Assembly: GCA_013821455.1 (NCBI GenBank)
Contig: JACDGS010000019.1
Location: 1-64,000 of the forward strand
Direction: 5' to 3'
DNA length: 64,000 nt
Source of the DNA: Chthoniobacterales bacterium
GTDB lineage: Bacteria; Verrucomicrobiota; Verrucomicrobiia; Chthoniobacterales; UBA10450
Under the pieces are notes generated by a model that saw only the letters and a program-made list of their open reading frames with translations, was not told the DNA's origin and ran no database searches. Positions within the stretch are counted from its first letter, which is position 1, and every line of letters begins with the position of its first letter. Both the position numbers and the translations under genes were made by a program. Of the stretch, positions 1 to 64,000 are shown one piece after another.

Positions 1-381
1 CCTTGCGAGCTGCCGCCAGCGTCGCCCAGAGAAGTATGATCGCGTATCTTCCTTCCTAGCCTAACGAGTAAAGGCCCGAAATATTAACATTGGACAATCT
101 CTTTCAGAGAGGTCTGTGCCGACGGCCGTCGAGGGCGCCGACGCGAGATCTAAGTTTGCCCGAAAATGATCGTTCACCTCAGAGAGCGATTCCGATTTGT
201 ACATTGTCTTCTCAACCAACCTTCCCGCGCGACTGAGGCAGCACCAAGACGGCAAGAGCTTGGCCACATCTCACCGTGGCCCGTGGAAGTTGATTTATGA
301 TGAGGCTGAAACGGAGCGGGCAGTCCAATGGCGCACTTTGCAGAGGATGCCCCTTTTGGCGTAAGCCCGAAACAAGAGCGG
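1..381. other. No recognisable gene
   Basis: Short open frames exist on both strands but none resembles a known family or has a convincing ribosome binding site. One copy of the dispersed GCCTAACG motif lies at 59-66. The stretch may be the edge of a decayed gene or the downstream region of the DUF4337 gene. Confidence 0.4.
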
Positions 382-951
382 TTACGAAAGAAGCTTCGTC
401 AGCCAATCCGGGTGAAGGTGCAGGCCAAGCAAACCCGCCAGACCCATCAGCGCCCCCAGCCCGCCCACACTCCACGAGAAAACCAGCAGCCAGCGCTTCC
501 GCGTCAGGGCCGTCACCGCCAGGAGACCGAGCGAGATCGAAAGCGCTGCATCTGAGAGATCGAACTGATCGTCCCGATAATTCAGCGCGTCGTAAGTCTC
601 CTCAAACCTGCGTGCCTTAGCCGAAAGCTGGGGCTCTTCCACTTCGTACTTCTTTATTTCCAGGTCATCGGTGCGCATCTGTTCGCGCAAGCGCGCCGCC
701 GCTTCGGCCGAAACCCCGAGACTGAGCGCATCAGCCTGGTCCCTCGCCGTCTCCACCAGATGGTGCTTGAGTCGCTTGGATTGATATTCGTTCCAGGTAT
801 CGACCGAGTCCGATTTCGCCTGCAGCATCGCCTGGCAAATGTTGTCGTCTTTCACCTTGGTGATAGCCATGAAGACGGAGAGCAGCGCGACCGTCACCGC
901 CACAAGATTATTTAAGCGGTCGCCAAGTGCGGGAGTTTCTGTCGTTTCCAT
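382..951 (-). CDS. DUF4337 family membrane protein
   Basis: A 189-residue protein that matches the DUF4337 pattern. An N-terminal hydrophobic segment (about residues 13-30) is followed by the family's typical stretch around residues 33-60, with VKDDNI, QAMLQAKSD and VDTWNEYQSKRLK. A charged, probably coiled middle follows, then two closely spaced hydrophobic segments near the C-terminus (about 135-150 and 158-178). It should sit in the inner membrane. The function of DUF4337 is unknown. The ATG at 949-951 is the first in frame and gives the usual length. It stands alone, with about 150 bases to the toxin gene upstream. The family assignment is from recall of its conserved N-terminal pattern. 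Confidence 0.75.
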   Translation of the reverse strand: METTETPALGDRLNNLVAVTVALLSVFMAITKVKDDNICQAMLQAKSDSVDTWNEYQSKRLKHHLVETARDQADALSLGVSAEAAARLREQMRTDDLEIKKYEVEEPQLSAKARRFEETYDALNYRDDQFDLSDAALSISLGLLAVTALTRKRWLLVFSWSVGGLGALMGLAGLLGLHLHPDWLTKLLS

Positions 952-1098
952 GCGATCGAAAGGTAATCAGTTTCGGGTCAGAGCTTACTATCGACACTCC
1001 GCTTTGAGATTGGGCTTCATAATGGAAAGGGCTGCGGGGATCAGAGATCAAGTTTTAAGGATTCGAATTGAAGCTCGCGATCCCGGCGTCGACATCGA

Positions 1099-1389
1099 CT
1101 AAATTACAGGATCGCGACGCGCGGAGTGCCAGAAATCCATGATCTCAACTAGCTGTTGCTCAGAACGAAGCCGATAATAGATCAAGTAAGACTTACACAA
1201 GAGGCGACGCACATTCTGCCTCTTGCGGTAGGGTGTCCCGAGTTCTGGAAACTGCGCCAGCGACTCGGCCCGGTCTATCAGGTAATCGCCGAATCGAATG
1301 GCTGCTCGCGGGTTATCCTGCGCGATGAAGCGAACGATCTCCTCAAGTCGCGCGTGCGCTTGCGGAGCGAAAACTATTCTGTAGCCCAT
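1099..1389 (-). CDS. ParE/RelE-superfamily toxin
   Basis: A 96-residue protein with the ParE/RelE fold signature. The N-terminus is MGYRIVFAPQAHARLEEIV, then a helical stretch with IAQDNPRAAIRF. The typical phrase FPELGTPY sits near residue 48, and the C-terminal strands include KSYLIYYR and VEIMDFWH. ParE members poison DNA gyrase and RelE members cleave mRNA on the ribosome. The YLIYYRL and FWHSARR pattern favours the ParE branch, but I cannot separate the two by eye. Its start overlaps the end of the preceding antitoxin gene by 16 bases, the usual coupled arrangement of a toxin-antitoxin operon. Confidence 0.85.
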   Translation of the reverse strand: MGYRIVFAPQAHARLEEIVRFIAQDNPRAAIRFGDYLIDRAESLAQFPELGTPYRKRQNVRRLLCKSYLIYYRLRSEQQLVEIMDFWHSARRDPVI

Positions 1390-1598
1390 CGGCGGATGTC
1401 CTCGCGGACGCGCGCGACGGGGATACCTTTGCCCGCGTCAAGCTCGGCTGCCGCTTTATCGAGCGAGGCGAGCAGAGCAGCCTCTTCTGCTTCTGACATG
1501 AGCGGGTCTTCCTGAGATTGAAGCCATGTGGCGAGCGCTGATTTCTCGTCGGCAGGCAGGCGGCCGATAGCTTCCTGGATTTCGGTGATCGTACTCAT
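1374..1598 (-). CDS. Antitoxin partner of ParE-type toxin
   Basis: A 74-residue, mostly acidic helical protein, MSTITEIQEAIGRLP at its start. It has the pattern of short addiction-module antitoxins that begin with a helix followed by LPADEKSALATWL. It is encoded directly upstream of, and overlaps, the ParE-type toxin gene, so the identification rests mainly on position. The C-terminal half (VREDIRRWATE) probably binds the toxin. Such antitoxins usually repress their own promoter, but I see no clear operator palindrome in the bases before 1598. Confidence 0.75.
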   Translation of the reverse strand: MSTITEIQEAIGRLPADEKSALATWLQSQEDPLMSEAEEAALLASLDKAAAELDAGKGIPVARVREDIRRWATE

Positions 1599-1726
1599 TC
1601 GATTTGAGAATTTGTATCATGAAAAGTTCGTAATGGCGAGGGCGCCATTACCTGCACGCGAGGCGCGTGCGCTCCCCAGATTTCTACCTCCCTTTGCGCT
1701 CGGGCTCACCAGTCCGCTTTATCTCC

Positions 1727-1881
1727 GGGGAGGACGGGTTGCCAACCCGTCGTTCGGCGGAGTGTCCGCCGGACTGCACAAGGCGTTCCAGCGCGCGAAA
1801 AGTACGCCCCACGAGTTGCGCTGCGCGCAAATTGTCCCGGGCGGACTGCCCGGGACGACGGGTTGGCAACCCGTCCTCCCC
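1727..1881. repeat. 155-bp inverted-repeat element, copy 1
   Basis: Outer arms GGGGAGGACGGGTTG (1727-1741) and CAACCCGTCCTCCCC (1867-1881) are perfect inverted repeats. Inside are two smaller palindromes, around GGCGGAGTGTCCGCC and TCCCGGGCGGACTGCCCGGGA. The element ends close to the antitoxin-prfB gap. A second copy lies at 34141-34299 with the same arms and the shared inner phrase GAGTTGCGCT plus GCGCAAATTGTCCCGGGC. It encodes nothing recognisable. Two copies with conserved arms and diverged centres suggest a REP or MITE-like element without its own transposase. Confidence 0.85.
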
Positions 1882-2042
1882 AACCCCGATCCTGCGGCCT
1901 CAGCCCAAGCGAAAACCCGGAACGGTAGAGTTACAGCGACTTCGCGGCATCGGTTACGTGCCATCGAGCCTCTCCCCGCAGACGAGTCACAGTATTTTGG
2001 CCATCGCCAGTTCGCCGAGGTCGCCCCGTGGGTTGTCCGTGC

Positions 2043-3171
2043 CTAACGAGCGGGTTCAGCAGGGGTCTGCCCGCGCAATTTCGCCTGGATGAAAAGATCG
2101 ATGTCCCCATCCATCACCGCCTGCACATTGCTCGTCTCCGCGCCGGTGCGGTGATCTTTCACCATCTGATAAGGCTGGAAAACGTACGAGCGAATCTGGC
2201 TTCCCCACGCCACGTCGCCCTTCTCGCCATATTGTCGGTCGATCTCAGCGCGCTTTTTGTCCTGCTCGATTTCGTAGAGCTTCGCCTTCAACATTTTCAT
2301 CGCCAGCTCACGGTTGCGTCCCTGACTCCGCTCCGCCTGGCAAGCCACGACGATCCCGCTCGGCTTGTGCACGATGCGCACTGCGGTCTCGACCTTGTTC
2401 ACGTTCTGGCCGCCTTTTCCGCCCGCGCGAAAAGTGTCGATGTCGATATCGGCGGGATTCACTTCGATCGGCGCCGAGTCCGCGATCTCGGGCGTGACAT
2501 CGACACTCGCGAAGGAGGTATGCCGCCGCTTGTTCGCGTCGAACGGCGAGATGCGCACAAGCCGATGCACGCCGCGCTCGGTGTTTAGATACCCATAGGC
2601 AAACTCTCCGCTCACCAGCAGCGTGATCGATTTAATCCCGACCTCTTCCCCCTGCTGAATATCGATCGTCTGCGCGCTGAAACCGCTGCGCTCGATCCAG
2701 CGCTGATACATGCGCAGGAGCATGTCGGCCCAATCGCACGATTCCGTCCCGCCCGCGCCGGAATGGATGGTGACGAAGGCATTTGAGCGATCGTTCTCGC
2801 CCGAAAGAAATTGCCGCAGCTCGAACTCCTCCAACCGCCTAACGAGCCGCGCATATTCGCTCGCGATCTCTTTTTCCGCATGCGCGCGCGCGGTGGCGTC
2901 GCTTTCTTCCGCCGCTAATTCTTGCAGCGCGACGAAATCGTCCAGCGCGCTTTCCAGCTCGCCCATCGGCGTGAGCAGACTCTTTAGCCGCGAGACGTCC
3001 TCGACCTCTCCCTGGGCGCGTTCGCGATTCGACCAGAAGTCCCCCGCGGCCATCCGCGTTTCTAATTCCGTTAGGCGAGCTTGCAGCTTCGGCAGGTCAA
3101 AGAAACCTCCGCAATTCGCCCACGCGGGCGCGCAATGCTTCGGTGTCAATCGTCTCCGCTTCCGTAGCCAT
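2043..3171 (-). CDS. prfB: Peptide chain release factor 2 (programmed +1 frameshift)
   Basis: RF2 terminates translation at UGA and UAA. The first 24 codons (ATG at 3169-3171, [17 protein letters not shown]) end in CTT TGA C at 3096-3102. A +1 shift skips the T of TGA and continues as DLPKLQARL for another 351 codons, giving a 375-residue protein, normal for RF2. Visible motifs are SPF (tripeptide anticodon, in [12 protein letters not shown]) and the catalytic GGQ in [12 protein letters not shown]. The second frame alone has no sensible N-terminus, so the frameshift start is well supported. The gene stops at TAG inside a dispersed-motif copy (2041-2049). It lies about 106 bases downstream of the WD40 gene on the same strand. 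Confidence 0.95.
3096..3110 (-). promoter_or_regulatory. prfB: prfB recoding site
   Basis: Read on the minus strand the site is GGAGGTTTCTTTGAC. It has the CUU UGA C slippery stop of bacterial prfB genes, with a Shine-Dalgarno-like GGAGG three bases upstream of CTT. In characterised bacteria this arrangement makes the ribosome shift +1 when RF2 is scarce, so RF2 limits its own synthesis. Every element is present, so this autoregulation is likely active. Confidence 0.93.
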
Positions 3172-3277
3172 GCGGGCAAAGATAACCTTGCCCGCGCGCC
3201 TGCCAACTTCCCCTTTCCGCGCGCCGGTGGAGCAAACTCCGCCGGCGCAGCGAAAAGGTATCTGCAGCGACGATTCG

Positions 3278-5242
3278 TTAGGGCGCGGGGAACCTGTTAC
3301 GCGCCATCGCGACGGTGGCATCGCTCCGACCGTAACCAAAAAGCGCTCCGTCGGGCGAGAAAGCTACGGGCAGAGTTGGGAACGGACCCCAGCCTGTCTC
3401 GCGCGTGTAACTTACGAGGAGCGTTCCATCCGACACTCTCCACTGACTGATCTTGAAAGTGTAACCTGAGGCCGAAAGAAACGAGGAACCATCCGGCGAG
3501 AAAGCCACTGCTTGGATGAACCCAAACGGATCGGCGTTGATCGTCTGGAGCAAGGTCCCATCCGAGACTCTCCACAGTCTCACATTTTGCCCGTAGGATT
3601 CCTCTCCGCTGACCAAGGTTTGGCCGTCGGGCGAGAAGGCCAGCGACGACGTGTTTTCGGTCGGGAGGGTGCGAAGGAGAGTGCCGTCGGAGGCTTTCCA
3701 AAGCCGGATCTCTTCGCCACCACCACCCGAGGCGATAATTGTCCCATCGGGAGAGTAAGCCACCGATTTTACCGCAAAGGTATGACCGGTCAGAGTACGA
3801 AGGAGGAGACCGTCCGACGTCCGCCAGATTTTTACCAGGTTATCTCCGCCACCTGAGACCAGGGATTGGCCATCGGGGGAATAAGCAATCGAGAAAGTCC
3901 CGCCACCATGTCCGGGCAGGAGCAGCAACTGAGTACCATCCGATACCCGCCAGAAACGAATCGTGGCATCGCGGGTATCCGGAGAGGGCGAGCCGGAGGA
4001 GGTAGCGACCGTTAGGTTATCCGGAGAGAAAGAGATAGAGTTAACTACATCGAGATGTCCGATCAGGGTGCGGATATCTTTGCCATCAGCTATCTGCCAT
4101 AACTTCACGAGAGTGTCTGCGGCCCCGGAGGCGAAGAGATTATTGTCGTGAGAAAAGGCCACTCCCATAACATCTCCAGTGTGATGTCCATAAGTCGTTA
4201 GGAGCTTGCCATCGGAGACCTGAAAGAGCTTCGGATGGCCGCCGATGGGAGCCGTGGCCACTGCTTGTCCATCCGGCTGATAAGCCACCCCCTGAAGATA
4301 CCCTCCTTCAGGGTCGGTTATCGTTCTGGTCAAGTTCCAGTTAGACGTTTGCCAAAGCTTGACCGTGCTATCAGTAGAAGCGGAAGCGAGGAAATCACCG
4401 GCCGGTGAGAAGGCAACGGAGAGAACAGACTCCGTATGCCCAGTGAGAGTCTTTATCGCGGTCCCATCTGAAACGCGCCAGACTCTCACTGTCGTGTCAA
4501 ACGAAGCAGAGGCCAGGGTTTGGCCGTCGGGAGAAAAGGCGACCGAATCGACAAAGGAGGTATGCCCGATGAGAGTTCTTAACAGTGTCCCCGTAGAGAG
4601 CTGCCAGAGCTTGACCGTCTTATCTTCGCTTCCCGAAGCGAGGATGGAGCCGTCAGGGGAAAAGTCCACCCCGAGGACGTAGTCGCTATGCGCAAAGGTA
4701 TGAAGCAGCGCGCCATCCGAGAGCCGATAGACATAGACATTACTATTGATCCCCGCGGCCAGAGTGAGTCCATCAGGCGAGTAGGCTACGCACCAGCCAA
4801 AGCCGCTATCATAGGCCAGCCGTTGCACAATCATACCGGTGGAAACATTCCAGACCTTGACCGCGCCATCGTGATATCCGGGAACGGTCTCGCTCGCCGA
4901 GGCCAGGAATTGCCCGTCCGGAGAAAACGCAATCCCTTGAATCCCGCCGATGTCACCGGTGAAAGTGCGGATCAGTCGCCCGTCCGATCGCCGCCAGAGT
5001 TTCATGGTCTCATCGAAAGGACTGCACGTCGCAACGAACTTTCCATCTGCCGAGGTAGCTACTCCGGTTGTGGAAACATGTCCTCCGCCCAGCCATTTAA
5101 GATCTGGTAAGCCCTTGCTGTTCCTGGCCGGCGCGGCAGGAGCGCAGATTAAAACTCCAAGCAAAAGGTAGATCCAGCGCAGACGTTTTCCTCTAATGAG
5201 AAGTATCTTGCCTAACGAATATAAGTCTATTTTCCTTGTCAT
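3278..5242 (-). CDS. Secreted WD40-repeat beta-propeller protein
   Basis: A 654-residue protein from the ATG at 5240-5242. It begins [12 protein letters not shown] and has a signal-peptide core around residues 21-40 ([16 protein letters not shown]). The rest is about a dozen WD40 blades with the recurring phrases VAFSPDG, LASAS or ASGS, VKLWQ and TLTGH, enough for two seven-bladed propellers. WD40 propellers are binding platforms, and an exported one suggests a surface or periplasmic scaffold. Its partner is unknown. There is no kinase or other enzyme domain. The frame stays open upstream to 5476, but that extension has no signal-like features and I do not include it. Its stop codon TAA lies in a near-copy of the dispersed motif (3276-3282). 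Between there and residue 11 the gene has no exact copy, unlike its neighbours. Confidence 0.9.
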
Positions 5243-5481
5243 GGGTGTTACGATCGCGCTCCGGCCTTCGAGGAACAAGCTCCGGGCGGTAACAGACCTG
5301 TTACGTATTCGCGCAAAAGTTGGGAATATTTTTTGGAACCGGCCAAAAATGTTTGCGGGAGCCACGCTGCAGTCTTTCTCTGGTCTCGGGAAACAGCGTT
5401 TCTCGAAACCAGCCGCTCCAAGACGGCGGAAGGCCAATTGCAACTTTCGGAAACGCAGAAGCTCGTTAGGCTGCAACGCTC

Positions 5482-6072
5482 ATGGCCCGAATTCTTCTTC
5501 GCACATCTCTTATTATCGTTAGTCTCATCGCCCTCGCGCTCGGCTGGATTGCGGGGGCGCGGCGGCTTTCGTTGTTCCTCGATGGGTTTCACACGGCGGA
5601 GATCGAATCCCGACCGGTGACAAAATTCGGAGCCGAAAATGTGAGCGGCGGAATGCTTCGAATCGACGAAGTGGAGTTCAGCACGGCAGGTCCTGATTAC
5701 CGACCCGGACCCATTAGGATGCAGGTAAACCAGAACCATCAATTGGTTTGCGAGAGCGACAGCCGCACGATCGTTCTCGGCGAAGGCGCCGACTCGTTAG
5801 GCACCATCCGCCCGGCACAGGGCGTGAAGGCGCGCCTGCAGATTTCGCGCAGCCTGGTGAGCTGGCCGACGCCGCTGGCGATAAATTTTATGACCGGCGT
5901 GTCGCCTTCCTGGAAACGGCATCTCTATTATCGGCTCATCTGGGAAAGGCGCGACGGCGGCCGACTGGAGCTGGTCTGGCGTTACGAACAATGGTTTTAT
6001 CAGAGCTGGGCCAGCGGCTTTATGACCCACCCTGGAACGACCGGCTTGGTTCGCGCCGAATTGCGGCCGTGA
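5482..6072 (+). CDS. Membrane-anchored protein of unknown function heading the lipid operon
   Basis: A 196-residue protein with one N-terminal hydrophobic segment (about residues 7-27, TSLIIVSLIALALGWIAGA) and a soluble remainder rich in beta-strand-like sequence. I recognise no family. It ends 26 bases before the YnbA-like gene, and all later genes of the run overlap, so it is probably part of the same transcript. The segment is more likely an uncleaved anchor than a signal peptide because no clear cleavage site follows. The motif copy at 5795 encodes the SLG of ADSLGTI. Confidence 0.65.
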   Translation: MARILLRTSLIIVSLIALALGWIAGARRLSLFLDGFHTAEIESRPVTKFGAENVSGGMLRIDEVEFSTAGPDYRPGPIRMQVNQNHQLVCESDSRTIVLGEGADSLGTIRPAQGVKARLQISRSLVSWPTPLAINFMTGVSPSWKRHLYYRLIWERRDGGRLELVWRYEQWFYQSWASGFMTHPGTTGLVRAELRP

Positions 6073-6098
6073 TCTCCTTTCGCTAAACCTTTGGGCGC

Positions 6099-6764
6099 AT
6101 GGCTGACTACCAACCCACTTCGCGCAGGCCGATTGCCGAGATTTTTCGCCTCACCGCGGGAAGTGCGACGCGCTTTTGCGTCCGTGCCGGAATCCAACCC
6201 GACACCATTTCTTACTTCTCGATTGCAGCGGCGGCAGCAGCGGCGGTCTGCTTTTGTCGATCGTTAGGCCATCCGGCACTCCTGCTCGTGGCGCCACTAT
6301 TCTGCTTCCTGCGGCTCTGGTGCAACATGCTCGATGGCATGGTCGCGCTCGCCGCCGGTTCCGCGAGCGGCCGCGGAGAGATCCTGAACGATCTGCCCGA
6401 TCGCGTCTCCGATGTCGTCATTTTCATCGGCGCCGCACATAGCGGGTGGATGCAACCGCTGCTCGGTTATTGGGCAGCGATCATGTCGTTAGGCACGGCT
6501 TACGTCGGGACGCTTGGTCAGGCCGTCGGCGTGCGCCGCGAGTTTGGCGGGATCATGTCGAAGCCGTGGCGCATGGTTACGCTCAGCCTCGGCGCGTGGG
6601 TGACCTTTGGCTGCTTTGTCTGGCAGCACAGCAGTGTTATACTCGTTAGGCTAAGTCTTCTCGATTGGACCTGTGTCCTGATCGTTGCTGGTTGTGTGGA
6701 GACTTGCGCGGTTCGCTTGCGGGATATCCTGCGCGCGTTGCAGGTAAAGAACGGAGCCAGGTAA
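6099..6764 (+). CDS. ynbA: CDP-alcohol phosphatidyltransferase, YnbA-like
   Basis: A 221-residue multi-pass membrane enzyme that should transfer a phosphatidyl group from CDP-diacylglycerol to an alcohol. The catalytic CDP-alcohol motif lies around residues 74-104 and reads NMLDGMVALA, then GEILNDLPDRVSD. The usual D-x2-DG start is N-x2-DG here: the first metal-binding aspartate is asparagine, while the later aspartates are kept. I recall the same asparagine in relatives annotated like E. coli YnbA, so it may be a subfamily trait rather than damage. About five hydrophobic segments follow. The next gene starts at the ATG inside its TAATG stop, showing tight coupling. The acceptor alcohol is unknown. 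Confidence 0.85.
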   Translation: MADYQPTSRRPIAEIFRLTAGSATRFCVRAGIQPDTISYFSIAAAAAAAVCFCRSLGHPALLLVAPLFCFLRLWCNMLDGMVALAAGSASGRGEILNDLPDRVSDVVIFIGAAHSGWMQPLLGYWAAIMSLGTAYVGTLGQAVGVRREFGGIMSKPWRMVTLSLGAWVTFGCFVWQHSSVILVRLSLLDWTCVLIVAGCVETCAVRLRDILRALQVKNGAR

Positions 6765-7687
6765 TGTCTCCTTCGGCCGCGCTGCAGAGCCCGATTTTTC
6801 GTAGCTACCTCTGGTTTCTTCTTAGCGTCCTGATTTGTGCGGGAATCGTTCTCACCATCGCGCATTTCGTTTTGCGCAGAGACACGGGACTGGTCTGGAG
6901 CACTTATCGCTCCTGGCTAGTCATGGCTCCACTGGCCGCGGCTGCCGTTTTTGCGGGACGGATTCCGTTTATCTGCGGCCTCACCGCGATTGCCATTCTG
7001 GCCTTCCGAGAATTCGCGCGGGTGTCCGGACTGACCCACGATTGGTGGACGGTGGGAGTGATTTACACCGGTATCATCGCAACCGGCCTTTACTCGTTAG
7101 GCGTTTTCTCGGAGGCAACGGCTCTCGTCCCGTTAGTTACTTTTGGCCTTATCCTTCTCGGTCCGATCCTGCGTAACCAGACCCGGGATGCAGTGCGCCG
7201 GATGTCGTTAGGCATAATCGGCTTCCTGTATCTGGGATGGATGTTCGGCCAGCTTGGCTCCCTCGCCAATTCGGCGAACGCATACGGCTATCTTTGCTAT
7301 CTCCTTCTCGCCACCGAGCTGAATGATGTCGCGGCCTTCACCTTCGGAAAATTGTTCGGCCGTCATCCATTGAGGAGCGCGATCAGCCCACGCAAAACTT
7401 GGGAAGGCGCGCTCGGCGCCCTCGCCTTTTCCGTCGCTCTTCCCTGGGTGCTGCGCTTCTCGTTTCCTTACTTCGGCCCGTGGCAATTGCTTCTCACTGG
7501 TCTCATCGTTGGCGTTGGAGGACAGCTCGGCGATCTCTCGCTCAGCGTCATCAAACGCGATCTCGGCGCGAAGGACATGGGCGCTTCCATTCCCGGGCAC
7601 GGCGGGATTCTCGATCGCATCGACAGCCTCATTTTCACCGCGCCCCTGTTCATGCTGATGGCGCTCCATTATTATCCGGAGCGATGA
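6764..7687 (+). CDS. ynbB: Phosphatidate cytidylyltransferase (CdsA family), YnbB-like
   Basis: Makes CDP-diacylglycerol from phosphatidate and CTP in the membrane. The 307-residue protein has about eight transmembrane segments and a textbook CdsA signature near its C-terminus, SVIKRDLGAKDMG then PGHGGILDRID (about residues 260-287). The ATG at 6764 overlaps the stop of the preceding gene. An upstream GTG or TTG extension would run through ynbA and is unlikely. Its position beside a CDP-alcohol transferase means substrate is made and used by adjacent genes. A general housekeeping CdsA is probably encoded elsewhere, so this copy is likely dedicated to the operon's own lipid. Confidence 0.92.
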   Translation: MSPSAALQSPIFRSYLWFLLSVLICAGIVLTIAHFVLRRDTGLVWSTYRSWLVMAPLAAAAVFAGRIPFICGLTAIAILAFREFARVSGLTHDWWTVGVIYTGIIATGLYSLGVFSEATALVPLVTFGLILLGPILRNQTRDAVRRMSLGIIGFLYLGWMFGQLGSLANSANAYGYLCYLLLATELNDVAAFTFGKLFGRHPLRSAISPRKTWEGALGALAFSVALPWVLRFSFPYFGPWQLLLTGLIVGVGGQLGDLSLSVIKRDLGAKDMGASIPGHGGILDRIDSLIFTAPLFMLMALHYYPER

Positions 7688-8484
7688 TCAAACTGCGTCC
7701 CAAACCGGACTCGCGCCTGCGCCGTTTCCCGCGCGAGCCGGACACACTGGTTTACGGCGTGCGCGAGGTCGTGGCGCTGCTCATCCGCGGCTGGCTGCGG
7801 AGTTATCATCGCCTAACGATTATTGGACGGGAGCATTTGCCTAACGATCGCGGGTTTGTCATGGTCGCGAACCATTCCAGTCATCTCGACACGCTTTGCC
7901 TGCTCGCGGCGCTGCCGTTGCGCCGTTTGCACCGCGCTTTTCCCGCCGCCGCGGCCGATTATTTTTTCCAAAGTTTCCCGCGCATTTGGATCGCGGCCGT
8001 GGTGATGAACGCGCTTCCTTTTGCGCGACAGATGCGCGTGCGCGAAAGCCTTTCACTCTGTTCGCAGATTCTCGAAACGCCCGGCAATATTCTGATCATG
8101 TTCCCGGAAGGAACGCGCTCGCCTAACGGCGAAACGCGGGAGTTCAAATCGGGCGTGGCCGCTTTGCTCGCGGGTCGCGACGTGGACGTGTTGCCTTGTT
8201 ATGTGGAAGGCGCTTTCCGCGCCTGGCCAAAGGGAATACGGCTGCCGCGTCCGCGCAAAGTGCGGTTGATTGTAGGCGCGCCGCGCAACTACGCGGCCCG
8301 TACGTTTGAGAGAAGCGATCTCGCCGCGATCGCAGCGGACCTGCGCCGGGCGGTGACCGAATTAGGCGACGTAACACAGGCTTCCAGCCTGTCAGGTCGA
8401 GCGGGCTTCCAGCCCGGTGTTTACCAGCCTGCGGGCAAGATGCCCGCTCGACCTGACGGCCAGGATGGCCGTGTTACGACATGA
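7684..8484 (+). CDS. 1-acyl-glycerol-3-phosphate acyltransferase (PlsC family)
   Basis: A 266-residue acyltransferase. The NHSSHLD motif (HX4D catalytic box) is at about residues 62-68 and the FPEGTRSP substrate-binding motif at about residues 140-147. It should acylate lysophosphatidate to phosphatidate, the substrate of the YnbB-like enzyme. Start and stop both overlap neighbours as ATGA. The last 38 or so residues (from GDVTQASSLSG) come from an inverted-repeat element at 8370-8478 and are not expected in the family; the conserved domain ends before them. E. coli ynbABCD has no PlsC, so this gene is an addition to the cluster. Confidence 0.92.
   Translation: MIKLRPKPDSRLRRFPREPDTLVYGVREVVALLIRGWLRSYHRLTIIGREHLPNDRGFVMVANHSSHLDTLCLLAALPLRRLHRAFPAAAADYFFQSFPRIWIAAVVMNALPFARQMRVRESLSLCSQILETPGNILIMFPEGTRSPNGETREFKSGVAALLAGRDVDVLPCYVEGAFRAWPKGIRLPRPRKVRLIVGAPRNYAARTFERSDLAAIAADLRRAVTELGDVTQASSLSGRAGFQPGVYQPAGKMPARPDGQDGRVTT
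8370..8478. repeat. Inverted-repeat element forming the 3' end of the PlsC gene
   Basis: Ends CGTAACAC (8370-8377) and GTGTTACG (8471-8478) are inverted repeats. Inside are nested palindromes: AGGCTTCCAGCCT, CAGGTCGAGCGGGC with GCCCGCTCGACCTG, and CGGGCTTCCAGCCCG. The element is translated in the PlsC frame. The stop codon lies just past it, at the ATGA overlap with the next gene. It has the architecture of a dispersed REP-like element inserted at the gene end. Confidence 0.85.
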
Positions 8485-10202
8485 TCGCAGCGGACGCGCG
8501 CCTAACGAGTTGGGACGGCACGGAGCTTTTCTATCGCGCCTGGGTGGCGCGGCCTGGCCTAACGAACGCGCTGCTTCTTTTCCATCGCGGTCACGAGCAC
8601 TCTGGACGCTGGCAGAATACGGTGGACGCACTGGGCTTCGACGACGTGGCGGTTTTCGCCTGGGACGCGCGCGGACATGGGCGTTCTCCCGGCCAACGCG
8701 GCGCAGCGTCGGATTTGACCGAGATCATCAAAGATGTGGATGCGTTCGTTAGGCACATTCGCGACGCGCACGGGATTCCGTTCGAGAACATGATCCTGCT
8801 CGCGCATAGCCTGGCCGCGGTGACGGTCGGCGCGTGGCTGCACGATTACGGTCCGCGCATCCGCGCGCTCATTCTCGCGACGGCGGCCTTTCACGTGAAG
8901 CTCTACGTCCCGCTCGCCATCCCGGCCTTGCGTTTACAACAGAAAACTTTCGGCGGCGGCGAAGTGAAGAGTTACGTGAAGGCGAAGCTGCTCACGCACG
9001 ATCCCGTTGAGGCGGCCCGCTACGAATCCGACCCGCTCATCTTTCGGCAAATTTCGATTAACGTCCTGCTCGATTTGCACGATACCGCGCAGCGACTCGT
9101 GGCCGACGCCGGCGCGATTCAGACGCCGACATTGATGCTGGGCGCGGGGCGCGATTTCGTCGTTAGTCTCGAGGCACAGCGCGAGTTTTTTAATCGACTC
9201 TCTTCGCCGCTGAAGGAGATGCACGTCTTCCCGGCCGCGTACCACGCGCTCTTCCATGAGCGCGAACGCGCGCAGGTCGTGGCGCGTGTGCGCGAGTTCG
9301 TTAGGCAACGTTTCGGCGAGCCGCCACGCGCGACTTCTCTGCGCGACGCCGACAAGTTTGGCTACACCTGGGAAGAGCACGAGCGGCTCAAGCTTCGAGG
9401 CTCGCCGCACTTTCACGCGGTGCGCGCAGCCGTCAGGATCGCGGGCCGGTGGAGTAAAGGCATCGACCTTGGTTGGCGCAGCGGTTTCGATTCCGGTTTG
9501 TCGCTCGATTACGTTTACGAAAATCAGCCGCAGGGTTCGTCGCGCCTGGGAAAATTCATTGACCGAAATTATCTCGAAAGCATCGGCTGGCGCGGCATTC
9601 GCCAGCGCAAAGCGAACCTCGAGGCGGCGTTGCGCGATGTCGTTAGGCGGGTTCAGGAGGACGGCCGGCCCGTCCGCATTCTCGACCTTGCCGCGGGCGC
9701 AGGACGTTACGTGCTCGGGACGATGCGGGCGCTGCAACCACTGGAGATGAGCGCGGTCCTGCGCGATTACCGTGAAGAGAATGTCGCTGCCGCGCGCCGC
9801 TTGGCGGATGAGATGGGACTAAGAAACGTAACGGCGGAACTGGGCGACGCTTTCGATCGGGATTCGTTAGGCAAGATTTCACCGAAAGCGACGATCGGGA
9901 TCGTCTCGGGACTCTACGAATTATTTCCCAGCAACGACGCAGTCCTTTGCTCGTTAGGCGGAATGTCAGACGCGCTCGAGCCGGGCGGCTACCTCATCTA
10001 CACCAACCAGCCGTGGCATCCGCAGGTGGAGTTTATTGCGCGGGTGCTGCGCAATCGCGAGGGCAAGCCGTGGATCATGCGCCGGCGCACGACCGCCGAG
10101 ATGGATGAGCTGGTGCGCGACGCGGGCTTCGAGAAATTGTCGATGGATATTGATCGCTGGGGAATGTTCACCGTTTCCGTCGCGCGCCGTCACGCTTCCT
10201 GA
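8481..10202 (+). CDS. ynbC: Bifunctional alpha/beta hydrolase and SAM-dependent methyltransferase, YnbC-like
   Basis: A 573-residue two-domain protein. Residues 1-280 are an alpha/beta hydrolase of the monoacylglycerol-lipase type, with FHRGHEHSGRW near the oxyanion region, a nucleophile elbow AHSLAAV near residue 112 (A replaces the usual first G) and a C-terminal histidine in AAYHALFHE. Residues from about 320 carry a class I methyltransferase with the SAM-binding phrase RILDLAAGAGRY. This pairing matches E. coli YnbC. Substrates are not known; a lipid is likely from context. ATGA overlap with plsC shows coupling. Four CGTTAGGC copies lie in the second half. Confidence 0.85.
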   Translation: MIAADARLTSWDGTELFYRAWVARPGLTNALLLFHRGHEHSGRWQNTVDALGFDDVAVFAWDARGHGRSPGQRGAASDLTEIIKDVDAFVRHIRDAHGIPFENMILLAHSLAAVTVGAWLHDYGPRIRALILATAAFHVKLYVPLAIPALRLQQKTFGGGEVKSYVKAKLLTHDPVEAARYESDPLIFRQISINVLLDLHDTAQRLVADAGAIQTPTLMLGAGRDFVVSLEAQREFFNRLSSPLKEMHVFPAAYHALFHERERAQVVARVREFVRQRFGEPPRATSLRDADKFGYTWEEHERLKLRGSPHFHAVRAAVRIAGRWSKGIDLGWRSGFDSGLSLDYVYENQPQGSSRLGKFIDRNYLESIGWRGIRQRKANLEAALRDVVRRVQEDGRPVRILDLAAGAGRYVLGTMRALQPLEMSAVLRDYREENVAAARRLADEMGLRNVTAELGDAFDRDSLGKISPKATIGIVSGLYELFPSNDAVLCSLGGMSDALEPGGYLIYTNQPWHPQVEFIARVLRNREGKPWIMRRRTTAEMDELVRDAGFEKLSMDIDRWGMFTVSVARRHAS

Positions 10203-10816
10203 AAACTCAAGCCGCCCTTCGTGTTTCGGCCGGCCTCTCGGTACTTTTCCTTGTCGTCTACGGCGGGTGCAACTGGATCGCGGCGCAGCGCGCACACGTC
10301 GGAGTTTTTTACTTCGAATGGGAGCGCGGAATTCCCTTCGTACCCCTCTTCATCCTTCCTTATTTATCGATCGACCTTTTCTTCGTCGCGGCACCGTTTC
10401 TTCTGCGCACGGAGCGCGACATAAAGGTTTTCGCCTGGCGCGTGACGACGGCCATTCTGGTCGCAGGAATTTTCTTTCTCATTATCCCGCTGCGCTACGG
10501 TTTCGCGCGAACACACGCCGAAGGCTGGAGCAGCGCACTCTTCGCCTGGTTCCTAACGATGGACGCGCCCTTTAACCTTTTCCCTTCGCTCCATGCCGCG
10601 CTCTGGCTGCTGCTGCTCGATGTCTACGCGCGACAACTTCGCGGACTCGTTAGGCTGATCGTGCTCGCCTGGTTTGCGCTGATCGGCGCTTCGCCGCTTC
10701 TCACCCATCAGCATCACGTCATCGATATTGCTGGCGGGCTCGCTCTTGGGGCGGCCTGTCTTTTTGACTGGTCACGCTTTGCTTCTCCCGCGCATGATCG
10801 GCCGCAAGAACCATGA
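10199..10816 (+). CDS. PAP2-family phosphatase, YnbD-like (likely CTG start)
   Basis: A membrane PAP2 (type 2 phosphatidic acid phosphatase) protein of about 205 residues, with FPSLHAALW and LTHQHHVIDIAGG as its second and third phosphatase motifs and several hydrophobic segments. The first ATG or GTG in frame is the GTG at 10442, but clearly family-like sequence (GGCNWIAAQR, FEWERGIPFVP, LSIDLFFVAAP) precedes it, open back to 10199. The only plausible initiator there is CTG at 10199, overlapping the YnbC stop. E. coli YnbD also has a dual-specificity phosphatase domain, which this protein lacks. A sequencing indel at the junction or a fusion to YnbC are alternatives to CTG initiation. Confidence 0.75.
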   Translation: MKTQAALRVSAGLSVLFLVVYGGCNWIAAQRAHVGVFYFEWERGIPFVPLFILPYLSIDLFFVAAPFLLRTERDIKVFAWRVTTAILVAGIFFLIIPLRYGFARTHAEGWSSALFAWFLTMDAPFNLFPSLHAALWLLLLDVYARQLRGLVRLIVLAWFALIGASPLLTHQHHVIDIAGGLALGAACLFDWSRFASPAHDRPQEP

Positions 10817-11241
10817 ACTATCGCGATCTCATTCAGCTCTACTTCGAACGCGGCAACGCCATGCAGAATTTTTGGAATCTCTATGTGGTGATTCTGGGTG
10901 GGGTGCTTGCCTTCTCCTCGCTGCGCAAACATCCGGCCCCCATCACAACCGCACTGGTCTGCCTGCTCTTTGCGCTTTTCGCTTACGAAAATCTCGGCGC
11001 GTTGCACGATGTGACCGCGCAGCGTCTCGCGGTCCTGCAAGCGGTGAAAGATTTCCACCCGGCAGATACTGCGGGCGCGGTCGCGCAAACCCAGGCTTTG
11101 CTTGAGCCGACGCTTACTCCGGCGACCTATGGGGAAGTCAGGACGACTCATTTGGTGAGTGACGTTCTCGGAATCGCCGCGTTGATCGCGATGGAATTTC
11201 GGCGGCGTAAGGTGATCGTGATGCCAGACGCTACTCGTTAG
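10813..11241 (+). CDS. Small membrane protein of unknown function ending the lipid operon
   Basis: A 142-residue protein with hydrophobic segments near residues 19-32, 38-57 and 112-126, probably in the inner membrane. The ATG overlaps the PAP2 stop as ATGA, so it is translationally coupled to the lipid genes. I recognise no domain. The final codons are GCT ACT CGT TAG: the stop codon is formed by a dispersed-motif copy (11236-11243). Confidence 0.7.
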   Translation: MNYRDLIQLYFERGNAMQNFWNLYVVILGGVLAFSSLRKHPAPITTALVCLLFALFAYENLGALHDVTAQRLAVLQAVKDFHPADTAGAVAQTQALLEPTLTPATYGEVRTTHLVSDVLGIAALIAMEFRRRKVIVMPDATR

Positions 11242-11261
11242 GCAAAAAGTCCGCGCGACGA

Positions 11262-12230
11262 ATGTCTAGTCATATTCCGCCCGTTCGTCCGATCACGCTG
11301 GATGAGATCCGGGACGCGCGGGCTCGCATCGCCGGCACCATCCTGCGCACGCCGCTGGTGCGCCTCGAGCTCGGGCCGGACTATCCGGACATCCGTTTGA
11401 AGCTGGAGAACCTGCAACCGATCAATGCTTACAAACTGCGCGGCGCGGCAAACGCGGTGGCCCGGTTGTCCGAAGCCGAACGCGCGCGCGGCGTCTGGAC
11501 GATCAGCGCGGGGAATGCGGGACAGGGCGTGGCCTACGCGGCGCGACAGGCGGGAGTGCCCTGCAGTGTCGTTGTGATCGAGACCGCGCCGGCCGCGAAG
11601 ATCGAGCGCATGCGATCGTTAGGCGCGAAGTTGATTCCCGTGCCGCACGAAGTCGCCTGGCGCGCGCTCGAAGAACATGCTTTTCCCGGGATGGAAGGCA
11701 CGCTGGTGCATCCTTTCGACGATCACGATTTCATCGCGGGACACGGCACGATGGGTCTGGAAATTTTGGAAGACGCGCCCGACACGGCCGCGCTCATCGC
11801 GAGCATCGGCGGCGGCGGATTGGTCGTCGGAGTCGGCAGCGCGCTCAAGGCTCTGCGCCCGGAAATCAAAGTGTGGGGAGTCGAGCCGGAAACGGCCGCG
11901 CCAACGGCGCTTTCCTTTGCCGCGGGCGCGCCGCAGGAGTTCAAGGATTGGCAATACTCCTTTGTCGATGGCGCCGGAGGTCGCAGCGTTTTCCCGCGCA
12001 TGTGGGAGCGCATGAGTGCGGTGGTAGACGGTTCGTTAGTCGTTAGCCTGGAAGAGACGCGGAAGGCAATGCGGCTGATGGCGGAGAAAGCGCGCGTCAT
12101 TTCCGAAGGCGCGGGCGCGATGCCGCTGGCTGCAGCCATGTCCGGAAAAGCGGGACGAGGTCCAATCGTTTGTATTGTTTCGGGCGGGAATCTCGACCTG
12201 AAAAAATTCTGCGAGCTGATCGACCTTTAG
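11262..12230 (+). CDS. Threonine/serine dehydratase, PLP-dependent fold type II
   Basis: A 322-residue enzyme of the threonine dehydratase/serine racemase group. The PLP Schiff-base lysine is K58 in NAYKLRGA, the phosphate-binding glycine loop is IGGGGLVVG near residue 190, and SGGNLD is at the C-terminus. It probably deaminates L-threonine or L-serine to the 2-oxo acid and ammonia. It lacks the C-terminal ACT-like domain of feedback-regulated IlvA, so it resembles the short catabolic form or a racemase. It follows the lipid operon by 20 bases, but its function gives no reason to link them. Confidence 0.85.
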   Translation: MSSHIPPVRPITLDEIRDARARIAGTILRTPLVRLELGPDYPDIRLKLENLQPINAYKLRGAANAVARLSEAERARGVWTISAGNAGQGVAYAARQAGVPCSVVVIETAPAAKIERMRSLGAKLIPVPHEVAWRALEEHAFPGMEGTLVHPFDDHDFIAGHGTMGLEILEDAPDTAALIASIGGGGLVVGVGSALKALRPEIKVWGVEPETAAPTALSFAAGAPQEFKDWQYSFVDGAGGRSVFPRMWERMSAVVDGSLVVSLEETRKAMRLMAEKARVISEGAGAMPLAAAMSGKAGRGPIVCIVSGGNLDLKKFCELIDL

Positions 12231-12239
12231 CGCTAACGA

Positions 12240-12850
12240 ATGTCTCACCAATCGACCCGACCTCGCCGGCCTGATTTTCACGGTGGCAGGAACCGGGCGC
12301 TGGCGACCGGCGGCCTGATCGCGCTCACCCGCGGGCATCGCATGAAATGTCTCCTCCGGCGGATGCTCGATCCGGATGAATTCCTGAGCGATTACGCCAT
12401 CACCAGCAACATCCCTACGTTCTCAACATCCGCGGAGAGCGGAAGGTGGTGAACTACGAGCCCGGGGAATCGCAGACCAACCTCCTCGGCGGGAACTCCA
12501 ACTAGCGCGGGCCGATCTGGTTCCCGATCAACTACCTGCTGAGCGAGTCGCTCCAGAAGTTTCATCATTATTACGGCGACGATTTCAAGGTGGAATGCCC
12601 AACCGGCTCCGGGAAATTCGGCTGCGCGTTGAAAAAGGTGGGCGACCCTTCACCCGCAATCCGGGCGATTCGTTAGGCGGCGAGGCCGATCGCGACCGCT
12701 ATCTCTTTCACGAGTATTTCCACGGTGACAGCGGCGCCGGCTTGGGACGAGCCATCAGACCGGATGAACTGGCCTGGTCGCGAAATTGATTCAGCAACAA
12801 GGCGGCCGGGGAACGATTGTGAAGCTCGATCCGTTTACGGATTTGTAGGA
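12240..12850 (+). pseudogene. Decayed 3' part of a GH63-like glucosidase gene
   Basis: Pieces of a conserved glycosidase C-terminus appear in successive frames: [21 protein letters not shown] near 12333-12395, [17 protein letters not shown] then stop then [12 protein letters not shown] near 12450-12540, [24 protein letters not shown], and a trace of FHEYFHGDSGAGLG near 12708-12745. The in-frame TAG at about 12504 sits where tryptophan (TGG) is expected, and at least two frameshifts are needed to join the pieces. I recognise the sequence as the catalytic-domain end of GH63/MGH1-type glucosidases; the 5' part is missing. Confidence 0.75.
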
Positions 12851-13075
12851 ACTCAATTATTCTGACTTACTGGTGGGCAAACTTCTCGCTTGCCCAAGAG
12901 AGGAGCTGGCGGGTGAGACGTGTGATCTGCGACCTGCCAACAAGATTTGCCGCCCGGCCCTGCGGAACAAAGCTCGACATTTCCGGCAGGACTGGAGAAT
13001 CTCCGACGAAAAGCAACCGGGTGCGTTGTCACCGCGGTTCCGCCACCGCGGTTCCGACCGACCCTCTGCAAACCT

Positions 13076-14533
13076 ATGAAAAAGCTGCTGATTATCCTTA
13101 GTGTCACATTCTCCCTCGTTCTCGCCGGCGAATCAGTTGCCATCCGGCCAGGGGTCTCGCTCGATCAGACCGCGCCGGGACCGACTCCGTTTATCAGCTT
13201 CGTTACTCTGCGGATCAGCGATCCGGTTAACCTGAGTACGATCAGTTTCAGCATTCGCCCGAAGCAAGGCTCAAAGACCCGGCCAATCTCGGCAACCTAT
13301 TCGAGCGCCTACCTGCAAAACGCGGGCTATTTCCAGCCTAACTCGAGCAAGCTCACGCTGCCAGTCTTCGGCCTCTATCAAGGACGTCAGAACACCGTCA
13401 CGGTGACCATTACCTTCAATGGCGGAGCGACCCAGCAGAACCGGGTGAACATCACCACCGCAGCGTATGTGGATGGTACCTTCACCAGCCCGACCATCGT
13501 CCAGCCGCGCTCGACGACGACGACTATTAGCTATGACTACATCCTGATGAAGGCCTCCACGACCGCTGACACGCCGGTGATCATTGACTCGGATGCTGAG
13601 GTGCGCTGGGTCGGTTCGGTCGGGCGCGGTGGTCAGCAGGCACTTTTCTACCAGAACGGCATCTATTCCACTGACTCCGCGACGTCGTTAGTCCGGCTGG
13701 AGTTTGATGGCCGCAGCACCACGCTGGCAGACTATGCCAGCCTCGGAGTTACCGGGATTCATCATAACTTCGACTACGGCCGCGACGGCATCCTCATCGA
13801 CGTGGACACAGCCGCCTGGCTGGAATCGATCAACATGGAAGTGGATGGCTTGGGCAACGTGCTTCGGACCTGGAACCTCGCTGATATTATCAGCGCGGCG
13901 ATGGTCGCCGGCGGGGATGATCCTTCAGGTTTCGTCTTTCCGGCTCCGACCGATTGGTTTCATAATAACGCGACGACTTATCGGCCTTCGGATGACTCCT
14001 TCATCGTCTCCAGTCGGGAGAACTTTGTCATCGCGCTGGATTACGACACGCAGGCGATCAAGTGGATTCTTGGCGCCACGGACAAGCATTGGTATCAGTA
14101 TCGCTCGCTCCGGAAATTCGCGCTCAAGCTCGGGCCGGACACCCTGGCGCCAGTGGGCCAACACGCGGTCTCGATCGTGGACGACAATCTCCTGCTCTTC
14201 GATAACGGCACGGCCAGCCTGACCCAGATGCCGACCGGGATGGGACGCACCTACAGTGCGCCGCGCAAGTATGCGATTAGCGGTAAGACCGCCACCGAGA
14301 TTTATCACTATTTGTCCGATCCGGCGACGAAGAGCTCTTTCTGTAGCAGTGTCTATGAAGACGCGACGGATAACTATCTGATCGATTACGCCCAGGCGGA
14401 CGGCTTGTATTGCGACATTGTCGGTTTGGATGCCAGCGGGGCGGTCGCCTTCTATTTCCAATACGTGGCCGATGGCTGCGGCACCGCTTTCAACGCCAAT
14501 CCGCTTCATCTCGAGAACCTGCAGTTCGATTAG
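13076..14533 (+). CDS. Arylsulfotransferase (AssT)-like secreted protein
   Basis: A 485-residue protein with a clear signal peptide (MKKLLIILSVTFSLVLA, then GESVA) and the blades of an arylsulfotransferase-type beta-propeller. Typical phrases are GIHHNFDYGRDG, DWFHNNATTY, DDSFIVSSRENFVIALD and KWILG. AssT enzymes move sulfate between phenolic donors and acceptors in the periplasm. The histidines of HHN and FHNN are candidates for the catalytic set, though I cannot confirm every active-site residue. The ATG at 13076 starts the signal peptide; the frame is open further upstream but that part looks non-coding. No exact copy of the dispersed motif lies in the gene. Confidence 0.8.
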   Translation: MKKLLIILSVTFSLVLAGESVAIRPGVSLDQTAPGPTPFISFVTLRISDPVNLSTISFSIRPKQGSKTRPISATYSSAYLQNAGYFQPNSSKLTLPVFGLYQGRQNTVTVTITFNGGATQQNRVNITTAAYVDGTFTSPTIVQPRSTTTTISYDYILMKASTTADTPVIIDSDAEVRWVGSVGRGGQQALFYQNGIYSTDSATSLVRLEFDGRSTTLADYASLGVTGIHHNFDYGRDGILIDVDTAAWLESINMEVDGLGNVLRTWNLADIISAAMVAGGDDPSGFVFPAPTDWFHNNATTYRPSDDSFIVSSRENFVIALDYDTQAIKWILGATDKHWYQYRSLRKFALKLGPDTLAPVGQHAVSIVDDNLLLFDNGTASLTQMPTGMGRTYSAPRKYAISGKTATEIYHYLSDPATKSSFCSSVYEDATDNYLIDYAQADGLYCDIVGLDASGAVAFYFQYVADGCGTAFNANPLHLENLQFD

Positions 14534-14769
14534 CCGTATAGACAATCTCGCCCGCGTCCTGGCCCGCGCGGTCAAACCTGGGTCGCACAAAACGCTGGCG
14601 CGCCGCCGGTCACCGCGAGCAACGGCGTCACTGCGATCAGTGCGACCACCGCCTGGATCGCGGGGATGGCTTCGTCGCGCGGACGGCCAAGATGTTGTGG
14701 CCGCAAATCTCGTTTATCAACGCGCTCTCGGCCAGACCTAACCAAAAACTCCGACCTTTACTCGTTAGG
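14534..14769. other. Gap with possible gene remnant
   Basis: No intact gene. The plus strand around 14600-14730 reads like coding sequence in places but has stops and no recognisable family, so it may be a decayed fragment behind the arylsulfotransferase gene. A dispersed-motif copy at 14763-14770 abuts the stop of the convergent hydrolase gene. Confidence 0.4.
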
Positions 14770-15369
14770 CTAAATTCTTGTAGTGAAACGTCGAATGACA
14801 TTAAGGACACAGCGATCCACCATTTCCTGCGTCTCACCCGCGGCCTGAAGTTGCCGTTTGCGCACGCCTAACGAATGATCTCCGCCCTCTACGACGTGGA
14901 GGAAGTTTGGCACTTTCATCTCCGCACGAACGGAGCCGAGAAGATCGAGCGGGCACAACTCGTCGCGCGTTCCCTGCACGAAGAGAATCGGCGCGCCTAA
15001 CGAGAGAAGGACCTGGTCGCGGAGTTTGCTCCGGTCGCCCATTGCGCAGAGCGGATAGCCGAGGCAAATGATGCCGTCGATCTTTTCCTCGAGCGCGACG
15101 TGACAACCGATGCGGCCGCCCATGCTTTTGCCGATCAAATAAATCGGTGCGCTCTCCTCCGCTTTCGCGCGCAATTCCGCGAGGGCCGCGCGATGCGTGG
15201 CGATGAGTTGCGGCAAACGGTCGGGGCGTTTCCGGCCTTCTCGCATGTAGGAATAATCGAAGCAAGTGACGCTCCCGATTTCCTGCAGACGCTGCTGCCA
15301 GCGCCCCATCCACGGATGCGAAGAAGGCGCGCCGGCGCCAGGAGCGAAAAGGAATTGCGGTTTCGGCAT
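14770..15369 (-). CDS. Alpha/beta hydrolase of the TEX30/KANL3-like family
   Basis: A 199-residue hydrolase. It begins with the oxyanion-like phrase FAPGAGAPSSHPWM. The nucleophile elbow GKSMGGRIG is near residue 83, the catalytic acid lies in VQGTRDELCP near residue 133, and the histidine is in GGDHSLGV near residue 164. The compact size and GAGAP opening fit the small TEX30/KANL3-like or dienelactone-hydrolase-like groups. The substrate is unknown. It lies 28 bases downstream of the large beta-helix gene on the same strand. Three dispersed-motif copies lie in or beside it, one directly after its stop codon. Confidence 0.8.
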   Translation of the reverse strand: MPKPQFLFAPGAGAPSSHPWMGRWQQRLQEIGSVTCFDYSYMREGRKRPDRLPQLIATHRAALAELRAKAEESAPIYLIGKSMGGRIGCHVALEEKIDGIICLGYPLCAMGDRSKLRDQVLLSLGAPILFVQGTRDELCPLDLLGSVRAEMKVPNFLHVVEGGDHSLGVRKRQLQAAGETQEMVDRCVLNVIRRFTTRI

Positions 15370-15397
15370 TCGTTAGGCAACGAATTCGCCGTTGCCG

Positions 15398-18247
15398 CTA
15401 ATGCAGATTGTAAACCTCGATCAGGCCGACGCCAGTGCCGCCGCTTTTGCCGCTCTCGATCGCGGTGTAGGTGCCGGGTATGAGGGTCGCGAGGAGCGCG
15501 GCTTCGTTGTCGTGCGTCGGCGCGATTCCAGTGGCAACGATTTCGGATTTTTGATCGCTCATCCAATTGTCGTTAGACGCGACGAGCGCGCCGTTACTGT
15601 CGTGCAATTCCAGCACGGGATTAGCGAGAGGGTTGGAAACGCCCGCCGCGCCTAACGATGGCCCCAGCGCGCGTAGCATGACCTGGCTGGTCCCGCCGGT
15701 TGCGCTGGCCGCGATGAAACCGGCGATCATGACGTTGTCGGCCGTATCCACAAAACCGCGTGAGCTGATGTTGGCCAGCTCCGGCCCCGTGCCCGTTTCG
15801 AGATCGTAAATCTCGATCAGGCCCACGCCGGTGGTGTTGTTTTTGCCCCGCTCGATGACGGTGTAGGTGCCTGCGCTCAGCGTCGCAATGATCGTCGCCT
15901 CCGCGTTTATCGAGGGAGCGATGCCGCTGGCCGCAATGACGGTTTGTTGTGTGTCGCGCCAGTTATCATTGCTGGCGAGAATCGCGTCCGGCGATCCGTC
16001 ATGCAGCTCGAGGGTCGGGTCAGCCAACGCGCCCTCAACGCCGGCGGCGGCGAGCGATGGTCCAAGACCTCGAATAAGCACTTTCTTCGTGCCGGGACCG
16101 GAGACGATGAAGCCGCCAGCTAGCACATTGTCGCCTGCTAGAATTTTGACGCGGGTGGAAATATTTGCGAGCCGTGGAGAACGCTGCACCGCGATGTAAG
16201 AAGGGCTCGAACCTGTCGTCACAACCGTGCCCTCGGTAGCATCGCCAAAGGATTCGGCTACGGTCGCGCTGAGCGAATTGACGACATGCAACTGGTCATT
16301 GCGATCGAAGGCCAGACCAGTGGGACCGCTCAAACCGGCGACCGCTGGAACGCTCTCATATCCCAGAACGTCATTACTTGCACCCCCCGTATCCGGCACC
16401 GCCAAATCACCCGCGGGCGTACGATTCGAGATGAAGGTACAGCCCGTCGTTCCGCGGTTGAGATAGGGAAAATCGGCATCAACGCTATTCTGCGCGACCT
16501 TGATATTTTTCACGGTCGCCGTGTCGAGGAAAAAGCTGCTGTCCGCATTCGTGCCGGGAGCGCGGCTGATTTTGTTCCCGAGAATGGTGGAGTTCTTGAC
16601 CGCGGAAGCGAAAGCGACGCCGTTGGCCGCGAAGATTGTGTTACCGACGATGGTGATGTTGTCGCAGGAAGCATTGGTCGCCCCGGAATTAAAGAGAATC
16701 CCGTTACTGTCGGGGAAGAGAGCTTTGATCGTGTTGCCCGCAATCGTGATATTCTTCGAGACGAAGGTATCGTAAAAGATACCGTGCCAGTAGCCGATGA
16801 AGGTGCAGCCGGTCACCACTCCACTGTCGTAGCCGCCGGGCGGGCCACCTGCATTGCCGGCGTTAGGCAGATTGAAAGTGCAGTTGATGATGCGGCCGTT
16901 TTTTGCGAAGACGGGCGTCGGGTCGTTACCCATCGCGGCGAGGTTGATCATCGCCATGCCGGTGAGGTGCGTGCGGTAAATGCCGGCGCCGCCGCCGCTC
17001 ACCTCCACGTTTTCGTAGAGCGCGTTATCCGGAAGATTCTTGTCGTTGACTCCGCCGGAAGTGAGGATGGCGAAGCATTCGTTATCCTGCCAGCCGCAGC
17101 CGGTCACGGTGACGTTGCGAATCGTGGGATTAGCGCCGTAGAGATTAACGCCTTGGAAATTTCCATGAGGCCGTGAGTTATCGCCGCCGGGGCCGCTGCG
17201 GAACCAAGCGCAGTCACAGGTGAGGTCCTCGACTGACTGGTTATCAAAGGTCAGGGCGGCGCCGTTGCTAAAAAGCGCGCCGTTGCTACCTGGATTCACA
17301 CCCGCAGCGCCGACAACTTGTTTGACGATGGTTAAACTGCGACCGGCGCCCTTGATGTGCCAACCCGTCAGCATGGCCCAATCATAATCCCAGGCGCCTT
17401 TCATATGAAAAGTGCCCGGGCCAAGATGGAAGGTGATGTTGGTTGTGCCCACGTCGTAGAAGGACTTGAAAATCGCGTCGAGCTTCGCCTGCGTGGAACC
17501 GTCGAGAGGGTTCACGCGGTTGCCGGTGCCGGCCACGCCGTCGGTGCGAAAGTTGATATAGACCTGCTGCTCGTCGTTAGGCAAAACCGGCGCGGCAGCG
17601 GTAAAGACCTGCCTCGCCGGCCCGAGGTCGGTGCCGGTCGGGGAGAATGTTTCGATCGCGTTCGATGCGTTATTTGCGACGTAAAGCACGCCTAACGAAT
17701 CAAAAGCGAGGCCGGTGGGATTTTGCAGAGCCGCACTCGTGAAGCGGGAGAGAGCGGTCCCGTTAGGCGCGAAACGCCGGATGACATTACTGGAGCTCGC
17801 CACATGCAGGTTGCCGGAGGCGTCGAAGGCAAGCCCGGTCGGTTGGGAGACCGCAGCAAAAACGCCCAGATCAGTTCCGTCAGCGGCGAATTCTTCCACG
17901 CTATTGCTATCAAAATTCGCAGCGAAAAGATGTCCGGCGCGATTGAAGGCCAAACCCAGCGGGTTGCTCAAACCCGTGCTGGCGAAGACGCCGAGAATGC
18001 TCCCGTTAGGCGCGAATTTCTCGATCGTGTTGCTTTGCGTGGCGACGTAAACGTTACCGCTCGCATCGAGCGCGATGCCGGTTGGACCGTGGACGAAGGA
18101 ATTGGTGAAGAGCGATCCATTCCCGCTCTCATCGTAGCGCGTGATGGTGTTGATGCCGAAATTCGAAACGAAAAACGAATCGGCCTGCGCCAACGAAATC
18201 CAGAGCAAAAGGAGGAAAGCAGTCGTAAGGCAAAATCTAAGTTTCAT
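15398..18247 (-). CDS. Large secreted protein: beta-propeller, right-handed beta-helix and twin C-terminal domains
   Basis: A 949-residue protein from the ATG at 18245-18247. The order is: signal peptide (MKLRFCLTTAFLLLLWISLAQA); NHL/SMP-30-like repeats to about residue 210 (FVSNFG, GPTGIALDASGNVYVA, NPLGLAFNRAGHLFAAN); a pectate-lyase-type right-handed beta-helix from about 230 to 620 (NITIAGNTI, IVGNTIFAANG); a further NHL blade; and two copies of a domain of about 130 residues with LANISTR, VLIRGLGPSL, LELHD, ASNDNW, GTYT and GVGLIE. The protein at 23027-24640 ends in two more copies. A polysaccharide-binding or degrading role at the cell surface is plausible, but no catalytic residues are evident. 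A longer frame to 18331 lacks signal character. Confidence 0.85.
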   Translation of the reverse strand: MKLRFCLTTAFLLLLWISLAQADSFFVSNFGINTITRYDESGNGSLFTNSFVHGPTGIALDASGNVYVATQSNTIEKFAPNGSILGVFASTGLSNPLGLAFNRAGHLFAANFDSNSVEEFAADGTDLGVFAAVSQPTGLAFDASGNLHVASSSNVIRRFAPNGTALSRFTSAALQNPTGLAFDSLGVLYVANNASNAIETFSPTGTDLGPARQVFTAAAPVLPNDEQQVYINFRTDGVAGTGNRVNPLDGSTQAKLDAIFKSFYDVGTTNITFHLGPGTFHMKGAWDYDWAMLTGWHIKGAGRSLTIVKQVVGAAGVNPGSNGALFSNGAALTFDNQSVEDLTCDCAWFRSGPGGDNSRPHGNFQGVNLYGANPTIRNVTVTGCGWQDNECFAILTSGGVNDKNLPDNALYENVEVSGGGAGIYRTHLTGMAMINLAAMGNDPTPVFAKNGRIINCTFNLPNAGNAGGPPGGYDSGVVTGCTFIGYWHGIFYDTFVSKNITIAGNTIKALFPDSNGILFNSGATNASCDNITIVGNTIFAANGVAFASAVKNSTILGNKISRAPGTNADSSFFLDTATVKNIKVAQNSVDADFPYLNRGTTGCTFISNRTPAGDLAVPDTGGASNDVLGYESVPAVAGLSGPTGLAFDRNDQLHVVNSLSATVAESFGDATEGTVVTTGSSPSYIAVQRSPRLANISTRVKILAGDNVLAGGFIVSGPGTKKVLIRGLGPSLAAAGVEGALADPTLELHDGSPDAILASNDNWRDTQQTVIAASGIAPSINAEATIIATLSAGTYTVIERGKNNTTGVGLIEIYDLETGTGPELANISSRGFVDTADNVMIAGFIAASATGGTSQVMLRALGPSLGAAGVSNPLANPVLELHDSNGALVASNDNWMSDQKSEIVATGIAPTHDNEAALLATLIPGTYTAIESGKSGGTGVGLIEVYNLH

Positions 18248-18377
18248 CAGGTGGTCGCGCCAGGGGCGGAACTGATGAAAAGCAGGACGCGGGCCGGGCG
18301 AGGAACATCTCGCGCCAGGAATGCGACGCACGCGAGAAGGGACGATTCCCTACCCTAACGAGGAATTTAAGAGGGAG

Positions 18378-18450
<73 letters not shown>

Positions 18451-18548
18451 AGATGCGGCTGTCACTATGCCGGAATCCGCGAAGCGGGCAAGCAATGCGA
18501 AAACAATGAAGGGGCGTTGCGCAAGAAATTACGCCGCGCGCTGAATCC

Positions 18549-18597
18549 GTCATCCCGAGCGGAGCCGGAGGCGCAATCGAGGGGATGAAGGATTGAC
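18549..18597. repeat. Partial copy of the GTCATCCCGAGC repeat family
   Basis: Begins GTCATCCCGAGCGGAGCC like the fuller copies elsewhere (for example 36206-36395), then diverges and ends ATGAAGGATTGAC. It lies between tRNA-Phe and aat, in a gap without genes. Confidence 0.6.
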
Positions 18598-18598
18598 T

Positions 18599-18633
18599 CG
18601 TTAGGTTTACTCGTTAGGCGTTAGGCGTTAGGC
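18599..18633. repeat. Overlapping array of the dispersed motif
   Basis: Three exact CGTTAGGC cores at 18612, 18619 and 18626 overlap by one base each, giving a 7-base period. A near copy, CGTTAGGT, lies at 18599. The last core supplies the TAA stop of aat. This is the only place in the window where the motif is tandem, so it may be a polymerase-slippage product or a selected multi-site. Confidence 0.9.
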
Positions 18634-19197
18634 GAAATCTCGCGACAACTCCACGGCGTCTTGGAGTAAATGCAGGTAAAGCGCACGCGAAATTTCCCGC
18701 GCTCCGAATTGCACAAGATGCGGTGTGAGCCACTGCGTGTCGAGAAGCGTAAAGCGGCGCTCGCGCAGCCTTTCAACCAAAGCCCAAAGCGCAACCTTCG
18801 AGGCCCCGGTTACTTCATGAAACATCGACTCGCCAAAAAAAGCGCCGCCGAGCGCGACGCCGTAAAGGCCGCCGACGAGTTCGTCGCCGGACCATGCCTC
18901 CACGGAGTGCGCGAAGCCGAGCTCGTGCAGCCGCGCGTAGCTTTCCTGAATCTCGTCGTTGATCCACGTTTCCGCGCGCTGCGCGCAAGCGCGCATGACG
19001 CCGGCAAAAGAGGTGTTCACTCGAATCTCGAAGTGCCCTTGGCGCCGCTCGCGTCGCAGCCCATGGGGCACATGAAAATGATCGAGTGGAATGATCGTGC
19101 GCGGGTCGGGGGAGAACCAGCCGATCTCATCGTTAGGCAGAGCCATTGGGAAGACGCCCAGCCGATAAGCGTGGAGCAGGAGGTCGGAATCGATCAT
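18628..19197 (-). CDS. aat: Leucyl/phenylalanyl-tRNA--protein transferase
   Basis: Transfers Leu or Phe from its tRNA to the N-terminus of proteins, marking them for ClpAP/ClpS degradation. The 189-residue protein has the family's core: YRLGVFPM, WFSPDPRTIIPL, SVEAW, LVGGLYGVALGGAFFGESMF near the middle, and DTQWLTPHL near the C-terminus. It is slightly short at the N-terminus compared with E. coli (234 residues), as in several lineages. Downstream on the same strand is tRNA-Phe, whose product is one of its substrates, but the repeats between them make co-transcription uncertain. Confidence 0.95.
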   Translation of the reverse strand: MIDSDLLLHAYRLGVFPMALPNDEIGWFSPDPRTIIPLDHFHVPHGLRRERRQGHFEIRVNTSFAGVMRACAQRAETWINDEIQESYARLHELGFAHSVEAWSGDELVGGLYGVALGGAFFGESMFHEVTGASKVALWALVERLRERRFTLLDTQWLTPHLVQFGAREISRALYLHLLQDAVELSRDFA

Positions 19198-19301
19198 TCG
19201 TTAGGCCCAAAACTTCCCTGCCTTATCCGGCGGCGGGCGCGGGCTCGCAATCCCGAATCGCGGCCCCTTGCAATGTCCGGTCACGCTCGTACTCTGCGCG
19301 G

Positions 19302-19499
19302 GTGAAACTCCTTTTCGCCTCCCTCCTTTCGACCCTGCTGTTGGGCGGTTGCGCTTCGGACACGCCCCCCGGAACGGCGGTCGAGGAACACCTGCAACGC
19401 GGCGCATCGGGCCAGGGCGAGCTGGGCCCCATCAATCGCGGCCCGGACGATCCGTTTATAAATTCGCGGGTCGGCGACACCAGCCCAGGGCACCAGTGA
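19302..19499 (+). CDS. Small lipoprotein
   Basis: A 65-residue protein from a GTG at 19302 ([17 protein letters not shown]). It has a textbook lipobox, LGGC, with cysteine 17 as the lipidation site, then a short polar tail ending DTSPGHQ. The mature part is under 50 residues with no recognisable domain. Its TGA overlaps the GTG start of guaA by two bases, so the two are likely co-translated. Small lipoproteins like this are easily missed, but the signal sequence is strong. Confidence 0.75.
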
Positions 19500-21070
19500 A
19501 CCCGGCGGCTCTTTCGCGCGTTGTCATTCTCGATTTCGGCTCGCAGTACACGCAGGTCATCGCGCGGCGCGTGCGCGAGTGCCAGGTCTATTCGGAGATT
19601 GTGCGCTGCGATATTTCGGCAGCCGAAATTGAACGGCTCGCGCCCAAAGGCATCATCCTTTCCGGCGGCCCGGCGAGCGTTTACGATAAGGGTGCGCCCC
19701 AAATCGATCTCCAGATCTTCTCGTTAGGCATTCCGGTGCTTGGCATCTGCTACGGGATGCAATTGATGGCGCGGCACCTCGGCGGCGAAGTGGAATACAG
19801 CTCGCGCCGCGAATATGGCGCGGGGATTCTCCATCTCGACGAGGAAGCCAGGCTTTTCGCCGGTCTCGGAGAGCAGATCGACATTTGGAATAGTCATGGC
19901 GATAAACTGACGGCGTTGCCGGATGGTTTCCGCGCCATCGCCCACACGGAAAATTCAGCCTTCGCCGCAATTGCGGACGGCGACCGGCAGCTATTTGCGC
20001 TCCAATTCCATCCCGAGGTTTCGCACACGCCGCGCGGCAAGGAGATCATCGAAAATTTCCTTTTCTGCATCTGCCACTGCGCGATGGACTGGACGATGGG
20101 CTCGTTCATCGACGACGCCTGCGCGCGCATCCGAGAGCAAGTCGGTGAAGAAAATGTGGTGCTCGGTCTGAGCGGTGGCGTCGATTCGTCAGTCGCGGCC
20201 GCGCTTTTGCACAAGGCGATCGGCGAGCAGCTCACTTGCATTTTTGTGAATAACGGGCTGCTGCGCGAGAACGAAGCGGAAATCGTTCAGCGCGTCTTCG
20301 GTGAAAATTTTCATATCAAGCTAAAATACGTCGATGCCTCGGAACGTTTTTTAGGGGCGCTTGCAGGCGTGACCGATCCAGAAACGAAACGCAAAATAAT
20401 CGGGCGCGAATTCATCGGCGTGTTCGAGGATGCCGTGGTCGAGCTCGCCGGCAGCAACAACACGAGCGACTCGAATTTCAAATTTCTCGCGCAAGGCACT
20501 CTCTATCCCGACGTGATCGAGAGCGTCGCCATCGGCGGCAATCCGGCCTCCCTGATTAAGAGTCACCACAACGTCGGCGGGCTTCCGGAGAAGATGCACT
20601 TCCAGTTGGTCGAGCCGTTGCGCCAACTCTTTAAAGACGAAGTCCGCCTCGCCGGGCAACAGCTCGGTTTGCCTAACGAAATTGTGCATCGCCAGCCGTT
20701 TCCGGGACCAGGCCTCGCAGTCCGCATTTTGGGCGAGGTGACAGTGGAGCGGCTCCAGATTTTGCGCGACGCGGACACCATCGTCGTGAGCGAGATGAAA
20801 GCGTCGGATTGGTATTACCGGGTCTGGCAATCCTTCGCCGTCTTGCTGCCGGTGCGCTCGGTCGGCGTAATGGGCGATCAACGGACCTACGAAAACACCA
20901 TCGCCCTCCGCATCGTCGAGAGCCAGGATGGCATGACCGCCGACTGGGTGCGGATGCCCTATGAAATCCTGGCGCGCATCTCGAGCCGGATCGTCAACGA
21001 AGTCCGGGGCGTCAACCGAGTTTGTTACGACATTTCCACGAAGCCGCCGAGTACCATCGAGTGGGAGTGA
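19496..21070 (+). CDS. guaA: GMP synthase (glutamine-hydrolysing)
   Basis: Converts XMP to GMP using ATP and glutamine. The 524-residue length is normal. The N-terminal class I glutaminase has DFGSQYTQ at its start, the nucleophile cysteine in GICYGMQLM near residue 84 and a His-Glu pair in FHPEVSHT. The ATP-pyrophosphatase domain has the PP-loop LSGGVDSSV near residue 230. The C-terminal dimerisation domain has [12 protein letters not shown] and ends PPSTIEWE. The GTG start overlaps the lipoprotein stop; an earlier start would give a meaningless N-terminus. Confidence 0.97.
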
Positions 21071-21153
21071 TCGTCCGAGCGTGCGCAGAATTGCAGCGGA
21101 AAAAACCTGCAAATTGTCTTGCCCTTTCGAAGATAATTGTTATCCTGCGCGCC

Positions 21154-22269
21154 ATGGCATTCTGGTGTTTGTCCAGTAAAAAGTCCCTCGGCTTTTCAAT
21201 CTCGTTAGGCGGACTTCTCGCTGCGGCGTCGTTTGTCTCGGCGCAAAGCGTCACCACGGACCCGGTAGGATTCGTAAACACAAATATCCAAGGGACCGGC
21301 GGGACAACGGCGAACGCGCTCACCTTAGTTGGCCTTTCGGTGACGCAGCCAGTTTCTTTCCAAGGAACTGTCGGTTCCTATAACGGCGCGACGCACATCC
21401 TCACCCCTTCCAATGGCACTTTTACGACGGATCAGTTTAATGGAGCGAACGGCGCTTTTTTCGTGGAAATAACCTCCGGGGCTAGTGCTGGTTTGTTAAG
21501 TGATATTACGGCGACCACCGCCTCCCCGAGCTCGATTACGACGGCGGATGATTTGAGTGCGCAAATTAGCAGCGGTCAGAGTTTCAAAATTCGCAAACAT
21601 TGGACCCTGCAGAGCGTTTTCGGTCCTAACGCTAACACCAATAATCAGGTCATTCTTGGCACCGGCGCGACGGCTAGCGCAGCGGATGAAGTTTTGGTTT
21701 ACGATCGCCCGTCGACGCAATACATCACTTACTACTACAAGGTTGGTGGAGTATTCGGCGGCGATGGATGGCGATCGACGACAGGGGCGAATCCTCTCGT
21801 GACTGACGTGTCGGGCACGGTCTTGCGAATTACAGACGGCACAATTTTGCGTCGCAAATTATCCGCCGCAGTGACGCTCAGTCTTCCCGGCGCCGTGAAG
21901 CTCGGGCCGACGGAGCGCACGGTTCTCGGCGGCTTAAATTTATTCGGCGACCTCTATGCTTCCGGGGCGACTCTCGCTAATAGCGGTCTTTACGATCCGG
22001 CGCATCCCGAAACGTCGCTCCAAGCCGGCGCCACTCCTTCAAGCGCCGATCAATTACTTCTCTACGACGGCACGCAGTATGTTACTTACTATTATAAAGT
22101 CGGCGGCGTTTTCGGTGGCGACGGTTGGCGGTCAACCAGCGGCGCCAATCCTCTTTCGACCGATGTGAGTACCACGCCGCTGCCAGCGGGGACTGGAATT
22201 ATAATCAAACGCCTTAGCACTGTGGCCTTCCTCTGGACTGCGCCGCAACCATTCGTAATCGCTCCGTAA
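21154..22269 (+). CDS. Secreted protein resembling verrucomicrobial TIGR02597
   Basis: A 371-residue exported protein. The signal peptide includes SISLGGLLAAASFVSAQ and ends near residue 30. The mature part begins VTTDPVGFVN and holds two similar blocks, each ending in YKVGGVFGGDGWRST plus GANPL (around residues 205 and 320). The DPVGF opening, the paired blocks and the ANALTLVGLSV phrase fit my recollection of TIGR02597, a family found mainly in Verrucomicrobiota. Function is unknown; an outer-membrane or surface location is likely. It starts a run of three secreted proteins with little of the dispersed motif (one copy, in the signal peptide). Confidence 0.65.
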   Translation: MAFWCLSSKKSLGFSISLGGLLAAASFVSAQSVTTDPVGFVNTNIQGTGGTTANALTLVGLSVTQPVSFQGTVGSYNGATHILTPSNGTFTTDQFNGANGAFFVEITSGASAGLLSDITATTASPSSITTADDLSAQISSGQSFKIRKHWTLQSVFGPNANTNNQVILGTGATASAADEVLVYDRPSTQYITYYYKVGGVFGGDGWRSTTGANPLVTDVSGTVLRITDGTILRRKLSAAVTLSLPGAVKLGPTERTVLGGLNLFGDLYASGATLANSGLYDPAHPETSLQAGATPSSADQLLLYDGTQYVTYYYKVGGVFGGDGWRSTSGANPLSTDVSTTPLPAGTGIIIKRLSTVAFLWTAPQPFVIAP

Positions 22270-22287
22270 AGCGAAGAGCCATAAATT

Positions 22288-22965
22288 TTGAAAGCGCTTA
22301 AAGCTCTGTTTTTGGCTTGCTCCGTTGTCGCGGTGCTGGGTGTGGGAAACGCAGGCGCAGCCGCTGTATCTTGGAGTGCCGCGACCGATAATGGATTGGC
22401 CGATGTCTTCGGGGTAAAGCTGGCTCCGGGCGATCTGCTTTTGTTAGGTGCTTTCAATATCCCGGATGCGACCATTCAGGCGAACTCCGGGAACGTTGCC
22501 TTTTTAATGTCGCACTTCACGACGTTCGGTACCTCCTCCATCGGGACTAACGTTGGCGGCGCGCCCGGGTTTTTCTTCCAAAACACGACGGGGAATACGG
22601 CAACGACGACACCTTTCCCGGTGCAGGGCCAGCGCATCTACATTTGGGCCTTTAACACTCCACTAGCCACGACGGCAACGCAGGAGGGAATTTTTTCCCA
22701 GACTGTCGCAGCGAATTGGATTTTCCCAACCCAAGGGGGAAATCCCGATACTACGGGCGTCGACATTACCGACCTGACGAATGCGCCGAGCACAGCTTTG
22801 GCACCCGGCGCGGATATCGTGATTGGCGGTTTTCAGCAGGGTGTCGGCAATACGCTTGACTTCAACCTTGCCCTCATCCCGGAGCCGTCGACCTATGTAT
22901 TGGCGCTGGTGGGAGGAATCGCACTGTGGCTTCTGCGGCGGCGCGCGGTGGGTGTTCGTCGCTGA
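22288..22965 (+). CDS. PEP-CTERM sorted surface protein
   Basis: A 225-residue protein with an N-terminal signal peptide (MKALKALFLACSVVAVLGVG) and a C-terminal PEP-CTERM signal: IPEPSTYVLALVGGIAL, then a short basic end LLRRRA. Exosortase would cleave at PEP and pass the protein to the surface or extracellular polymer. The first codon appears to be TTG at 22288. The body (about residues 25-190) is shared with the next gene's N-terminus (SW-AA-DNG, LxxGxFNI, FLxSHF, IGxxVGG). Body function is unknown. It lies 18 bases after the TIGR02597-like gene. Confidence 0.88.
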   Translation: MKALKALFLACSVVAVLGVGNAGAAAVSWSAATDNGLADVFGVKLAPGDLLLLGAFNIPDATIQANSGNVAFLMSHFTTFGTSSIGTNVGGAPGFFFQNTTGNTATTTPFPVQGQRIYIWAFNTPLATTATQEGIFSQTVAANWIFPTQGGNPDTTGVDITDLTNAPSTALAPGADIVIGGFQQGVGNTLDFNLALIPEPSTYVLALVGGIALWLLRRRAVGVRR

Positions 22966-23026
22966 TCAGCGCAATGGCTCGGCTCGCGATGGTTGAGCCG
23001 TCGACTCGTTTGGTGCACATTCTCTG

Positions 23027-24640
23027 ATGTTCGTCCGGTTGCTGTCCGTCGTCATTGCGAGCTTCCTCGCGATTTCCGTCGACGCATCGCAAGTGAGCTG
23101 GGGAGCTGCAGACAGTAATGGAATCGGCGGGGTCAATGGTACCGATCTGCCGGTGGGGAATTTGGTGCGGGTAGGCAGTTTTAACATCTCCGATTCCCAG
23201 ATTGTTGCGAACAAAACTGACCTCGCATTTCTTGAATCGCACTTCATCGAATTCGGTCGAGCGGCGATCGGCGACGGCGTCGGAGGTATTGCTGCATTCT
23301 GGTTCAAAAACACCACGGCCTCCACCGACGCTCTCGCGATTGCGGGAGCGCGCATCTATTACTTCATCTACAACGCACCGGCTGGCTCGACTCCCACGCA
23401 GATCGGCGTTTTCACCGCGCCTAACAATGGCGCTTGGATTTTCCCGGATGACAACGCCATTCCTAATACAACGTCTACGGACCTCGCCAACGTCCCTCAC
23501 GACAGCACTGGACTTATAATCGGCGGCTTCGGCGTCGGTACCTCTGACGCGACGGGCACGCCCCTTTACAATCTCGCGAATCTTTCTGGCGGCGGAACTC
23601 CGACTCCGACCGCCACTCCGACGCCGACGGTCACCGTCACTCCTACAGTAACCCCAACGCCGACCGTGAGCCCGAGTGGAAGCCCGACTCCTACTCCGTC
23701 AATCCCACCGACGCCAAGCCCGATCCCCACGCCCAGCGCGACTCCGACTGCAAGCGTCGTCCCAACTCCTTCAGCAACGCCGAACCCAAGCATCACACCG
23801 ACACCGAATCCATCGGCCTCGCCGACACCGACGGTTACAGGCGACGCCTTGTTGAACATTTCAACCCGGGCACGCGCGCAGACGGGGGATAACGTGCTCA
23901 TCGGCGGTTTCATTCTGGGCGGAGACAGCGCGACCAAACAAGTCGTGGTCCGCGCCCTAGGCCCGTCGTTAGGCAATCAGGGAGTTGCATCCCCTCTGCT
24001 CGATCCGAGCCTTCAGCTCTTCGACAGCTCCGGCCATTTGCTGGCGAGTAACAATGATTGGATGTCGAATACTAACGCGCAGGAAATAAGCGACGTCGGC
24101 CTCGCACCTACCGATCCACGTGAGTCCGCGATCCTCACGACCCTGTCTCCCGGAAATTTCACCGCAGTTGTGACCGGTAGCGACAGCACAACGAACAACG
24201 TCGCGTTGGTCGAGGTCTATGCTCTCGATTCCACTAATCCGCCAGAGCTACTCAACATCTCGACCCGCGCTTCCGTCGGCACCGACCAAGACCAGATGAT
24301 CGCTGGTTTAATCGTGGGTGGCACGACTGCGGAGGCAGTTGTCGTTCGCGGCCTTGGTCCTTCTCTTTCGTCATCTTCAATCACGAATCCGCTGCCTAAC
24401 CCGACCCTGACGATTTACAACAGCTCCGGCATCGTCATTGGTCAAAACGACGACTGGCAGAATGACCCAGGCGCTACCGGAGTGCAGGCGGTCGGACTCG
24501 CGCCTACTAATCCTCTGGAATCCGCTATTCTCCTCACCCTGCCGCCGGGGACTTACACGGCAGTTCTGTCCGACGTAAACGGGGCCACCGGCGTCGCTTT
24601 AGTCGAAGTTTACAACGTCACGGGGCACAGCGGGCTTTAG
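23027..24640 (+). CDS. Secreted protein: PEP-CTERM-like body, Pro-Thr linker and twin C-terminal domains
   Basis: A 537-residue paralogue of the preceding gene. After a signal peptide ([18 protein letters not shown]), residues 20-185 match that protein's body. Instead of a PEP-CTERM tail it has a Pro-Thr-Ser linker (about residues 188-275, repeating TPTPT and ATPTP), then two copies of the domain that also ends the protein at 15398-18247 ([33 protein letters not shown]). The linker resembles those joining secreted domains in cell-surface enzymes. Loss of the sorting tail and gain of the domains suggest another route to the surface. The fold of the shared domain is unknown to me. Confidence 0.85.
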
Positions 24641-24658
24641 CGGCTCCGACTGCAGGGG

Positions 24659-24859
24659 CTAGCCACCGGCCGCTACGCGGAGAAGCTCAACCCGATCGTT
24701 TTCGCGCAATACGCAGTTGCCCCATTCGCGTTGATGAAGCGCGACGCCGTTGTGCTCGACTAACACCGTCGTGGAGGGAAGTTCGAGCCGCAGGATCAAT
24801 TCCCCTACCGTCTTTGCGTCATCGCGCGTCACGCCTTCGCCGTTTAAGAAAAACGTCAT
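24659..24859 (-). CDS. thiS: Sulfur carrier protein ThiS
   Basis: A 66-residue ubiquitin-like protein ending in the required Gly-Gly (RVAAGG). It has the family phrases [21 protein letters not shown] and NDRVELL. After adenylation and sulfur loading at the C-terminal glycine it donates sulfur for the thiazole ring of thiamin. The ATG at 24857-24859 overlaps the ThiH stop as ATGA; an upstream extension by 11 residues is possible but unlikely. Gene order on the minus strand is thiH then thiS. Confidence 0.93.
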   Translation of the reverse strand: MTFFLNGEGVTRDDAKTVGELILRLELPSTTVLVEHNGVALHQREWGNCVLRENDRVELLRVAAGG

Positions 24860-25974
24860 TGGGCCAGAAGCGCCTGATCCCAATCTTTCCAAACCGGTTC
24901 CAAACCGTGCGCGCGCAAAACAGTCGCTACTTCCGCAGGCGAGCGGCTATCGCTGATTTGGAATTGCCCGGTCGCGATGGCGTCGCCGATCTCCTCCGGC
25001 GGCAGCACGCGACCACGCACGGTTCGATGCAATTCGCCTTTTCCCTGGCCGGTATAGCCGCCCGGTTCGGTATGACTGCCCGCGCTCATGCTCGTCACGC
25101 CTAACGACGCCAGCGCGTCGCGCAACGGTGCCGCCTCGCGCGTGCTCAGGACGATCCCGACCTGCGGAAAACAAATACGAAACGCGCAAATCAATTGCGC
25201 CAACGCGCGGTCGCCTAACGAAAAGGGCGGAGTGAATTCACCCGCCGCCGGCCGAAGTCGCGGCAGGCTGACGGTGAGATCGGCCTGCCAACAATTTTTG
25301 AGGAGAAATTCCAGATGCTGCGCGAGCGCGAGCGCTTCTTTCCGCCACGGTGACAGACCGAAGAGCGCGCCGATCCCCAGTCTGCGAAAGCCGGCGGCGT
25401 AGGCACGCTGGGCGCAATCAAGACGCCAAGTGAAATCGCGCTTCGGACCCGCCGTGTGCATCTCCGCGTAAATCGCGCGGTCGTAGGTTTCTTGGTAAAC
25501 GATAAGTCCGTCGGCGCCGGCTATGACCAGCGGAAGATATTCCGCCGTTTCTAACGGTCCCAGTTCGAGCGCGATGGAAGAGAAAAGGGGGCGCAAGGCG
25601 CGGATGCAATCCACGAGATAATGCTCGCCGACAAACTTCGGGTGCTCGCCCGCGACGAGCAGGACCTGGCGAAAACCTTGCGCACTGAGATGGCGCGCTT
25701 CGGCCAGCACCTGCTCGAGGGAGAGCGTGACGCGCAGGATTGGATTGTCGCGCGAGAAACCGCAATAGCGGCAGTTGTTGATGCACTCATTACTCAAATA
25801 AAGCGGCGCGAACATGCGCATCGTGCGACCGAAATGCTGCCGCGTTAGCTCGCGCGCCTCCTGCGCCATGGTTTCGAATCCGGCGTCGTCGTTAGGCGAA
25901 ATGAGCCCACTAAAACGCCGCAAGGCGGGCGAAAGCGCCGGCGGAAGCTGGTCGAGGATCGGGGCGAAAGACAT
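24856..25974 (-). CDS. thiH: 2-iminoacetate synthase ThiH (radical SAM)
   Basis: Cleaves tyrosine to 2-iminoacetate (dehydroglycine) for thiamin thiazole synthesis. The 372-residue protein carries the radical-SAM cluster motif in [12 protein letters not shown] (CxxxCxxC, about residues 68-76). ThiH-type regions follow: [24 protein letters not shown] and [11 protein letters not shown]. The ATG at 25972-25974 gives the usual length; a further 26-residue upstream extension looks unlike the family. It overlaps thiS by 4 bases. The thiazole synthase gene thiG is not here, so it must be elsewhere. Confidence 0.93.
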
Positions 25975-26036
25975 CGGGGCTAATTTCGCGGGTGCACCGG
26001 GAATCGCAATTGCGCGAGGCTCTCTTAAATTCACTT

Positions 26037-26708
26037 GTGAACGAACCGACATTTATTCCGCTGCCGCCGCGTCCCAACCTAACGAACGAAGACGTTGCCG
26101 CTCGCGCACAAGATTTTTACGTGGAGATGGCGCGGCGGCGGACCGTGCGCGCCTTTTCAGATCGCCCGGTCCCTCGGGAAGTCATCGAGAATTGCCTGCG
26201 GGTCGCAGGCAGCGCGCCTAACGGCGCTAATCTCCAACCCTGGCACTTCGTGGCGGTGAACGATGCGGCGTTGAAGCACGAGATTCGGATCGCGGCGGAA
26301 GAAGAGGAGAGCGAATTTTACGCGCATCGGGCGCCTAACGAATGGCTGGAAGCGCTCGCTGCGCTGGGAACGGATGCGGAAAAACCTTTCCTGGAAAAGG
26401 CGCCGTGGCTGATCGCAATCTTCGCGCAGCCGTATCGCATTCTGCCCGACGGCCGCAAGATGAAGCACTATTACGCGACGGAGTCTGTCGGTATCGCCAC
26501 GGGTTTTCTGATCGCCGCGGTTCATCAGGCCGGCCTGGCATCGCTCACTCATACCCCAAGTCCGATGGGGTTTTTGAACAAACTTCTCGTTAGGCCAGCG
26601 CACGAGAAGCCGTTCCTTCTTCTGGTGGTTGGCCATCCGGCTGATGATGCCGTCGTGCCCGACATTCACCGCAAACCGCTCACCGAAATCAGCACCTTTA
26701 TCGGCTGA
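26037..26708 (+). CDS. Nitroreductase / iodotyrosine deiodinase-like flavoprotein
   Basis: A 223-residue FMN-dependent nitroreductase-fold protein. The FMN-binding RRRTVRAFS is near residue 36, [14 protein letters not shown] near residue 61, and [10 protein letters not shown] with LLVVGHPAD in the C-terminal part. The [10 protein letters not shown] wording and the long middle insertion (EEEESEFY) resemble the IYD-like branch rather than classical NfsB. The GTG at 26037 ([11 protein letters not shown]) fits; an alternative GTG lies at 25992. It is divergent from thiH with a gap of about 60 bases. The substrate is unknown. Confidence 0.85.
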
Positions 26709-26745
26709 CGGTCGCCGCTACCTTTATCGTTAGGCGAGGGGCCGC

Positions 26746-28317
26746 TCAGTTCAATTCCGCACCGGTATTGGCATCGGTGAGAACAAATTTCTCGTGATGA
26801 AAACTCGGGTCGGCGCGGAACATCAAACGCCCCGCGTAACGGCGCTCTAACTCCACGAGCAGCTCTTCGTCTTCCTCCTTCAAACGCTTGAGCACGTCCG
26901 GATTCAGAATCACGCGAATCTCGTGGACCGTATCCTGATATTTTCGCATCACGCTGTTGAGCGCGCGGTGCACCTCTACGCTCGTGCTCATCGTACTTTT
27001 CACCACGCCGCGGCCGTCGCAGTACGGGCAGTTTTCGTAGATCGAATCGTTCAGGCTTTCCTGCGCGCGCTGCCGCGTCATCTCCATTAAGCCTAACGAT
27101 GAAAGCTGAAGCACATGCGTCTTGGCTTTGTCGCGTCGAAGGCGCTCGCGCATCCGCTGATAAACCATCTGCTGATCTTTGCGGCTCTTCATGTCGATGA
27201 AATCGCCGATGACTAAACCGCCGATATTGCGCAGTCGAAGTTGGCGCGCGATTTCGTCGGCGGCTTCGAGGTTTGTTTGCAGAATCGTTTTCTCAACGTC
27301 GCGACCGCCTTTGTTGCGACCGGTATTCACGTCCACGGCGACGAGCGCTTCGGTTTCATCGATCACGATGTAGCCGCCGCACTTCAGCCAAACCTGGCGA
27401 TGAAACGCGTCGTCGATTTGTTTTTGCACGCCAAACGTTTCGAAGATCGGTGACGCACCATCGTAATATTTCACGCGGCTCTTCGCGCGCCGGGAGATTT
27501 GCCCAACGAGCGTAACCATCCGCTCGACCGCCGTCTGATCGTCGCACAGGACTTCGTCGATTTCGTCGGTAAGAAAATCGCGCACCGTTCGCTCGACCAG
27601 ATCGGGCTCCTCGAAAACTCGCGCGGGCGCGGGCAGGGTTTGGATTTTCTCCTCGATGCGAGCCCACTGCTCGAGCAGAAAACTCAAGTCGCGCACGAAG
27701 TAACGCGCGCGCTGTCCTTCGCCGACGGTGCGGATGATGACTCCGAGTCCTTCCGGGATCGCGAGCTCGCGCAGAATCTTCCGCAAACGTGTGCGCTCTT
27801 TGGGCGACTCGATTTTGCGCGAGATGCCGCTGCGATCGCCGTAGGGCATGAGCACGAGATAACGCCCGGCGAAACTGAGATTGGTGGAAACGCGCGGGCC
27901 TTTCGTACCGATCGGACCCTTCGTCACCTGCACGATCACTTCGGACCCGATCGGATAAACGCTCGGAATATCCTTAGCCGTCAGACGCTTCTTCGACCGC
28001 CGCGCGTCGGGCCGTTCGATCTCTTCCACGCCGCTATCGAGTGCGGCTGGGATTGCGTCCCAAAAATGGAGGAAGGCATTCTTCTCGAGACCGATGTCCA
28101 CGAACATCGCCTTGAGGCCGGGCTCAATATTTTTGACGCGGCCTTTGTAAACGCTTCCCGCAATGTTGCGGCTGCTGTCGCGCTCGACGCTATATTCTTC
28201 GAGTTGTCCGTCTTCGAGCAACGCCACCCGGCGTTCCAATTTCTCGACGGAGATCACGAGCTTGTTGCCGGTCTTGCGACGCGACAGGCCTAAAATTCTT
28301 TTCACTTGTTCGATCAT
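26746..28317 (-). CDS. rng: Ribonuclease E/G family endoribonuclease
   Basis: A single-stranded RNA endonuclease for rRNA and mRNA processing. The 523 residues contain an S1 RNA-binding domain (GSVYKGRVKNIEPGLKAMF, about residues 50-110), a DNase I-like catalytic part with magnesium ligands in VAVDVNTGRN and GDFIDM (about residues 345-400), and the zinc-link CPYCDGRG near residue 420. It lacks the long degradosome scaffold of RNase E, so RNase G is the better name. It is the last gene of the mreB-mreC-mreD-mrdA-rng run, 46 bases after mrdA, a common arrangement. Confidence 0.93.
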   Translation of the reverse strand: MIEQVKRILGLSRRKTGNKLVISVEKLERRVALLEDGQLEEYSVERDSSRNIAGSVYKGRVKNIEPGLKAMFVDIGLEKNAFLHFWDAIPAALDSGVEEIERPDARRSKKRLTAKDIPSVYPIGSEVIVQVTKGPIGTKGPRVSTNLSFAGRYLVLMPYGDRSGISRKIESPKERTRLRKILRELAIPEGLGVIIRTVGEGQRARYFVRDLSFLLEQWARIEEKIQTLPAPARVFEEPDLVERTVRDFLTDEIDEVLCDDQTAVERMVTLVGQISRRAKSRVKYYDGASPIFETFGVQKQIDDAFHRQVWLKCGGYIVIDETEALVAVDVNTGRNKGGRDVEKTILQTNLEAADEIARQLRLRNIGGLVIGDFIDMKSRKDQQMVYQRMRERLRRDKAKTHVLQLSSLGLMEMTRQRAQESLNDSIYENCPYCDGRGVVKSTMSTSVEVHRALNSVMRKYQDTVHEIRVILNPDVLKRLKEEDEELLVELERRYAGRLMFRADPSFHHEKFVLTDANTGAELN

Positions 28318-28363
28318 ATTGCGGCAAAGGTTTTGAAGTCATCGTGGTGAAACTTCTTTTAAG

Positions 28364-30673
28364 TTAATGCGCTGGGCGGTTGCTTCGCGCGGGTGTCGGG
28401 GTGGGAGCGGCGGGCCGCGGACGGCTTCCGCCAAAAAGACGTTCGAAAAAATTACGCGGACGCGCCGCGGTCGGCGCAGGCGGAGGGGCGACGAGCTGCG
28501 CGCGGAGCGGACGCTTCGCACGGCTTCCGTTTTTCACTTTGCCGCCAGCGTCAGCTTCCAGTTCGATATCGGGATGCTCATCGTCGGAATTTTTATCCGC
28601 TTGCGATTTGTCAGGATTGTCAGTCGGCGGCGTATCGTTCGCTCCTTCTTCGTCGCTGCCTTCGGCGTCGGCGAGAGTGTCCTTGTAGGTAACCAACTTG
28701 ATTTGTTGAAAAGGGTCCGCTTTGCGCGCCGGCGCGACCCACGCGAGTTGCGGCTCGAATTTTCCATCATCCATCGCCAGCGCGCGTTCGAGGATGCGAT
28801 TGGCGATTGGGCCCGCGGTCTCGCCACCGTGTCCCGAGCTTCCCTGCACCATGACCGCGATCGCGTAGCGCGGGTGATCATAGGGAGCGAAGCAGCAGAA
28901 CCAGCCGACGTTATCTTTTTGCCCGTTCGACATCGCCTGCGCCGTGCCTGTTTTACCAGCGACCTGCACATCTTTCTTCCGCGCCACTTTCCCCGTGCCG
29001 CCATCTTCGTTCACCACTTCCCAAAGTCCGTGCCTAACGAGTTCGATCTGGTCGGGCGTAAAATCGTTGCGCAAATCGGCGCGCACGCGCGGCGCATCTG
29101 GAACCGCGACGTTTCCATCAGCGTCGAGCACCGGCGTTCCGTCCTGGTGTAAAACCTTCTCGACCAAGCGCGGGTAGTAGGAAATGCCGCCGTTGGCCAC
29201 GGTCGCGTAGGCCATCGCCATTTGCAGCGGCGTCGCCAAATCGTAGCCCTGGCCAATGGAAACATTCGCGGTGTAAGCCTGCGACCATTTCTCGCGCGGA
29301 CTGTGGATCGCCATCCATTCCGGGCCAGGAAGCACGCCCGATTGTTCACTCGTTAGGCGAATGCCCGACTCCTGGCCAAGACCGAGCATTTTCCCGGTAA
29401 CGTCGATCGAATCAATGCCGGCGGCATTGCCGTATTGATAGAAATAGGAGTCGCAGGAAACCTTGAGCGCCGTCGTCAGTCCGATGGTGCCATGCGCGCC
29501 GCCCTTCTCCGCGATCCAGCAGTGAAAATAATGATCGCCATAGGCGACGCCCCCGGAGCAGTTAAATTTCGCGCTGCCCAAATGTTTCCGCAGACCGGCG
29601 AGCGAGGTCACGATCTTAAAGGTCGATCCCGGCGGGAAAGCGCTCACCGCCCGGTTGATGAGCGGTTTCGCTTTGTCCTTGCGCAGTTCCTGCCAATCCT
29701 TCGCTTTGATGCTCGGGATAAAAGTATTCGGATCGAACGACGGCACCGAAGCCATCGCCAGAACGTTGCCATTGTTAGGATCGACCACGACCGCAGCGCC
29801 GCGACCGACCGCGCGCAAGGCGTCATCGGCGATCGTTTGCAGGCGTGCGTCGATCGTTAGGTAAACATTTGCGCCCTGTTTCGGCGCCTCTTCCCTAACG
29901 ACGCCATCGATCGCGCCTTTCGCATTGCGCCGCATGACACGAATGCCCGGCTCGCCGCGGAGATATCCGTCCATTGTTTTCTCAAGGTCTGATTTTCCGT
30001 CCACATCACCTTGGTAGAAGGTGTAATTCTTCGAATCCTCCGTGTTCGTATCGTCCGGCGCGCCGACGTAGCCTAACAAGTGCGAAGCGAGCGCGCCGTA
30101 AACGTAGGAGCGCACCGGTTTGATCGCGATATCCACGCCGGGCAACCCAACATCGTGCTCGGAAAATTTCGCCATCGTCGAGAAGTCGATGTCCTTGCTG
30201 TAGGAATAAGGTACCTCGGTGTTGTTGCGATAATGCTTCTGCAACTGATTCGCGTTGTAATCGCGCGCGATGTTGAGGTCTTCGAGGCGCGGGACGATGC
30301 CATCGTTCACGATCTTGACGATGTCCGGCTCCTTCATGTCTTTCGGCATGCCGCTGATGGTCGCGCGGTACTCCGTCTCCGGCGGTCGGCCATAACGTTG
30401 GCGATAGCCTTTCACCATCTCCGGCAGATAAAAATCAACCTCGTAGCTGGCGCGATTCTGCACCAGCGCAACGCCGTTGCGATCGCGAATCTCACCGCGA
30501 ATAGAAGGGATGCGCACCGTCGCCTCCGAGCTGCTTTGCACGCGCGCTGTCCACTCCGCGCCGCGCGCGACTTGCACCCACCAAAGGCGCAGGAGGAGCA
30601 TCCCCAACCCGAGGAGCATGCAGAGCCCGAGGAACTGAATGCGTAGAGTCGGCCTAGCGCGACGCGTATTCAT
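28364..30673 (-). CDS. mrdA: Penicillin-binding protein 2 (elongasome transpeptidase)
   Basis: A 769-residue class B PBP that cross-links peptidoglycan during rod elongation. It has one N-terminal transmembrane helix (about 12-32), a pedestal domain, and a transpeptidase with the active-site SxxK in GSTFK (about residue 350), SCD in VSCDSYFY and KTGT in AGKTGTAQ (about residue 570). The last 120 or so residues are a disordered acidic and proline-rich tail ending near RPAAPTPTPARSN, longer than in E. coli PBP2 (633 residues). The ATG at 30671-30673 overlaps the end of mreD by 20 bases. The partner rodA is not beside it. Confidence 0.95.
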   Translation of the reverse strand: MNTRRARPTLRIQFLGLCMLLGLGMLLLRLWWVQVARGAEWTARVQSSSEATVRIPSIRGEIRDRNGVALVQNRASYEVDFYLPEMVKGYRQRYGRPPETEYRATISGMPKDMKEPDIVKIVNDGIVPRLEDLNIARDYNANQLQKHYRNNTEVPYSYSKDIDFSTMAKFSEHDVGLPGVDIAIKPVRSYVYGALASHLLGYVGAPDDTNTEDSKNYTFYQGDVDGKSDLEKTMDGYLRGEPGIRVMRRNAKGAIDGVVREEAPKQGANVYLTIDARLQTIADDALRAVGRGAAVVVDPNNGNVLAMASVPSFDPNTFIPSIKAKDWQELRKDKAKPLINRAVSAFPPGSTFKIVTSLAGLRKHLGSAKFNCSGGVAYGDHYFHCWIAEKGGAHGTIGLTTALKVSCDSYFYQYGNAAGIDSIDVTGKMLGLGQESGIRLTSEQSGVLPGPEWMAIHSPREKWSQAYTANVSIGQGYDLATPLQMAMAYATVANGGISYYPRLVEKVLHQDGTPVLDADGNVAVPDAPRVRADLRNDFTPDQIELVRHGLWEVVNEDGGTGKVARKKDVQVAGKTGTAQAMSNGQKDNVGWFCCFAPYDHPRYAIAVMVQGSSGHGGETAGPIANRILERALAMDDGKFEPQLAWVAPARKADPFQQIKLVTYKDTLADAEGSDEEGANDTPPTDNPDKSQADKNSDDEHPDIELEADAGGKVKNGSRAKRPLRAQLVAPPPAPTAARPRNFFERLFGGSRPRPAAPTPTPARSNRPAH

Positions 30674-31211
30674 CAAAGTTGTCCGCAGACGCGGCGTAAG
30701 GATTTTTCGTTAGGCCAGCGATAAAATGGAGCGACCAGAAGACGAGCGGCGCCATCAACATCGCGAGCAAACCGGGGCCCCCAATCTGCCACCAGACGTC
30801 GCGATCGAAAATAAGCGAGCCGCGGCGAAACGAAATCATCAGGTATTGGGAGAGAAGAAGAAGCGAAGTGCAGACCCCGCTGAGGACACAATGCACTTCC
30901 CACCGACCCCGATTAAACAAGGGCTTGAGTCCGTGCATGATGGCGGCGAGCACCGCGTAGAGGAGTATTGACCATCCGAAGGAAATTTCAACATGGAGCC
31001 CGAGGACTTGGACCGTCATCGCGTCCCAGAGAAAGCCGGCAAAAAAAGCGAGCGCGAGCATGAGCGGAAACGGCAGCGCGATCGCGCCGTAAAAAACAAT
31101 CACCGGCACGATGTAAACGTGGGCGTTAAACATCCAGTCAAGCGGCGGGATGAAGATCTCCACAATTTGCGCCACGAAGACGAGCGCGAGGAGAAGGATG
31201 AATAAAATCAT
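30654..31211 (-). CDS. mreD: Rod shape-determining membrane protein MreD
   Basis: A 185-residue, strongly hydrophobic protein with about five transmembrane helices. It begins MILFILLLALVFVAQ, with the MreD-like phrase FYGAIALPFPLMLALAFFAG near residues 40-59. MreD links MreC and the cytoskeleton to PBP2. Sequence conservation in the family is low, so position between mreC and mrdA carries much of the weight. Its end overlaps the mrdA start. Confidence 0.88.
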   Translation of the reverse strand: MILFILLLALVFVAQIVEIFIPPLDWMFNAHVYIVPVIVFYGAIALPFPLMLALAFFAGFLWDAMTVQVLGLHVEISFGWSILLYAVLAAIMHGLKPLFNRGRWEVHCVLSGVCTSLLLLSQYLMISFRRGSLIFDRDVWWQIGGPGLLAMLMAPLVFWSLHFIAGLTKNPYAASADNFDEYASR

Positions 31212-31283
31212 GATCGGAAAAAGTTAGCGCCGGAGATGGCAGACGCGCCTAACGAAATCAAAATCGAGGATGCGCGCGCGATT

Positions 31284-31331
31284 GTCATCCTGAGCCGCGC
31301 AGACGGTGAAGGACGCTCCGCTCGGGATGAC
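31284..31331. repeat. Short GTCATCC...GGATGAC inverted repeat
   Basis: GTCATCCTGAGC at the left and GCTCGGGATGAC at the right form inverted arms in the mreC-mreD gap. It is the shortest complete copy of the family seen at 33525, 36206, 41374, 48048 and 56795. It lies inside an operon, so if it folds in RNA it could affect mRNA stability between mreC and mreD. Confidence 0.75.
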
Positions 31332-31385
31332 AACTCACCCACCCGTGCAAATCGATCGCGCACCGTTCTCGAGAGCGCGGGCTGA

Positions 31386-32189
31386 TCATTTTCTTCCGAC
31401 CACCACGAACACATCTTCCAGCCGCGCCAAATCCACCGCCGGCGCCAGCTTCGCCTGGCTGTCGAGAGCGCGGACTTGGAAGCTCTTCACCGTTCCAACA
31501 AAAAGCCCGGAGGGAAAAACGCCGCCCACACCGGAGGTATAAACTTTTTGACCGGGCTTTAACTCGGCTTGCTTCGAGAGGTAATCCAGATCGAGCAGCG
31601 GCGACAAACTGCCCGCGACCCGTTCGCCCGTCACGATCCCCTGCTCGCGTGTCCCTTCGACGCTCGCGGCGACGCGGCAGTTCTCGTCGGAGATAAGCAG
31701 GACGACGGAAATATTCGCGCTCACCGTGGTCGTGCGGCCGACCACGCCTTCATCGGTCAACACCGGCATCTCGGGCGCGAGGCCATCGTCCTGGCCGCGA
31801 TTGATCGTGACCGTTCGCCACCAGGTGGAAGAATCGCGCGAAACAATTTCCGCCGGCACGAGCCGGAAAAGCGAACGCTCCCGATACGCCAGCGCGTGTC
31901 GCAAACGATTCACCTCGTGCTCGACATCGCGCAGCGCTTCGTTAGTCGCTTTGAGCGAACGGTTCTCGACCTTCAGCGCGCTATTGTCGCGCTCCAATTC
32001 TTCGAGCGATTTCAAACCAGTCCTGACCGAAGTAATCTGCCGCTCCAGCCCCGATCCGGTTTTCAAAAAAGGAGAGATTGCCTGAAAGAACGAGGCTTGG
32101 ATCGTCCGCGTCGCCTGAGGGCCGAGGCTAAGAAGTGCGAGAACTGCCGCCGCAAAGATAACCAGCGCTACGATGCCGGTGCGGCTCAT
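31386..32189 (-). CDS. mreC: Rod shape-determining protein MreC
   Basis: A 267-residue periplasmic scaffold of the elongasome. It has an N-terminal membrane anchor (GIVALVIFAAAVLALLSLG), a coiled coil around residues 55-100 (LEELERDNSALKVENRSL), then the MreC beta domains with VTINRGQDDGL, VVGRT, LISDENCRV and GVGGVFPSGLFVG. The ATG at 32187-32189 is preferred; a TTG four codons upstream is possible. It is followed by mreD after 174 bases that hold a repeat and a dispersed-motif copy. Confidence 0.95.
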   Translation of the reverse strand: MSRTGIVALVIFAAAVLALLSLGPQATRTIQASFFQAISPFLKTGSGLERQITSVRTGLKSLEELERDNSALKVENRSLKATNEALRDVEHEVNRLRHALAYRERSLFRLVPAEIVSRDSSTWWRTVTINRGQDDGLAPEMPVLTDEGVVGRTTTVSANISVVLLISDENCRVAASVEGTREQGIVTGERVAGSLSPLLDLDYLSKQAELKPGQKVYTSGVGGVFPSGLFVGTVKSFQVRALDSQAKLAPAVDLARLEDVFVVVGRK

Positions 32190-32316
32190 CGGGATTGCCA
32201 AATAGGCGCCGCAGGATCACCTCGCCTAACGACTGCATGGCTTACAACTGGCCCGTAACGCAGATCGCGAAGCGAGCGAGGCCGGGCTTTCCATTGCAAA
32301 TTGGCAATTGGGAATC

Positions 32317-33360
32317 TCACTGCTGTCGCCATTGGCGATCGGCGGTCGCGACCTGACGAAGGAATTTCATTTCGTTCAGGCATTTGCCCGTTCCTTCCGC
32401 GACCGCGCTCAGTGGATCTTCGGCGACGTGCACGGGCAAACCTGTTTCTTCGCTCAGCAAACGATCGAAGCCGCGGAGCAACGCGCCGCCGCCCGCGAGC
32501 ACGAGCCCGCGATCGACGAGGTCGGCCGAGAGTTCCGGCGGGCAACGCTCGAGCGTGATGCGCACCGAATCGACGATGGTCGAGATCGGCTCGAGCAACG
32601 CCTCGCGCACTTCCTGCGAAGTGATCGTTAGGGTCTTTGGCAAACCCGCGACGAGATCGCGGCCTTTTACTTCCACGCTCGTCTCTTTATCGCTCGGATA
32701 CGCCGAGCCGATTTTGATTTTAATTTCTTCCGCGGTGCGCTCGCCGATCATCAAGTTGTAAGCGCGCTTCATGTATTGCACGATCGCTTCATCCAACTCA
32801 TCGCCGGCCACACGCACGCTGCGACTAAAAACAATTCCGGATAATGAAATCAACGCGACCTCCGTCGTGCCACCGCCGATGTCGATGATCATATTACCGG
32901 CCGGGTCTTGCACCGGAAGTCCAACACCGATCGCCGCGGCCATCGGCTCTTCGATCAAATAAACTTCGCGCGCACCCGCGTGCGTGGCCGACTCACGGAC
33001 CGCGCGCTTTTCCACCTCCGTGATGCCGGATGGCACCGCGATGACCACCCGCGGACGTGCGCGCACGCGGCTGTTGTGCACCTTCATGATGAAATGGCGC
33101 AGCATCGCCTCGGTCACTTCGAAGTCCGCAATGACGCCATCTTTCAACGGCCTAACGGCCACGATATTTGCCGGCGTGCGCCCGAGCATGCGCTTCGCCT
33201 CATCACCGACCGCGAGCACTTTGGAAGTGCCCGCCTGCACCGCCACGACCGACGGCTCACGCAGGACAATGCCTTGATCCTTGACGTAAACGAGCGTGTT
33301 GGCGGTCCCGAGATCGATCCCAATGTCGCTGGAAAACCAGCCGAAAAGTCTGTTTAACAT
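32317..33360 (-). CDS. mreB: Rod shape-determining protein MreB (bacterial actin)
   Basis: Forms membrane-bound filaments that guide sidewall peptidoglycan synthesis. The 347-residue protein is highly conserved. The amphipathic N-terminus [10 protein letters not shown] precedes the actin-fold phosphate-1 loop [14 protein letters not shown], then [21 protein letters not shown], phosphate-2 [10 protein letters not shown] and the adenosine motif [12 protein letters not shown]. It is the first gene of the cell-shape run; mreC follows after 127 bases. Rod or curved cell shape is implied. Confidence 0.98.
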
Positions 33361-33524
33361 GAATAAAGCCTAACGATTAGAAGAACGCCGGCCGACCCTT
33401 CAGAAGCGAAAGCTATGCCGCGCGTTCGGACAGGCGAAAAACGTAGTATCTTGGAACGGGCCATCGTGGCGTCAAGCGGTTTACAGGAGGGACGTGCTCG
33501 CTCTGGGGGCAGCGCGTGCACTTT

Positions 33525-33624
33525 GTCATCCTGAGCAAAGCGAAGGACCCCACAAACATTGTCAGGCGTTATTTGCAAACGCACGCCAAGACTTCGAGGC
33601 GTCCCTCGCTCTGCTCGGGATGAC
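33525..33624. repeat. GTCATCC...GGATGAC repeat element
   Basis: Arms GTCATCCTGAGCAAAGCGAAGGACC and GTCCCTCGCTCTGCTCGGGATGAC are imperfect inverted repeats around a 50-base centre. It lies in the gene-poor stretch upstream of mreB. Confidence 0.8.
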
Positions 33625-33936
33625 CACGCACCCCTTACGAGCCCGCAGCCAAACATAAACGTCGCGCAAATACCGGACGCGATCCGCACCTGCCTAACGA
33701 CAATTCCGCGGCACTTGATCTATTCACGTCGCGCTGCCTAACGAGTCTTCGGCAAGACATTCATCTACCAGATTTTTCCGGCGCGGGATAGCGGAAAATG
33801 TGTGGCGGCGCAACTCGTTAGGCGCAAGTCGGGTCATCAGACTGCATGCCCCGCAAAGGCGACAGATGCAGACAACCCGCCTCACTGCTTTTTTGGTTTG
33901 GACCTACCAGGTCTTCGCGGATAAAACGCTCTTTGC

Positions 33937-34113
33937 ATGGCCCGCCCCCGCTCCTCCGCAAAAAAGAATTCGTCGGCCTCGTTAGGCTTCGAAGCCAAGC
34001 TCTGGCTCGCTGCGGATAAGTTGCGCAGCAACATGGACGCGGCGGAATACAAGCACACCGTCCTCGGGGGCGCGCGAAGCGGCTACAGCCAGGTCGCTGA
34101 CCCGATGCGCTGA
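33937..34113 (+). pseudogene. Remnant of a type I restriction-modification M subunit (hsdM)
   Basis: A 58-codon frame whose residues 17-46 (GFEAKLWLAADKLRSNMDAA, then EYKHTVLG) match the conserved N-terminus of HsdM DNA methyltransferases. The match then breaks off into unrelated sequence (GARSGYSQVADPMR) and stops. The catalytic NPPF motif and everything else are missing. The rest of 33625-34140 holds no intact gene, so this is probably the stump of a deleted restriction system. Four dispersed-motif copies lie between 33692 and 33987, one inside this remnant (SLG of SASLGFE). Confidence 0.75.
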
Positions 34114-34140
34114 GGACAGCGCACGCTACATCGTCTTCTC

Positions 34141-34299
34141 CGGGGAGGACGGGTTGGTAACCCGTCGTTCGGCGGAGCCTCCGCCGAACTTCTCGCGACG
34201 CTCCATCTTCGGGAAAATTACGCGCCGCGAGTTGCGCTCCGCGCAAATTGTCCCGGGCAGACTGCCCGGGACGACGGGCTACCAGCCCGTCCTCCCCGG
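34141..34299. repeat. 155-bp inverted-repeat element, copy 2
   Basis: Same family as 1727-1881. It begins CGGGGAGGACGGGTTGGTAA and ends CAGCCCGTCCTCCCCGG. The inner palindromes GGCGGAGCCTCCGCC and TCCCGGGCAGACTGCCCGGGA are kept, and the centre differs. It lies beside the hsdM remnant and just beyond the 3' end of the autotransporter-strand gene. Confidence 0.85.
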
Positions 34300-34358
34300 A
34301 ACTCTCGCGACCCCGTTTCCGGCGAGATTCGAGCGCAGCGAGGCGGCCGCTTCTCCGC

Positions 34359-36020
34359 TTACTGCACGGTGAGCGTGAGGTCGTTCCCGTCGCCGCCTTC
34401 GTAGTTCGCCTTTAGACTATTGCCGTTGACGTTGAGGATGGCGCCATCGGGCAGGTTCGCGAAGGTGCCGCTGATTGGGTTCGCGCTGGTGTTGCTGATG
34501 ACCTTGAAGACCAAGCCGGCGCGCAAAGTTCCCTGGGCCTGCCCGACAAAATTGAAGCTCGCACCCGCCCCGATCGCGACGCCGTTGGCCGTAATGCTGT
34601 CGGTGCGCGCCTGGTTGCTCCTGGCTTTGAAGGTACAGATGTAGGTGCTGTCGGAGTCAAAGGTCACCGCGCTGAGAATTTTCAGCGTCGCCTGCTGCTT
34701 CGCGCCGTGAGCCGGGGCCAGGATCGCGCCGCCCCCGCTACCCCGGCCCACCGTGACTGCGCCGGAAATTGTCCCCGCGCCACCCAAGGTTCCCGCGGTC
34801 ACAGTCACCGCACCGGTGCCGGTGGCGGAGCCAGTGGTGTTGCTAGCGATAAGAGTGCCGCCGGCGACGGTGGTGCCGCCGCTATATGTGTTGGCGCCGC
34901 TGAGTTCCAGGCTGGTGCTGCTCACTTTGCTGATCGCACCGGCGGGCCCGCCATCGACGTCGACGATGACGCCAGAAAAAGTCGTGCTGAGGGAGTTCCC
35001 GCCAATGGTGAGGGTTGCGCCCTCCAGCTCCACGTTTCCATCGCCCTCCAGAGAGCCAATCGTCATCATCGGCATGCCCTGAAACACCTCTAGTATTCCG
35101 TTGCCGAACACTTCAATGCGAGCGAAGCCGGCAGGACTCTGGGTCGCAAGCTGCAAAATTCCACCGGCCACTGCCCCGCCTTGCAGGATTACCGTCGCGT
35201 TTCCGAGGGTGGATAAATCCATGCAGTTGATGAACCCGCCCGTGCCCCCCGCGACATCGCTACCAGTTGCGGTAATAGTAGCGTCGCCACCGGTCGCAGT
35301 GCCGGTGATCGTCGCGCGGCCACCGAACTTATGCGAAAGGGTGCCGCCGTTGGCCGTCACCGTGGCATTGCCGGCGGTGGAATTGCCGCCGAAAATTGTC
35401 TGGGCGCTGAGAGTACGGCCCGGGTTAATAATCAAGACGGCGTGATCCGCCGTGCTGTCGTCCAGAAACAACACGCCGGGCGTCAGGCTATTCATCTGCG
35501 CTGAATTGCCGTCGCTGATAAAGGTGGCGTGATCGGCCGAGGATTGATCGAAGAACTGTTCGCTCGTCGCCAATCCGAGATTCCCGCCGGCGACGTTCGT
35601 GAACACGGTCATCACTCCGGCCCTCGCCGGGCCGGTAAAGTTAATCTGATTCGAGGGCAGCGAGTTGACGACGAAATTTTGCACGATGCCCGAGTTATTT
35701 ACGATCCCGGCACCGCCGATGGTCAGCGTGATGGAGGTAGGGCTCGTGCCGAGGATGATGGTGTAGCCGGTCGCCCCGGGGTTGAAGACGAGGCTATCGA
35801 CCTGCACGCTGGCGGAAAGACTCAGATGAGCCACGCGGGTGACGTCAAAGGTGGCCACATCCGCAGGGTCGTTAGGCACCGTGGCCGGGAGCCAGTTGGC
35901 GGCGGTATTCCAATCGCCGCTGGCCGGAGTAAACGCCCAGGTGGCGCTTCCGGCGCGGGCGGTAGTGAAGGTGAAAGCACAAAAGAGACAGGTGAGCAGG
36001 AAATGGCGTGCAGAGTTCAT
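34359..36020 (-). CDS. Autotransporter-associated beta-strand repeat protein
   Basis: A 553-residue exported protein. It has a signal peptide (MNSARHFLLTCLFCAFTF, cut near TARAG). The opening repeat TWAFTPASGDWNTAANW is typical of verrucomicrobial and planctomycete secreted beta-solenoids. Many Gly-, Thr- and Asn-rich strands follow, including ANTYSGGTTVAGGTL and GTGAVTVTAGTLGGAG, the signature of the PATR (autotransporter-associated) repeat. It ends GGDGNDLTLTV without a beta-barrel or PEP-CTERM anchor, so it may be released. A stalk or adhesin role is likely. The ATG at 36018-36020 starts the signal peptide. Confidence 0.85.
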   Translation of the reverse strand: MNSARHFLLTCLFCAFTFTTARAGSATWAFTPASGDWNTAANWLPATVPNDPADVATFDVTRVAHLSLSASVQVDSLVFNPGATGYTIILGTSPTSITLTIGGAGIVNNSGIVQNFVVNSLPSNQINFTGPARAGVMTVFTNVAGGNLGLATSEQFFDQSSADHATFISDGNSAQMNSLTPGVLFLDDSTADHAVLIINPGRTLSAQTIFGGNSTAGNATVTANGGTLSHKFGGRATITGTATGGDATITATGSDVAGGTGGFINCMDLSTLGNATVILQGGAVAGGILQLATQSPAGFARIEVFGNGILEVFQGMPMMTIGSLEGDGNVELEGATLTIGGNSLSTTFSGVIVDVDGGPAGAISKVSSTSLELSGANTYSGGTTVAGGTLIASNTTGSATGTGAVTVTAGTLGGAGTISGAVTVGRGSGGGAILAPAHGAKQQATLKILSAVTFDSDSTYICTFKARSNQARTDSITANGVAIGAGASFNFVGQAQGTLRAGLVFKVISNTSANPISGTFANLPDGAILNVNGNSLKANYEGGDGNDLTLTVQ

Positions 36021-36205
36021 CCTGCTTTTGTGATCAAAACGCGGTGAGTTGTCGAGACTTACGTCACACCTCACGTCTCGCGCGCACGGTGCCGCTCCCT
36101 ATGTTTCCTCTCGACGCGATTACTGGCGAGCAGGCACTCCGGTCGAAGATTGGCGAGGTCCGCAGCGCCACGTCCCTGCCCATGGGAAACGGCGCAAAAA
36201 CGCAT

Positions 36206-36395
36206 GTCATCCCGAGCGAAGCGCAGCGAAGTCGAGGGATCCCGACGGGTTTCCGTGAAGCAATGCTGCCGAGGATTTCCATGAAGCGGTGCTTCCGCCT
36301 CGTCCGGGAGCGCGGAACTTCGATGGGGCGTGCGCCGGGGCTTTCCGGTTGCTCCACGGGATCCCTCGACTTCGCTGCGCTCCGCTCGGGATGAC
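36206..36395. repeat. GTCATCCCGAGC repeat element, 190 bp
   Basis: Left arm GTCATCCCGAGCGAAGCGCA plus GCGAAGTCGAGGGATCCCG; right arm CGGGATCCCTCGACTTCGCT plus GCGCTCCGCTCGGGATGAC, nearly perfect inverted arms of about 40 bases. The 110-base centre differs from other copies. It lies between the autotransporter-strand gene and gspE, in a gap (36021-36659) with no gene. Confidence 0.9.
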
Positions 36396-36454
36396 GGCGG
36401 GCCGGGTGCCCGGACGAATCTGAGTTTTTTTGGATTACTCATCGAAAACGCCCT

Positions 36455-36480
36455 CGTTCCCAAACTCTAGTTTGGGAACG
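36455..36480. repeat. 26-bp perfect palindrome
   Basis: CGTTCCCAAACT-CT-AGTTTGGGAACG is a hairpin with a 12-bp stem. A degenerate relative, ATTCCCAAAGGGACTTTAGGAA, lies near 36619-36640, so it may be the core of another small repeat family. It could also act as a terminator downstream of gspE, but no T-run follows. Confidence 0.7.
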
Positions 36481-36659
36481 CGCTTGTCTTTGAAACTGCG
36501 TTTCATATCTCACCCGCCAGGCTGGCCTGAGCGCGTCGAGCCGGCGGCCACGCGGATTTGAGTTTGCGATGCGCCTTAGAAAACGAGAAAATCGAAACGG
36601 AGTTTCGGGAGCAGATACATTCCCAAAGGGACTTTAGGAACGAGACGCAAATCGCGTCG

Positions 36660-38402
36660 CTAACCCGCCACGACCGGTTCCGAGAACTCGCTGCTCTCGG
36701 CCATCACTTCGTCGGTCTGCGTGACCCTAACGACTTCTTCAATCGTCGTCTTGCCCTCAGTCACGCGACGCCAGCCGTCCTGTCTCAGCGTGAGCATGCC
36801 TTCGCGGATGGCGCATTTTTTCAACTCACCGCCATCGGCCTTTTGCATGATGAGGCGTTTAAGCGGTTCCGTGATGACGCAGATTTCGTAGATGGCAAGG
36901 CGCCCTTGGTAGCCGGTGTGTCGGCAATTCTCGCAGCCGGCGCCACGATAGAATTTGAAGTCGGGCGGAATGTCCGCCCCGATTTCATGCAGGTACTCGA
37001 CCGGATAACCGACGACTTCCTTGCAGTCGGGGCAAATGGTGCGGACAAGGCGCTGGGCGAGAAACGCCTTCACCACCGAGGAGAGAAGGAACGGTTCCAC
37101 CTCCATGTCGATGAGTCTTGTAATGCCACCGACGGCGTCGTTGGTGTGCAGCGTGCTGAAAACGAGGTGGCCAGTCATGGCCGCGCGAATGGCGATATCC
37201 GCGGTCTCGACGTCGCGAATTTCTCCCACCATGACGACGTTCGGATCCTGGCGCAAAATATGGCGGAGGCCTTTGGCGAAGGTGAGATCGATCTCTGGCT
37301 TTACATCGATCTGCGAAACTCCCGGCAGCCGATATTCGACCGGTTCCTCGATCGTGATAATGCGCCGCTGCACGCTGTTGATGCTGCTGAGGAAGCAATA
37401 AAGCGAAGTCGATTTACCAGAACCGGTGGGGCCGGTGACGAGGACGATTCCGTTAGGCTGAGCGAGCAGCCGCTTCATGATGGCGGTCTGTTTCGGGCTG
37501 AGATCGAGGCGCTCGAAGCCAAACGCCTGTTGCTGATCGCGGCTGAGCAAACGCAGGCTGATCGACTCGCCGTTCACCGTTGGGATAGTGGAAACGCGGA
37601 CGTCGATCGTGGCGCTGGCGGCTTGCAGATTGATGCGGCCATCCTGCGGCAGACGGCGTTCGGCGATGTCCATATGCGCCATCACTTTCAAGCGCGAGAT
37701 GATCGCGCTTTGCAAAAGGCGCAACTGCGGCGGGACGGCGACTTCGTGCAGGATGCCGTCGATGCGGTATCGAATGCGGAGGTCGTTCTCAAGCGGCTCG
37801 ACGTGGATGTCGGTCGCGCGTTCGTGGATGGCTTCGCGGATGATCTGGTTAACGAATTTCACCACCGACGCTTCGGGGTCGTCGGCATTGAGATCGGTGC
37901 TGGTCTCGATGTCCTGAAGCGCTTCAAACGAACGATTGGTTTTCAGGATTTCGTCGAACGTCTCAGCACCGACGCCGTAGAGCGTCTTCATCGCGCGCAA
38001 GAGCTGGCCGCGCGGGACGAGCACCCATTCGGCCGGCTTCTTCAGGAGCTGCGCCGCCAGCTCACGCCCGGTCGAATTGAAAAGATCGTAGGTCGCGAGG
38101 ACGACGGAGTTTTCCTTCTCCTCGATCGGCAAAATATTGTGCTGAAAAACGAAACGGCTCGGCAAAATCGTGAGAGTCGTGCGTTCGATGCGCTTCGCAT
38201 CGATGGACATAACCGGGACGCCGAAGAAGCTCCCGATCTCGTTAAGAAACTTCTGCTCGTCGACCTTGCCGGAGTTCAGCACATCGGCCGTCCAGGAGCC
38301 GGAGCCGTTGAGGTTGCTGGCAAGTGCGACGGCGTCTTCGCGCGAGGGCGCACCGCTGGCAAGCAGGATGTTTACAAGAGATTGATTTAGGGCTGGACTC
38401 AC
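36660..38402 (-). CDS. gspE: Type II secretion / type IV pilus assembly ATPase (GspE/PilB family)
   Basis: A 580-residue hexameric ATPase that powers pseudopilus assembly. The N-terminal MshEN-like domain covers about residues 1-150. The core has Walker A GPTGSGKS (about residue 327), an aspartate box, the Walker B-like GEIRDVETA, a His box TLHTNDA, and a C-terminal tetracysteine zinc motif, CPDC and CENC. It starts with GTG at 38400-38402. It lies 153 bases behind gspD on the same strand, separated by a repeat. GspF, GspG, GspM and GspL-like genes are 20 kb away at the right end, so the system is split. Confidence 0.93.
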   Translation of the reverse strand: MSPALNQSLVNILLASGAPSREDAVALASNLNGSGSWTADVLNSGKVDEQKFLNEIGSFFGVPVMSIDAKRIERTTLTILPSRFVFQHNILPIEEKENSVVLATYDLFNSTGRELAAQLLKKPAEWVLVPRGQLLRAMKTLYGVGAETFDEILKTNRSFEALQDIETSTDLNADDPEASVVKFVNQIIREAIHERATDIHVEPLENDLRIRYRIDGILHEVAVPPQLRLLQSAIISRLKVMAHMDIAERRLPQDGRINLQAASATIDVRVSTIPTVNGESISLRLLSRDQQQAFGFERLDLSPKQTAIMKRLLAQPNGIVLVTGPTGSGKSTSLYCFLSSINSVQRRIITIEEPVEYRLPGVSQIDVKPEIDLTFAKGLRHILRQDPNVVMVGEIRDVETADIAIRAAMTGHLVFSTLHTNDAVGGITRLIDMEVEPFLLSSVVKAFLAQRLVRTICPDCKEVVGYPVEYLHEIGADIPPDFKFYRGAGCENCRHTGYQGRLAIYEICVITEPLKRLIMQKADGGELKKCAIREGMLTLRQDGWRRVTEGKTTIEEVVRVTQTDEVMAESSEFSEPVVAG

Positions 38403-38449
38403 AGCGAGAAGTTACGCGCGATCAGCAGTTTTGTCATCGTGGTTCGCGC

Positions 38450-38535
38450 TGTAGCCGCCTCCTGTGGGAGGCGCGGAACGTAGTTGCAGAGTGCGGTTCG
38501 TCGATACCCGCGCTTCGCACAGCGAAGCGGCTACA
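38450..38535. repeat. Inverted-repeat element between gspD and gspE
   Basis: Outer arms TGTAGCCGC (38450-38458) and GCGGCTACA (38527-38535), with an inner hairpin CCTCCTGTGGGAGG directly inside the left arm. This is the only complete copy of its type I see in the window. It sits within the presumed gspD-gspE transcript and could cause partial termination or mRNA processing. Confidence 0.75.
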
Positions 38536-38555
38536 GGCAGAGTTTCGCCTAACGA

Positions 38556-40829
38556 CTACTTCGCTGGCGGGAGATCGGGCGACGGGAGCTGTTTCCCTTC
38601 GGTCGGCAACGGCGCGTCGTCCTCGTCGAGCTCGGAACCAAAGTGGCTCTTATTCTCGAAGCGCTGGCGGGTATGGTAGAGATCGAGTTTCGTTAGGCTA
38701 ACTTCCGGCCGCATGAGCACGATCAGCTCGGTGCGGTTCTTCGTCTTCACCGTGTCGCTGAAGAAACTGCCGATGAGCGGCAGCCGGTCGAGAATGGGAA
38801 AGCCCGTGCGGTTACGTCGTTTCTCGTCCGTGATCAATCCACCGAGGACGATGGTCGATCCGTTAGGCGCGGAAACGCTCGTCTTGATATACCGCGTCGC
38901 GATGTTCGGGATGGCGTTGCCGTCGAGTTGTGTCGTTCCCGCGACGCTGTCGAGCTTCTGCAAAATATCGAGAGACACTTCTTTTTGGGAATTGATCAGC
39001 GGCACGACTTCAAGTTGGAGCGCGATCTTTTTGAATTCGATGTTCGACTGTTGCGAGAGCCCGCCGCCGACAAGCGGAAGTGTCGAGCCGGTCGAAGCGT
39101 TGATCGTGCTCACCGGCACTGGAATTTCCATGCCGGAAGCAATGATCGCCTTTTTGTTATTGCTCGTGAAAACCGTCGGACGCGAAATCGTCTTGAACTT
39201 CCCAGTCGCATCCAGCGCTTTCACGATCGCGGACAGCGTATTCCCGGCGGCGACATACGCGTTCACGCCCGCGGGGAGCAATGCGAAATTCGGATATGTG
39301 ATCAGGCTCGCCGGATCGATGATGGGTTGAGAGTTTCCAAGAACGTTCCCAATATTATTGTTTATGCCGCCGCCGACTCCGACGTCGTGGCGAAGATTAT
39401 TTTTGTGAAACTGCAGAAAATAATCGACGCCGAATTCCTCGGTATTGTTCAGCGTCAGCTCGCCGATGACCGTGCTCAGCGCCACCTGCGGCGCTTTGAC
39501 ATCCATCTGGTCCAGAATCATCCTGACCTTCACCACCACTTCGGCATTCCCCAGGACGATGATCGAGTTGGCGCGGGAGTCGGCGATCAATTTTGTGTTA
39601 CCCACCGTGACCGCCTGCGGCGCGGTATCGACCGGCTGGGTGGCGAGTTCTTCACTTACCTGCAGGGTACTTTCTCCGCCGGTGCCGTTCAGGTTCGCCG
39701 TGTTTTGGTTAGGCGCGGGCGTCGGATTACGGTTTTGATTGTTCCGCTGCTGATTAGGATTCAATCCGTTCTGGCCCTGCTGATTTTCCGCCCCCGGTTC
39801 GGTTAACGCCTGGACCAAAACCGGCAACACATCGCCGGCCGAGACGTATTGCAGCGGCCTCGTCACCGGTTTTCCAAATTCGACGTTGGCGTCGAACTCA
39901 GAAATCAACTTCTTCACAAACGGCATGTTGATCGGCCGCGTCACCACGTGAATACGATTGGTCCGCACGTCGGCTTCGAGCTTGATCTTGCCCACGATGA
40001 GCGAGTCCTCGGAAAGGACAGCGTTTCCGCTGTCCTCGTCGCCCTGCGGAACGTTAGGCGGAATTGGCACGCCGTTACGCACTCCACGAATGCCACCGAC
40101 TGCTGGAGTTGTTCCCGTCCCTTTATCGAAGATTTCCTTCAACATGTCCACGACCTTGGTCGCGTCCGCGCGTTCGAGTTTGATGAACTCGCTCTCCACC
40201 GCCGCCGGAGCGACATCGAGTTCCTCGACCATCTTCACGAGTTTGCGCAACACGTCGGAGCTTTGCGTCACGAGCAAAGCCGACGCCTTCGGCAGAGCCA
40301 GAATCGGCGCCTGACCACCAATCCCCGACAGGTATTGCGAAAGCACGCCCTGCAACTCCTGCGGATCGGCATAGCTGAGGTGAAAGAGGTAGCTGATGAC
40401 CTTCGCGCCATCGGGAATGTCCGCCGGGTCGGAAATAATCGAGACCGCCGCCGCGCGCGGATTCTTATTCACGCCCACGACTTCGATGACATCGTTGCCC
40501 GTCGGCACGAGAGAAAAGCCATTGAGCGCGAGATTTTTCTCGATGATCTGCACGGCCTCATCGCGCGGCAATTTCTGCGCGAGGAAGATGTTCACCTTCC
40601 CCTGCACATTGTTATCGATCACGAGTTTCGCGCCGGTCAGGTTCTCGTAGAAATGCAGCACGTCGATGACGTCGCTGTTCGGAAATTGCAGCGTCACGAG
40701 ATCGCCCGAAGTGCTGTTACTCGCGACCGGCCGCGGAAGAATGCGCGGCGTAGGACCACGCTCCTGCGCGAAGAGCGGGGCGGCGACGAGGAGGAGCGCG
40801 ACGGAGCAGACGAAGAGGCGGCGGAGCAC
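38556..40829 (-). CDS. gspD: Type II secretion secretin (GspD)
   Basis: A 757-residue outer-membrane channel protein. Signal peptide (MLRRLFVCSVALLLVAAPLFA), then N0 domain (LQFPNSDVIDVLHFYENLTG), N1-N3 domains with VISYLFHLSYADPQELQGVL, an Asn-Gln-rich linker near residues 345-385, and the C-terminal secretin domain with VALSTVIGELTLNN, RPTVFTSNNKKA and GSTIVLGGLI. It ends PPAK before a TAG that directly abuts a dispersed-motif copy. It is divergent from the SnoaL-like gene at 40920. With gspE next it probably forms the base of the export machine for the many secreted proteins in this window. Confidence 0.93.
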   Translation of the reverse strand: MLRRLFVCSVALLLVAAPLFAQERGPTPRILPRPVASNSTSGDLVTLQFPNSDVIDVLHFYENLTGAKLVIDNNVQGKVNIFLAQKLPRDEAVQIIEKNLALNGFSLVPTGNDVIEVVGVNKNPRAAAVSIISDPADIPDGAKVISYLFHLSYADPQELQGVLSQYLSGIGGQAPILALPKASALLVTQSSDVLRKLVKMVEELDVAPAAVESEFIKLERADATKVVDMLKEIFDKGTGTTPAVGGIRGVRNGVPIPPNVPQGDEDSGNAVLSEDSLIVGKIKLEADVRTNRIHVVTRPINMPFVKKLISEFDANVEFGKPVTRPLQYVSAGDVLPVLVQALTEPGAENQQGQNGLNPNQQRNNQNRNPTPAPNQNTANLNGTGGESTLQVSEELATQPVDTAPQAVTVGNTKLIADSRANSIIVLGNAEVVVKVRMILDQMDVKAPQVALSTVIGELTLNNTEEFGVDYFLQFHKNNLRHDVGVGGGINNNIGNVLGNSQPIIDPASLITYPNFALLPAGVNAYVAAGNTLSAIVKALDATGKFKTISRPTVFTSNNKKAIIASGMEIPVPVSTINASTGSTLPLVGGGLSQQSNIEFKKIALQLEVVPLINSQKEVSLDILQKLDSVAGTTQLDGNAIPNIATRYIKTSVSAPNGSTIVLGGLITDEKRRNRTGFPILDRLPLIGSFFSDTVKTKNRTELIVLMRPEVSLTKLDLYHTRQRFENKSHFGSELDEDDAPLPTEGKQLPSPDLPPAK

Positions 40830-40919
40830 GGGGTTACTTAGTTGTTCCGCGAGTCTCGGTCAACCGGGGGCCGGGGTGTGAAACTCGACGCGAAGCCTGC
40901 GCGCAGCATAGTGAGCACG

Positions 40920-41351
40920 ATGAAACTGCTCCGTCTTTCGCTCTCGTTAGGCATAATCCTCGCGCTCGCTTCCGTGGCGAAGGCAGCCTCGATGGACGAC
41001 GCGATCCGCGAAGTGCTCGACCAACAGGTCACGGCCTGGAACCGCGGCGATATCGACGGGTTCATGAATGGTTATGCGCATTCGCGCGAGACGACTTTTG
41101 TCAGCGGCGATCTCGTCACGCGCGGATGGAAAACGGTGCGTGATCGTTATGCTCGGCGTTATGACAGCCGCGAAAAAATGGGCGCGCTCACTTTCTCCGG
41201 CCTAACGATCATGCAGCTCAGTCCGGACGCAGCCCTCGTCCTCGGCAGCTGGAACCTAAAACGCCGGGGCGATCAGCCGCATGGGAAGTTCACCCTCCTT
41301 TTCCGCAACCTTCCCGCAGGCTGGCGCATCGTTCTCGATCACACGTCGTGA
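40920..41351 (+). CDS. Exported SnoaL/DUF4440-like protein
   Basis: A 143-residue protein with a signal peptide (MKLLRLSLSLGIILALASVAKAA). Its NTF2-like domain has DAIREVLDQQVTAWNRGDID near residues 28-47, GWKTVRDRYARRY, and the C-terminal strand GWRIVLDHTS, the pattern of DUF4440. This fold binds small molecules or acts as a ketosteroid-isomerase-type enzyme; no particular activity can be assigned. The ATG at 40920 is the one that begins the signal peptide. The motif at 40945 encodes SLG within the signal peptide. Confidence 0.8.
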   Translation: MKLLRLSLSLGIILALASVAKAASMDDAIREVLDQQVTAWNRGDIDGFMNGYAHSRETTFVSGDLVTRGWKTVRDRYARRYDSREKMGALTFSGLTIMQLSPDAALVLGSWNLKRRGDQPHGKFTLLFRNLPAGWRIVLDHTS

Positions 41352-41373
41352 GCGTCCAACGTCGCGCTGACTT

Positions 41374-41469
41374 GTCATCCGGAGCGGTGCGAGGGACCCC
41401 TCGATTTCCCTAATGACGTCCCGAAACGCTTGCGGGGTCCCTCGCCGCGCTGCGCCGGCTCGGGATGAC
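41374..41469. repeat. GTCATCC...GGATGAC repeat element
   Basis: Starts GTCATCCGGAGCGGTGCGAG and ends GCGCCGGCTCGGGATGAC, with inner arms GAGGGACCCC and GGGGTCCCTC. It fills the gap between two convergent genes (SnoaL-like and mpl), where REP-type elements typically lie. Confidence 0.85.
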
Positions 41470-41490
41470 AAGCTTGCATCGCGCCACCTC

Positions 41491-42891
41491 TCAACCGTCC
41501 CGCAACCGCGCCAGCAACTTTTCGTGAATCCCATCAAACCCGCCATTGCTGAACACCACCACGACATCGTTAGGCTGAAGCAGCTTCCCAATCCGCTCCA
41601 CGATCGCGTTCGCATCCTTCTCGTAAAACGCCATCTTCCCAGCCGCCGCGATTGCCGCCACCACCTCTTCCGGATGCAACCGGTCCTCTTCGGGAATTTG
41701 CTCCAGCGCTGCGACCTGCGCGATGAAAACGCCATCCGCCAGTTGCAAAGCGTCCGGCAATTCCTGCTGAAAAACCGCGCGCCGCGTCGTATTCGAGCGC
41801 GGCTCAAAAATCGCCCAGAGCCGGTGCCCCGGGAAACGATGCCGCAGCGCGCCTAACGTTTCGCGCATCGCCGTCGGGTGATGCCCAAAGTCGTCGATCA
41901 CCGTGACGCCGCCTTCCGTCCCGCGCACCTCCTGCCGTCGCGCGATTCCTTCGAAACTCGTTAGGGCAGTCTGGATCACTTCCGGCGCGACCCCATAAAA
42001 ACGCGCCGCCGCCGCCGCCATCGCGGCGTTCCGCACATTAAACTCTCCCACCAATGGAATCTCAAAGCGCATTGTGCCTAACGAGAAATAAGACCCATCC
42101 GTCCCATACGACACATCCTCGATCCGCTGCGCGCAGTTCTCCGAAAAACCCACCTCCACGATCGGCGCGAGGCACTCCCGCGCGACCTCGACACAATTGG
42201 CATCGTCGCCATTGAGCAGCACCATGCCGTTTTGCGGCACGAGATTCAGCATCCGGCGAAAGCTCAACTTCACCGCCGCGAGATCGGGAAAAATATCCGC
42301 GTGATCGAATTCCAGATTGTTCACGATCACCAGCTCCGGCAGGTAGTGGACAAACTTCGAGCGCTTGTCGAAAAACGCCGTGTCGTATTCATCGCCCTCG
42401 ATCACAAAATACTTCGAGTCGTTGAGCAGCGCGCCCTGTCCGAGATTGCGCGGGATCCCACCGATCATGTAACCCGGCTCCATCTCCGCCACCGTCAGCA
42501 TCCAAGTCAGGAGCGAAGTCGTGGTCGTTTTCCCATGGGTACCAGTAACGACAAGATTGTGCCGCCCGCGCAGGAAAGTTTCCTTCAACACCTCCGGCAG
42601 CGACAAATAATAAAGCTTCCGGTTCAGAACCGCTTCCACCTCCGGATTCCCGCGCTTGATCGCATTGCCCACGACCACGATGTCGGCGTCGTTAGGCAAA
42701 TTCTCCGCGCGATACGGCTCCGTCAGCGCAATCCCTTTGCTCCGCAAAAAATCCGACATCGGCGGATAGACGCGCTCATCCGAGCCGGTCACGACAAACC
42801 CGCGCGTGCGCAACGCCGCCGCCACCGCGCCCATCGCCGTCCCGCAAATCCCGAGGAAATGAAAATGCTGCGCCCGACGATTCACCCGCAT
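41491..42891 (-). CDS. mpl: UDP-MurNAc:L-alanyl-gamma-D-glutamyl-meso-DAP ligase (Mpl)
   Basis: Reattaches recycled murein tripeptide to UDP-MurNAc. The 466-residue Mur ligase begins with FHFLGICGTAMGAVAAAL, has the ATP loop VTGTHGKTTTTSLL near residue 112, NNLEFDHADIF, GEFNVRNAAMA and the C-terminal DDFGHHPTAMRETL. CGTAMG instead of the MurC GxGGIGMS, together with EFDHADIF, points to Mpl rather than MurC. The ATG at 42889-42891 gives the usual length (E. coli 457). A longer upstream frame has no family match. Divergent from clpB. Confidence 0.93.
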   Translation of the reverse strand: MRVNRRAQHFHFLGICGTAMGAVAAALRTRGFVVTGSDERVYPPMSDFLRSKGIALTEPYRAENLPNDADIVVVGNAIKRGNPEVEAVLNRKLYYLSLPEVLKETFLRGRHNLVVTGTHGKTTTTSLLTWMLTVAEMEPGYMIGGIPRNLGQGALLNDSKYFVIEGDEYDTAFFDKRSKFVHYLPELVIVNNLEFDHADIFPDLAAVKLSFRRMLNLVPQNGMVLLNGDDANCVEVARECLAPIVEVGFSENCAQRIEDVSYGTDGSYFSLGTMRFEIPLVGEFNVRNAAMAAAAARFYGVAPEVIQTALTSFEGIARRQEVRGTEGGVTVIDDFGHHPTAMRETLGALRHRFPGHRLWAIFEPRSNTTRRAVFQQELPDALQLADGVFIAQVAALEQIPEEDRLHPEEVVAAIAAAGKMAFYEKDANAIVERIGKLLQPNDVVVVFSNGGFDGIHEKLLARLRDG

Positions 42892-43119
42892 TCCTAAACT
42901 GCCGCGCGCGCTTTCGCCAGCGCCACCATTTTCAGCGCTCTCCTCCAGGTTTTTCCGGTTGGAATTGCCAGCCGATGCGATCGATCTGCCAGCAGCATCA
43001 GGCTTCATTTGCGGCGAACTAAGCCTCGTCTCTGACAAACCACCCCGCGTTTGCGGCCAATGAACCGCCGTTTCCGCGCGCGCAATTGCCAGCCCGGAGG
43101 CGCATCCTAAATTCACCCC

Positions 43120-45693
<2,574 letters not shown>

Positions 45694-45697
45694 GCCG

Positions 45698-46375
45698 ATG
45701 CCTTGGCGACAGCTCGACGACGACGTGCTGCTCGGCCAGTTTCCGCTGCGCGCCTTCGCGATCGATTTCGCCCGCAACGTCACGCTCCTGCGCCTGCGCG
45801 ACGGTCGCGTCCTGATTCATTCGACGGCGCCATTTTCGGCGCAGGATGTGGAGGTGATGCGCGCTTTCGGCGAACCGTGCTGGCTCGTGGAAGCGACGCG
45901 CATGCACGACACTTTTGCGCGCGCCGGGTGCGCCGCTTTACCTGACGTTCCTTACCTGACGCCTAACGAATCCCTCCGCGGCGTTGCGGCGCATCCGCTT
46001 CTTCCGCCACCTGCGGCATGGGACGGCGAGATCGATCTGCTGCCGCTCGAAGGGTTGCGCGGAACGAACGAGCACGTGTTTTTCCATCGGCGCTCGCGAA
46101 CGCTCGTCGTCGCCGATTCGCTCTTTCACTTTCCCGCCGAGACGCGCGGTTGGCCGCGCTTTTTCGCGCAGCATGTCATGCGGTTGCCACAACTCGTAGG
46201 GATGAGCATTTTTTTTCGTTTGATGATTCGCGACCGCGCCGCGTTCGAGGATTCCATGCGCAAGGTCCTGGCCTGGGATTTCGATCGCATCGTGCCTGGG
46301 CACCGCGAGCCGATCCAGGAAAATGCCCGGGACATCTTGCGCGCCTCGCTCTCCTCGCGCGGGTTCAATTCTTAA
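45698..46375 (+). CDS. DUF4336-like metallo-beta-lactamase-fold protein
   Basis: A 225-residue protein, 4 bases behind clpB. It starts MPWRQLDDDVLLGQFPLR, as many DUF4336 proteins do, and has RDGRVLIHSTAPF, FFHRRSRTLVVADSLFHF near the middle and FDRIVPGHREPI near the C-terminus. The layout is that of a reduced metallo-beta-lactamase fold. The canonical HxHxDH zinc motif is absent, so hydrolase activity is doubtful; only DSLFHF and PGHREP recall metal-binding positions. Function is unknown. Confidence 0.7.
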   Translation: MPWRQLDDDVLLGQFPLRAFAIDFARNVTLLRLRDGRVLIHSTAPFSAQDVEVMRAFGEPCWLVEATRMHDTFARAGCAALPDVPYLTPNESLRGVAAHPLLPPPAAWDGEIDLLPLEGLRGTNEHVFFHRRSRTLVVADSLFHFPAETRGWPRFFAQHVMRLPQLVGMSIFFRLMIRDRAAFEDSMRKVLAWDFDRIVPGHREPIQENARDILRASLSSRGFNS

Positions 46376-46468
46376 TTCGTTAGGCGGCAAACTTCGTGAC
46401 GTTAGGCGACCGCGCCACAAACCGAACGCCGTTGGCACGCTTCGTGATGGAAAAGAGGAGGTTCCATC

Positions 46469-46924
46469 ATGCGCCGCGCCTCCGCTTTCACTTTGGTTGA
46501 AATCATGATTGTCGTCAGCATCATCGCTCTCCTCGCGGTCATCGCCGTGCCTTCGTTTCTCCGCGCGCGGCAGCGGGCGCAGAACGCGCGCTTCGCCAAC
46601 TCCGTCCGCGTCCTCAACAGCGCCTTCCTACTCTACGCCATCGAAAATAAAACCTATCCTGCCAATACGGCGATCGGTGTTTTGCCCGCGGGCATGGATA
46701 GTTACTTGGGACCAACGATGGATTTTACGGGCACGACTCCCATTGGCGGGAAATGGGATTGGGCCAATCGGAAAACCGGCAGCTACATCGGTGTCTGCGT
46801 CGTGAATCCGACCGCGGATACCACCCAACTCCAAGCCATCGATGCCGCGATCGATGACGGCGATCTCTCCCAGGGAAATTTTTTCATGGTCTCGGCCGGG
46901 CGGTATATTTCGATTGTGGAATGA
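46469..46924 (+). CDS. Prepilin-like protein with N-methylation signal
   Basis: A 151-residue type IV pilin or pseudopilin-like protein. The class III leader is MRRASA, cut before FTLVEIMIVVSIIALLAVIA, with glutamate 5 of the mature form present. The mature part is small and lacks the GspG calcium-loop C-terminus, so it may be a minor pseudopilin or one of the large verrucomicrobial family of stand-alone prepilin-type proteins. A strong Shine-Dalgarno, GAGGAGG, lies 7 bases before the ATG. Two dispersed-motif copies (46378, 46400) lie just upstream. A role in DNA binding or uptake is possible but not shown. Confidence 0.85.
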   Translation: MRRASAFTLVEIMIVVSIIALLAVIAVPSFLRARQRAQNARFANSVRVLNSAFLLYAIENKTYPANTAIGVLPAGMDSYLGPTMDFTGTTPIGGKWDWANRKTGSYIGVCVVNPTADTTQLQAIDAAIDDGDLSQGNFFMVSAGRYISIVE

Positions 46925-46964
46925 AGAACGGGGCGGCAAACGGCAGCGGGCAGACCTTTACTCG

Positions 46965-49900
46965 TTAGGCGGAACGGAGCCACCGGGCGAGCTGGAGCTC
47001 GAGCGCCGGCGTCAGCGCGACGCGGAGCGGCGCGCCCACGTCAATCCGGACCGTCTCGCCATTTTGCACCGTCAGCATCAACCTCACCGGCTGCGCACCC
47101 GGCGAGGCGGCGAGGATTTCGCGCACGGCGCGCAACTCGGCCGCCGCGGCGCCCGCCGCAAAACGCAGGGTCACGGGCGCATGGCCGAGGCCGTTCCTGA
47201 ATTCGTTAGGCGCATCCACCAGCTCTCTCTCGCCGTGCACGACCTCTTCCGGCACGCGGTCAGACTCGTTAGGCGTGAGAAATTGTTTAATGTTTTCGGG
47301 CGTGAGCACGCGAGCCTTTTTTGCTGTCGCGCGCACGGCCTCGTCCCGTTTATCGATCGTGCCGCGCAACGCGAGCACCGTCCCCGGCTCGAGCGCGCTC
47401 GCGACGGGCGCATAGGTTTCGTTCCACAGCACGACCTCCAAAGTGCCGGTCAAATCTTCCAGAACGACGACCGCGAAAGGCTTGCCCTCTTTCTTGGTAA
47501 ACTTCCGCTCTACTTGCGCGATCGCGCCCGCGACGCGGAAGCTGGCGCGGTCGCTCAGCTCGCCTAACGACGCGATCGTTTGATATTTCCCGCTCGCGAA
47601 AAGCGGCGCATAGGCGTCGAGCGGATGACCGGTCACGTAAAAGCCGAGCAGCTCCTTTTCGAACGACATCTTCTCGCGCTCCGTCCATTTCACAAACTCG
47701 TGCGCGCGCCGAACAATGGCGGGAGGCGGCAGGTCGCCAAAAAGCGAGACCTGTCCCGCGGCGCGATCGCGATGCGAAGAAGCGGCCGAAGCGAGCGTTT
47801 CTTCGCTGCAGGCGAAAAGCTCCGCGCGATCGCGCTCGAGAAAATCGAAGGCGCCGGCTTTGATCAGGCTCTCGATGATTTTGCGGTTGGCGATGCGCGA
47901 ATCGACCCGGCTACAAAAATCTTCCAGCGAAGTGAAGTCGCCGCCGCGCTCGCGCTCCGCGATAGCGGAAGCCATCGCGCCTTCGCCGACGTTCTTGATC
48001 GCGGCCAAACCAAAGCGAATGGAATCGCGAGAATCCCTCGCCACGCCGTCATCCCGAGCGGAGCCGTTAGGCGAAGTCGAGGGATCCCGTGGAACTGCCT
48101 TGAAGTTCTCGCCGCGGAGCTTCCCGGTCCCACCACGGGATCCCTCGCCTTCGTTGCGCTCCGCTTCACTCCGCTCGGGATGACAACTTTCCGGGGTAAA
48201 CTTTAGCCCGCTCCGATTCATATCCGGCGGCAGAATCGTAATACCCATTCGCTTACACTCGCCGACAAAGATCGAAATTTTATCCGTGTTATTGATTTCG
48301 TTGCTGAGCAATCCGGCCATGAACTCGACCGGATAATTCGCCTTCAAATACGCCGTCTGATAACTGATCACGCCATAGGCCGCGCTGTGACTTTTATTGA
48401 AGCCGTAGCCGGCAAATTTCTCCAGCAAATCGAAAATCTCGTTCGCTTTTTTCGCTGGAATTTTATTCGTCGTGGCGCAGCCGGCGATAAAGGTGTCGCG
48501 CTCCTTCGCCATCTTCGCCTTGTCCTTTTTCCCCATGGCCCGGCGAAGCAAATCGGACTGGCCTAACGAATAACCGGCGAGTTTGTTTGCCGCCGCCATG
48601 ACCTGCTCCTGATAGATGAGGACGCCGTAGGTTTCGGCCGCGATCTCTTCCAGGAGCGGGTGCGCGTATTTCACCTTGCCGCTTCTTTTCGCGGCGATGA
48701 ATTCGGGAATCAGGTCCATCGGGCCGGGCCGATAAAGCGCGATCAACGCGATGATGTCGTCGAGCTTTTCGACGTTGAGTTGTTTCGAGACGTTGGTCAT
48801 TCCGCCCGATTCCATTTGGAAGAGGCCGATGGTTTCGCCGCGATTAAAAAGAGAAAAACTCGCCGCGTCATCCAGCGGGATTTTCTTCAGCGAAAAATCC
48901 GGCTCGCGTTGATGGATCAACTTCAACGTGTCCTCGATCACGGTGAGCGTTTTCAGGCCGAGGAAGTCCATCTTCAGCAAACCGAGATCGGTCAGCGGCC
49001 CCATCGCATACTGCGTGACGACTTCGTTGCCTTTGGAGTCGCGGCAGAGCGGGACGTATTCAGAAAGATCGCGATCGCTGATCACGACGCCGGCGGCGTG
49101 CACGCCCGCATTGCGCGAGAGGCCTTCGAGGTGGCCCGCAAATTCCCAGAGCTGTTTTGTCGCCGGCTCGGTCGCGATCGCCCGTTTCAGATCGGCGGTT
49201 TTTTCCGCGGCGGAGGCGAGCGTGATTCCGAGTTCGTTAGGGATCATCTTCGCGATCCGATCGGCGTCGCCGTAACTCAAGCCCATGACGCGGCCGACAT
49301 CGCGCACCACACTTTTCGCTTTCAGTTTTCCGAAAGTGATGATCTGCGAAACGCGGCGTTCGCCATACTTGCGGCGGACGTAAGCGAGCACTTCGCCGCG
49401 GCGCGCTTCGCAAAAATCGACATCGATATCCGGCGGCGAAACGCGTTCGGGATTGAGGAAACGTTCGAAGAGCAAACCGAATTGCAGCGGATCGATGTCG
49501 GTGATTTCCAAGACATAGGCGATGAGCGAACCCGCGGCCGAGCCGCGACCAGGCCCAACTGGAATCCCGCGCTGTTTCGCGAAATGGATGAAATCCCAAA
49601 CGATCAGAAAATAACTGACGAAGCCGGTCGTCTCGATGACCGCGAGTTCTTTCGTTAGGCGGGCGCGCAGCTCGACGTCGTTAGGCGCGCGATCGCCGTA
49701 ACGTTTGCGCAAGCCCGCCTCGCAAAGCTCGTGCAGATATTCGGTCCGCGTTTTTCCCGGCGGCGGCTCGTACTCGGGAAATTTCAGGGTCCCGAAATCG
49801 AGCTTCAGGTTGCAGCGCTCCGCGATCGCGACTGTGTTCGTTAGGCTCTCCGGATGATCGCCGAAGAGCGCGCGCATTTCGTCGAGGCCTTTGAAGTAAA

Positions 49901-50630
49901 GCTCCGGCTTGTAATGCATCCGCTTCTCATCGGAAATGAGTTTGCCGGTGCCGATGCAAAGCATGACATCGTGCGCCGCGTGATGCGCGCGTTCGAGAAA
50001 ATGAACGTCGTTCGCCGCGACCAGACCGAGACCGAATTCCTTCGCGATCGCGGGCAGGACGCGGTTACATTTTTTCTGCTCCTCCATGCCGTGATCGTGC
50101 AGCTCGAGGAAGAAATTTTCCGGGCCGAGAATGTCGCGAAAAGTCGCCGCGGTCTCGCGGGCCCTAACGAGTTGATCGGCCTGGATGGCCATGTTGATCT
50201 CGCCCTTCAGGCAACCGCTCATGCCGATGAGCCCTTCCGAATGTTTCGCGAGCAGTTCGCGATCGATTCGCGGCTTGTAATGCATTCCTTCGAGATGCGC
50301 GGTCGAGATTAGCCTAACGAGATTTTTGTAACCGGCTTCGTCGCGCGCGAGGAGGGTGAAATGGTAAGCCGCATCGCGCATCGAGCTCGGCCGATCCTTG
50401 ATCGAACCGGGCGCCATGTAAGCCTCGACACCAATAATCGGTTTGATGCCCGCGCTCGTCGCCGCCTGATAAAATTCGATCGCGCCGTGGAGATTTCCGT
50501 GGTCGGTGATCGCGACCGCCGGCATCTTCATTTCGGCGGCTTTTTCCATCAGCGCCTTCATCCGCACCGCGCCGTCGAGGAGCGAATATTCGGTGTGGAG
50601 ATGGAGGTGAACGAACTCGTCGGCGGGCAT
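46965..50630 (-). CDS. dnaE: DNA polymerase III alpha subunit, with in-frame repeat insertion
   Basis: The replicative polymerase. The 1221 residues begin with the PHP domain (FVHLHLHTEYSLLDGAV), then the palm with catalytic aspartates in PDIDVDFCEARR (about residues 399-410), fingers with FAGYGFNKSHSAAYG, a helix-hairpin-helix region, and the OB domain (AIAQVERKFTKKEGKPF). Between LKFTPE and SIRFGLAAIKNVGEG, where relatives have only a few residues, lie about 55 extra residues (CHPERSEAERNEGEGSR and on), 46 of them encoded by a repeat element at 48048-48184. The frame stays open, so the gene appears functional. The TAA stop lies in a dispersed-motif copy at 46963; ten further copies lie within the gene. 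Confidence 0.97.
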   Translation of the reverse strand: MPADEFVHLHLHTEYSLLDGAVRMKALMEKAAEMKMPAVAITDHGNLHGAIEFYQAATSAGIKPIIGVEAYMAPGSIKDRPSSMRDAAYHFTLLARDEAGYKNLVRLISTAHLEGMHYKPRIDRELLAKHSEGLIGMSGCLKGEINMAIQADQLVRARETAATFRDILGPENFFLELHDHGMEEQKKCNRVLPAIAKEFGLGLVAANDVHFLERAHHAAHDVMLCIGTGKLISDEKRMHYKPELYFKGLDEMRALFGDHPESLTNTVAIAERCNLKLDFGTLKFPEYEPPPGKTRTEYLHELCEAGLRKRYGDRAPNDVELRARLTKELAVIETTGFVSYFLIVWDFIHFAKQRGIPVGPGRGSAAGSLIAYVLEITDIDPLQFGLLFERFLNPERVSPPDIDVDFCEARRGEVLAYVRRKYGERRVSQIITFGKLKAKSVVRDVGRVMGLSYGDADRIAKMIPNELGITLASAAEKTADLKRAIATEPATKQLWEFAGHLEGLSRNAGVHAAGVVISDRDLSEYVPLCRDSKGNEVVTQYAMGPLTDLGLLKMDFLGLKTLTVIEDTLKLIHQREPDFSLKKIPLDDAASFSLFNRGETIGLFQMESGGMTNVSKQLNVEKLDDIIALIALYRPGPMDLIPEFIAAKRSGKVKYAHPLLEEIAAETYGVLIYQEQVMAAANKLAGYSLGQSDLLRRAMGKKDKAKMAKERDTFIAGCATTNKIPAKKANEIFDLLEKFAGYGFNKSHSAAYGVISYQTAYLKANYPVEFMAGLLSNEINNTDKISIFVGECKRMGITILPPDMNRSGLKFTPESCHPERSEAERNEGEGSRGGTGKLRGENFKAVPRDPSTSPNGSARDDGVARDSRDSIRFGLAAIKNVGEGAMASAIAERERGGDFTSLEDFCSRVDSRIANRKIIESLIKAGAFDFLERDRAELFACSEETLASAASSHRDRAAGQVSLFGDLPPPAIVRRAHEFVKWTEREKMSFEKELLGFYVTGHPLDAYAPLFASGKYQTIASLGELSDRASFRVAGAIAQVERKFTKKEGKPFAVVVLEDLTGTLEVVLWNETYAPVASALEPGTVLALRGTIDKRDEAVRATAKKARVLTPENIKQFLTPNESDRVPEEVVHGERELVDAPNEFRNGLGHAPVTLRFAAGAAAAELRAVREILAASPGAQPVRLMLTVQNGETVRIDVGAPLRVALTPALELQLARWLRSA
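48048..48184. repeat. GTCATCCCGAGC repeat element inside dnaE
   Basis: A 137-bp element with the family's arms GTCATCCCGAGCGGAGCC and the complementary CTCCGCTCGGGATGAC, plus inner arms GTCGAGGGATCCCGTGG and CCACGGGATCCCTCG. It lies wholly inside dnaE and is translated without a stop. It also contains a dispersed-motif copy (48065), read as part of SPNGSA in the polymerase. Confidence 0.95.
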
Positions 50631-50703
50631 GCGAGGCCACTATAAACTTGCGCTCCGAGGCGGCAAGAAATCGGCGCGGTGCAAGACGCGAAAAGAGCAC
50701 TCG

Positions 50704-51333
50704 TTAGGCTTTTGGGACGGCGTGTTCCTTGAGCCAAACCGAGACAAACCAAGTGTAATCACGGAAGGTGAGATTCTCTTTCGTTTGACCCAGTTCTCGT
50801 GCCATCGCAGGCAATTCCTGCGCGAAACGCTGATAGCGTTGATGGATTTTGGCACCCCCCAGGATGATTACTCGGGCCGGCGCCGCACTGCGCAGGAAAT
50901 CGCGCACCGCGCCGATCGCGCGAGCGACGTTGCGCCCGTGCACGCTGATGTCCTGTCCCGCAATATCGGAACAAAAGCGCTGATAACGGTGGGGCGAGCG
51001 ATCGAGCACCAGACAAAGCTTTCGTTTTTGCCTGCGCGTGCCATAGGCCTTCGCGCCGAGGAACATGCCTAGCTCCAACGGCATGTTGAAGCGAGGCAGC
51101 CGCGATTTGGGGTCGAGTTCCGTCCGCGAGATGTCATGCAGGCCGATGCCACACTCGGAAATGACGCGCAGGATCTTGTCGATCCTGACCTGGCTGGTAT
51201 CGCTAATTTCCAACGCACTGCGCGCGATGTAGCCGCAGTCGTGCACAGTGAAGACGACGGCGTGAAAGAGCTTACGGTAAGCGCGATCGAACGGGCAGTT
51301 AATGAAGACGCTCAGCTCGTATTCGCCGGGCAT
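50704..51333 (-). CDS. Conserved protein of unknown function, possibly TIR-like
   Basis: A 209-residue protein. Its first half has a conserved core: LSVFINCPFD near residue 10, IARSALEISD near 37, then VRIDKILRVISECGIGLHDISRTE and PRFNMPLELGMFLGAK. The second half includes VLDRSPHRYQRFCSDIAGQDI and a final FRDYTWFVSVWL. I know this pattern from proteins annotated only as hypothetical. The order of a strand, a glutamate, a helix and a GLHDIS strand recalls TIR or nucleoside-deoxyribosyltransferase-like folds, which is inference. The TAA stop lies in a dispersed-motif copy. Its start follows a 59-residue gene by 13 bases. It may belong to a defence-type module. Confidence 0.6.
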   Translation of the reverse strand: MPGEYELSVFINCPFDRAYRKLFHAVVFTVHDCGYIARSALEISDTSQVRIDKILRVISECGIGLHDISRTELDPKSRLPRFNMPLELGMFLGAKAYGTRRQKRKLCLVLDRSPHRYQRFCSDIAGQDISVHGRNVARAIGAVRDFLRSAAPARVIILGGAKIHQRYQRFAQELPAMARELGQTKENLTFRDYTWFVSVWLKEHAVPKA

Positions 51334-51346
51334 CGGAGACGACCGC

Positions 51347-51526
51347 CTAACGAGTGGCGTGCGCCCCGTTGTGGGAGGTTGATTTTGCGGAAGCGGACCG
51401 CCGCTGCTGCGCCAACTCGCCCGGAGAATACTGCGTCACAGTGCGAACAGCGCGCTCGATTTCTTTCCGGGTAAAATTGCCGGTGAATTTGGGGTATTGA
51501 ATGACCCGAAGTGTTTTCGCTGGCAT
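51347..51526 (-). CDS. Small protein preceding the TIR-like gene
   Basis: A 59-residue frame from the ATG at 51524-51526. It begins MPAKTLRVIQYPKFTGNFTR, then KEIERAVRTVTQYSPGELAQQ and a basic tail ending GAHATR. The TAG stop is part of a dispersed-motif copy (51345-51352). I recall similar short proteins with RVIQYP and FTRxEI immediately upstream of homologues of the next gene, so it is probably real and a functional partner. Function unknown. Confidence 0.55.
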   Translation of the reverse strand: MPAKTLRVIQYPKFTGNFTRKEIERAVRTVTQYSPGELAQQRRSASAKSTSHNGAHATR

Positions 51527-51586
51527 ACCGTTAGTTAATCAGCAGTCTCGCAGCCTGTCACTTTTTTTTCCGGAGAACGATTTTTC

Positions 51587-53008
51587 TCAATGGATTCCAG
51601 CCAACTCCTGCAAGGCAAGTTTCTTTGCTTTCGGTTGATCGAAACGGTCGCTTGCCGCGGTGGTGAAATCGGTTCTGGCCTCATCTATTTTGCCGGAGGC
51701 GAGGTAGGCGCGGCCGCGGTTGTAGAGAATGTAAGCGTCGTTAGGCGCGAGCGGAAGAGCCTGGTCGTATTCTTTGATCGCCTCGTCCGGTTTGCCTAAC
51801 AATAAGAGCGCGTCGCCGCGGCGATTGTGCGCTTTGGCCGCGAGCGGCGCAGCGAGCGGGTCGTCGTTAGGCAGGCAAGCCGGCAGGAGGCGCAGCACGC
51901 CCGCGCAGGTGTCCGACGCGGCCAGCACTCGCGTCGAAGGACCGGCCGCATCTTTGAGATCGTCCTTCACGCGCTCGAGCAAAGCTTCGAGCGGCAGGAC
52001 GATTTGGTCGCTCGAAGTGTGCGAACGCGCCAGAATTTCCAGTCCTTGCAAACATTCTGCCGCCTGGCCGGCTTTCGCGAGTTTCGTGAGGGCCGCTGGG
52101 TCGGGCCGGATTGAAGACGGAGCCGACGGTTTGTCGGCGGGAATCTGCACAGGGGATTCGCGGGATGGAGAAGCATCGGCGATTGGCTTTCCGGCGAGAT
52201 AAATGTCGTCGCCGATGAGACGCGAATATTCCGCGGGAACTTGTCCACCTTCCGATCGGGCAATGACGGCGGCGCGCGTGCGTTTGAAGACCTGCTCGAT
52301 CGTTAGGCCGGGCTGGCGCAGGTAGCGCAGAAGTTCTTCGGTGTAGAGACCGTTCACGCCGTCGCCGTCGAAGGCGGTGCGCCCGGCGTCGGTGGAAAAC
52401 GCGATGAGCGAACCGGTGGGCGGCGTCATTTCCACGAGGCCTGCATGACCAGTGAGACTGCGGCTCTGCCCGCTGCGAGCAAGCGGCGTATTTCGGCAAG
52501 CATCGAGAATAACGATGTTGCAGCGCGCGCCGCCGGCGCTCATGTCGGCGACGGCTTGCTCGGCGTTAAAGAGGCGCGTCTCCGCCAGCATGCGCAACGT
52601 AGTCTGCTCGACGCCTTCCGCATTAAAACCGGACTTGAGCGGGACGAGATAATTCGCGCCATCCACCGCAATGCCGTGGCCCGCATAATAAAAAACCGCG
52701 ATCTCGGCGGCGGGGAGCGTCTTGCGAAAATCGTCCACCAAACGCAGGAGCTGCTCGCGCGTGACGTTGTGTTTTTCGGTCACGGAAAAGCCGAGCCCGC
52801 GCAGGGCCGAGGCGACTGCTTTGGCGTCGTTGTCTGTGTTGCGAAGCCTGCCCGCGGAGGATTCGTAACGCGCATTACCGATGACGAGCGCGGTGCGGGA
52901 TTTCACAAGCGGAGACGTCGCGTCGCGCGCCGCGAGGGAGACGGCCAACGGCAACGCCAGACTCAGCCTAACGAGATTAAAAAATCGGGAGCGAGGGAAA
53001 ATTTGCAT
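51587..53008 (-). CDS. Exported metacaspase (C14) with C-terminal TPR repeats
   Basis: A 473-residue protein with a likely signal peptide (about residues 10-27, VRLSLALPLAVSLAA). The caspase domain begins RTALVIGNARY. The catalytic histidine is in FYYAGHGIAV near residue 111 and the catalytic cysteine in VILDACRNTP near residue 170. After a Pro-Ser linker the C-terminus has tetratricopeptide-like repeats: AKAHNRRGDALLLLGKPDEA and DAYILYNRGRAYLASGKIDEA. Bacterial metacaspases cleave after Arg or Lys. An exported one with TPRs suggests a regulated periplasmic protease. No partner effector lies beside it. Confidence 0.88.
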   Translation of the reverse strand: MQIFPRSRFFNLVRLSLALPLAVSLAARDATSPLVKSRTALVIGNARYESSAGRLRNTDNDAKAVASALRGLGFSVTEKHNVTREQLLRLVDDFRKTLPAAEIAVFYYAGHGIAVDGANYLVPLKSGFNAEGVEQTTLRMLAETRLFNAEQAVADMSAGGARCNIVILDACRNTPLARSGQSRSLTGHAGLVEMTPPTGSLIAFSTDAGRTAFDGDGVNGLYTEELLRYLRQPGLTIEQVFKRTRAAVIARSEGGQVPAEYSRLIGDDIYLAGKPIADASPSRESPVQIPADKPSAPSSIRPDPAALTKLAKAGQAAECLQGLEILARSHTSSDQIVLPLEALLERVKDDLKDAAGPSTRVLAASDTCAGVLRLLPACLPNDDPLAAPLAAKAHNRRGDALLLLGKPDEAIKEYDQALPLAPNDAYILYNRGRAYLASGKIDEARTDFTTAASDRFDQPKAKKLALQELAGIH

Positions 53009-53077
53009 ACAAGGGAACGCGCGAGAATCAAACTTTCAACTCGCCGCTTGGAATGGCACTATGAGAATCAAATTTCC

Positions 53078-53944
53078 GTGCGGCAAGCCTCCTCCTTAAG
53101 CAATCAGCGTGCTCGCGGTTGCCCCCGATTGATTTCGTTAGGCGCCATTCTTGTGCTTGGCGCTTGCGCCGCGCCGGAGCACTCGCCGCCATCGGCGCCA
53201 CTCGTCCCAGGCGACCCAGCAGCGCCGTCGCAGGTGACTCCGGCAGACGCACTCGCTCTGGCGGAACTGTACTCGCGCCACCCATGGCAACCCTTCGCGC
53301 GCAATATTCTCCACGGCGCCGATGCGGCCGGGGTGAAAGTTGACACACCGGATGCCGGTTACCATCCGGAGCACGGCAGGAATGGCTGGTGGATTCCAGG
53401 TGAAGTGAACGAAGGCATTCCCTATAAGTGGGGCGGCTTCGACGACCCCGCGACTTTCGACCGCGCGATCGCAGAGGGGCGCGCCGCGGGTGACGTTTCG
53501 AGTCCCGCGAAACGCGCGGCCGACAATCGCGCGGTCAGTGTGCAGGCGGCCGGAGTCGATTGCTCGGGATTTGTCTCGCGCTGCCTGAAGCTCCCGGAGG
53601 TGCACGACTCGTCGCAATTACCCGCGCTTTGCGATCCGCTGGCGCGGACGGACGATTTGCGTCCCGGCGATCTGCTCAACATTCCGCATCGGCACGTCAT
53701 ACTCTTCGCCGGCTGGGCACGGCCAGATCATTCATGGATTTATTACTACGAGACCGGCGGCATTCCCGAGTGGAAGCCCGCGCTAAAACAGTCGCCGCTG
53801 CAGACTATCCTCTCGTTAGGTTTTCAGCCGCTGCGCTATCGCGGAATGGCGCGCGAGGAGGTGCCCTCCGGGAAACAAGTGCTCACGCGAGCCGTGCGGC
53901 AGCGCGCGGTCAATGTCGCCCAACCAGTGATCGGCGAGCCCTAA
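53078..53944 (+). CDS. NlpC/P60-type lipoprotein (putative cell-wall hydrolase)
   Basis: A lipoprotein of about 288 residues. The lipobox LGAC follows a hydrophobic stretch (LISLGAILVLGAC). The start is uncertain: GTG at 53078 gives a basic n-region and is preferred, TTG at 53129 gives almost none. The C-terminal domain has the NlpC/P60 cysteine in GVDCSGFVSRCL and a histidine in HRHVILFAGW, as in papain-like peptidoglycan endopeptidases. A Pro-rich spacer follows the lipid anchor. It ends EP-stop with TAA in CCCTAACGA. It is divergent from the metacaspase gene with about 70 bases between. Confidence 0.78.
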   Translation: MRQASSLSNQRARGCPRLISLGAILVLGACAAPEHSPPSAPLVPGDPAAPSQVTPADALALAELYSRHPWQPFARNILHGADAAGVKVDTPDAGYHPEHGRNGWWIPGEVNEGIPYKWGGFDDPATFDRAIAEGRAAGDVSSPAKRAADNRAVSVQAAGVDCSGFVSRCLKLPEVHDSSQLPALCDPLARTDDLRPGDLLNIPHRHVILFAGWARPDHSWIYYYETGGIPEWKPALKQSPLQTILSLGFQPLRYRGMAREEVPSGKQVLTRAVRQRAVNVAQPVIGEP

Positions 53945-53981
53945 CGATCTCGCGCGAGCGGCGCGAAGTCTATTCGTTAGG
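53940..53981. terminator. Inverted pair of dispersed-motif copies; possible hairpin
   Basis: CCTAACGA at 53940-53947, overlapping the NlpC-type stop codon, and TCGTTAGG at 53974-53981 are perfect 8-bp inverted repeats 26 bases apart, with further self-complementary sequence between (TCGCGCGA). Transcribed, this could fold behind the gene. No U-run follows, so intrinsic termination is uncertain. Confidence 0.4.
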
Positions 53982-54099
53982 CGCGGTCCGAATTTCAGCC
54001 TTCGCAACCTATCGCACCAACATCTTCCCCAACGCGAAAAGAAATTCGGCGCTTGCGCTGCACCCGCGTTCTCTGATTTTCTACGACGAAGCCGATTGA

Positions 54100-54471
<372 letters not shown>

Positions 54472-54499
54472 CGTTTTACCAAGTTTTAACAAACGACCG

Positions 54500-54535
54500 A
54501 GCCCGAATGACCTAAATATCGAGGTCGTTCGGGCT
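54500..54535 (+). terminator. Hairpin between glnB and glnA
   Basis: AGCCCGAATGACCT and AGGTCGTTCGGGCT form a 14-bp stem with one mismatch around an 8-base loop. The sequence TTCGCTTTC follows. It may terminate glnB transcripts or act as a partial terminator that sets the glnB to glnA ratio. The trailing T-run is weak. Confidence 0.65.
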
Positions 54536-54570
54536 TTCGCTTTCCGGCCCGCCTAACAACTTATTCCACT

Positions 54571-55995
54571 ATGCCTAACAAGAAAAAAACTCCATCCGAT
54601 GTCAGCAAGATGATCAAGGATCACGAGATAAAACTCGTGGACTTTAAGTTCACCGATCTTCCGGGCGCGTGGCAACATTTCACGACCACGCTGACGGAAT
54701 ACAGCGAGGATATTTTCACGGAAGGGCTCGGCTTTGACGGCTCGAGCATTCGCGGTTGGAAGGCGATCAATGCTTCCGACATGCTCGTCATTCCTGATCC
54801 GGGGACGGCGTGGGTCGACGTCTTTAACGCTGAGCCGACCCTGAGTCTCATCTGCACCATCGTGGAGCCGATCACGCGCGAGCCTTACAACCGCGATCCG
54901 CGCGGCGTCGCGGAAAAGGCGGAGGCTTATTTGCAAAGCACCGGCATTGCGGACACGGCGTTTTTCGGTCCGGAAGCGGAGTTTTTTATTTTTGACGACG
55001 TGCGTTTCAACTGCGCGGGCAACGCCGCTTCGTATTCAGTAGATAGCTCGGAGGCGCATTGGAATAGCGGGCGCGAAGAGTTCCCAAATCTTGGCTACAA
55101 AATCCGCCCGAAGGAAGGCTACTTCCCCGTCGCGCCCGCGGATCAGCTGCAGGATTTGCGCAATGAAATGTGCCTCGAATTGGAAAAAGCCGGCATCCCG
55201 ATCGAGCGCCAACATCACGAAGTCGCCACGGCCGGCCAGGCAGAAATCGATATCCGTTTCGCGCCGCTGAAGATCATGGGCGACTGGATGCAGTACTATA
55301 AATACATCGTCCGCAACGTCGCGCGGCGACACAACAAGACGGTGACGTTCATGCCGAAACCGCTCTTCGGCGACAACGGCTCGGGCATGCACACGCACAT
55401 CTCGCTCTGGAAAGAAGACAAACCGCTCTTCGCCGGTAACGGCTACGCCGGTCTTAGCGACATGGCGCTGTTTTTCATCGGCGGAATTTTGAAGCACGCG
55501 CCGGCACTCACCGCGATCACGAATCCGACGACCAACAGCTTCAAACGTCTTGTTCCGGGTTTCGAAGCACCGGTAAATCTTGCCTATTCCGCGCGCAATC
55601 GTTCCGCCGCTATCCGGATTCCAACCTACTCGGCGAGCCCGAAATCGAAGCGCATCGAGTTCCGTACGCCCGATCCGGCAGCGAATCCTTACGTTGCGTT
55701 TTCCGCCCTCCTGCTCGCCGGACTCGATGGCGTCCAAAACCGGATCGATCCGGGCGATCCGCTCGACAAAAATCTTTACGAGTTGCCGCCCGAAGAACTG
55801 GCCCAGGTTCCCAGCGTCCCGGACTCGTTAGGCGGGGCGCTCGCGGCCCTGAAGGCAGATCACGAATTCCTTCTCCGCGGCGATGTCTTCAACAGCGATT
55901 TCATCGAAAACTGGATCGAGTTGAAGCAGAAAGACTACGATGCCTTGCGCCTCCGGCCGCATCCGTACGAGTTCCAGATGTATTACGACGTCTAG
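54571..55995 (+). CDS. glnA: Glutamine synthetase, type I
   Basis: Makes glutamine from glutamate, ammonia and ATP. The 474-residue protein has the normal GlnA-I length. It shows [10 protein letters not shown] near residue 50, [13 protein letters not shown] near residue 130 for the metal ligands, GNGSGMH-type sequence as [11 protein letters not shown], the [17 protein letters not shown] loop near residue 312 and the adenylylation tyrosine in [10 protein letters not shown] near residue 396. The tyrosine implies control by adenylylation, fitting the adjacent PII gene. It starts ATGCCTAACAAG, a one-base variant of the dispersed motif; one exact copy lies at 55826. Confidence 0.97.
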
Positions 55996-56081
55996 GAAAA
56001 TCGGGGGCGAGTGATCGCCCCTCTCTCCGCGCAAGGCGGGAAATGCCTTGCAACCCCCTGAGATTGTCGGATGATGGCCGT

Positions 56082-56402
56082 ATGAGCGTTCTCGCCTTGC
56101 TATCAAACCTAGGCGGCCCGGATTTGATCATCATTCTCTTGATCATCCTCGTCCTCTTCGGAGCCAAAAAATTGCCCGAGTTGGCCAAAGGAATGGGCCA
56201 GGCTGTGAAGGAATTCCAGAAAGCAAAGGACGATTTCACGGACGAGCTGCACAGTGCCGGCAAGACTTCCCCGGGACCTGAGGTGCGGCCGGCGGAAGCG
56301 AGTGTGGCCCGGATTCCCGATGCGCCCACCGCGCGCGAAGTTCCGCCTGCGCCTCGCGTCGCGACGCCCGAGGTCGACGTGGCCACTTCGCGCGAAGTCT
56401 GA
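56082..56402 (+). CDS. tatA: Sec-independent translocase protein TatA/E
   Basis: A 106-residue component of the twin-arginine translocase that forms the pore for folded proteins. A single N-terminal transmembrane helix (GGPDLIIILLIILVLFGAKKL) is followed by the hallmark FGAKKLPELAKGMGQAVKEF amphipathic helix and a long Pro-Ala-rich tail. The ATG at 56082 gives the normal short N-terminus; another start 13 codons earlier is unlikely. No tatC is adjacent. Confidence 0.93.
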   Translation: MSVLALLSNLGGPDLIIILLIILVLFGAKKLPELAKGMGQAVKEFQKAKDDFTDELHSAGKTSPGPEVRPAEASVARIPDAPTAREVPPAPRVATPEVDVATSREV

Positions 56403-56513
56403 CACATCCGCTTTGAGGCCGGACCTGGACCGGCGCGGTTTGCAGTTCGCGATTTTGCTCGATGACAGCAAGCGCGTTGTCGTCTAAGCATACCGTCTCA
56501 AAAAAATTCCTTC

Positions 56514-56804
56514 ATGCCTAACGAAGACGATCTCCGCATGCGCATTAAAGAAATGATGGTGCAAAGCCTCATGCTGCAGATGCCAGCCGACCAAATCGGC
56601 GACGATCAACCGTTATTCGGACCTGGCGGGCTCGGCCTCGATTCCATCGACGCGCTCGAACTGGTGGTGAGCATGGAGAAGACTTTCGGCGTTGGCGTGC
56701 CCAACTCCGAAGTCGCGAGCAAGGCTCTGCAGAACGTGAATTCGATTCACGATTACATTTTGGAGAAACGCGATCCGCAGGCCGCCGAGCTTCCGTCATC
56801 CTGA
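56514..56804 (+). CDS. Acyl carrier protein
   Basis: A 96-residue ACP. The phosphopantetheine attachment serine lies in GLGLDSIDALELV near residue 43, within a typical four-helix pattern (MRIKEMMVQSLML at the start, SIHDYILEK at the end). The distance of the serine from the start and VSMEKTFGVGVPN fit carrier proteins of specialised lipid or polyketide pathways as well as fatty-acid AcpP. It starts ATGCCTAACGAA, so the start codon adjoins an exact dispersed-motif copy. The last codons and the TGA stop (GTCATCCTGA) come from the adjoining repeat element. No fab genes are beside it. Confidence 0.9.
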   Translation: MPNEDDLRMRIKEMMVQSLMLQMPADQIGDDQPLFGPGGLGLDSIDALELVVSMEKTFGVGVPNSEVASKALQNVNSIHDYILEKRDPQAAELPSS

Positions 56805-56964
56805 GCAAAGCGCAGCGGAGTCGAAGGATCCCGTGACGCGCTGACCGACGCGAGCTTCCGAAAACGAGTGAAGTTCCAGGTCAATGCCGAGGGACCTCGC
56901 GATTCCCCACTTCCCATAGGTTCCGCGGGATCCCTCGACTCCGCTGCGCTCCGCTCGGGATGAC
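56795..56964. repeat. GTCATCC...GGATGAC repeat element, 170 bp
   Basis: Left arm GTCATCCTGAGCAAAGCGCA plus GCGGAGTCGAAGGATCCCG; right arm CGGGATCCCTCGACTCCGCT plus GCGCTCCGCTCGGGATGAC. It overlaps the 3' end of the acyl carrier protein gene and lies between it and the convergent LOG-family gene, separated from the latter by a dispersed-motif copy. Confidence 0.92.
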
Positions 56965-56980
56965 AGATCTCGTTAGGCGC

Positions 56981-58090
56981 TCACTCAATTTCCGCGAGAT
57001 TAATCGCGTCGATCAGGAGCCGGTAACGGCCGAAGGCATAGCGGTGAGGTGTGAAAACCAGGCGCGGCAAATGCGCGATGGAGGGTTCGTTTTTTTCCTG
57101 GGGCAAAGGGCCGCCCTGCTCGATCTCGCCGCTGCGGAGCAAATCGGCGAACTCTTTGTTCAGCCCGGCCAGCGCTTGATTCGTTAGGCAATTCTTCATC
57201 CGGAAAACCAGCTGCGAGCCGACCCAGCGCGACGACTGATAGTTTCGGTAGAAGCGCGTGATCTCCGTCACCGCGTCCTCGACCGTGTGCGCGATTTTGA
57301 TGAAATTAAAATCCTCCGGCGAAACGAGGCCTTGTTTGAGCAAATGCTCGGTGAGGAACCTCATCCAGGTTTCCCAATAATCGCCGTCGGCCCGATCGAT
57401 CAACACGATCGGAATAATCAACGCCTTGCCCGTCTGCATAAGGGTGAGGGCTTCGAAGCCTTCGTCCATCGTCCCGAAACCGCCGGGGAAAAGCGCGTAG
57501 GCGTGCGTTTCCTTCACGAAGTTTAGTTTGCGGGTAAAAAAATAATTGAAGTTGATCAGTTTTGGATCGCCTTGGATCACCTCGTTCGCGCGCTGCTCGA
57601 ATGGCAGCCTGATGTTGAGACCGAAGCTGTGCTCCCGACCCGCACCGCGCTGAGCGGCACCCATGATGCCGTCGCCCCCGCCGGTGATGACCATGTAATC
57701 GTGCGCCACCATTTGACGGCCAAACTCCTCGGCCAGCAACGCGTCCGGGTCGTTAGGCGCGGTGCGCGCGGAGCCGAAAACAACCACCTTCCGCACGCCG
57801 CGATAAGGCGCGAAAACTTTCGCCGCGTAGCGCAATTCTTTCAGCGAACGGTTCATTAATTTAAGGTCGCCGGTGCCCATGCCGTCGCGCGCCATCTTGA
57901 GCGCGGTCGCGATCAACTCTTCGATCAGCTCGGGCGATTTCGGCGCGCCCCAATCCGCCACCAACTGATGAACGCGCTCTTCAAATTCCGGACCAAGATT
58001 GGATGTCCGCCGGATCGGCTGGTCCACCACGGCGCTGCCTGTAAAATCTTCCACGGCGAACAATGGAGCGAGTTTCAGGCCCGCGACCAA
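56981..58090 (-). CDS. LOG-family (TIGR00730-like) Rossmann-fold protein
   Basis: A 369-residue protein. The core (about residues 90-260) has the LOG/lysine-decarboxylase-like fold: VVVFGSARTAPND, MVITGGGDGIMGAA and the family hallmark PGGFGTMDEGFE near residue 205. LOG proteins are phosphoribohydrolases that release cytokinin-type bases or cleave nucleotide 5'-monophosphates. The long N-terminal part (80 residues) and C-terminal extension are typical of the larger subfamily, whose role is unsettled. The start is uncertain: TTG at 58090 is the earliest reasonable codon. A dispersed-motif copy follows the TGA stop. Confidence 0.85.
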   Translation of the reverse strand: MVAGLKLAPLFAVEDFTGSAVVDQPIRRTSNLGPEFEERVHQLVADWGAPKSPELIEELIATALKMARDGMGTGDLKLMNRSLKELRYAAKVFAPYRGVRKVVVFGSARTAPNDPDALLAEEFGRQMVAHDYMVITGGGDGIMGAAQRGAGREHSFGLNIRLPFEQRANEVIQGDPKLINFNYFFTRKLNFVKETHAYALFPGGFGTMDEGFEALTLMQTGKALIIPIVLIDRADGDYWETWMRFLTEHLLKQGLVSPEDFNFIKIAHTVEDAVTEITRFYRNYQSSRWVGSQLVFRMKNCLTNQALAGLNKEFADLLRSGEIEQGGPLPQEKNEPSIAHLPRLVFTPHRYAFGRYRLLIDAINLAEIE

Positions 58091-58127
58091 ATAAAACCGA
58101 ACTCGTTAGGCAAGATCGGCGGATTCG

Positions 58128-59012
58128 TTAGGCGGATTTGAGATCGGCCAGGATGTCGCGCATGTGACGAATCGGGAGCGAATAGTGCCCTTCGTTTTCG
58201 ACCAAGTGCGTCGTGCAATTCGGGATGCGCGTGCCGAGTGCGCGTGCCAGTTCCCAATGAAAGCTGCGATCCTTCCGACCGTGCCAGAGCCGCACCGGCA
58301 CTGCGATTTCCTCCACCGGAAAACCCCAGGGCCGCGCGTAGATTTCCGCATCGGTCATCAGCCCATCGGCCGACGCGCGCCAGGCTTGGCGCTGGCTTTC
58401 GAAACAAGCTTCGAAAGCCGCGATGTCGCGCATCACCGCCGCATCGCATGGCTGGAGCAACTTGAGCAACATCGGCCGAAACCGAATCGGCAGCTTGAGC
58501 GACAGAAACGGCCGCGCGGCGTGAAATGAGAAACGCAGAAATCCACGATGCCCTGGATAGAAGAAAAGCAGCCAGCGATAAAGCCGCAGCAAGCCGCCGC
58601 GATCCGTGATTTCCGCGAGCGGCGGCGCCCCGCTCACGACTGCGACCGCGCGCACGCGCTCGGGCAGCGCGTAGGCAGCCGCGAGGGTGTAAGGCGCACC
58701 GCCGGAGATCCCCATGATTTTGAACTGTCCGATCTTCAAACGATCCGCGACCTCAACCAGCAGCGGCGGCCAGTCGAGCAGTGTTCGTTCAGCGTGAAAC
58801 GAGGAATCGCGAATCCCGGGACGGTCCGGCGAGATGATGTGCAGATTCAATTCCCGCGCCGCAGCATCAGTCAGCTCTCCCATCGTGCGTGAACTGGGCC
58901 AGCCGTGGCAGAAGAAGATCGGCTCGCCGGTCTCACTGCCGTAGTGGGAAATCGCAACGGATCGCCCTTGCCTAAGACCAACCACTTCCGGCCTAACGAG
59001 TTGGTCATTCAT
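58128..59012 (-). CDS. Alpha/beta hydrolase
   Basis: A 294-residue hydrolase-fold protein. HGWPSS near residue 36 is the oxyanion region, MGISGGAPY near residue 99 the nucleophile elbow (serine in GxSGG), VRLWHGRKDRSFHW near residue 240 the catalytic acid, and ENEGHYSL near residue 279 the histidine. The layout fits haloalkane-dehalogenase or proline-iminopeptidase-like hydrolases of unknown substrate. Its TAA stop is inside the motif copy at 58126, and another copy (58104) lies between it and the LOG-family gene. A third (58991) encodes residues near its start. Confidence 0.85.
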   Translation of the reverse strand: MNDQLVRPEVVGLRQGRSVAISHYGSETGEPIFFCHGWPSSRTMGELTDAAARELNLHIISPDRPGIRDSSFHAERTLLDWPPLLVEVADRLKIGQFKIMGISGGAPYTLAAAYALPERVRAVAVVSGAPPLAEITDRGGLLRLYRWLLFFYPGHRGFLRFSFHAARPFLSLKLPIRFRPMLLKLLQPCDAAVMRDIAAFEACFESQRQAWRASADGLMTDAEIYARPWGFPVEEIAVPVRLWHGRKDRSFHWELARALGTRIPNCTTHLVENEGHYSLPIRHMRDILADLKSA

Positions 59013-59050
59013 CGCATTGACTGTCGAAATGGTGTCATTATGGTGTCTCT

Positions 59051-59293
59051 ATGCCAAATCTGACGTTGAAGAATGTGCCGCAGGATTTGCATCGCACTTT
59101 AAAAAACCAGGCAAAGCAACATCACCGCAGTTTGAACAAAGAAGTTATCGCGACCTTGCAAGCCTCCACGGCAAAACCCCTGGCACTCGATATCGAACGT
59201 CAGCTCGCGGAAGCGCGTGAGATGCGCCGCAAGTTCAGAGGGGTAACGAGTCTCAAAGAAATTCAAGCCTTCAAGATCGCCGGTCGTCGATGA
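59051..59293 (+). CDS. Ribbon-helix-helix antitoxin (VapB/FitA-like)
   Basis: An 80-residue protein with an Arc/FitA-type ribbon-helix-helix N-terminus: PNLTLKNVPQDLHRTLKNQA, then HHRSLNKEVIATL. The C-terminal tail (LAEAREMRRKFRG) probably wraps the toxin. Its TGA overlaps the ATG of the PIN-domain gene (ATGA), which makes a standard VapBC-type pair. It should repress its own promoter; the A/T-rich upstream bases 59012-59050 are the likely operator region. Confidence 0.9.
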   Translation: MPNLTLKNVPQDLHRTLKNQAKQHHRSLNKEVIATLQASTAKPLALDIERQLAEAREMRRKFRGVTSLKEIQAFKIAGRR

Positions 59294-59694
59294 TCGTCGT
59301 CGACACAAACATCATTTGTTTGCGTTGGATACCTGCGAAAGAGACAGCCTTAGCCGAAGCCTTGCTGCGGCGCGATCCGGAATGGTCCAGTGCGTTGCTC
59401 TGGCGGTGGGAATTTCGCAACGCAATGGTGGGTTACATTCGTCGCCGGTCGCTCACCGCCGCGACTGCTGTCGAACTTTATGGGCGAGCGGAGACCTCGC
59501 TCGCCCAACACGAATACGTCGCGCCTGCGCAGGATGTTTTTGAGTTGGTCACGCAATCTGCCTGCACGGCCTACGATTGCGAATTTGTCGCTATCGCCCG
59601 CGAACGCGGCGTGCGCCTGGTCACCGCCGATCAGCAAGTTCTGCGCGAGTTTCCTCACATCGCCATCTCGTTAGGCGACTTTCTCGACTCCTAA
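59290..59694 (+). CDS. PIN-domain toxin (VapC-like)
   Basis: A 134-residue PIN ribonuclease. The acidic active-site residues appear as D5 in IVVDTNI, E41 in LWRWEFRNAM, D95 in AYDCEFVAIA and D113 in LVTADQQVL. VapC toxins cleave tRNA or rRNA when freed from the antitoxin. It is coupled to the RHH antitoxin by an ATGA overlap. A motif copy at 59669 encodes SLG near its C-terminus, so the pair carries at least one site. Confidence 0.92.
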   Translation: MIVVDTNIICLRWIPAKETALAEALLRRDPEWSSALLWRWEFRNAMVGYIRRRSLTAATAVELYGRAETSLAQHEYVAPAQDVFELVTQSACTAYDCEFVAIARERGVRLVTADQQVLREFPHIAISLGDFLDS

Positions 59695-59753
59695 GGCGGC
59701 GGCCCATAACTGGACGCGTTCGGGCGTTGGCGTTACGCTTCGCATCATCACCG

Positions 59754-61013
59754 ATGCCGCAATTTTCTTATCGCGCACGTAACGCCCAGGGCGGCCTCGT
59801 CGAAGGCGTTTTGAATGTGGCGGATCGTTCCGTCGCGATTCGGCAGATTGAGCAACTGCAGTGCATTCCGATTCGCATCGTAGCGGTGGCGGCGACACCG
59901 GAAGTCGTGGTGGGCAAGTCACCCTCGTCCGCGAAAGCCGCTCCGGGCCCGCTCTCAAAAAATCTAAAAATTCCGCATAGCCAGCTTCTCGTTTTTACCG
60001 AGCAGCTTGGCCACCTGCTGCAAGCCGGGATGACGCTCGATGAAAGTCTCGGCGTGCTCGAGAAGCGGTTGAAACAACCGCGGGTGCAGCAGATGACGCA
60101 TACGCTGCACCAGGCGCTGATCGATGGCCGCAGTTTTTCGCAGGCGCTGCGCGATTTCCCGCGCGTCTTCTCGCCGCTTTACGTAAACATGGTGGGCGCG
60201 GGCGAAGCGAGCGGTGCGCTGCCGGAAATTCTCACGCGGGTGGTCGGGCATTTGATGCAGGAAAAAAATCTGCGCGACCGCGTGCAGCAGGCGCTGATTT
60301 ATCCGGCGTTTCTCGCCTTCGCGGGTTCGGCGCTGATCATCATTTTCATTACCTTCATGGTGCCGCAGTTGACCGGTTTTATGTCGCAAACCGGCGGTGT
60401 CCTCCCGCTCCCGACGCGAATCCTTCTGGAAACGAATCACCTCATCGTGGGTTACTGGTGGCTTTTCGTTCTCCTCGTCGTGGCGGGCTCCGTTGGCTTC
60501 CGCGCTTTCGTGCGGAGCGACGAAGGGCGGCTCAACTGGGATCATTTTCGTCTCCGCATCCCCGGCTATGGCGGGATCAAGCGGCACCAGTACTACGCGC
60601 AATTTTCGCGAACGTTAGGCACGCTGATGGAGAACGGCATTCCGTTGCTCAAAGCGCTCGATCTCGTGACGGAAATCGCCGCGAATAAATATCTCGAATC
60701 AAAGTTGCGCGACGTGCGGCGCGCGGTCATCGACGGAGCCAATCTCTCGAGCGCGCTGGCCGCGGAAAAATTATTTCCGGAACTTTTCACAGACATGATG
60801 GCGGTCGGAGAACAGACCGGACATTTCGCGCGAACCATGCAAACGATCGCCGACGTTTATGAGCGAGAACTCGACCGCACGGTGCAGATCATCTCGGCCT
60901 TGATCCCGCCGGTGATCATCGTCTTCATCGCGATCATCGTCGGGTTTGTGGTTTACAGCATTCTCTCGGCGGTCTTCGAGATGACCCATAGTTTGCAGTT
61001 CCGGCCGCATTAA
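59754..61013 (+). CDS. gspF: Type II secretion inner-membrane platform protein GspF
   Basis: A 419-residue polytopic protein that anchors the assembly ATPase. It begins MPQFSYRARNAQGGLVEGVL, as GspF and PilC do. Two GspF domains follow, with LGHLLQAGMTLDESL near residue 85 and FSRTLGTLMENGIPLLKAL near residue 287, and the repeated hydrophobic ends FITFMVPQL and IIVFIAIIVGFVVYSIL. The ATG at 59754 gives the family N-terminus. It heads a plus-strand run of gspF, an unknown secreted protein and gspG, far from gspD-gspE. Confidence 0.93.
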   Translation: MPQFSYRARNAQGGLVEGVLNVADRSVAIRQIEQLQCIPIRIVAVAATPEVVVGKSPSSAKAAPGPLSKNLKIPHSQLLVFTEQLGHLLQAGMTLDESLGVLEKRLKQPRVQQMTHTLHQALIDGRSFSQALRDFPRVFSPLYVNMVGAGEASGALPEILTRVVGHLMQEKNLRDRVQQALIYPAFLAFAGSALIIIFITFMVPQLTGFMSQTGGVLPLPTRILLETNHLIVGYWWLFVLLVVAGSVGFRAFVRSDEGRLNWDHFRLRIPGYGGIKRHQYYAQFSRTLGTLMENGIPLLKALDLVTEIAANKYLESKLRDVRRAVIDGANLSSALAAEKLFPELFTDMMAVGEQTGHFARTMQTIADVYERELDRTVQIISALIPPVIIVFIAIIVGFVVYSILSAVFEMTHSLQFRPH

Positions 61014-61030
61014 TTTACCCTCGGTGCCGC

Positions 61031-62101
61031 ATGTTTCTCCGCGTCGCCGCCTTTGCTCTTCTCGCGGTTCTCGCTCCTGGTGCGCGCGCGCAGCAGGCGC
61101 TTTCCGAGAAGGACAACGACTGGTTGAAGCCCGATCCCTCCGCGGTTGCGGCGCCCGACAGCGCCTGGATCGATTTGCGCCAGATCGATCCTGCGCACTC
61201 GACCGCGCAAGCCGCGCCCTCGTGGGTCGAATCGGTTTCTTTCGGCACGACGAAGGCGAATTCGGAAGCGCGTCCGAAAAGCACTTTTCGCATCCGCGTT
61301 CTCCGGCCTAACGATGACTGCCAGATCCTTCTCTTCCGTCTTTTTTTCGACGACGATGCAAAACAGCGACCGGAGCTGATCGCCTGGGACGAGTCCGGTT
61401 CCCAAGTTCTCCGCTCGGGTTCGTTAGGCGAGGGCAGCGGGCTGCCGACTTCGACGACTACGATTATTCCGATGATCGGCGTGAGCGCGATCGACCTGGA
61501 GGTGCCGGGCGATGGCCGCACGATTCGTGGCGCCTATCTTGATTGGATGAAGACGACGACGGTGATGCATCCGATTCACGCCGAGCACGAAGAGTTGATG
61601 CCGCAGCCTTTCGCTGCCGCGGCGCCGCTGCGCCCTCGCGCGGAGGACGCACAACTCTACGGCACCGTCACCGCGCCGCTGGCCGAGGGAACCATTCCGT
61701 TAGGCCCGAGCGTGTTGAAAAGCGGCACCTTCCAATTCGATCTCGAGACGCGACCGCTGGTGGCGATGCTTTCCTTCGAGCTGGCCAGCCCGGAGATCGA
61801 TCTCGCGCCAGAGATTTACGTGAACGGCACCGACCTGGGTGTGGTCTCACTCGTGTTACCCGATCTGGCCGATCCCGGCTACCGCGGTATTTCGCGTTCG
61901 CTGCTCGACGATATGAAATTTCAATATACCGGCTGGCTGCGCGCGCAGATCATGGTGCCGGGGTCGGCGTTGAAAGCCGGGACGAACCACGTCGTTATTA
62001 TGGCCGCGGCCGGGACGCCGAATTCGGCGATTCGCGCCGCGCAGATCCAGTTGAAATACCTTTGGGATAAATCGGACTATCTGTTGCTGCCGTTAAAATA
62101 A
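61031..62101 (+). CDS. Secreted protein of unknown function between gspF and gspG
   Basis: A 356-residue protein with a signal peptide (MFLRVAAFALLAVLAPGARA). The rest is mainly beta-strand-like, with TFRIRVLRPNDD, a conserved-looking TTTIIPMIGV and SFELASPEIDLAPEIYVNG; the last part recalls a carbohydrate-binding or jelly-roll domain. I recognise no named family. Close spacing (17 bases after gspF, 15 before gspG) places it in the secretion operon, so it is either a substrate or an accessory periplasmic part of this T2SS. Three dispersed-motif copies lie inside. Confidence 0.65.
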   Translation: MFLRVAAFALLAVLAPGARAQQALSEKDNDWLKPDPSAVAAPDSAWIDLRQIDPAHSTAQAAPSWVESVSFGTTKANSEARPKSTFRIRVLRPNDDCQILLFRLFFDDDAKQRPELIAWDESGSQVLRSGSLGEGSGLPTSTTTIIPMIGVSAIDLEVPGDGRTIRGAYLDWMKTTTVMHPIHAEHEELMPQPFAAAAPLRPRAEDAQLYGTVTAPLAEGTIPLGPSVLKSGTFQFDLETRPLVAMLSFELASPEIDLAPEIYVNGTDLGVVSLVLPDLADPGYRGISRSLLDDMKFQYTGWLRAQIMVPGSALKAGTNHVVIMAAAGTPNSAIRAAQIQLKYLWDKSDYLLLPLK

Positions 62102-62116
62102 GTTTCGCTTTTCGTT

Positions 62117-62527
62117 ATGCGCAAAAATCAAAGTGCCTTCACCCTTCTCGAGATCATGCTTGTGGTCACGATCATCGCGCTGCTTCTCGGCACGGCGATC
62201 TACAAGCTCAGCGGCAACGTCGAAATCGCGCGCCACACGACGGTCGGAGCGGACGTGCAAAGCATCGGCACGCAATTAAAACTTTACGAAAGCATGAACG
62301 GCTTTTTCCCGACGAGCGAGCAGGGTTTGCAGGCTCTTGTGACCCAACCCAGTAGCGATCCACAGCCCCAGCGCTGGTATCAATTGTTCACACAGATGCC
62401 GCTCGATCCCTGGCACAATCCCTACGTCTATGTCAGCCCGGGCCGCAAGAATCCTACCGGCTACGATCTCTACTCTGCGGGTCCCGATCGAAAGCCGGAT
62501 ACGCCGGACGACGATTGGGGAAATTAA
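62117..62527 (+). CDS. gspG: Major pseudopilin GspG
   Basis: The main subunit of the T2SS pseudopilus. The 136-residue protein has the prepilin leader MRKNQSA, cut before FTLLEIMLVVTIIALLLGTA, then the GspG-specific body with GLQALVTQP, PLDPWHNPYVYV and the C-terminal YDLYSAGPDRKPDTPDDDWGN (calcium site). GspG identity is certain from the C-terminus. It is directly convergent with the gspC-like gene, 6 bases apart. Confidence 0.96.
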   Translation: MRKNQSAFTLLEIMLVVTIIALLLGTAIYKLSGNVEIARHTTVGADVQSIGTQLKLYESMNGFFPTSEQGLQALVTQPSSDPQPQRWYQLFTQMPLDPWHNPYVYVSPGRKNPTGYDLYSAGPDRKPDTPDDDWGN

Positions 62528-62533
62528 GCGCGC

Positions 62534-63184
62534 TTACGAACTGGGATCGCCGCCGAGCGGGCCGTGTGGGGCCTGCTCGGGTCGCTGAAAATTATTCGCG
62601 GGACCGCCATTGCGGCGGATCGGGGAGCGCGTGTGCACGGGAGGAGTCGGAATCGCCGGGACAGTTTGCGCTCGCGGCGGCGGGATAGGCAAATTCGTTT
62701 GCGGGCGGCCCGGAATGTTAGGCATCCCCGGCTGCGGATGCACTATTTGCGGAACCGGGTTTTGTATGGGCTGCCCGAGCACTGCTTCGTTGAAGCCAAG
62801 CGTCGCCATCTGGCCGTCTTTTGCGATCGTCACTTTTGTCTGCCCCACCCGATCGGACCATTGGATGTTCAGGATCGAGTAGCCATCGATAGGTTCTTTA
62901 GTCGTTAGGTAAAACTTCAGGTCTCGATTTGTCGTCGAAGCGATGGCAATGAAATCGCCTTTCTCGGAATGTCCGGCATTCGCCAGATAAAGCTCCTTCG
63001 CAAAATCGGGCGTACCCACAATCGGCGCGCCCGCTGTCGCCACGGCAAAGGGCGAACGCTTCAGCATCGATTCGTAATGGGAGAACGGCGGCGCTTTCGG
63101 CAGATCGTCGGCGGCGATCGCACTCGTTAGGCTTACGCCCGCGAGGGTAGAAAGCAGCACGCGATATTTTGTTGTCGTCTTCAT
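62534..63184 (-). CDS. Periplasmic protein of the secretion cluster, possibly GspC-like
   Basis: A 216-residue exported protein. Signal peptide (YRVLLSTLAGVSLTSAIA), then SPFAVATAGAPIV, a compact region with DFIAIASTTNRDLKFYL and WSDRVGQTKVTIAKDGQ, and a long Pro-rich tail ending GPLGGDPSS. The short domain before a disordered tail recalls the HR domain of GspC or PilP-like proteins, but the match is weak and rests partly on position. Its ATG overlaps the stop of the GspM-like gene by 4 bases, so it is the third gene of the minus-strand run. Confidence 0.6.
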   Translation of the reverse strand: MKTTTKYRVLLSTLAGVSLTSAIAADDLPKAPPFSHYESMLKRSPFAVATAGAPIVGTPDFAKELYLANAGHSEKGDFIAIASTTNRDLKFYLTTKEPIDGYSILNIQWSDRVGQTKVTIAKDGQMATLGFNEAVLGQPIQNPVPQIVHPQPGMPNIPGRPQTNLPIPPPRAQTVPAIPTPPVHTRSPIRRNGGPANNFQRPEQAPHGPLGGDPSS

Positions 63185-63729
63185 TTTGCCCCGGCGCTCT
63201 TAAACCATTTCGCGATCTTGAAACGTCCGCGCATTATCGTCGGATCGCTGCTGTCGATCATCAAGTTCGCACTTTCGAAAACGATGAAAGCATCCGGCCG
63301 TTGCACGTCGTAAAGGAAATGGACCAGTGGCTCCCAACTGCTCTTGGTTTCGATCGTGGCCGCGACGCTTTGGTGAGTTGGCGTTTTTTCTACGGAACCG
63401 ATCTGCGGGTTGTCTATCTGGACCTGATATTTACCGGCGATCTGTTGCACTTGAGTGAGCAGGGACGAGGCCTCAGCCGGATTCGTTAGGGTAGCCTCGT
63501 GCTTTTTCAGCCAGTCCGACCGATGCATCCAGGTCGAATATTCAGCGAGATAAACTTTTTGCTCTTTGCGCTCCGATCTTCTCGCGGCCCAGTCCTGGCG
63601 CAGGTCCTTGCTCATGCCGAGGAGGGCGCTCCAGAGCGCAAGATTGATCAGGAGAAAAAGGACCCCACTCACGCCGAGAGTGAGCATGCGCTCTCGTTGA
63701 TTCATGCGGGCGAACCAGGCCGCAATCAT
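63181..63729 (-). CDS. gspM: GspM-like inner-membrane secretion protein
   Basis: A 182-residue protein. The short cytoplasmic N-terminus MIAAWFARMNQRERMLTLG precedes a transmembrane helix (VLFLLINLALWSALLG), then a periplasmic coiled coil (SERKEQKVYLAEY) and a ferredoxin-like end. This is the architecture of GspM/PilO, with the NxRER phrase typical of GspM. It overlaps its neighbours at both ends by 4 bases, tying it to the gspC-like and GspL-like genes. Confidence 0.8.
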   Translation of the reverse strand: MIAAWFARMNQRERMLTLGVSGVLFLLINLALWSALLGMSKDLRQDWAARRSERKEQKVYLAEYSTWMHRSDWLKKHEATLTNPAEASSLLTQVQQIAGKYQVQIDNPQIGSVEKTPTHQSVAATIETKSSWEPLVHFLYDVQRPDAFIVFESANLMIDSSDPTIMRGRFKIAKWFKSAGAK

Positions 63730-64000
63730 CGCGGTTTTCCCTCCAGACGAAATTGGGCGTGGCCGTTAGGCAAAATTCGCGGCGGGCCGAGATCGAAAGC
63801 GAATGCGCGCAGGTCGGGATTCTTTTTCACCTTTTCGGCGAATTGGTAGGCCAGCGCCGCACTCGGCGCTTCCCCCTGCACCGCGATGCTCCGCGCCGTC
63901 TGATCGTAAACCGTTATTTGCACCTCCTTGTTCGGCAAAGATTGAGAGAGATGCAGAAGCATTTCCACGGGATAAAAATCAGGATCGATGGCGGGCGCAA
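63726..64000 (-). CDS. GspL/PilN-like protein, C-terminal part (runs off the window)
   Basis: The frame is open from the window edge to 63726 (91 residues visible), so the start is outside. The visible part reads DFYPVEMLLHLSQSLP and then a ferredoxin-like domain with VQITVYDQTARSIAVQGEA and AYQFAEKVKKN. That is the periplasmic end of GspL or PilN proteins. Position immediately upstream of gspM on the same strand supports GspL. The dispersed-motif copy at 63764 is read here as PNG in ILPNGHA. Confidence 0.7.
   Translation of the reverse strand, partial: APAIDPDFYPVEMLLHLSQSLPNKEVQITVYDQTARSIAVQGEAPSAALAYQFAEKVKKNPDLRAFAFDLGPPRILPNGHAQFRLEGKPR

Follow-up and report, generated by a model that had tools for sequence, protein, structure and literature searches.

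A tandem array behind aat belongs to a nine-base word iterated across a Chthoniobacterales genome

In the 64-kb stretch of DNA analysed here (the window), the gene for leucyl/phenylalanyl-tRNA--protein transferase, aat, ends within a short tandem array of the eight-base core CGTTAGGC and has a tRNA-Phe gene as its downstream neighbour (Table 1). The identity of aat rests on the NCBIfam equivalog model TIGR00667, which it matches at 203 bits (cut-off 144), and the aat-tRNA order was also visible in several relatives. The first-pass annotation had described three exact cores at a 7-base period, which direct reading, a pattern search and TRF (18612-18634, period 7, 3.3 copies, 100% matches) all recovered, as well as a near copy 13 bases ahead of them, a one-base overlap between neighbouring cores and an aat stop inside the array; reading the letters bore out each of these, with one C in common between neighbours and the stop in the last copy. 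A T precedes the first core, such that the full nine-base word TCGTTAGGC stands at 18611-18619, and the near copy together with its leading T at 18598 reads TCGTTAGGT, whose C9>T change is a variant that the word tolerates. The copy directly ahead of the aat start was also present in the related genome G003, and with one mismatch in G001. An element of the GTCATCCCGAGC type adjoins the array at 18549-18592; this 12-mer occurred 9 times in the window, and similar text was seen behind aat in G010 and G014. Elsewhere in the window, an ORF at 22288-22965 (+) ends in PEPSTYVLALVGGIALWLLRRR, which resembles a PEP-CTERM sorting signal.

Table 1. Features at the aat locus, in window coordinates.
Feature	Position	Strand	Remarks
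Exact core copy 1, CGTTAGGC	18612..18619	+	Sequence, pattern search
Exact core copy 2	18619..18626	+	First C common with copy 1; sequence, pattern search
Exact core copy 3	18626..18633	+	Minus-strand GCC TAA CG, holds aat stop codon
Near copy, CGTTAGGT	18599..18606	+	13 bases before first core; sequence
aat, leucyl/phenylalanyl-tRNA--protein transferase	18628..19197	-	Stop TAA 18628-18630, within core copy 3
Motif copy within aat	19131..19138	+	Pattern search
Motif copy directly upstream of aat start (minus strand GCCTAACGA, then ATG)	19199..19206	+	Pattern search
tRNA-Phe (GAA), downstream neighbour of aat	18377..18450	-	

What clusters behind aat is a nine-base word that occurs genome-wide. 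In the window there are 118 copies of the core CGTTAGGC, where 100 dinucleotide shuffles gave 1.54 on average and never more than 7. The 4.30 Mb genome (G000) has 5157 copies, whereas the reversed word, taken as a control, has 256; the full TCGTTAGGC had 4605 copies against 62. In random sequence the array would be very improbable, but a motif copy every ~830 bases makes it much less surprising. Upon examining composition in 456 kb of G000 (the window contig plus contigs picked for 7-base pairs, so that the 7-base count is biased within this sample; the genome-wide pair counts are free of such bias), we obtained TCGTTAGGC as the consensus, over-represented 167-fold (522 vs 3.1), with a strict GTTAG core and tolerant ends. 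The tolerated changes were C2>T (46 observed vs 1.6 expected), C9>G (88 vs 2.0), C9>T (25 vs 1.4) and G8>T (19 vs 2.1); at positions 3-6, by contrast, all twelve possible substitutions together came to 28 vs 59.5. Over-representation at mismatch loads of 0, 1, 2, 3 and 4 was 167, 3.4, 0.74, 0.86 and 0.94, with all these expectations taken from a first-order Markov model or a Poisson model with uniform density. Comparing TCGTTAGGC with its complement GCCTAACGA revealed no palindrome.

The word lies both within and between genes, without a preferred direction. In the window, 83 of the 118 copies fell in genes (1.55 per kb, genes being called with a custom ORF script), the other 35 lying between genes or at their edges (3.3 per kb), and each of the four stop-free frames was used. 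Inside genes, the copies showed no bias to the termini. The motif supplies the stop codon of 28 of the 381 called G000 genes, as it does at aat. Plus and minus strands carried 76 and 77 copies in contig C40 of G000, 91 and 78 in C61, 89 and 75 in G004 C49, and 41 and 52 in G014 C7; over the G000 contigs read the strands were equal, with a slight imbalance (81 vs 53) only in the contig of the window. Neighbours more than 50 bases apart shared orientation in 278 cases and opposed it in 273. With strands balanced and neighbour orientation random, a polarity of the Chi or AIMS kind was set aside, and so were inverted-pair terminators, as close convergent pairs (8-30 bases) stood at chance level (33 vs ~36 expected). 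Density rose with gene GC in G000, where the 9 genes in the bin of lowest GC had 0 per kb and those at 62% GC had 2.2 per kb, with Spearman coefficients of 0.51 in G000 (293 genes), 0.35 in G004 (154 genes) and 0.01, hence no trend, in G014 (76 genes). Counts per 5 kb were over-dispersed (mean 6.6, variance 18.2, 90 windows), with 4 empty windows vs 0.13 expected. The motif-free stretches at G000 C40 40-45 kb and 140-150 kb and C61 125-130 kb hold AT-richer genes that by eye have an accessory look, and they are possibly acquired islands.

The motif is maintained beyond codon choice and changes by substitution rather than insertion. We took orthologues as reciprocal best hits among G000, G001, G003 and G004 (at least 55% identity and at least 60% coverage; 79% amino-acid identity overall), leaving out pairs with G005 and G014 and any site that lay 3 codons or less from an alignment end. 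Of 237 motif sites aligned without gaps, 138 had the identical 9-mer in the orthologue, compared to 50 of 909 control 9-mers that have the motif's rare codons at their centre but lie outside it, where pairs were counted in both directions (352 directed pairs before filtering), so that these events are not independent. At residues that stayed the same, the codon was kept inside versus outside the motif in 69/83 vs 41/203 cases for TTA, 32/39 vs 18/72 for AGG, 26/45 vs 16/161 for CTA and 34/41 vs 60/276 for CCT. Indels touched motif sites in 4 of 241 cases and control sites in 11 of 920. A smaller first pass of the conservation test agreed. In an alignment pass over 77 G000 sites (alignments of at least 200 columns and at least 68% identity, sites within 10 bases of an end skipped), 33 were exact, 33 had mismatches and 11 were gapped. 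From the exactness in orthologues, the codon retention and the few gaps, it follows that the word stays where it is and that its turnover is by substitution.

The first-pass annotation had further proposed that the array grew by slippage, which we find plausible for the step to three units at aat, whereas the pair counts and the lack of 9-base tandems speak against slippage as the way in which the motif spread. The aat stop comes from three tandem motif copies in G000 and from a single copy in both G001 and G003, while neither G004 nor G005 has a copy there, such that array length varies across these five species (the comparison being between species, not strains), and the invariance that would have spoken against slippage was not seen. 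Pairs at the 7-base period numbered 14 in G000 vs 10.3 expected from density with the shared C allowed for, and 42 vs 26.6 when summed over seven genomes, in an expectation that set C frequency to 0.30 and ignored the higher intergenic density. As these counts lie only slightly above the density expectation, most such pairs would need no slippage. Exact 9-base tandems, which whole-word slippage would produce, numbered 0 in a genome-wide count of G000. The third unit at aat does look like a local expansion, because only two tandem triples occurred in the seven genomes (G000 C109 and G005 C226) where ~0.1 was expected. Short tandem arrays in such genomes should be weighed against motif density before being called special. 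Direct pairs at 8-30 bases numbered 129 in G000 vs 71 expected, an excess that is if anything larger than the one at 7 bases, with 10, 19 and 11 pairs at 10, 11 and 13 bases (3.1 expected each), 0 and 4 at 9 and 12 bases, and at least 12 at 24 bases. Helical-phase cooperativity, which this spacing in G000 might suggest, found no clear support in the six relatives, which together had 28 pairs vs ~24.5 expected at 9-13 bases.

High word density is confined to part of one family. Genus members G001-G004 carried 1729 to 3214 copies of CGTTAGGC, G005 had 2382 and G014 had 2139, compared to 84 to 676 in the remaining 18 family members and 4 to 92 in 14 genomes of the order's other families. Among 288 genomes of the phylum, G000 and G014 alone had the word at high density, and in another family three genomes belonging to a single genus had 61 to 133 copies of the 9-mer. 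The nearest named relatives were Verrucomicrobia/Chthoniobacterales MAGs, many from soil-type metagenomes. An unrelated second word, AAGATCGACA, is iterated in sister genera and stood out in sampled stretches of G014, G008, G009 and G016. Its whole-genome counts were 4653 in G014, 1509 in G021, 1419 in G009, 1070 in G012, 1016 in G023, 760 in G016, 715 in G015 and 606 in G008, and only 19 to 29 in G000-G005, so that G014 carries both words at high density. In G014 C7 1-100000, AAGATCGACA reached 179 copies per 100 kb, unpolarised (91 and 88), denser intergenically (4.85 vs 1.53 per kb) and sharply defined; seven direct AAGATCGACA pairs in G014 were spaced 15 or 16 bases. In 20-kb samples, CAGCCCAG occurred 13 times vs 0.7 expected in L077 (G038) and AAATCCTC 15 times vs 1.05 in L082 (G030), and the over-representation of these two could be due to local repeats. 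Searches of open-licence PMC papers for the word or for uptake signals in Verrucomicrobia found no report.

What the word is for, and how it came to be where it is, can be read in several ways, and the array as a unit might be a terminator, a regulatory array or a cooperative operator of aat or tRNA-Phe. Three exact copies and one near copy within 35 bases between these two genes fit such a unit, but the orthologous gene in four relatives goes without the array, other 7-base pairs lie at 13 further places in G000 (two of the 14 matches being the aat array), and the array copies are all direct, so that no hairpin results; we consider this reading improbable. For the word at large, a mobile or insertional spread that copied the 9-mer into its sites as a block would account for orthologues without the word often differing at several of the nine bases, with three or more differences at a rate of 0.48 inside the motif vs 0.33 in its flanks. 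That higher rate arises because of the motif's rare codons: mismatch numbers resembled those of other rare-codon words, which is why 9-base block replacement was dropped, and as indels were not more frequent in the motif than in control sites, we regard block spread as very improbable. Equally hard to credit is an integron origin, with the copies as recombination scars or orphan cassette sites. Of 39 related genomes, 26 (G000 included) had an integron integrase that passed the curated cut-off, and L075 (G026 C7 90001-97732) has same-strand copies of the GCCTAAC/GTTAGGC type ~500 bases apart with the look of a cassette array, but integrases also occur in the motif-poor G007, G008, G017 and G019, the R variants that attC tolerates were not enriched (A6>G 3 vs 5.9 expected; G7>A 2 vs 3.8), and the copies sit in conserved coding sequence without indels. 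Pair counts at 50-200 bases gave no excess of divergent pairs, from which we infer that paired R''/L'' and L'/R' arms do not accompany the copies.

Two readings of the word as a selected signal carry most of the weight, of which the one that we tentatively put forward is a sequence resembling a DNA uptake signal. Uptake-biased exchange would yield thousands of unpolarised copies that are kept beyond codon needs, turn over by substitution and are absent from atypical genes, as seen here. Consistent with the substitution turnover, a published model derives uptake sequences from point mutations and not from insertions (PMC1939737). Several features run against the uptake reading. Known uptake sequences show over-representation graded with mismatch load (PMC1939737), which the steep fall from 167 to 3.4 and 0.74 at loads 0, 1 and 2 does not resemble; Neisserial DUS often form inverted pairs at terminators (PMC3630211), whereas convergent pairs were at chance level here; and Pasteurellacean words are biased to gene termini (PMC2346458), unlike the copies inside genes here. 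Moreover, a single uptake receptor would not explain two unrelated high-density words in G014. The competence genes comEC (PF03772, in 23 of 24 genomes, G000 included) and dprA (present in G000) occur equally in motif-poor relatives and are therefore not discriminating. The other reading is a different selected signal, namely a HIP1-like word that methylation-linked repair would create and preserve, or the binding site of a protein that acts in the nucleoid or in segregation, repair or packaging. The conservation, end-tolerance and density evidence would fit it equally well, the sharp drop with mismatch load suits strict recognition by a protein, close direct pairs exceeded expectation in G000, and the HIP1 word has a strict centre, tolerant ends and other words in some genomes (PMC4390886), much like the second word here. 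Yet HIP words are palindromic and this word is not, the absence of polarity makes polar functions such as Chi or AIMS-type sites unlikely, and no candidate protein was identified. Given the steep mismatch fall, the chance-level inverted pairs, the absence of gene-end bias and the two words in G014, we hold the uptake reading only at somewhat under an even chance, and count another genome-wide signal as a real possibility that we would nonetheless not bet on.

Should the uptake reading be right, a DNA-binding protein would recognise TCGTTAGGC across the chromosome through its strict GTTAG core and tolerant ends, word-bearing fragments from related cells would be preferentially taken up and then recombined, and copies would build up where they do little harm and then be held in place, with uptake as the presumed driver. 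The word would then already have stood at the aat stop in the common ancestor of some congeners, and in the G000 lineage slippage or a local duplication would probably have expanded it to three units of 7 bases. Going further, it is conceivable, though we find it doubtful, that DNA-uptake signalling arose in a family of soil Verrucomicrobia separately from that of Neisseriaceae and Pasteurellaceae, and that its words, at least two and unrelated (TCGTTAGGC and AAGATCGACA), are used singly by different genera and jointly by one, such that whole lineages tag their DNA for exchange with kin. According to a 2025 paper, no families besides these two are known to employ motifs of this kind (PMC12616744). 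An uptake signal here would mean a third origin of kin-biased DNA exchange, among soil bacteria that are abundant and mostly uncultured, and genomes that have either word, both or neither would form a natural experiment on how such words start, coexist and fade. If the word is instead another genome-wide signal, a protein that reads ~5000 chromosomal sites would await discovery.

Among known systems, the integron has a common attC core site, GTTRRRY, of which the seven bases GTTAGGC are an instance, and integrons are present in these genomes, but the copies here lack paired arms, differ in which R positions they tolerate and lie within conserved genes. Chi sites and architecture-imparting sequences (AIMS) are likewise over-represented octamers; they are polar with replication, whereas this word shows no strand polarity. 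HIP1 and the alternate HIPs of cyanobacteria share with it a highly iterated 8-mer that is conserved, more variable at its ends and replaced by alternate words in some genomes, but those are palindromes tied to methyltransferases and this word is non-palindromic. The DUS of Neisseriaceae and USS of Pasteurellaceae differ from the present word in phylum, in being dialects of one word where this family has two unrelated ones, in having an excess of inverted pairs and in a far gentler fall with mismatch load. In turn, they resemble it in their thousands of copies, 9-10 base length and non-palindromic form (PMC3630211, PMC12616744), and also in occurring in both orientations, in and between genes, with a strict inner core, lineage-specific words and turnover by substitution.

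Follow-up and report, generated by a model that had tools for sequence, protein, structure and literature searches.

The stretch of DNA analyzed here (64,000 nt, hereafter the window) comes from a verrucomicrobial MAG and carries a well-supported two-gene module, in which a gene for a 59-residue basic protein precedes a gene for a 209-residue protein of predicted TIR/NDT fold. The pair resembles a phage-defence or self-poisoning switch of an undescribed kind. At about even confidence, we read it as a compact, mobile, immune-type module whose TIR-type effector, a putative NADase or nucleotide glycohydrolase, would be controlled by a docking partner in which the sensor part is exchangeable.

The gene pair in the window

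Both genes lie on the minus strand, the small gene first and the large gene after 13 bases; this short gap suggests a single transcript for both. The ORFs and the sequence confirmed the coordinates and the spacing given in the preliminary description, and the motifs quoted there (FINCPFD, ALEISD, GLHDIS and PRFNMPLELG) were all found. The features of the locus are as follows.

51347–51526, minus strand: small partner gene of 59 aa, beginning MPAKTLRVIQYPKFTGNFTRKEIERAV (ORF)
51334–51346, no strand: 13-base intergenic gap (sequence)
50704–51333, minus strand: TIR/NDT-fold protein of 209 aa with candidate catalytic E87 (ORF, AF2, Foldseek/VIA, profile match)
51070–51096, minus strand: PRFNMPLEL motif, residues 80–88, with the E87 codon at 51073–51075 (alignments of relatives and of CAP12-type TIRs)
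50631–54132, no strand: variable dnaE-glnB interval that carries the module (comparison with relatives)

These ORFs are more than chance occurrences, because relatives of the large protein number more than 500, the motif of the small gene is detected by an HMM built from other phyla, and the small genes are under purifying selection. The pair is flanked by a caspase-TPR gene upstream and dnaE downstream, and the window's genome has one copy of the large gene. An Rfam scan of the locus gave no match. The gene immediately upstream (51587–53008, minus strand) encodes a caspase domain (PF00656, E 3e-36) with TPRs; because nine related genomes match it in the TPR part only, it may belong to the same variable cargo.

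The small partner carries a conserved motif with variable tails

The partner in the window is basic (pI 11.3) and contains the motif RVIQYPKFTGNFTRKEIERAVRTV. At most loci the partner genes are short basic ORFs (median 70 aa, median pI 11.4) that end a few bases from the start of the TIR-like gene, with small gaps or overlaps. They seem unrelated at first glance; nevertheless, many of them contain a common motif of 25 residues, R-x-[IV]-x(2)-P-x-[KR]-x-G-x-[VF]-[ST]-[RK]-x(2)-I-x(2)-A-V, which recurs across phyla in small genes beside the TIR-like gene. An HMM of this motif, seeded with 14 loci of phyla other than the window's and with none from Poribacteria, scored 14.0 bits on the window partner against a 99.9% control quantile of 9.5, and gave scores of at least 10 bits for 35 of the 71 upstream regions held out from it versus 3 of 4608 control windows. 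A literature search for the motif strings returned no match. The partner in a same-genus relative is 47% identical to that of the window, and purifying selection acts on the small genes of related loci (dN/dS 0.09–0.15 in four pairs and 0.52 in one very close pair). The low-confidence AF2 model of the 59-aa partner, with an extended N-terminus and helices at residues 20–32 and 35–45, would fit a peptide that becomes folded on contact with its partner.

The motif HMM found nothing in the regions upstream of the TIR-like gene in 22 Poribacteria. A lack of partner in this group was ruled out, since the motif sits directly downstream of the TIR-like gene in all 22, as detected by the same HMM devoid of Poribacteria seeds. 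All the Poribacteria fall in a single clade (98/91), which makes one swap of the gene order probable, and the retention of the motif in 22 of 22 after the swap indicates that the pairing of motif and TIR-like gene outlives rearrangement.

What accompanies the motif in the partner ranges from nothing to DUF2188 (PF09954, E to 1e-25), a GIY-YIG-like domain, a 590-aa protein or a complete oligonucleotide cyclase. Fusions of the motif to proteins of up to ~590 aa occur at L026:10617-11870, L042:10617-12419 and L044:10639-12411; the ~590-aa copy at L044 had no Pfam or PADLOC match. At L036:10640-11911, directly after the TIR-like gene, the motif is fused to a CBASS-type oligonucleotide cyclase (PADLOC E 1e-127; Pfam DncV-like E 3e-10). 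This fusion was seen once; the TIR-like gene is its only effector-like neighbor, and no other CBASS gene adjoins it. The TIR-like proteins of L036 and L047 are 87% identical while the L047 partner consists of the motif and a 20-residue tail only, indicating that the tail was exchanged and the TIR-like protein retained. The partner is modular and can lie on either side of the TIR-like gene, a property absent from the preliminary description.

The motif or DUF2188 was found at threshold in 83 of 106 loci, with the HMM seeds and four duplicate genomes counted in. Of the other 23 loci, most have another short basic ORF beside the TIR-like gene. Motif-less partners of the DUF2188 type occupy the most distant branch of the tree (L019, L105-L110). 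Eight further Verrucomicrobiota loci comprised one motif-like partner, two DUF2188-like partners, four other short ORFs and one broken TIR-like gene. In the titles and abstracts of the literature on DUF2188, no link to defence was evident.

Some loci depart from the one-to-one arrangement. Two partner copies accompany one TIR-like gene at L045:10641-11174 and L028:1298-1666, in tandem, and at L032, one on each side. At L007:1294-2010 the partner and a TIR-like gene without its first strand have become one ORF through a deletion; this looks like a dead copy. At L179 the place of the partner is held by a 130-aa protein built of repeats, KATQPSKAYQEMVDQLR.

We tentatively propose that the motif is a plug-in docking peptide, by which one TIR-like effector family would be switched by interchangeable sensors bearing it. 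If so, the plug-in peptide would let immune inputs change while the effector stays unchanged. The main rival to the gated-effector reading, less probable in our view, is a type II toxin-antitoxin system, in which the small basic protein would act as an antitoxin that neutralizes a TIR-like toxin cleaving NAD+ or nucleotides, the benefit being stabilization or abortive infection. The module resembles such systems as a two-gene operon with the small gene immediately upstream, at gaps of a few bases or with overlaps; a small neighbor is nearly always present beside intact TIR-like genes, and copies lie on plasmids and prophage-like contigs. However, Pfam recognizes no DNA-binding antitoxin fold, tails such as a nucleotide cyclase, DUF2188 or a nuclease-like domain would be unusual in an antitoxin, and the gene order is reversed in Poribacteria. 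A swapped order is known in toxin-antitoxin pairs, though less common.

The large protein has a predicted TIR/NDT fold and an invariant glutamate

The AlphaFold model of the 209-aa protein, built with 66 relatives, reached a pLDDT of 93.1 and a pTM of 0.91. Strands at residues 8–12, 36–38, 63–67, 106–111 and 128–131 are predicted to alternate with helices, giving one TIR-like domain followed by two C-terminal helices, with no Pfam domain and no fused sensor or cyclic-nucleotide receptor domain. Foldseek ranked SPARTA TIR-APAZ first (E 1.6e-3), the match falling in its TIR domain; unlike SPARTA, the window system has no Argonaute or APAZ. VIA gave Z scores of 12.5 for DNPH1 (2.4 Å over 127 residues), 11.9 for the SPARTA TIR, 11.1 for AbTir and 10.6 for SARM1. 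The preliminary description had likened the core to TIR or deoxyribosyltransferase folds, and a TIR/NDT fold is well supported by the model together with Foldseek, VIA and the profile match to CAP12/Pycsar TIRs described below. Because VIA scores DNPH1 and the SPARTA TIR closely, the fold by itself cannot tell TIR from NDT.

The family is unnamed. As a single sequence, the 209-aa protein matched no model of Pfam, NCBIfam, PADLOC or PHROGs above cut-off, and the sole lead was PF10137 (CAP12/Pycsar TIR) at E 0.22 and 12.0 bits, below the gathering cut-off of 24.7. Of the 66 relatives, 31 matched this model weakly (E up to 1), with a best value of 8e-4. PDB sequence searches with the single protein and with a 66-row profile yielded no useful match, and a literature search of partial coverage found no description of the family or of the partner motif. 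The hhalign comparison was weak against a profile of four CAP12-type TIRs and reached a probability of 92.7 (P 4e-7) against a larger CAP12/Pycsar TIR profile, in which RFNMPLELG was paired with RDNVLFEYG and SDIAG with SDLAG. Comparisons with NDT and classical TIR profiles, each of only four or five sequences, were not significant. The sequence profiles thus lean to a CAP12-type TIR over an NDT.

The PRFNMPLEL motif is invariant or nearly so in the 66 aligned relatives, and E87 is invariant. This residue lies in PLELG in the first turns of helix alpha-C, which follows the third strand, and is aligned with the glutamate of RDNVLFEYG/RDNVxFELG in CAP12-type TIRs, an equivalence based on profile alignment and the order of secondary-structure elements. 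The counterpart of the CAP12-type glutamate is catalytic in Sf TIR-STING and TirC (PMC13142454). The glutamate of ALEISD (E42), earlier put forward as catalytic, is >90% conserved but lies in a loop after the second strand (beta-B). By alignment, E87 is therefore most likely the catalytic glutamate candidate rather than E42.

The same fold would also suit a DNPH1/NDT-like deoxynucleotide hydrolase or deoxyribosyltransferase that depletes or edits nucleotides in infection under the same partner logic, a reading that we consider improbable. DNPH1 belongs to the same fold class and is the best match by VIA Z, and NDT-family enzymes, too, use a glutamate, which sits in [YF]E[LM]G-like surroundings in the alignment. 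However, the protein matches neither PF05014 nor, by hhalign, the profile of NDT sequences, whereas the profile comparison favors the CAP12-type TIR.

The module is patchy and mobile

A profile-based scan of genome_contigs yielded at least 525 relatives of the TIR-like protein, the best 80 of which are 48–80% identical to it and span at least 13 phyla; the closest among the matches listed is from Spartobacteria palsa_1392 (80% identity). The claim that similar pairs occur in unrelated bacteria was correct. The module is patchy and mostly single-copy, occurring once in each of 9 of the 388 Verrucomicrobiota species sampled. Phyla are interleaved in the tree of the TIR-like protein, with 27 changes against a minimum possible of 12, which supports horizontal transfer, MAG binning errors being a possible contributor. 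Relatives occur on 17 plasmid records and 11 IMG/VR contigs, and none was found in phage records. Several of the IMG/VR matches lie among terminase, portal, head and tail genes, suggesting that some copies ride in prophages. Two Sphingomonas plasmids carry a 95% identical pair in different surroundings.

In the window, dnaE and glnB enclose the pair as cargo, and the interval between them is a variable cargo site. Nucleotide similarity to relatives stops at ~50677, about 27 bp before the module. The interval is ~127 bp in G003, and it holds genes that by eye resemble a heme peroxidase in G001 (L161:831-2678), a nuclease in G004 (L160:7477-8496) and an Ig-repeat protein in G006 (L162:953-2737). 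The same-genus relative G004 has its module copy elsewhere, adjoining an mlaD-like gene. Together with the plasmid and prophage-like copies and the mixing of phyla, the dnaE-glnB cargo bears out the earlier proposal of a mobile two-gene module. That the large protein is a housekeeping or salvage enzyme served by a small chaperone, outside conflict systems, is very improbable: ordinary metabolic genes often flank the module, as dnaE and glnB do in the window, but it is rare, patchy and missing in most relatives, has plasmid and prophage-like copies and lacks conserved operon neighbors.

The neighbors of homologues are mixed, often ordinary metabolic genes. On plasmids they include restriction, AbiEii, RES and RecB-like genes, and in genomes DUF4062, ThsB and type I methylase genes. 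The preliminary description had proposed looking for defence islands around homologues; a PADLOC scan of ~140 near against 141 far neighbor proteins (6.5–10 kb away) gave no clear excess of defence genes, these counts being crude in that many methylase models match one protein.

Relation to known systems and a proposed mechanism

The closest relation is to the CAP12/Pycsar TIRs (PF10137; TIR-STING, PycTIR), with which the window protein shares a profile match, the TIR topology, the candidate catalytic glutamate at the start of helix C and the motifs RxNxxxE[LY]G and SD[IL]xG. It differs in its score below the Pfam cut-off and in having no STING, SAVED, Pycsar sensor or membrane domain; instead, it pairs with a small motif protein. 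Swarozyc, a DUF4062 TIR-like family outside the classical TIR models, is an NADase triggered by phage portal (PMC13174449). It is likewise patchy and mobile, with a conserved glutamate, but consists of a single protein to which a portal-sensing domain is fused (PMC13174449), whereas the window system has two genes. The window protein has no DUF4062 match, and one of 66 relatives matched at E 0.09. Likeness to CBASS is confined to L036, where the TIR-like gene is coupled to the motif-cyclase fusion; no cyclase or accessory gene occurs at the window locus or among the other partners examined, and the window protein has no recognized cyclic-nucleotide receptor domain. For Thoeris (ThsA, ThsB), neither protein of the pair had a PADLOC match.

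From the fold, the mobility, the cyclase fusion and the analogy to Swarozyc, we infer a role in antiphage defence; by that analogy, the precedent of another TIR-like family that proved to be a phage-portal-triggered NADase (PMC13174449) would favor the gated-effector reading. In the mechanism that we propose, the 209-aa protein would cleave NAD+ or a related nucleotide via E87 and thereby halt cell growth. The small basic partner would bind it through the shared motif and either hold it off or set it off, and the region outside the motif (nothing, DUF2188, GIY-YIG-like, CBASS cyclase or the 590-aa protein) would supply the signal, probably phage infection. Several results weigh against this gated effector: the Foldseek E value is only ~1e-3, the NDT/DNPH1 match is as good as that to TIR, PF10137 stays below cut-off, the neighborhoods show no clear enrichment, 23 of 106 loci lack both the motif and DUF2188 at threshold, and the cyclase fusion is single.

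TIR proteins form a link between antiphage defence in bacteria and the immune systems of plants and animals, and the present family is a large unnamed one of TIR type with a constant partner motif and a changing remainder. The module would be a natural, testable case of a toxic effector coupled to many sensors, and the motif could serve as a short handle for finding further systems through its fusions to new domains.

Other TIR genes occur in some of these genomes. The window's genome encodes a separate CAP12/Pycsar-type TIR protein of 328 aa (G000:C10:3199-3549, L111). At L012, in genome G049 with its three family members, a classical TIR gene lies 44 bp upstream of a divergent one of the family.
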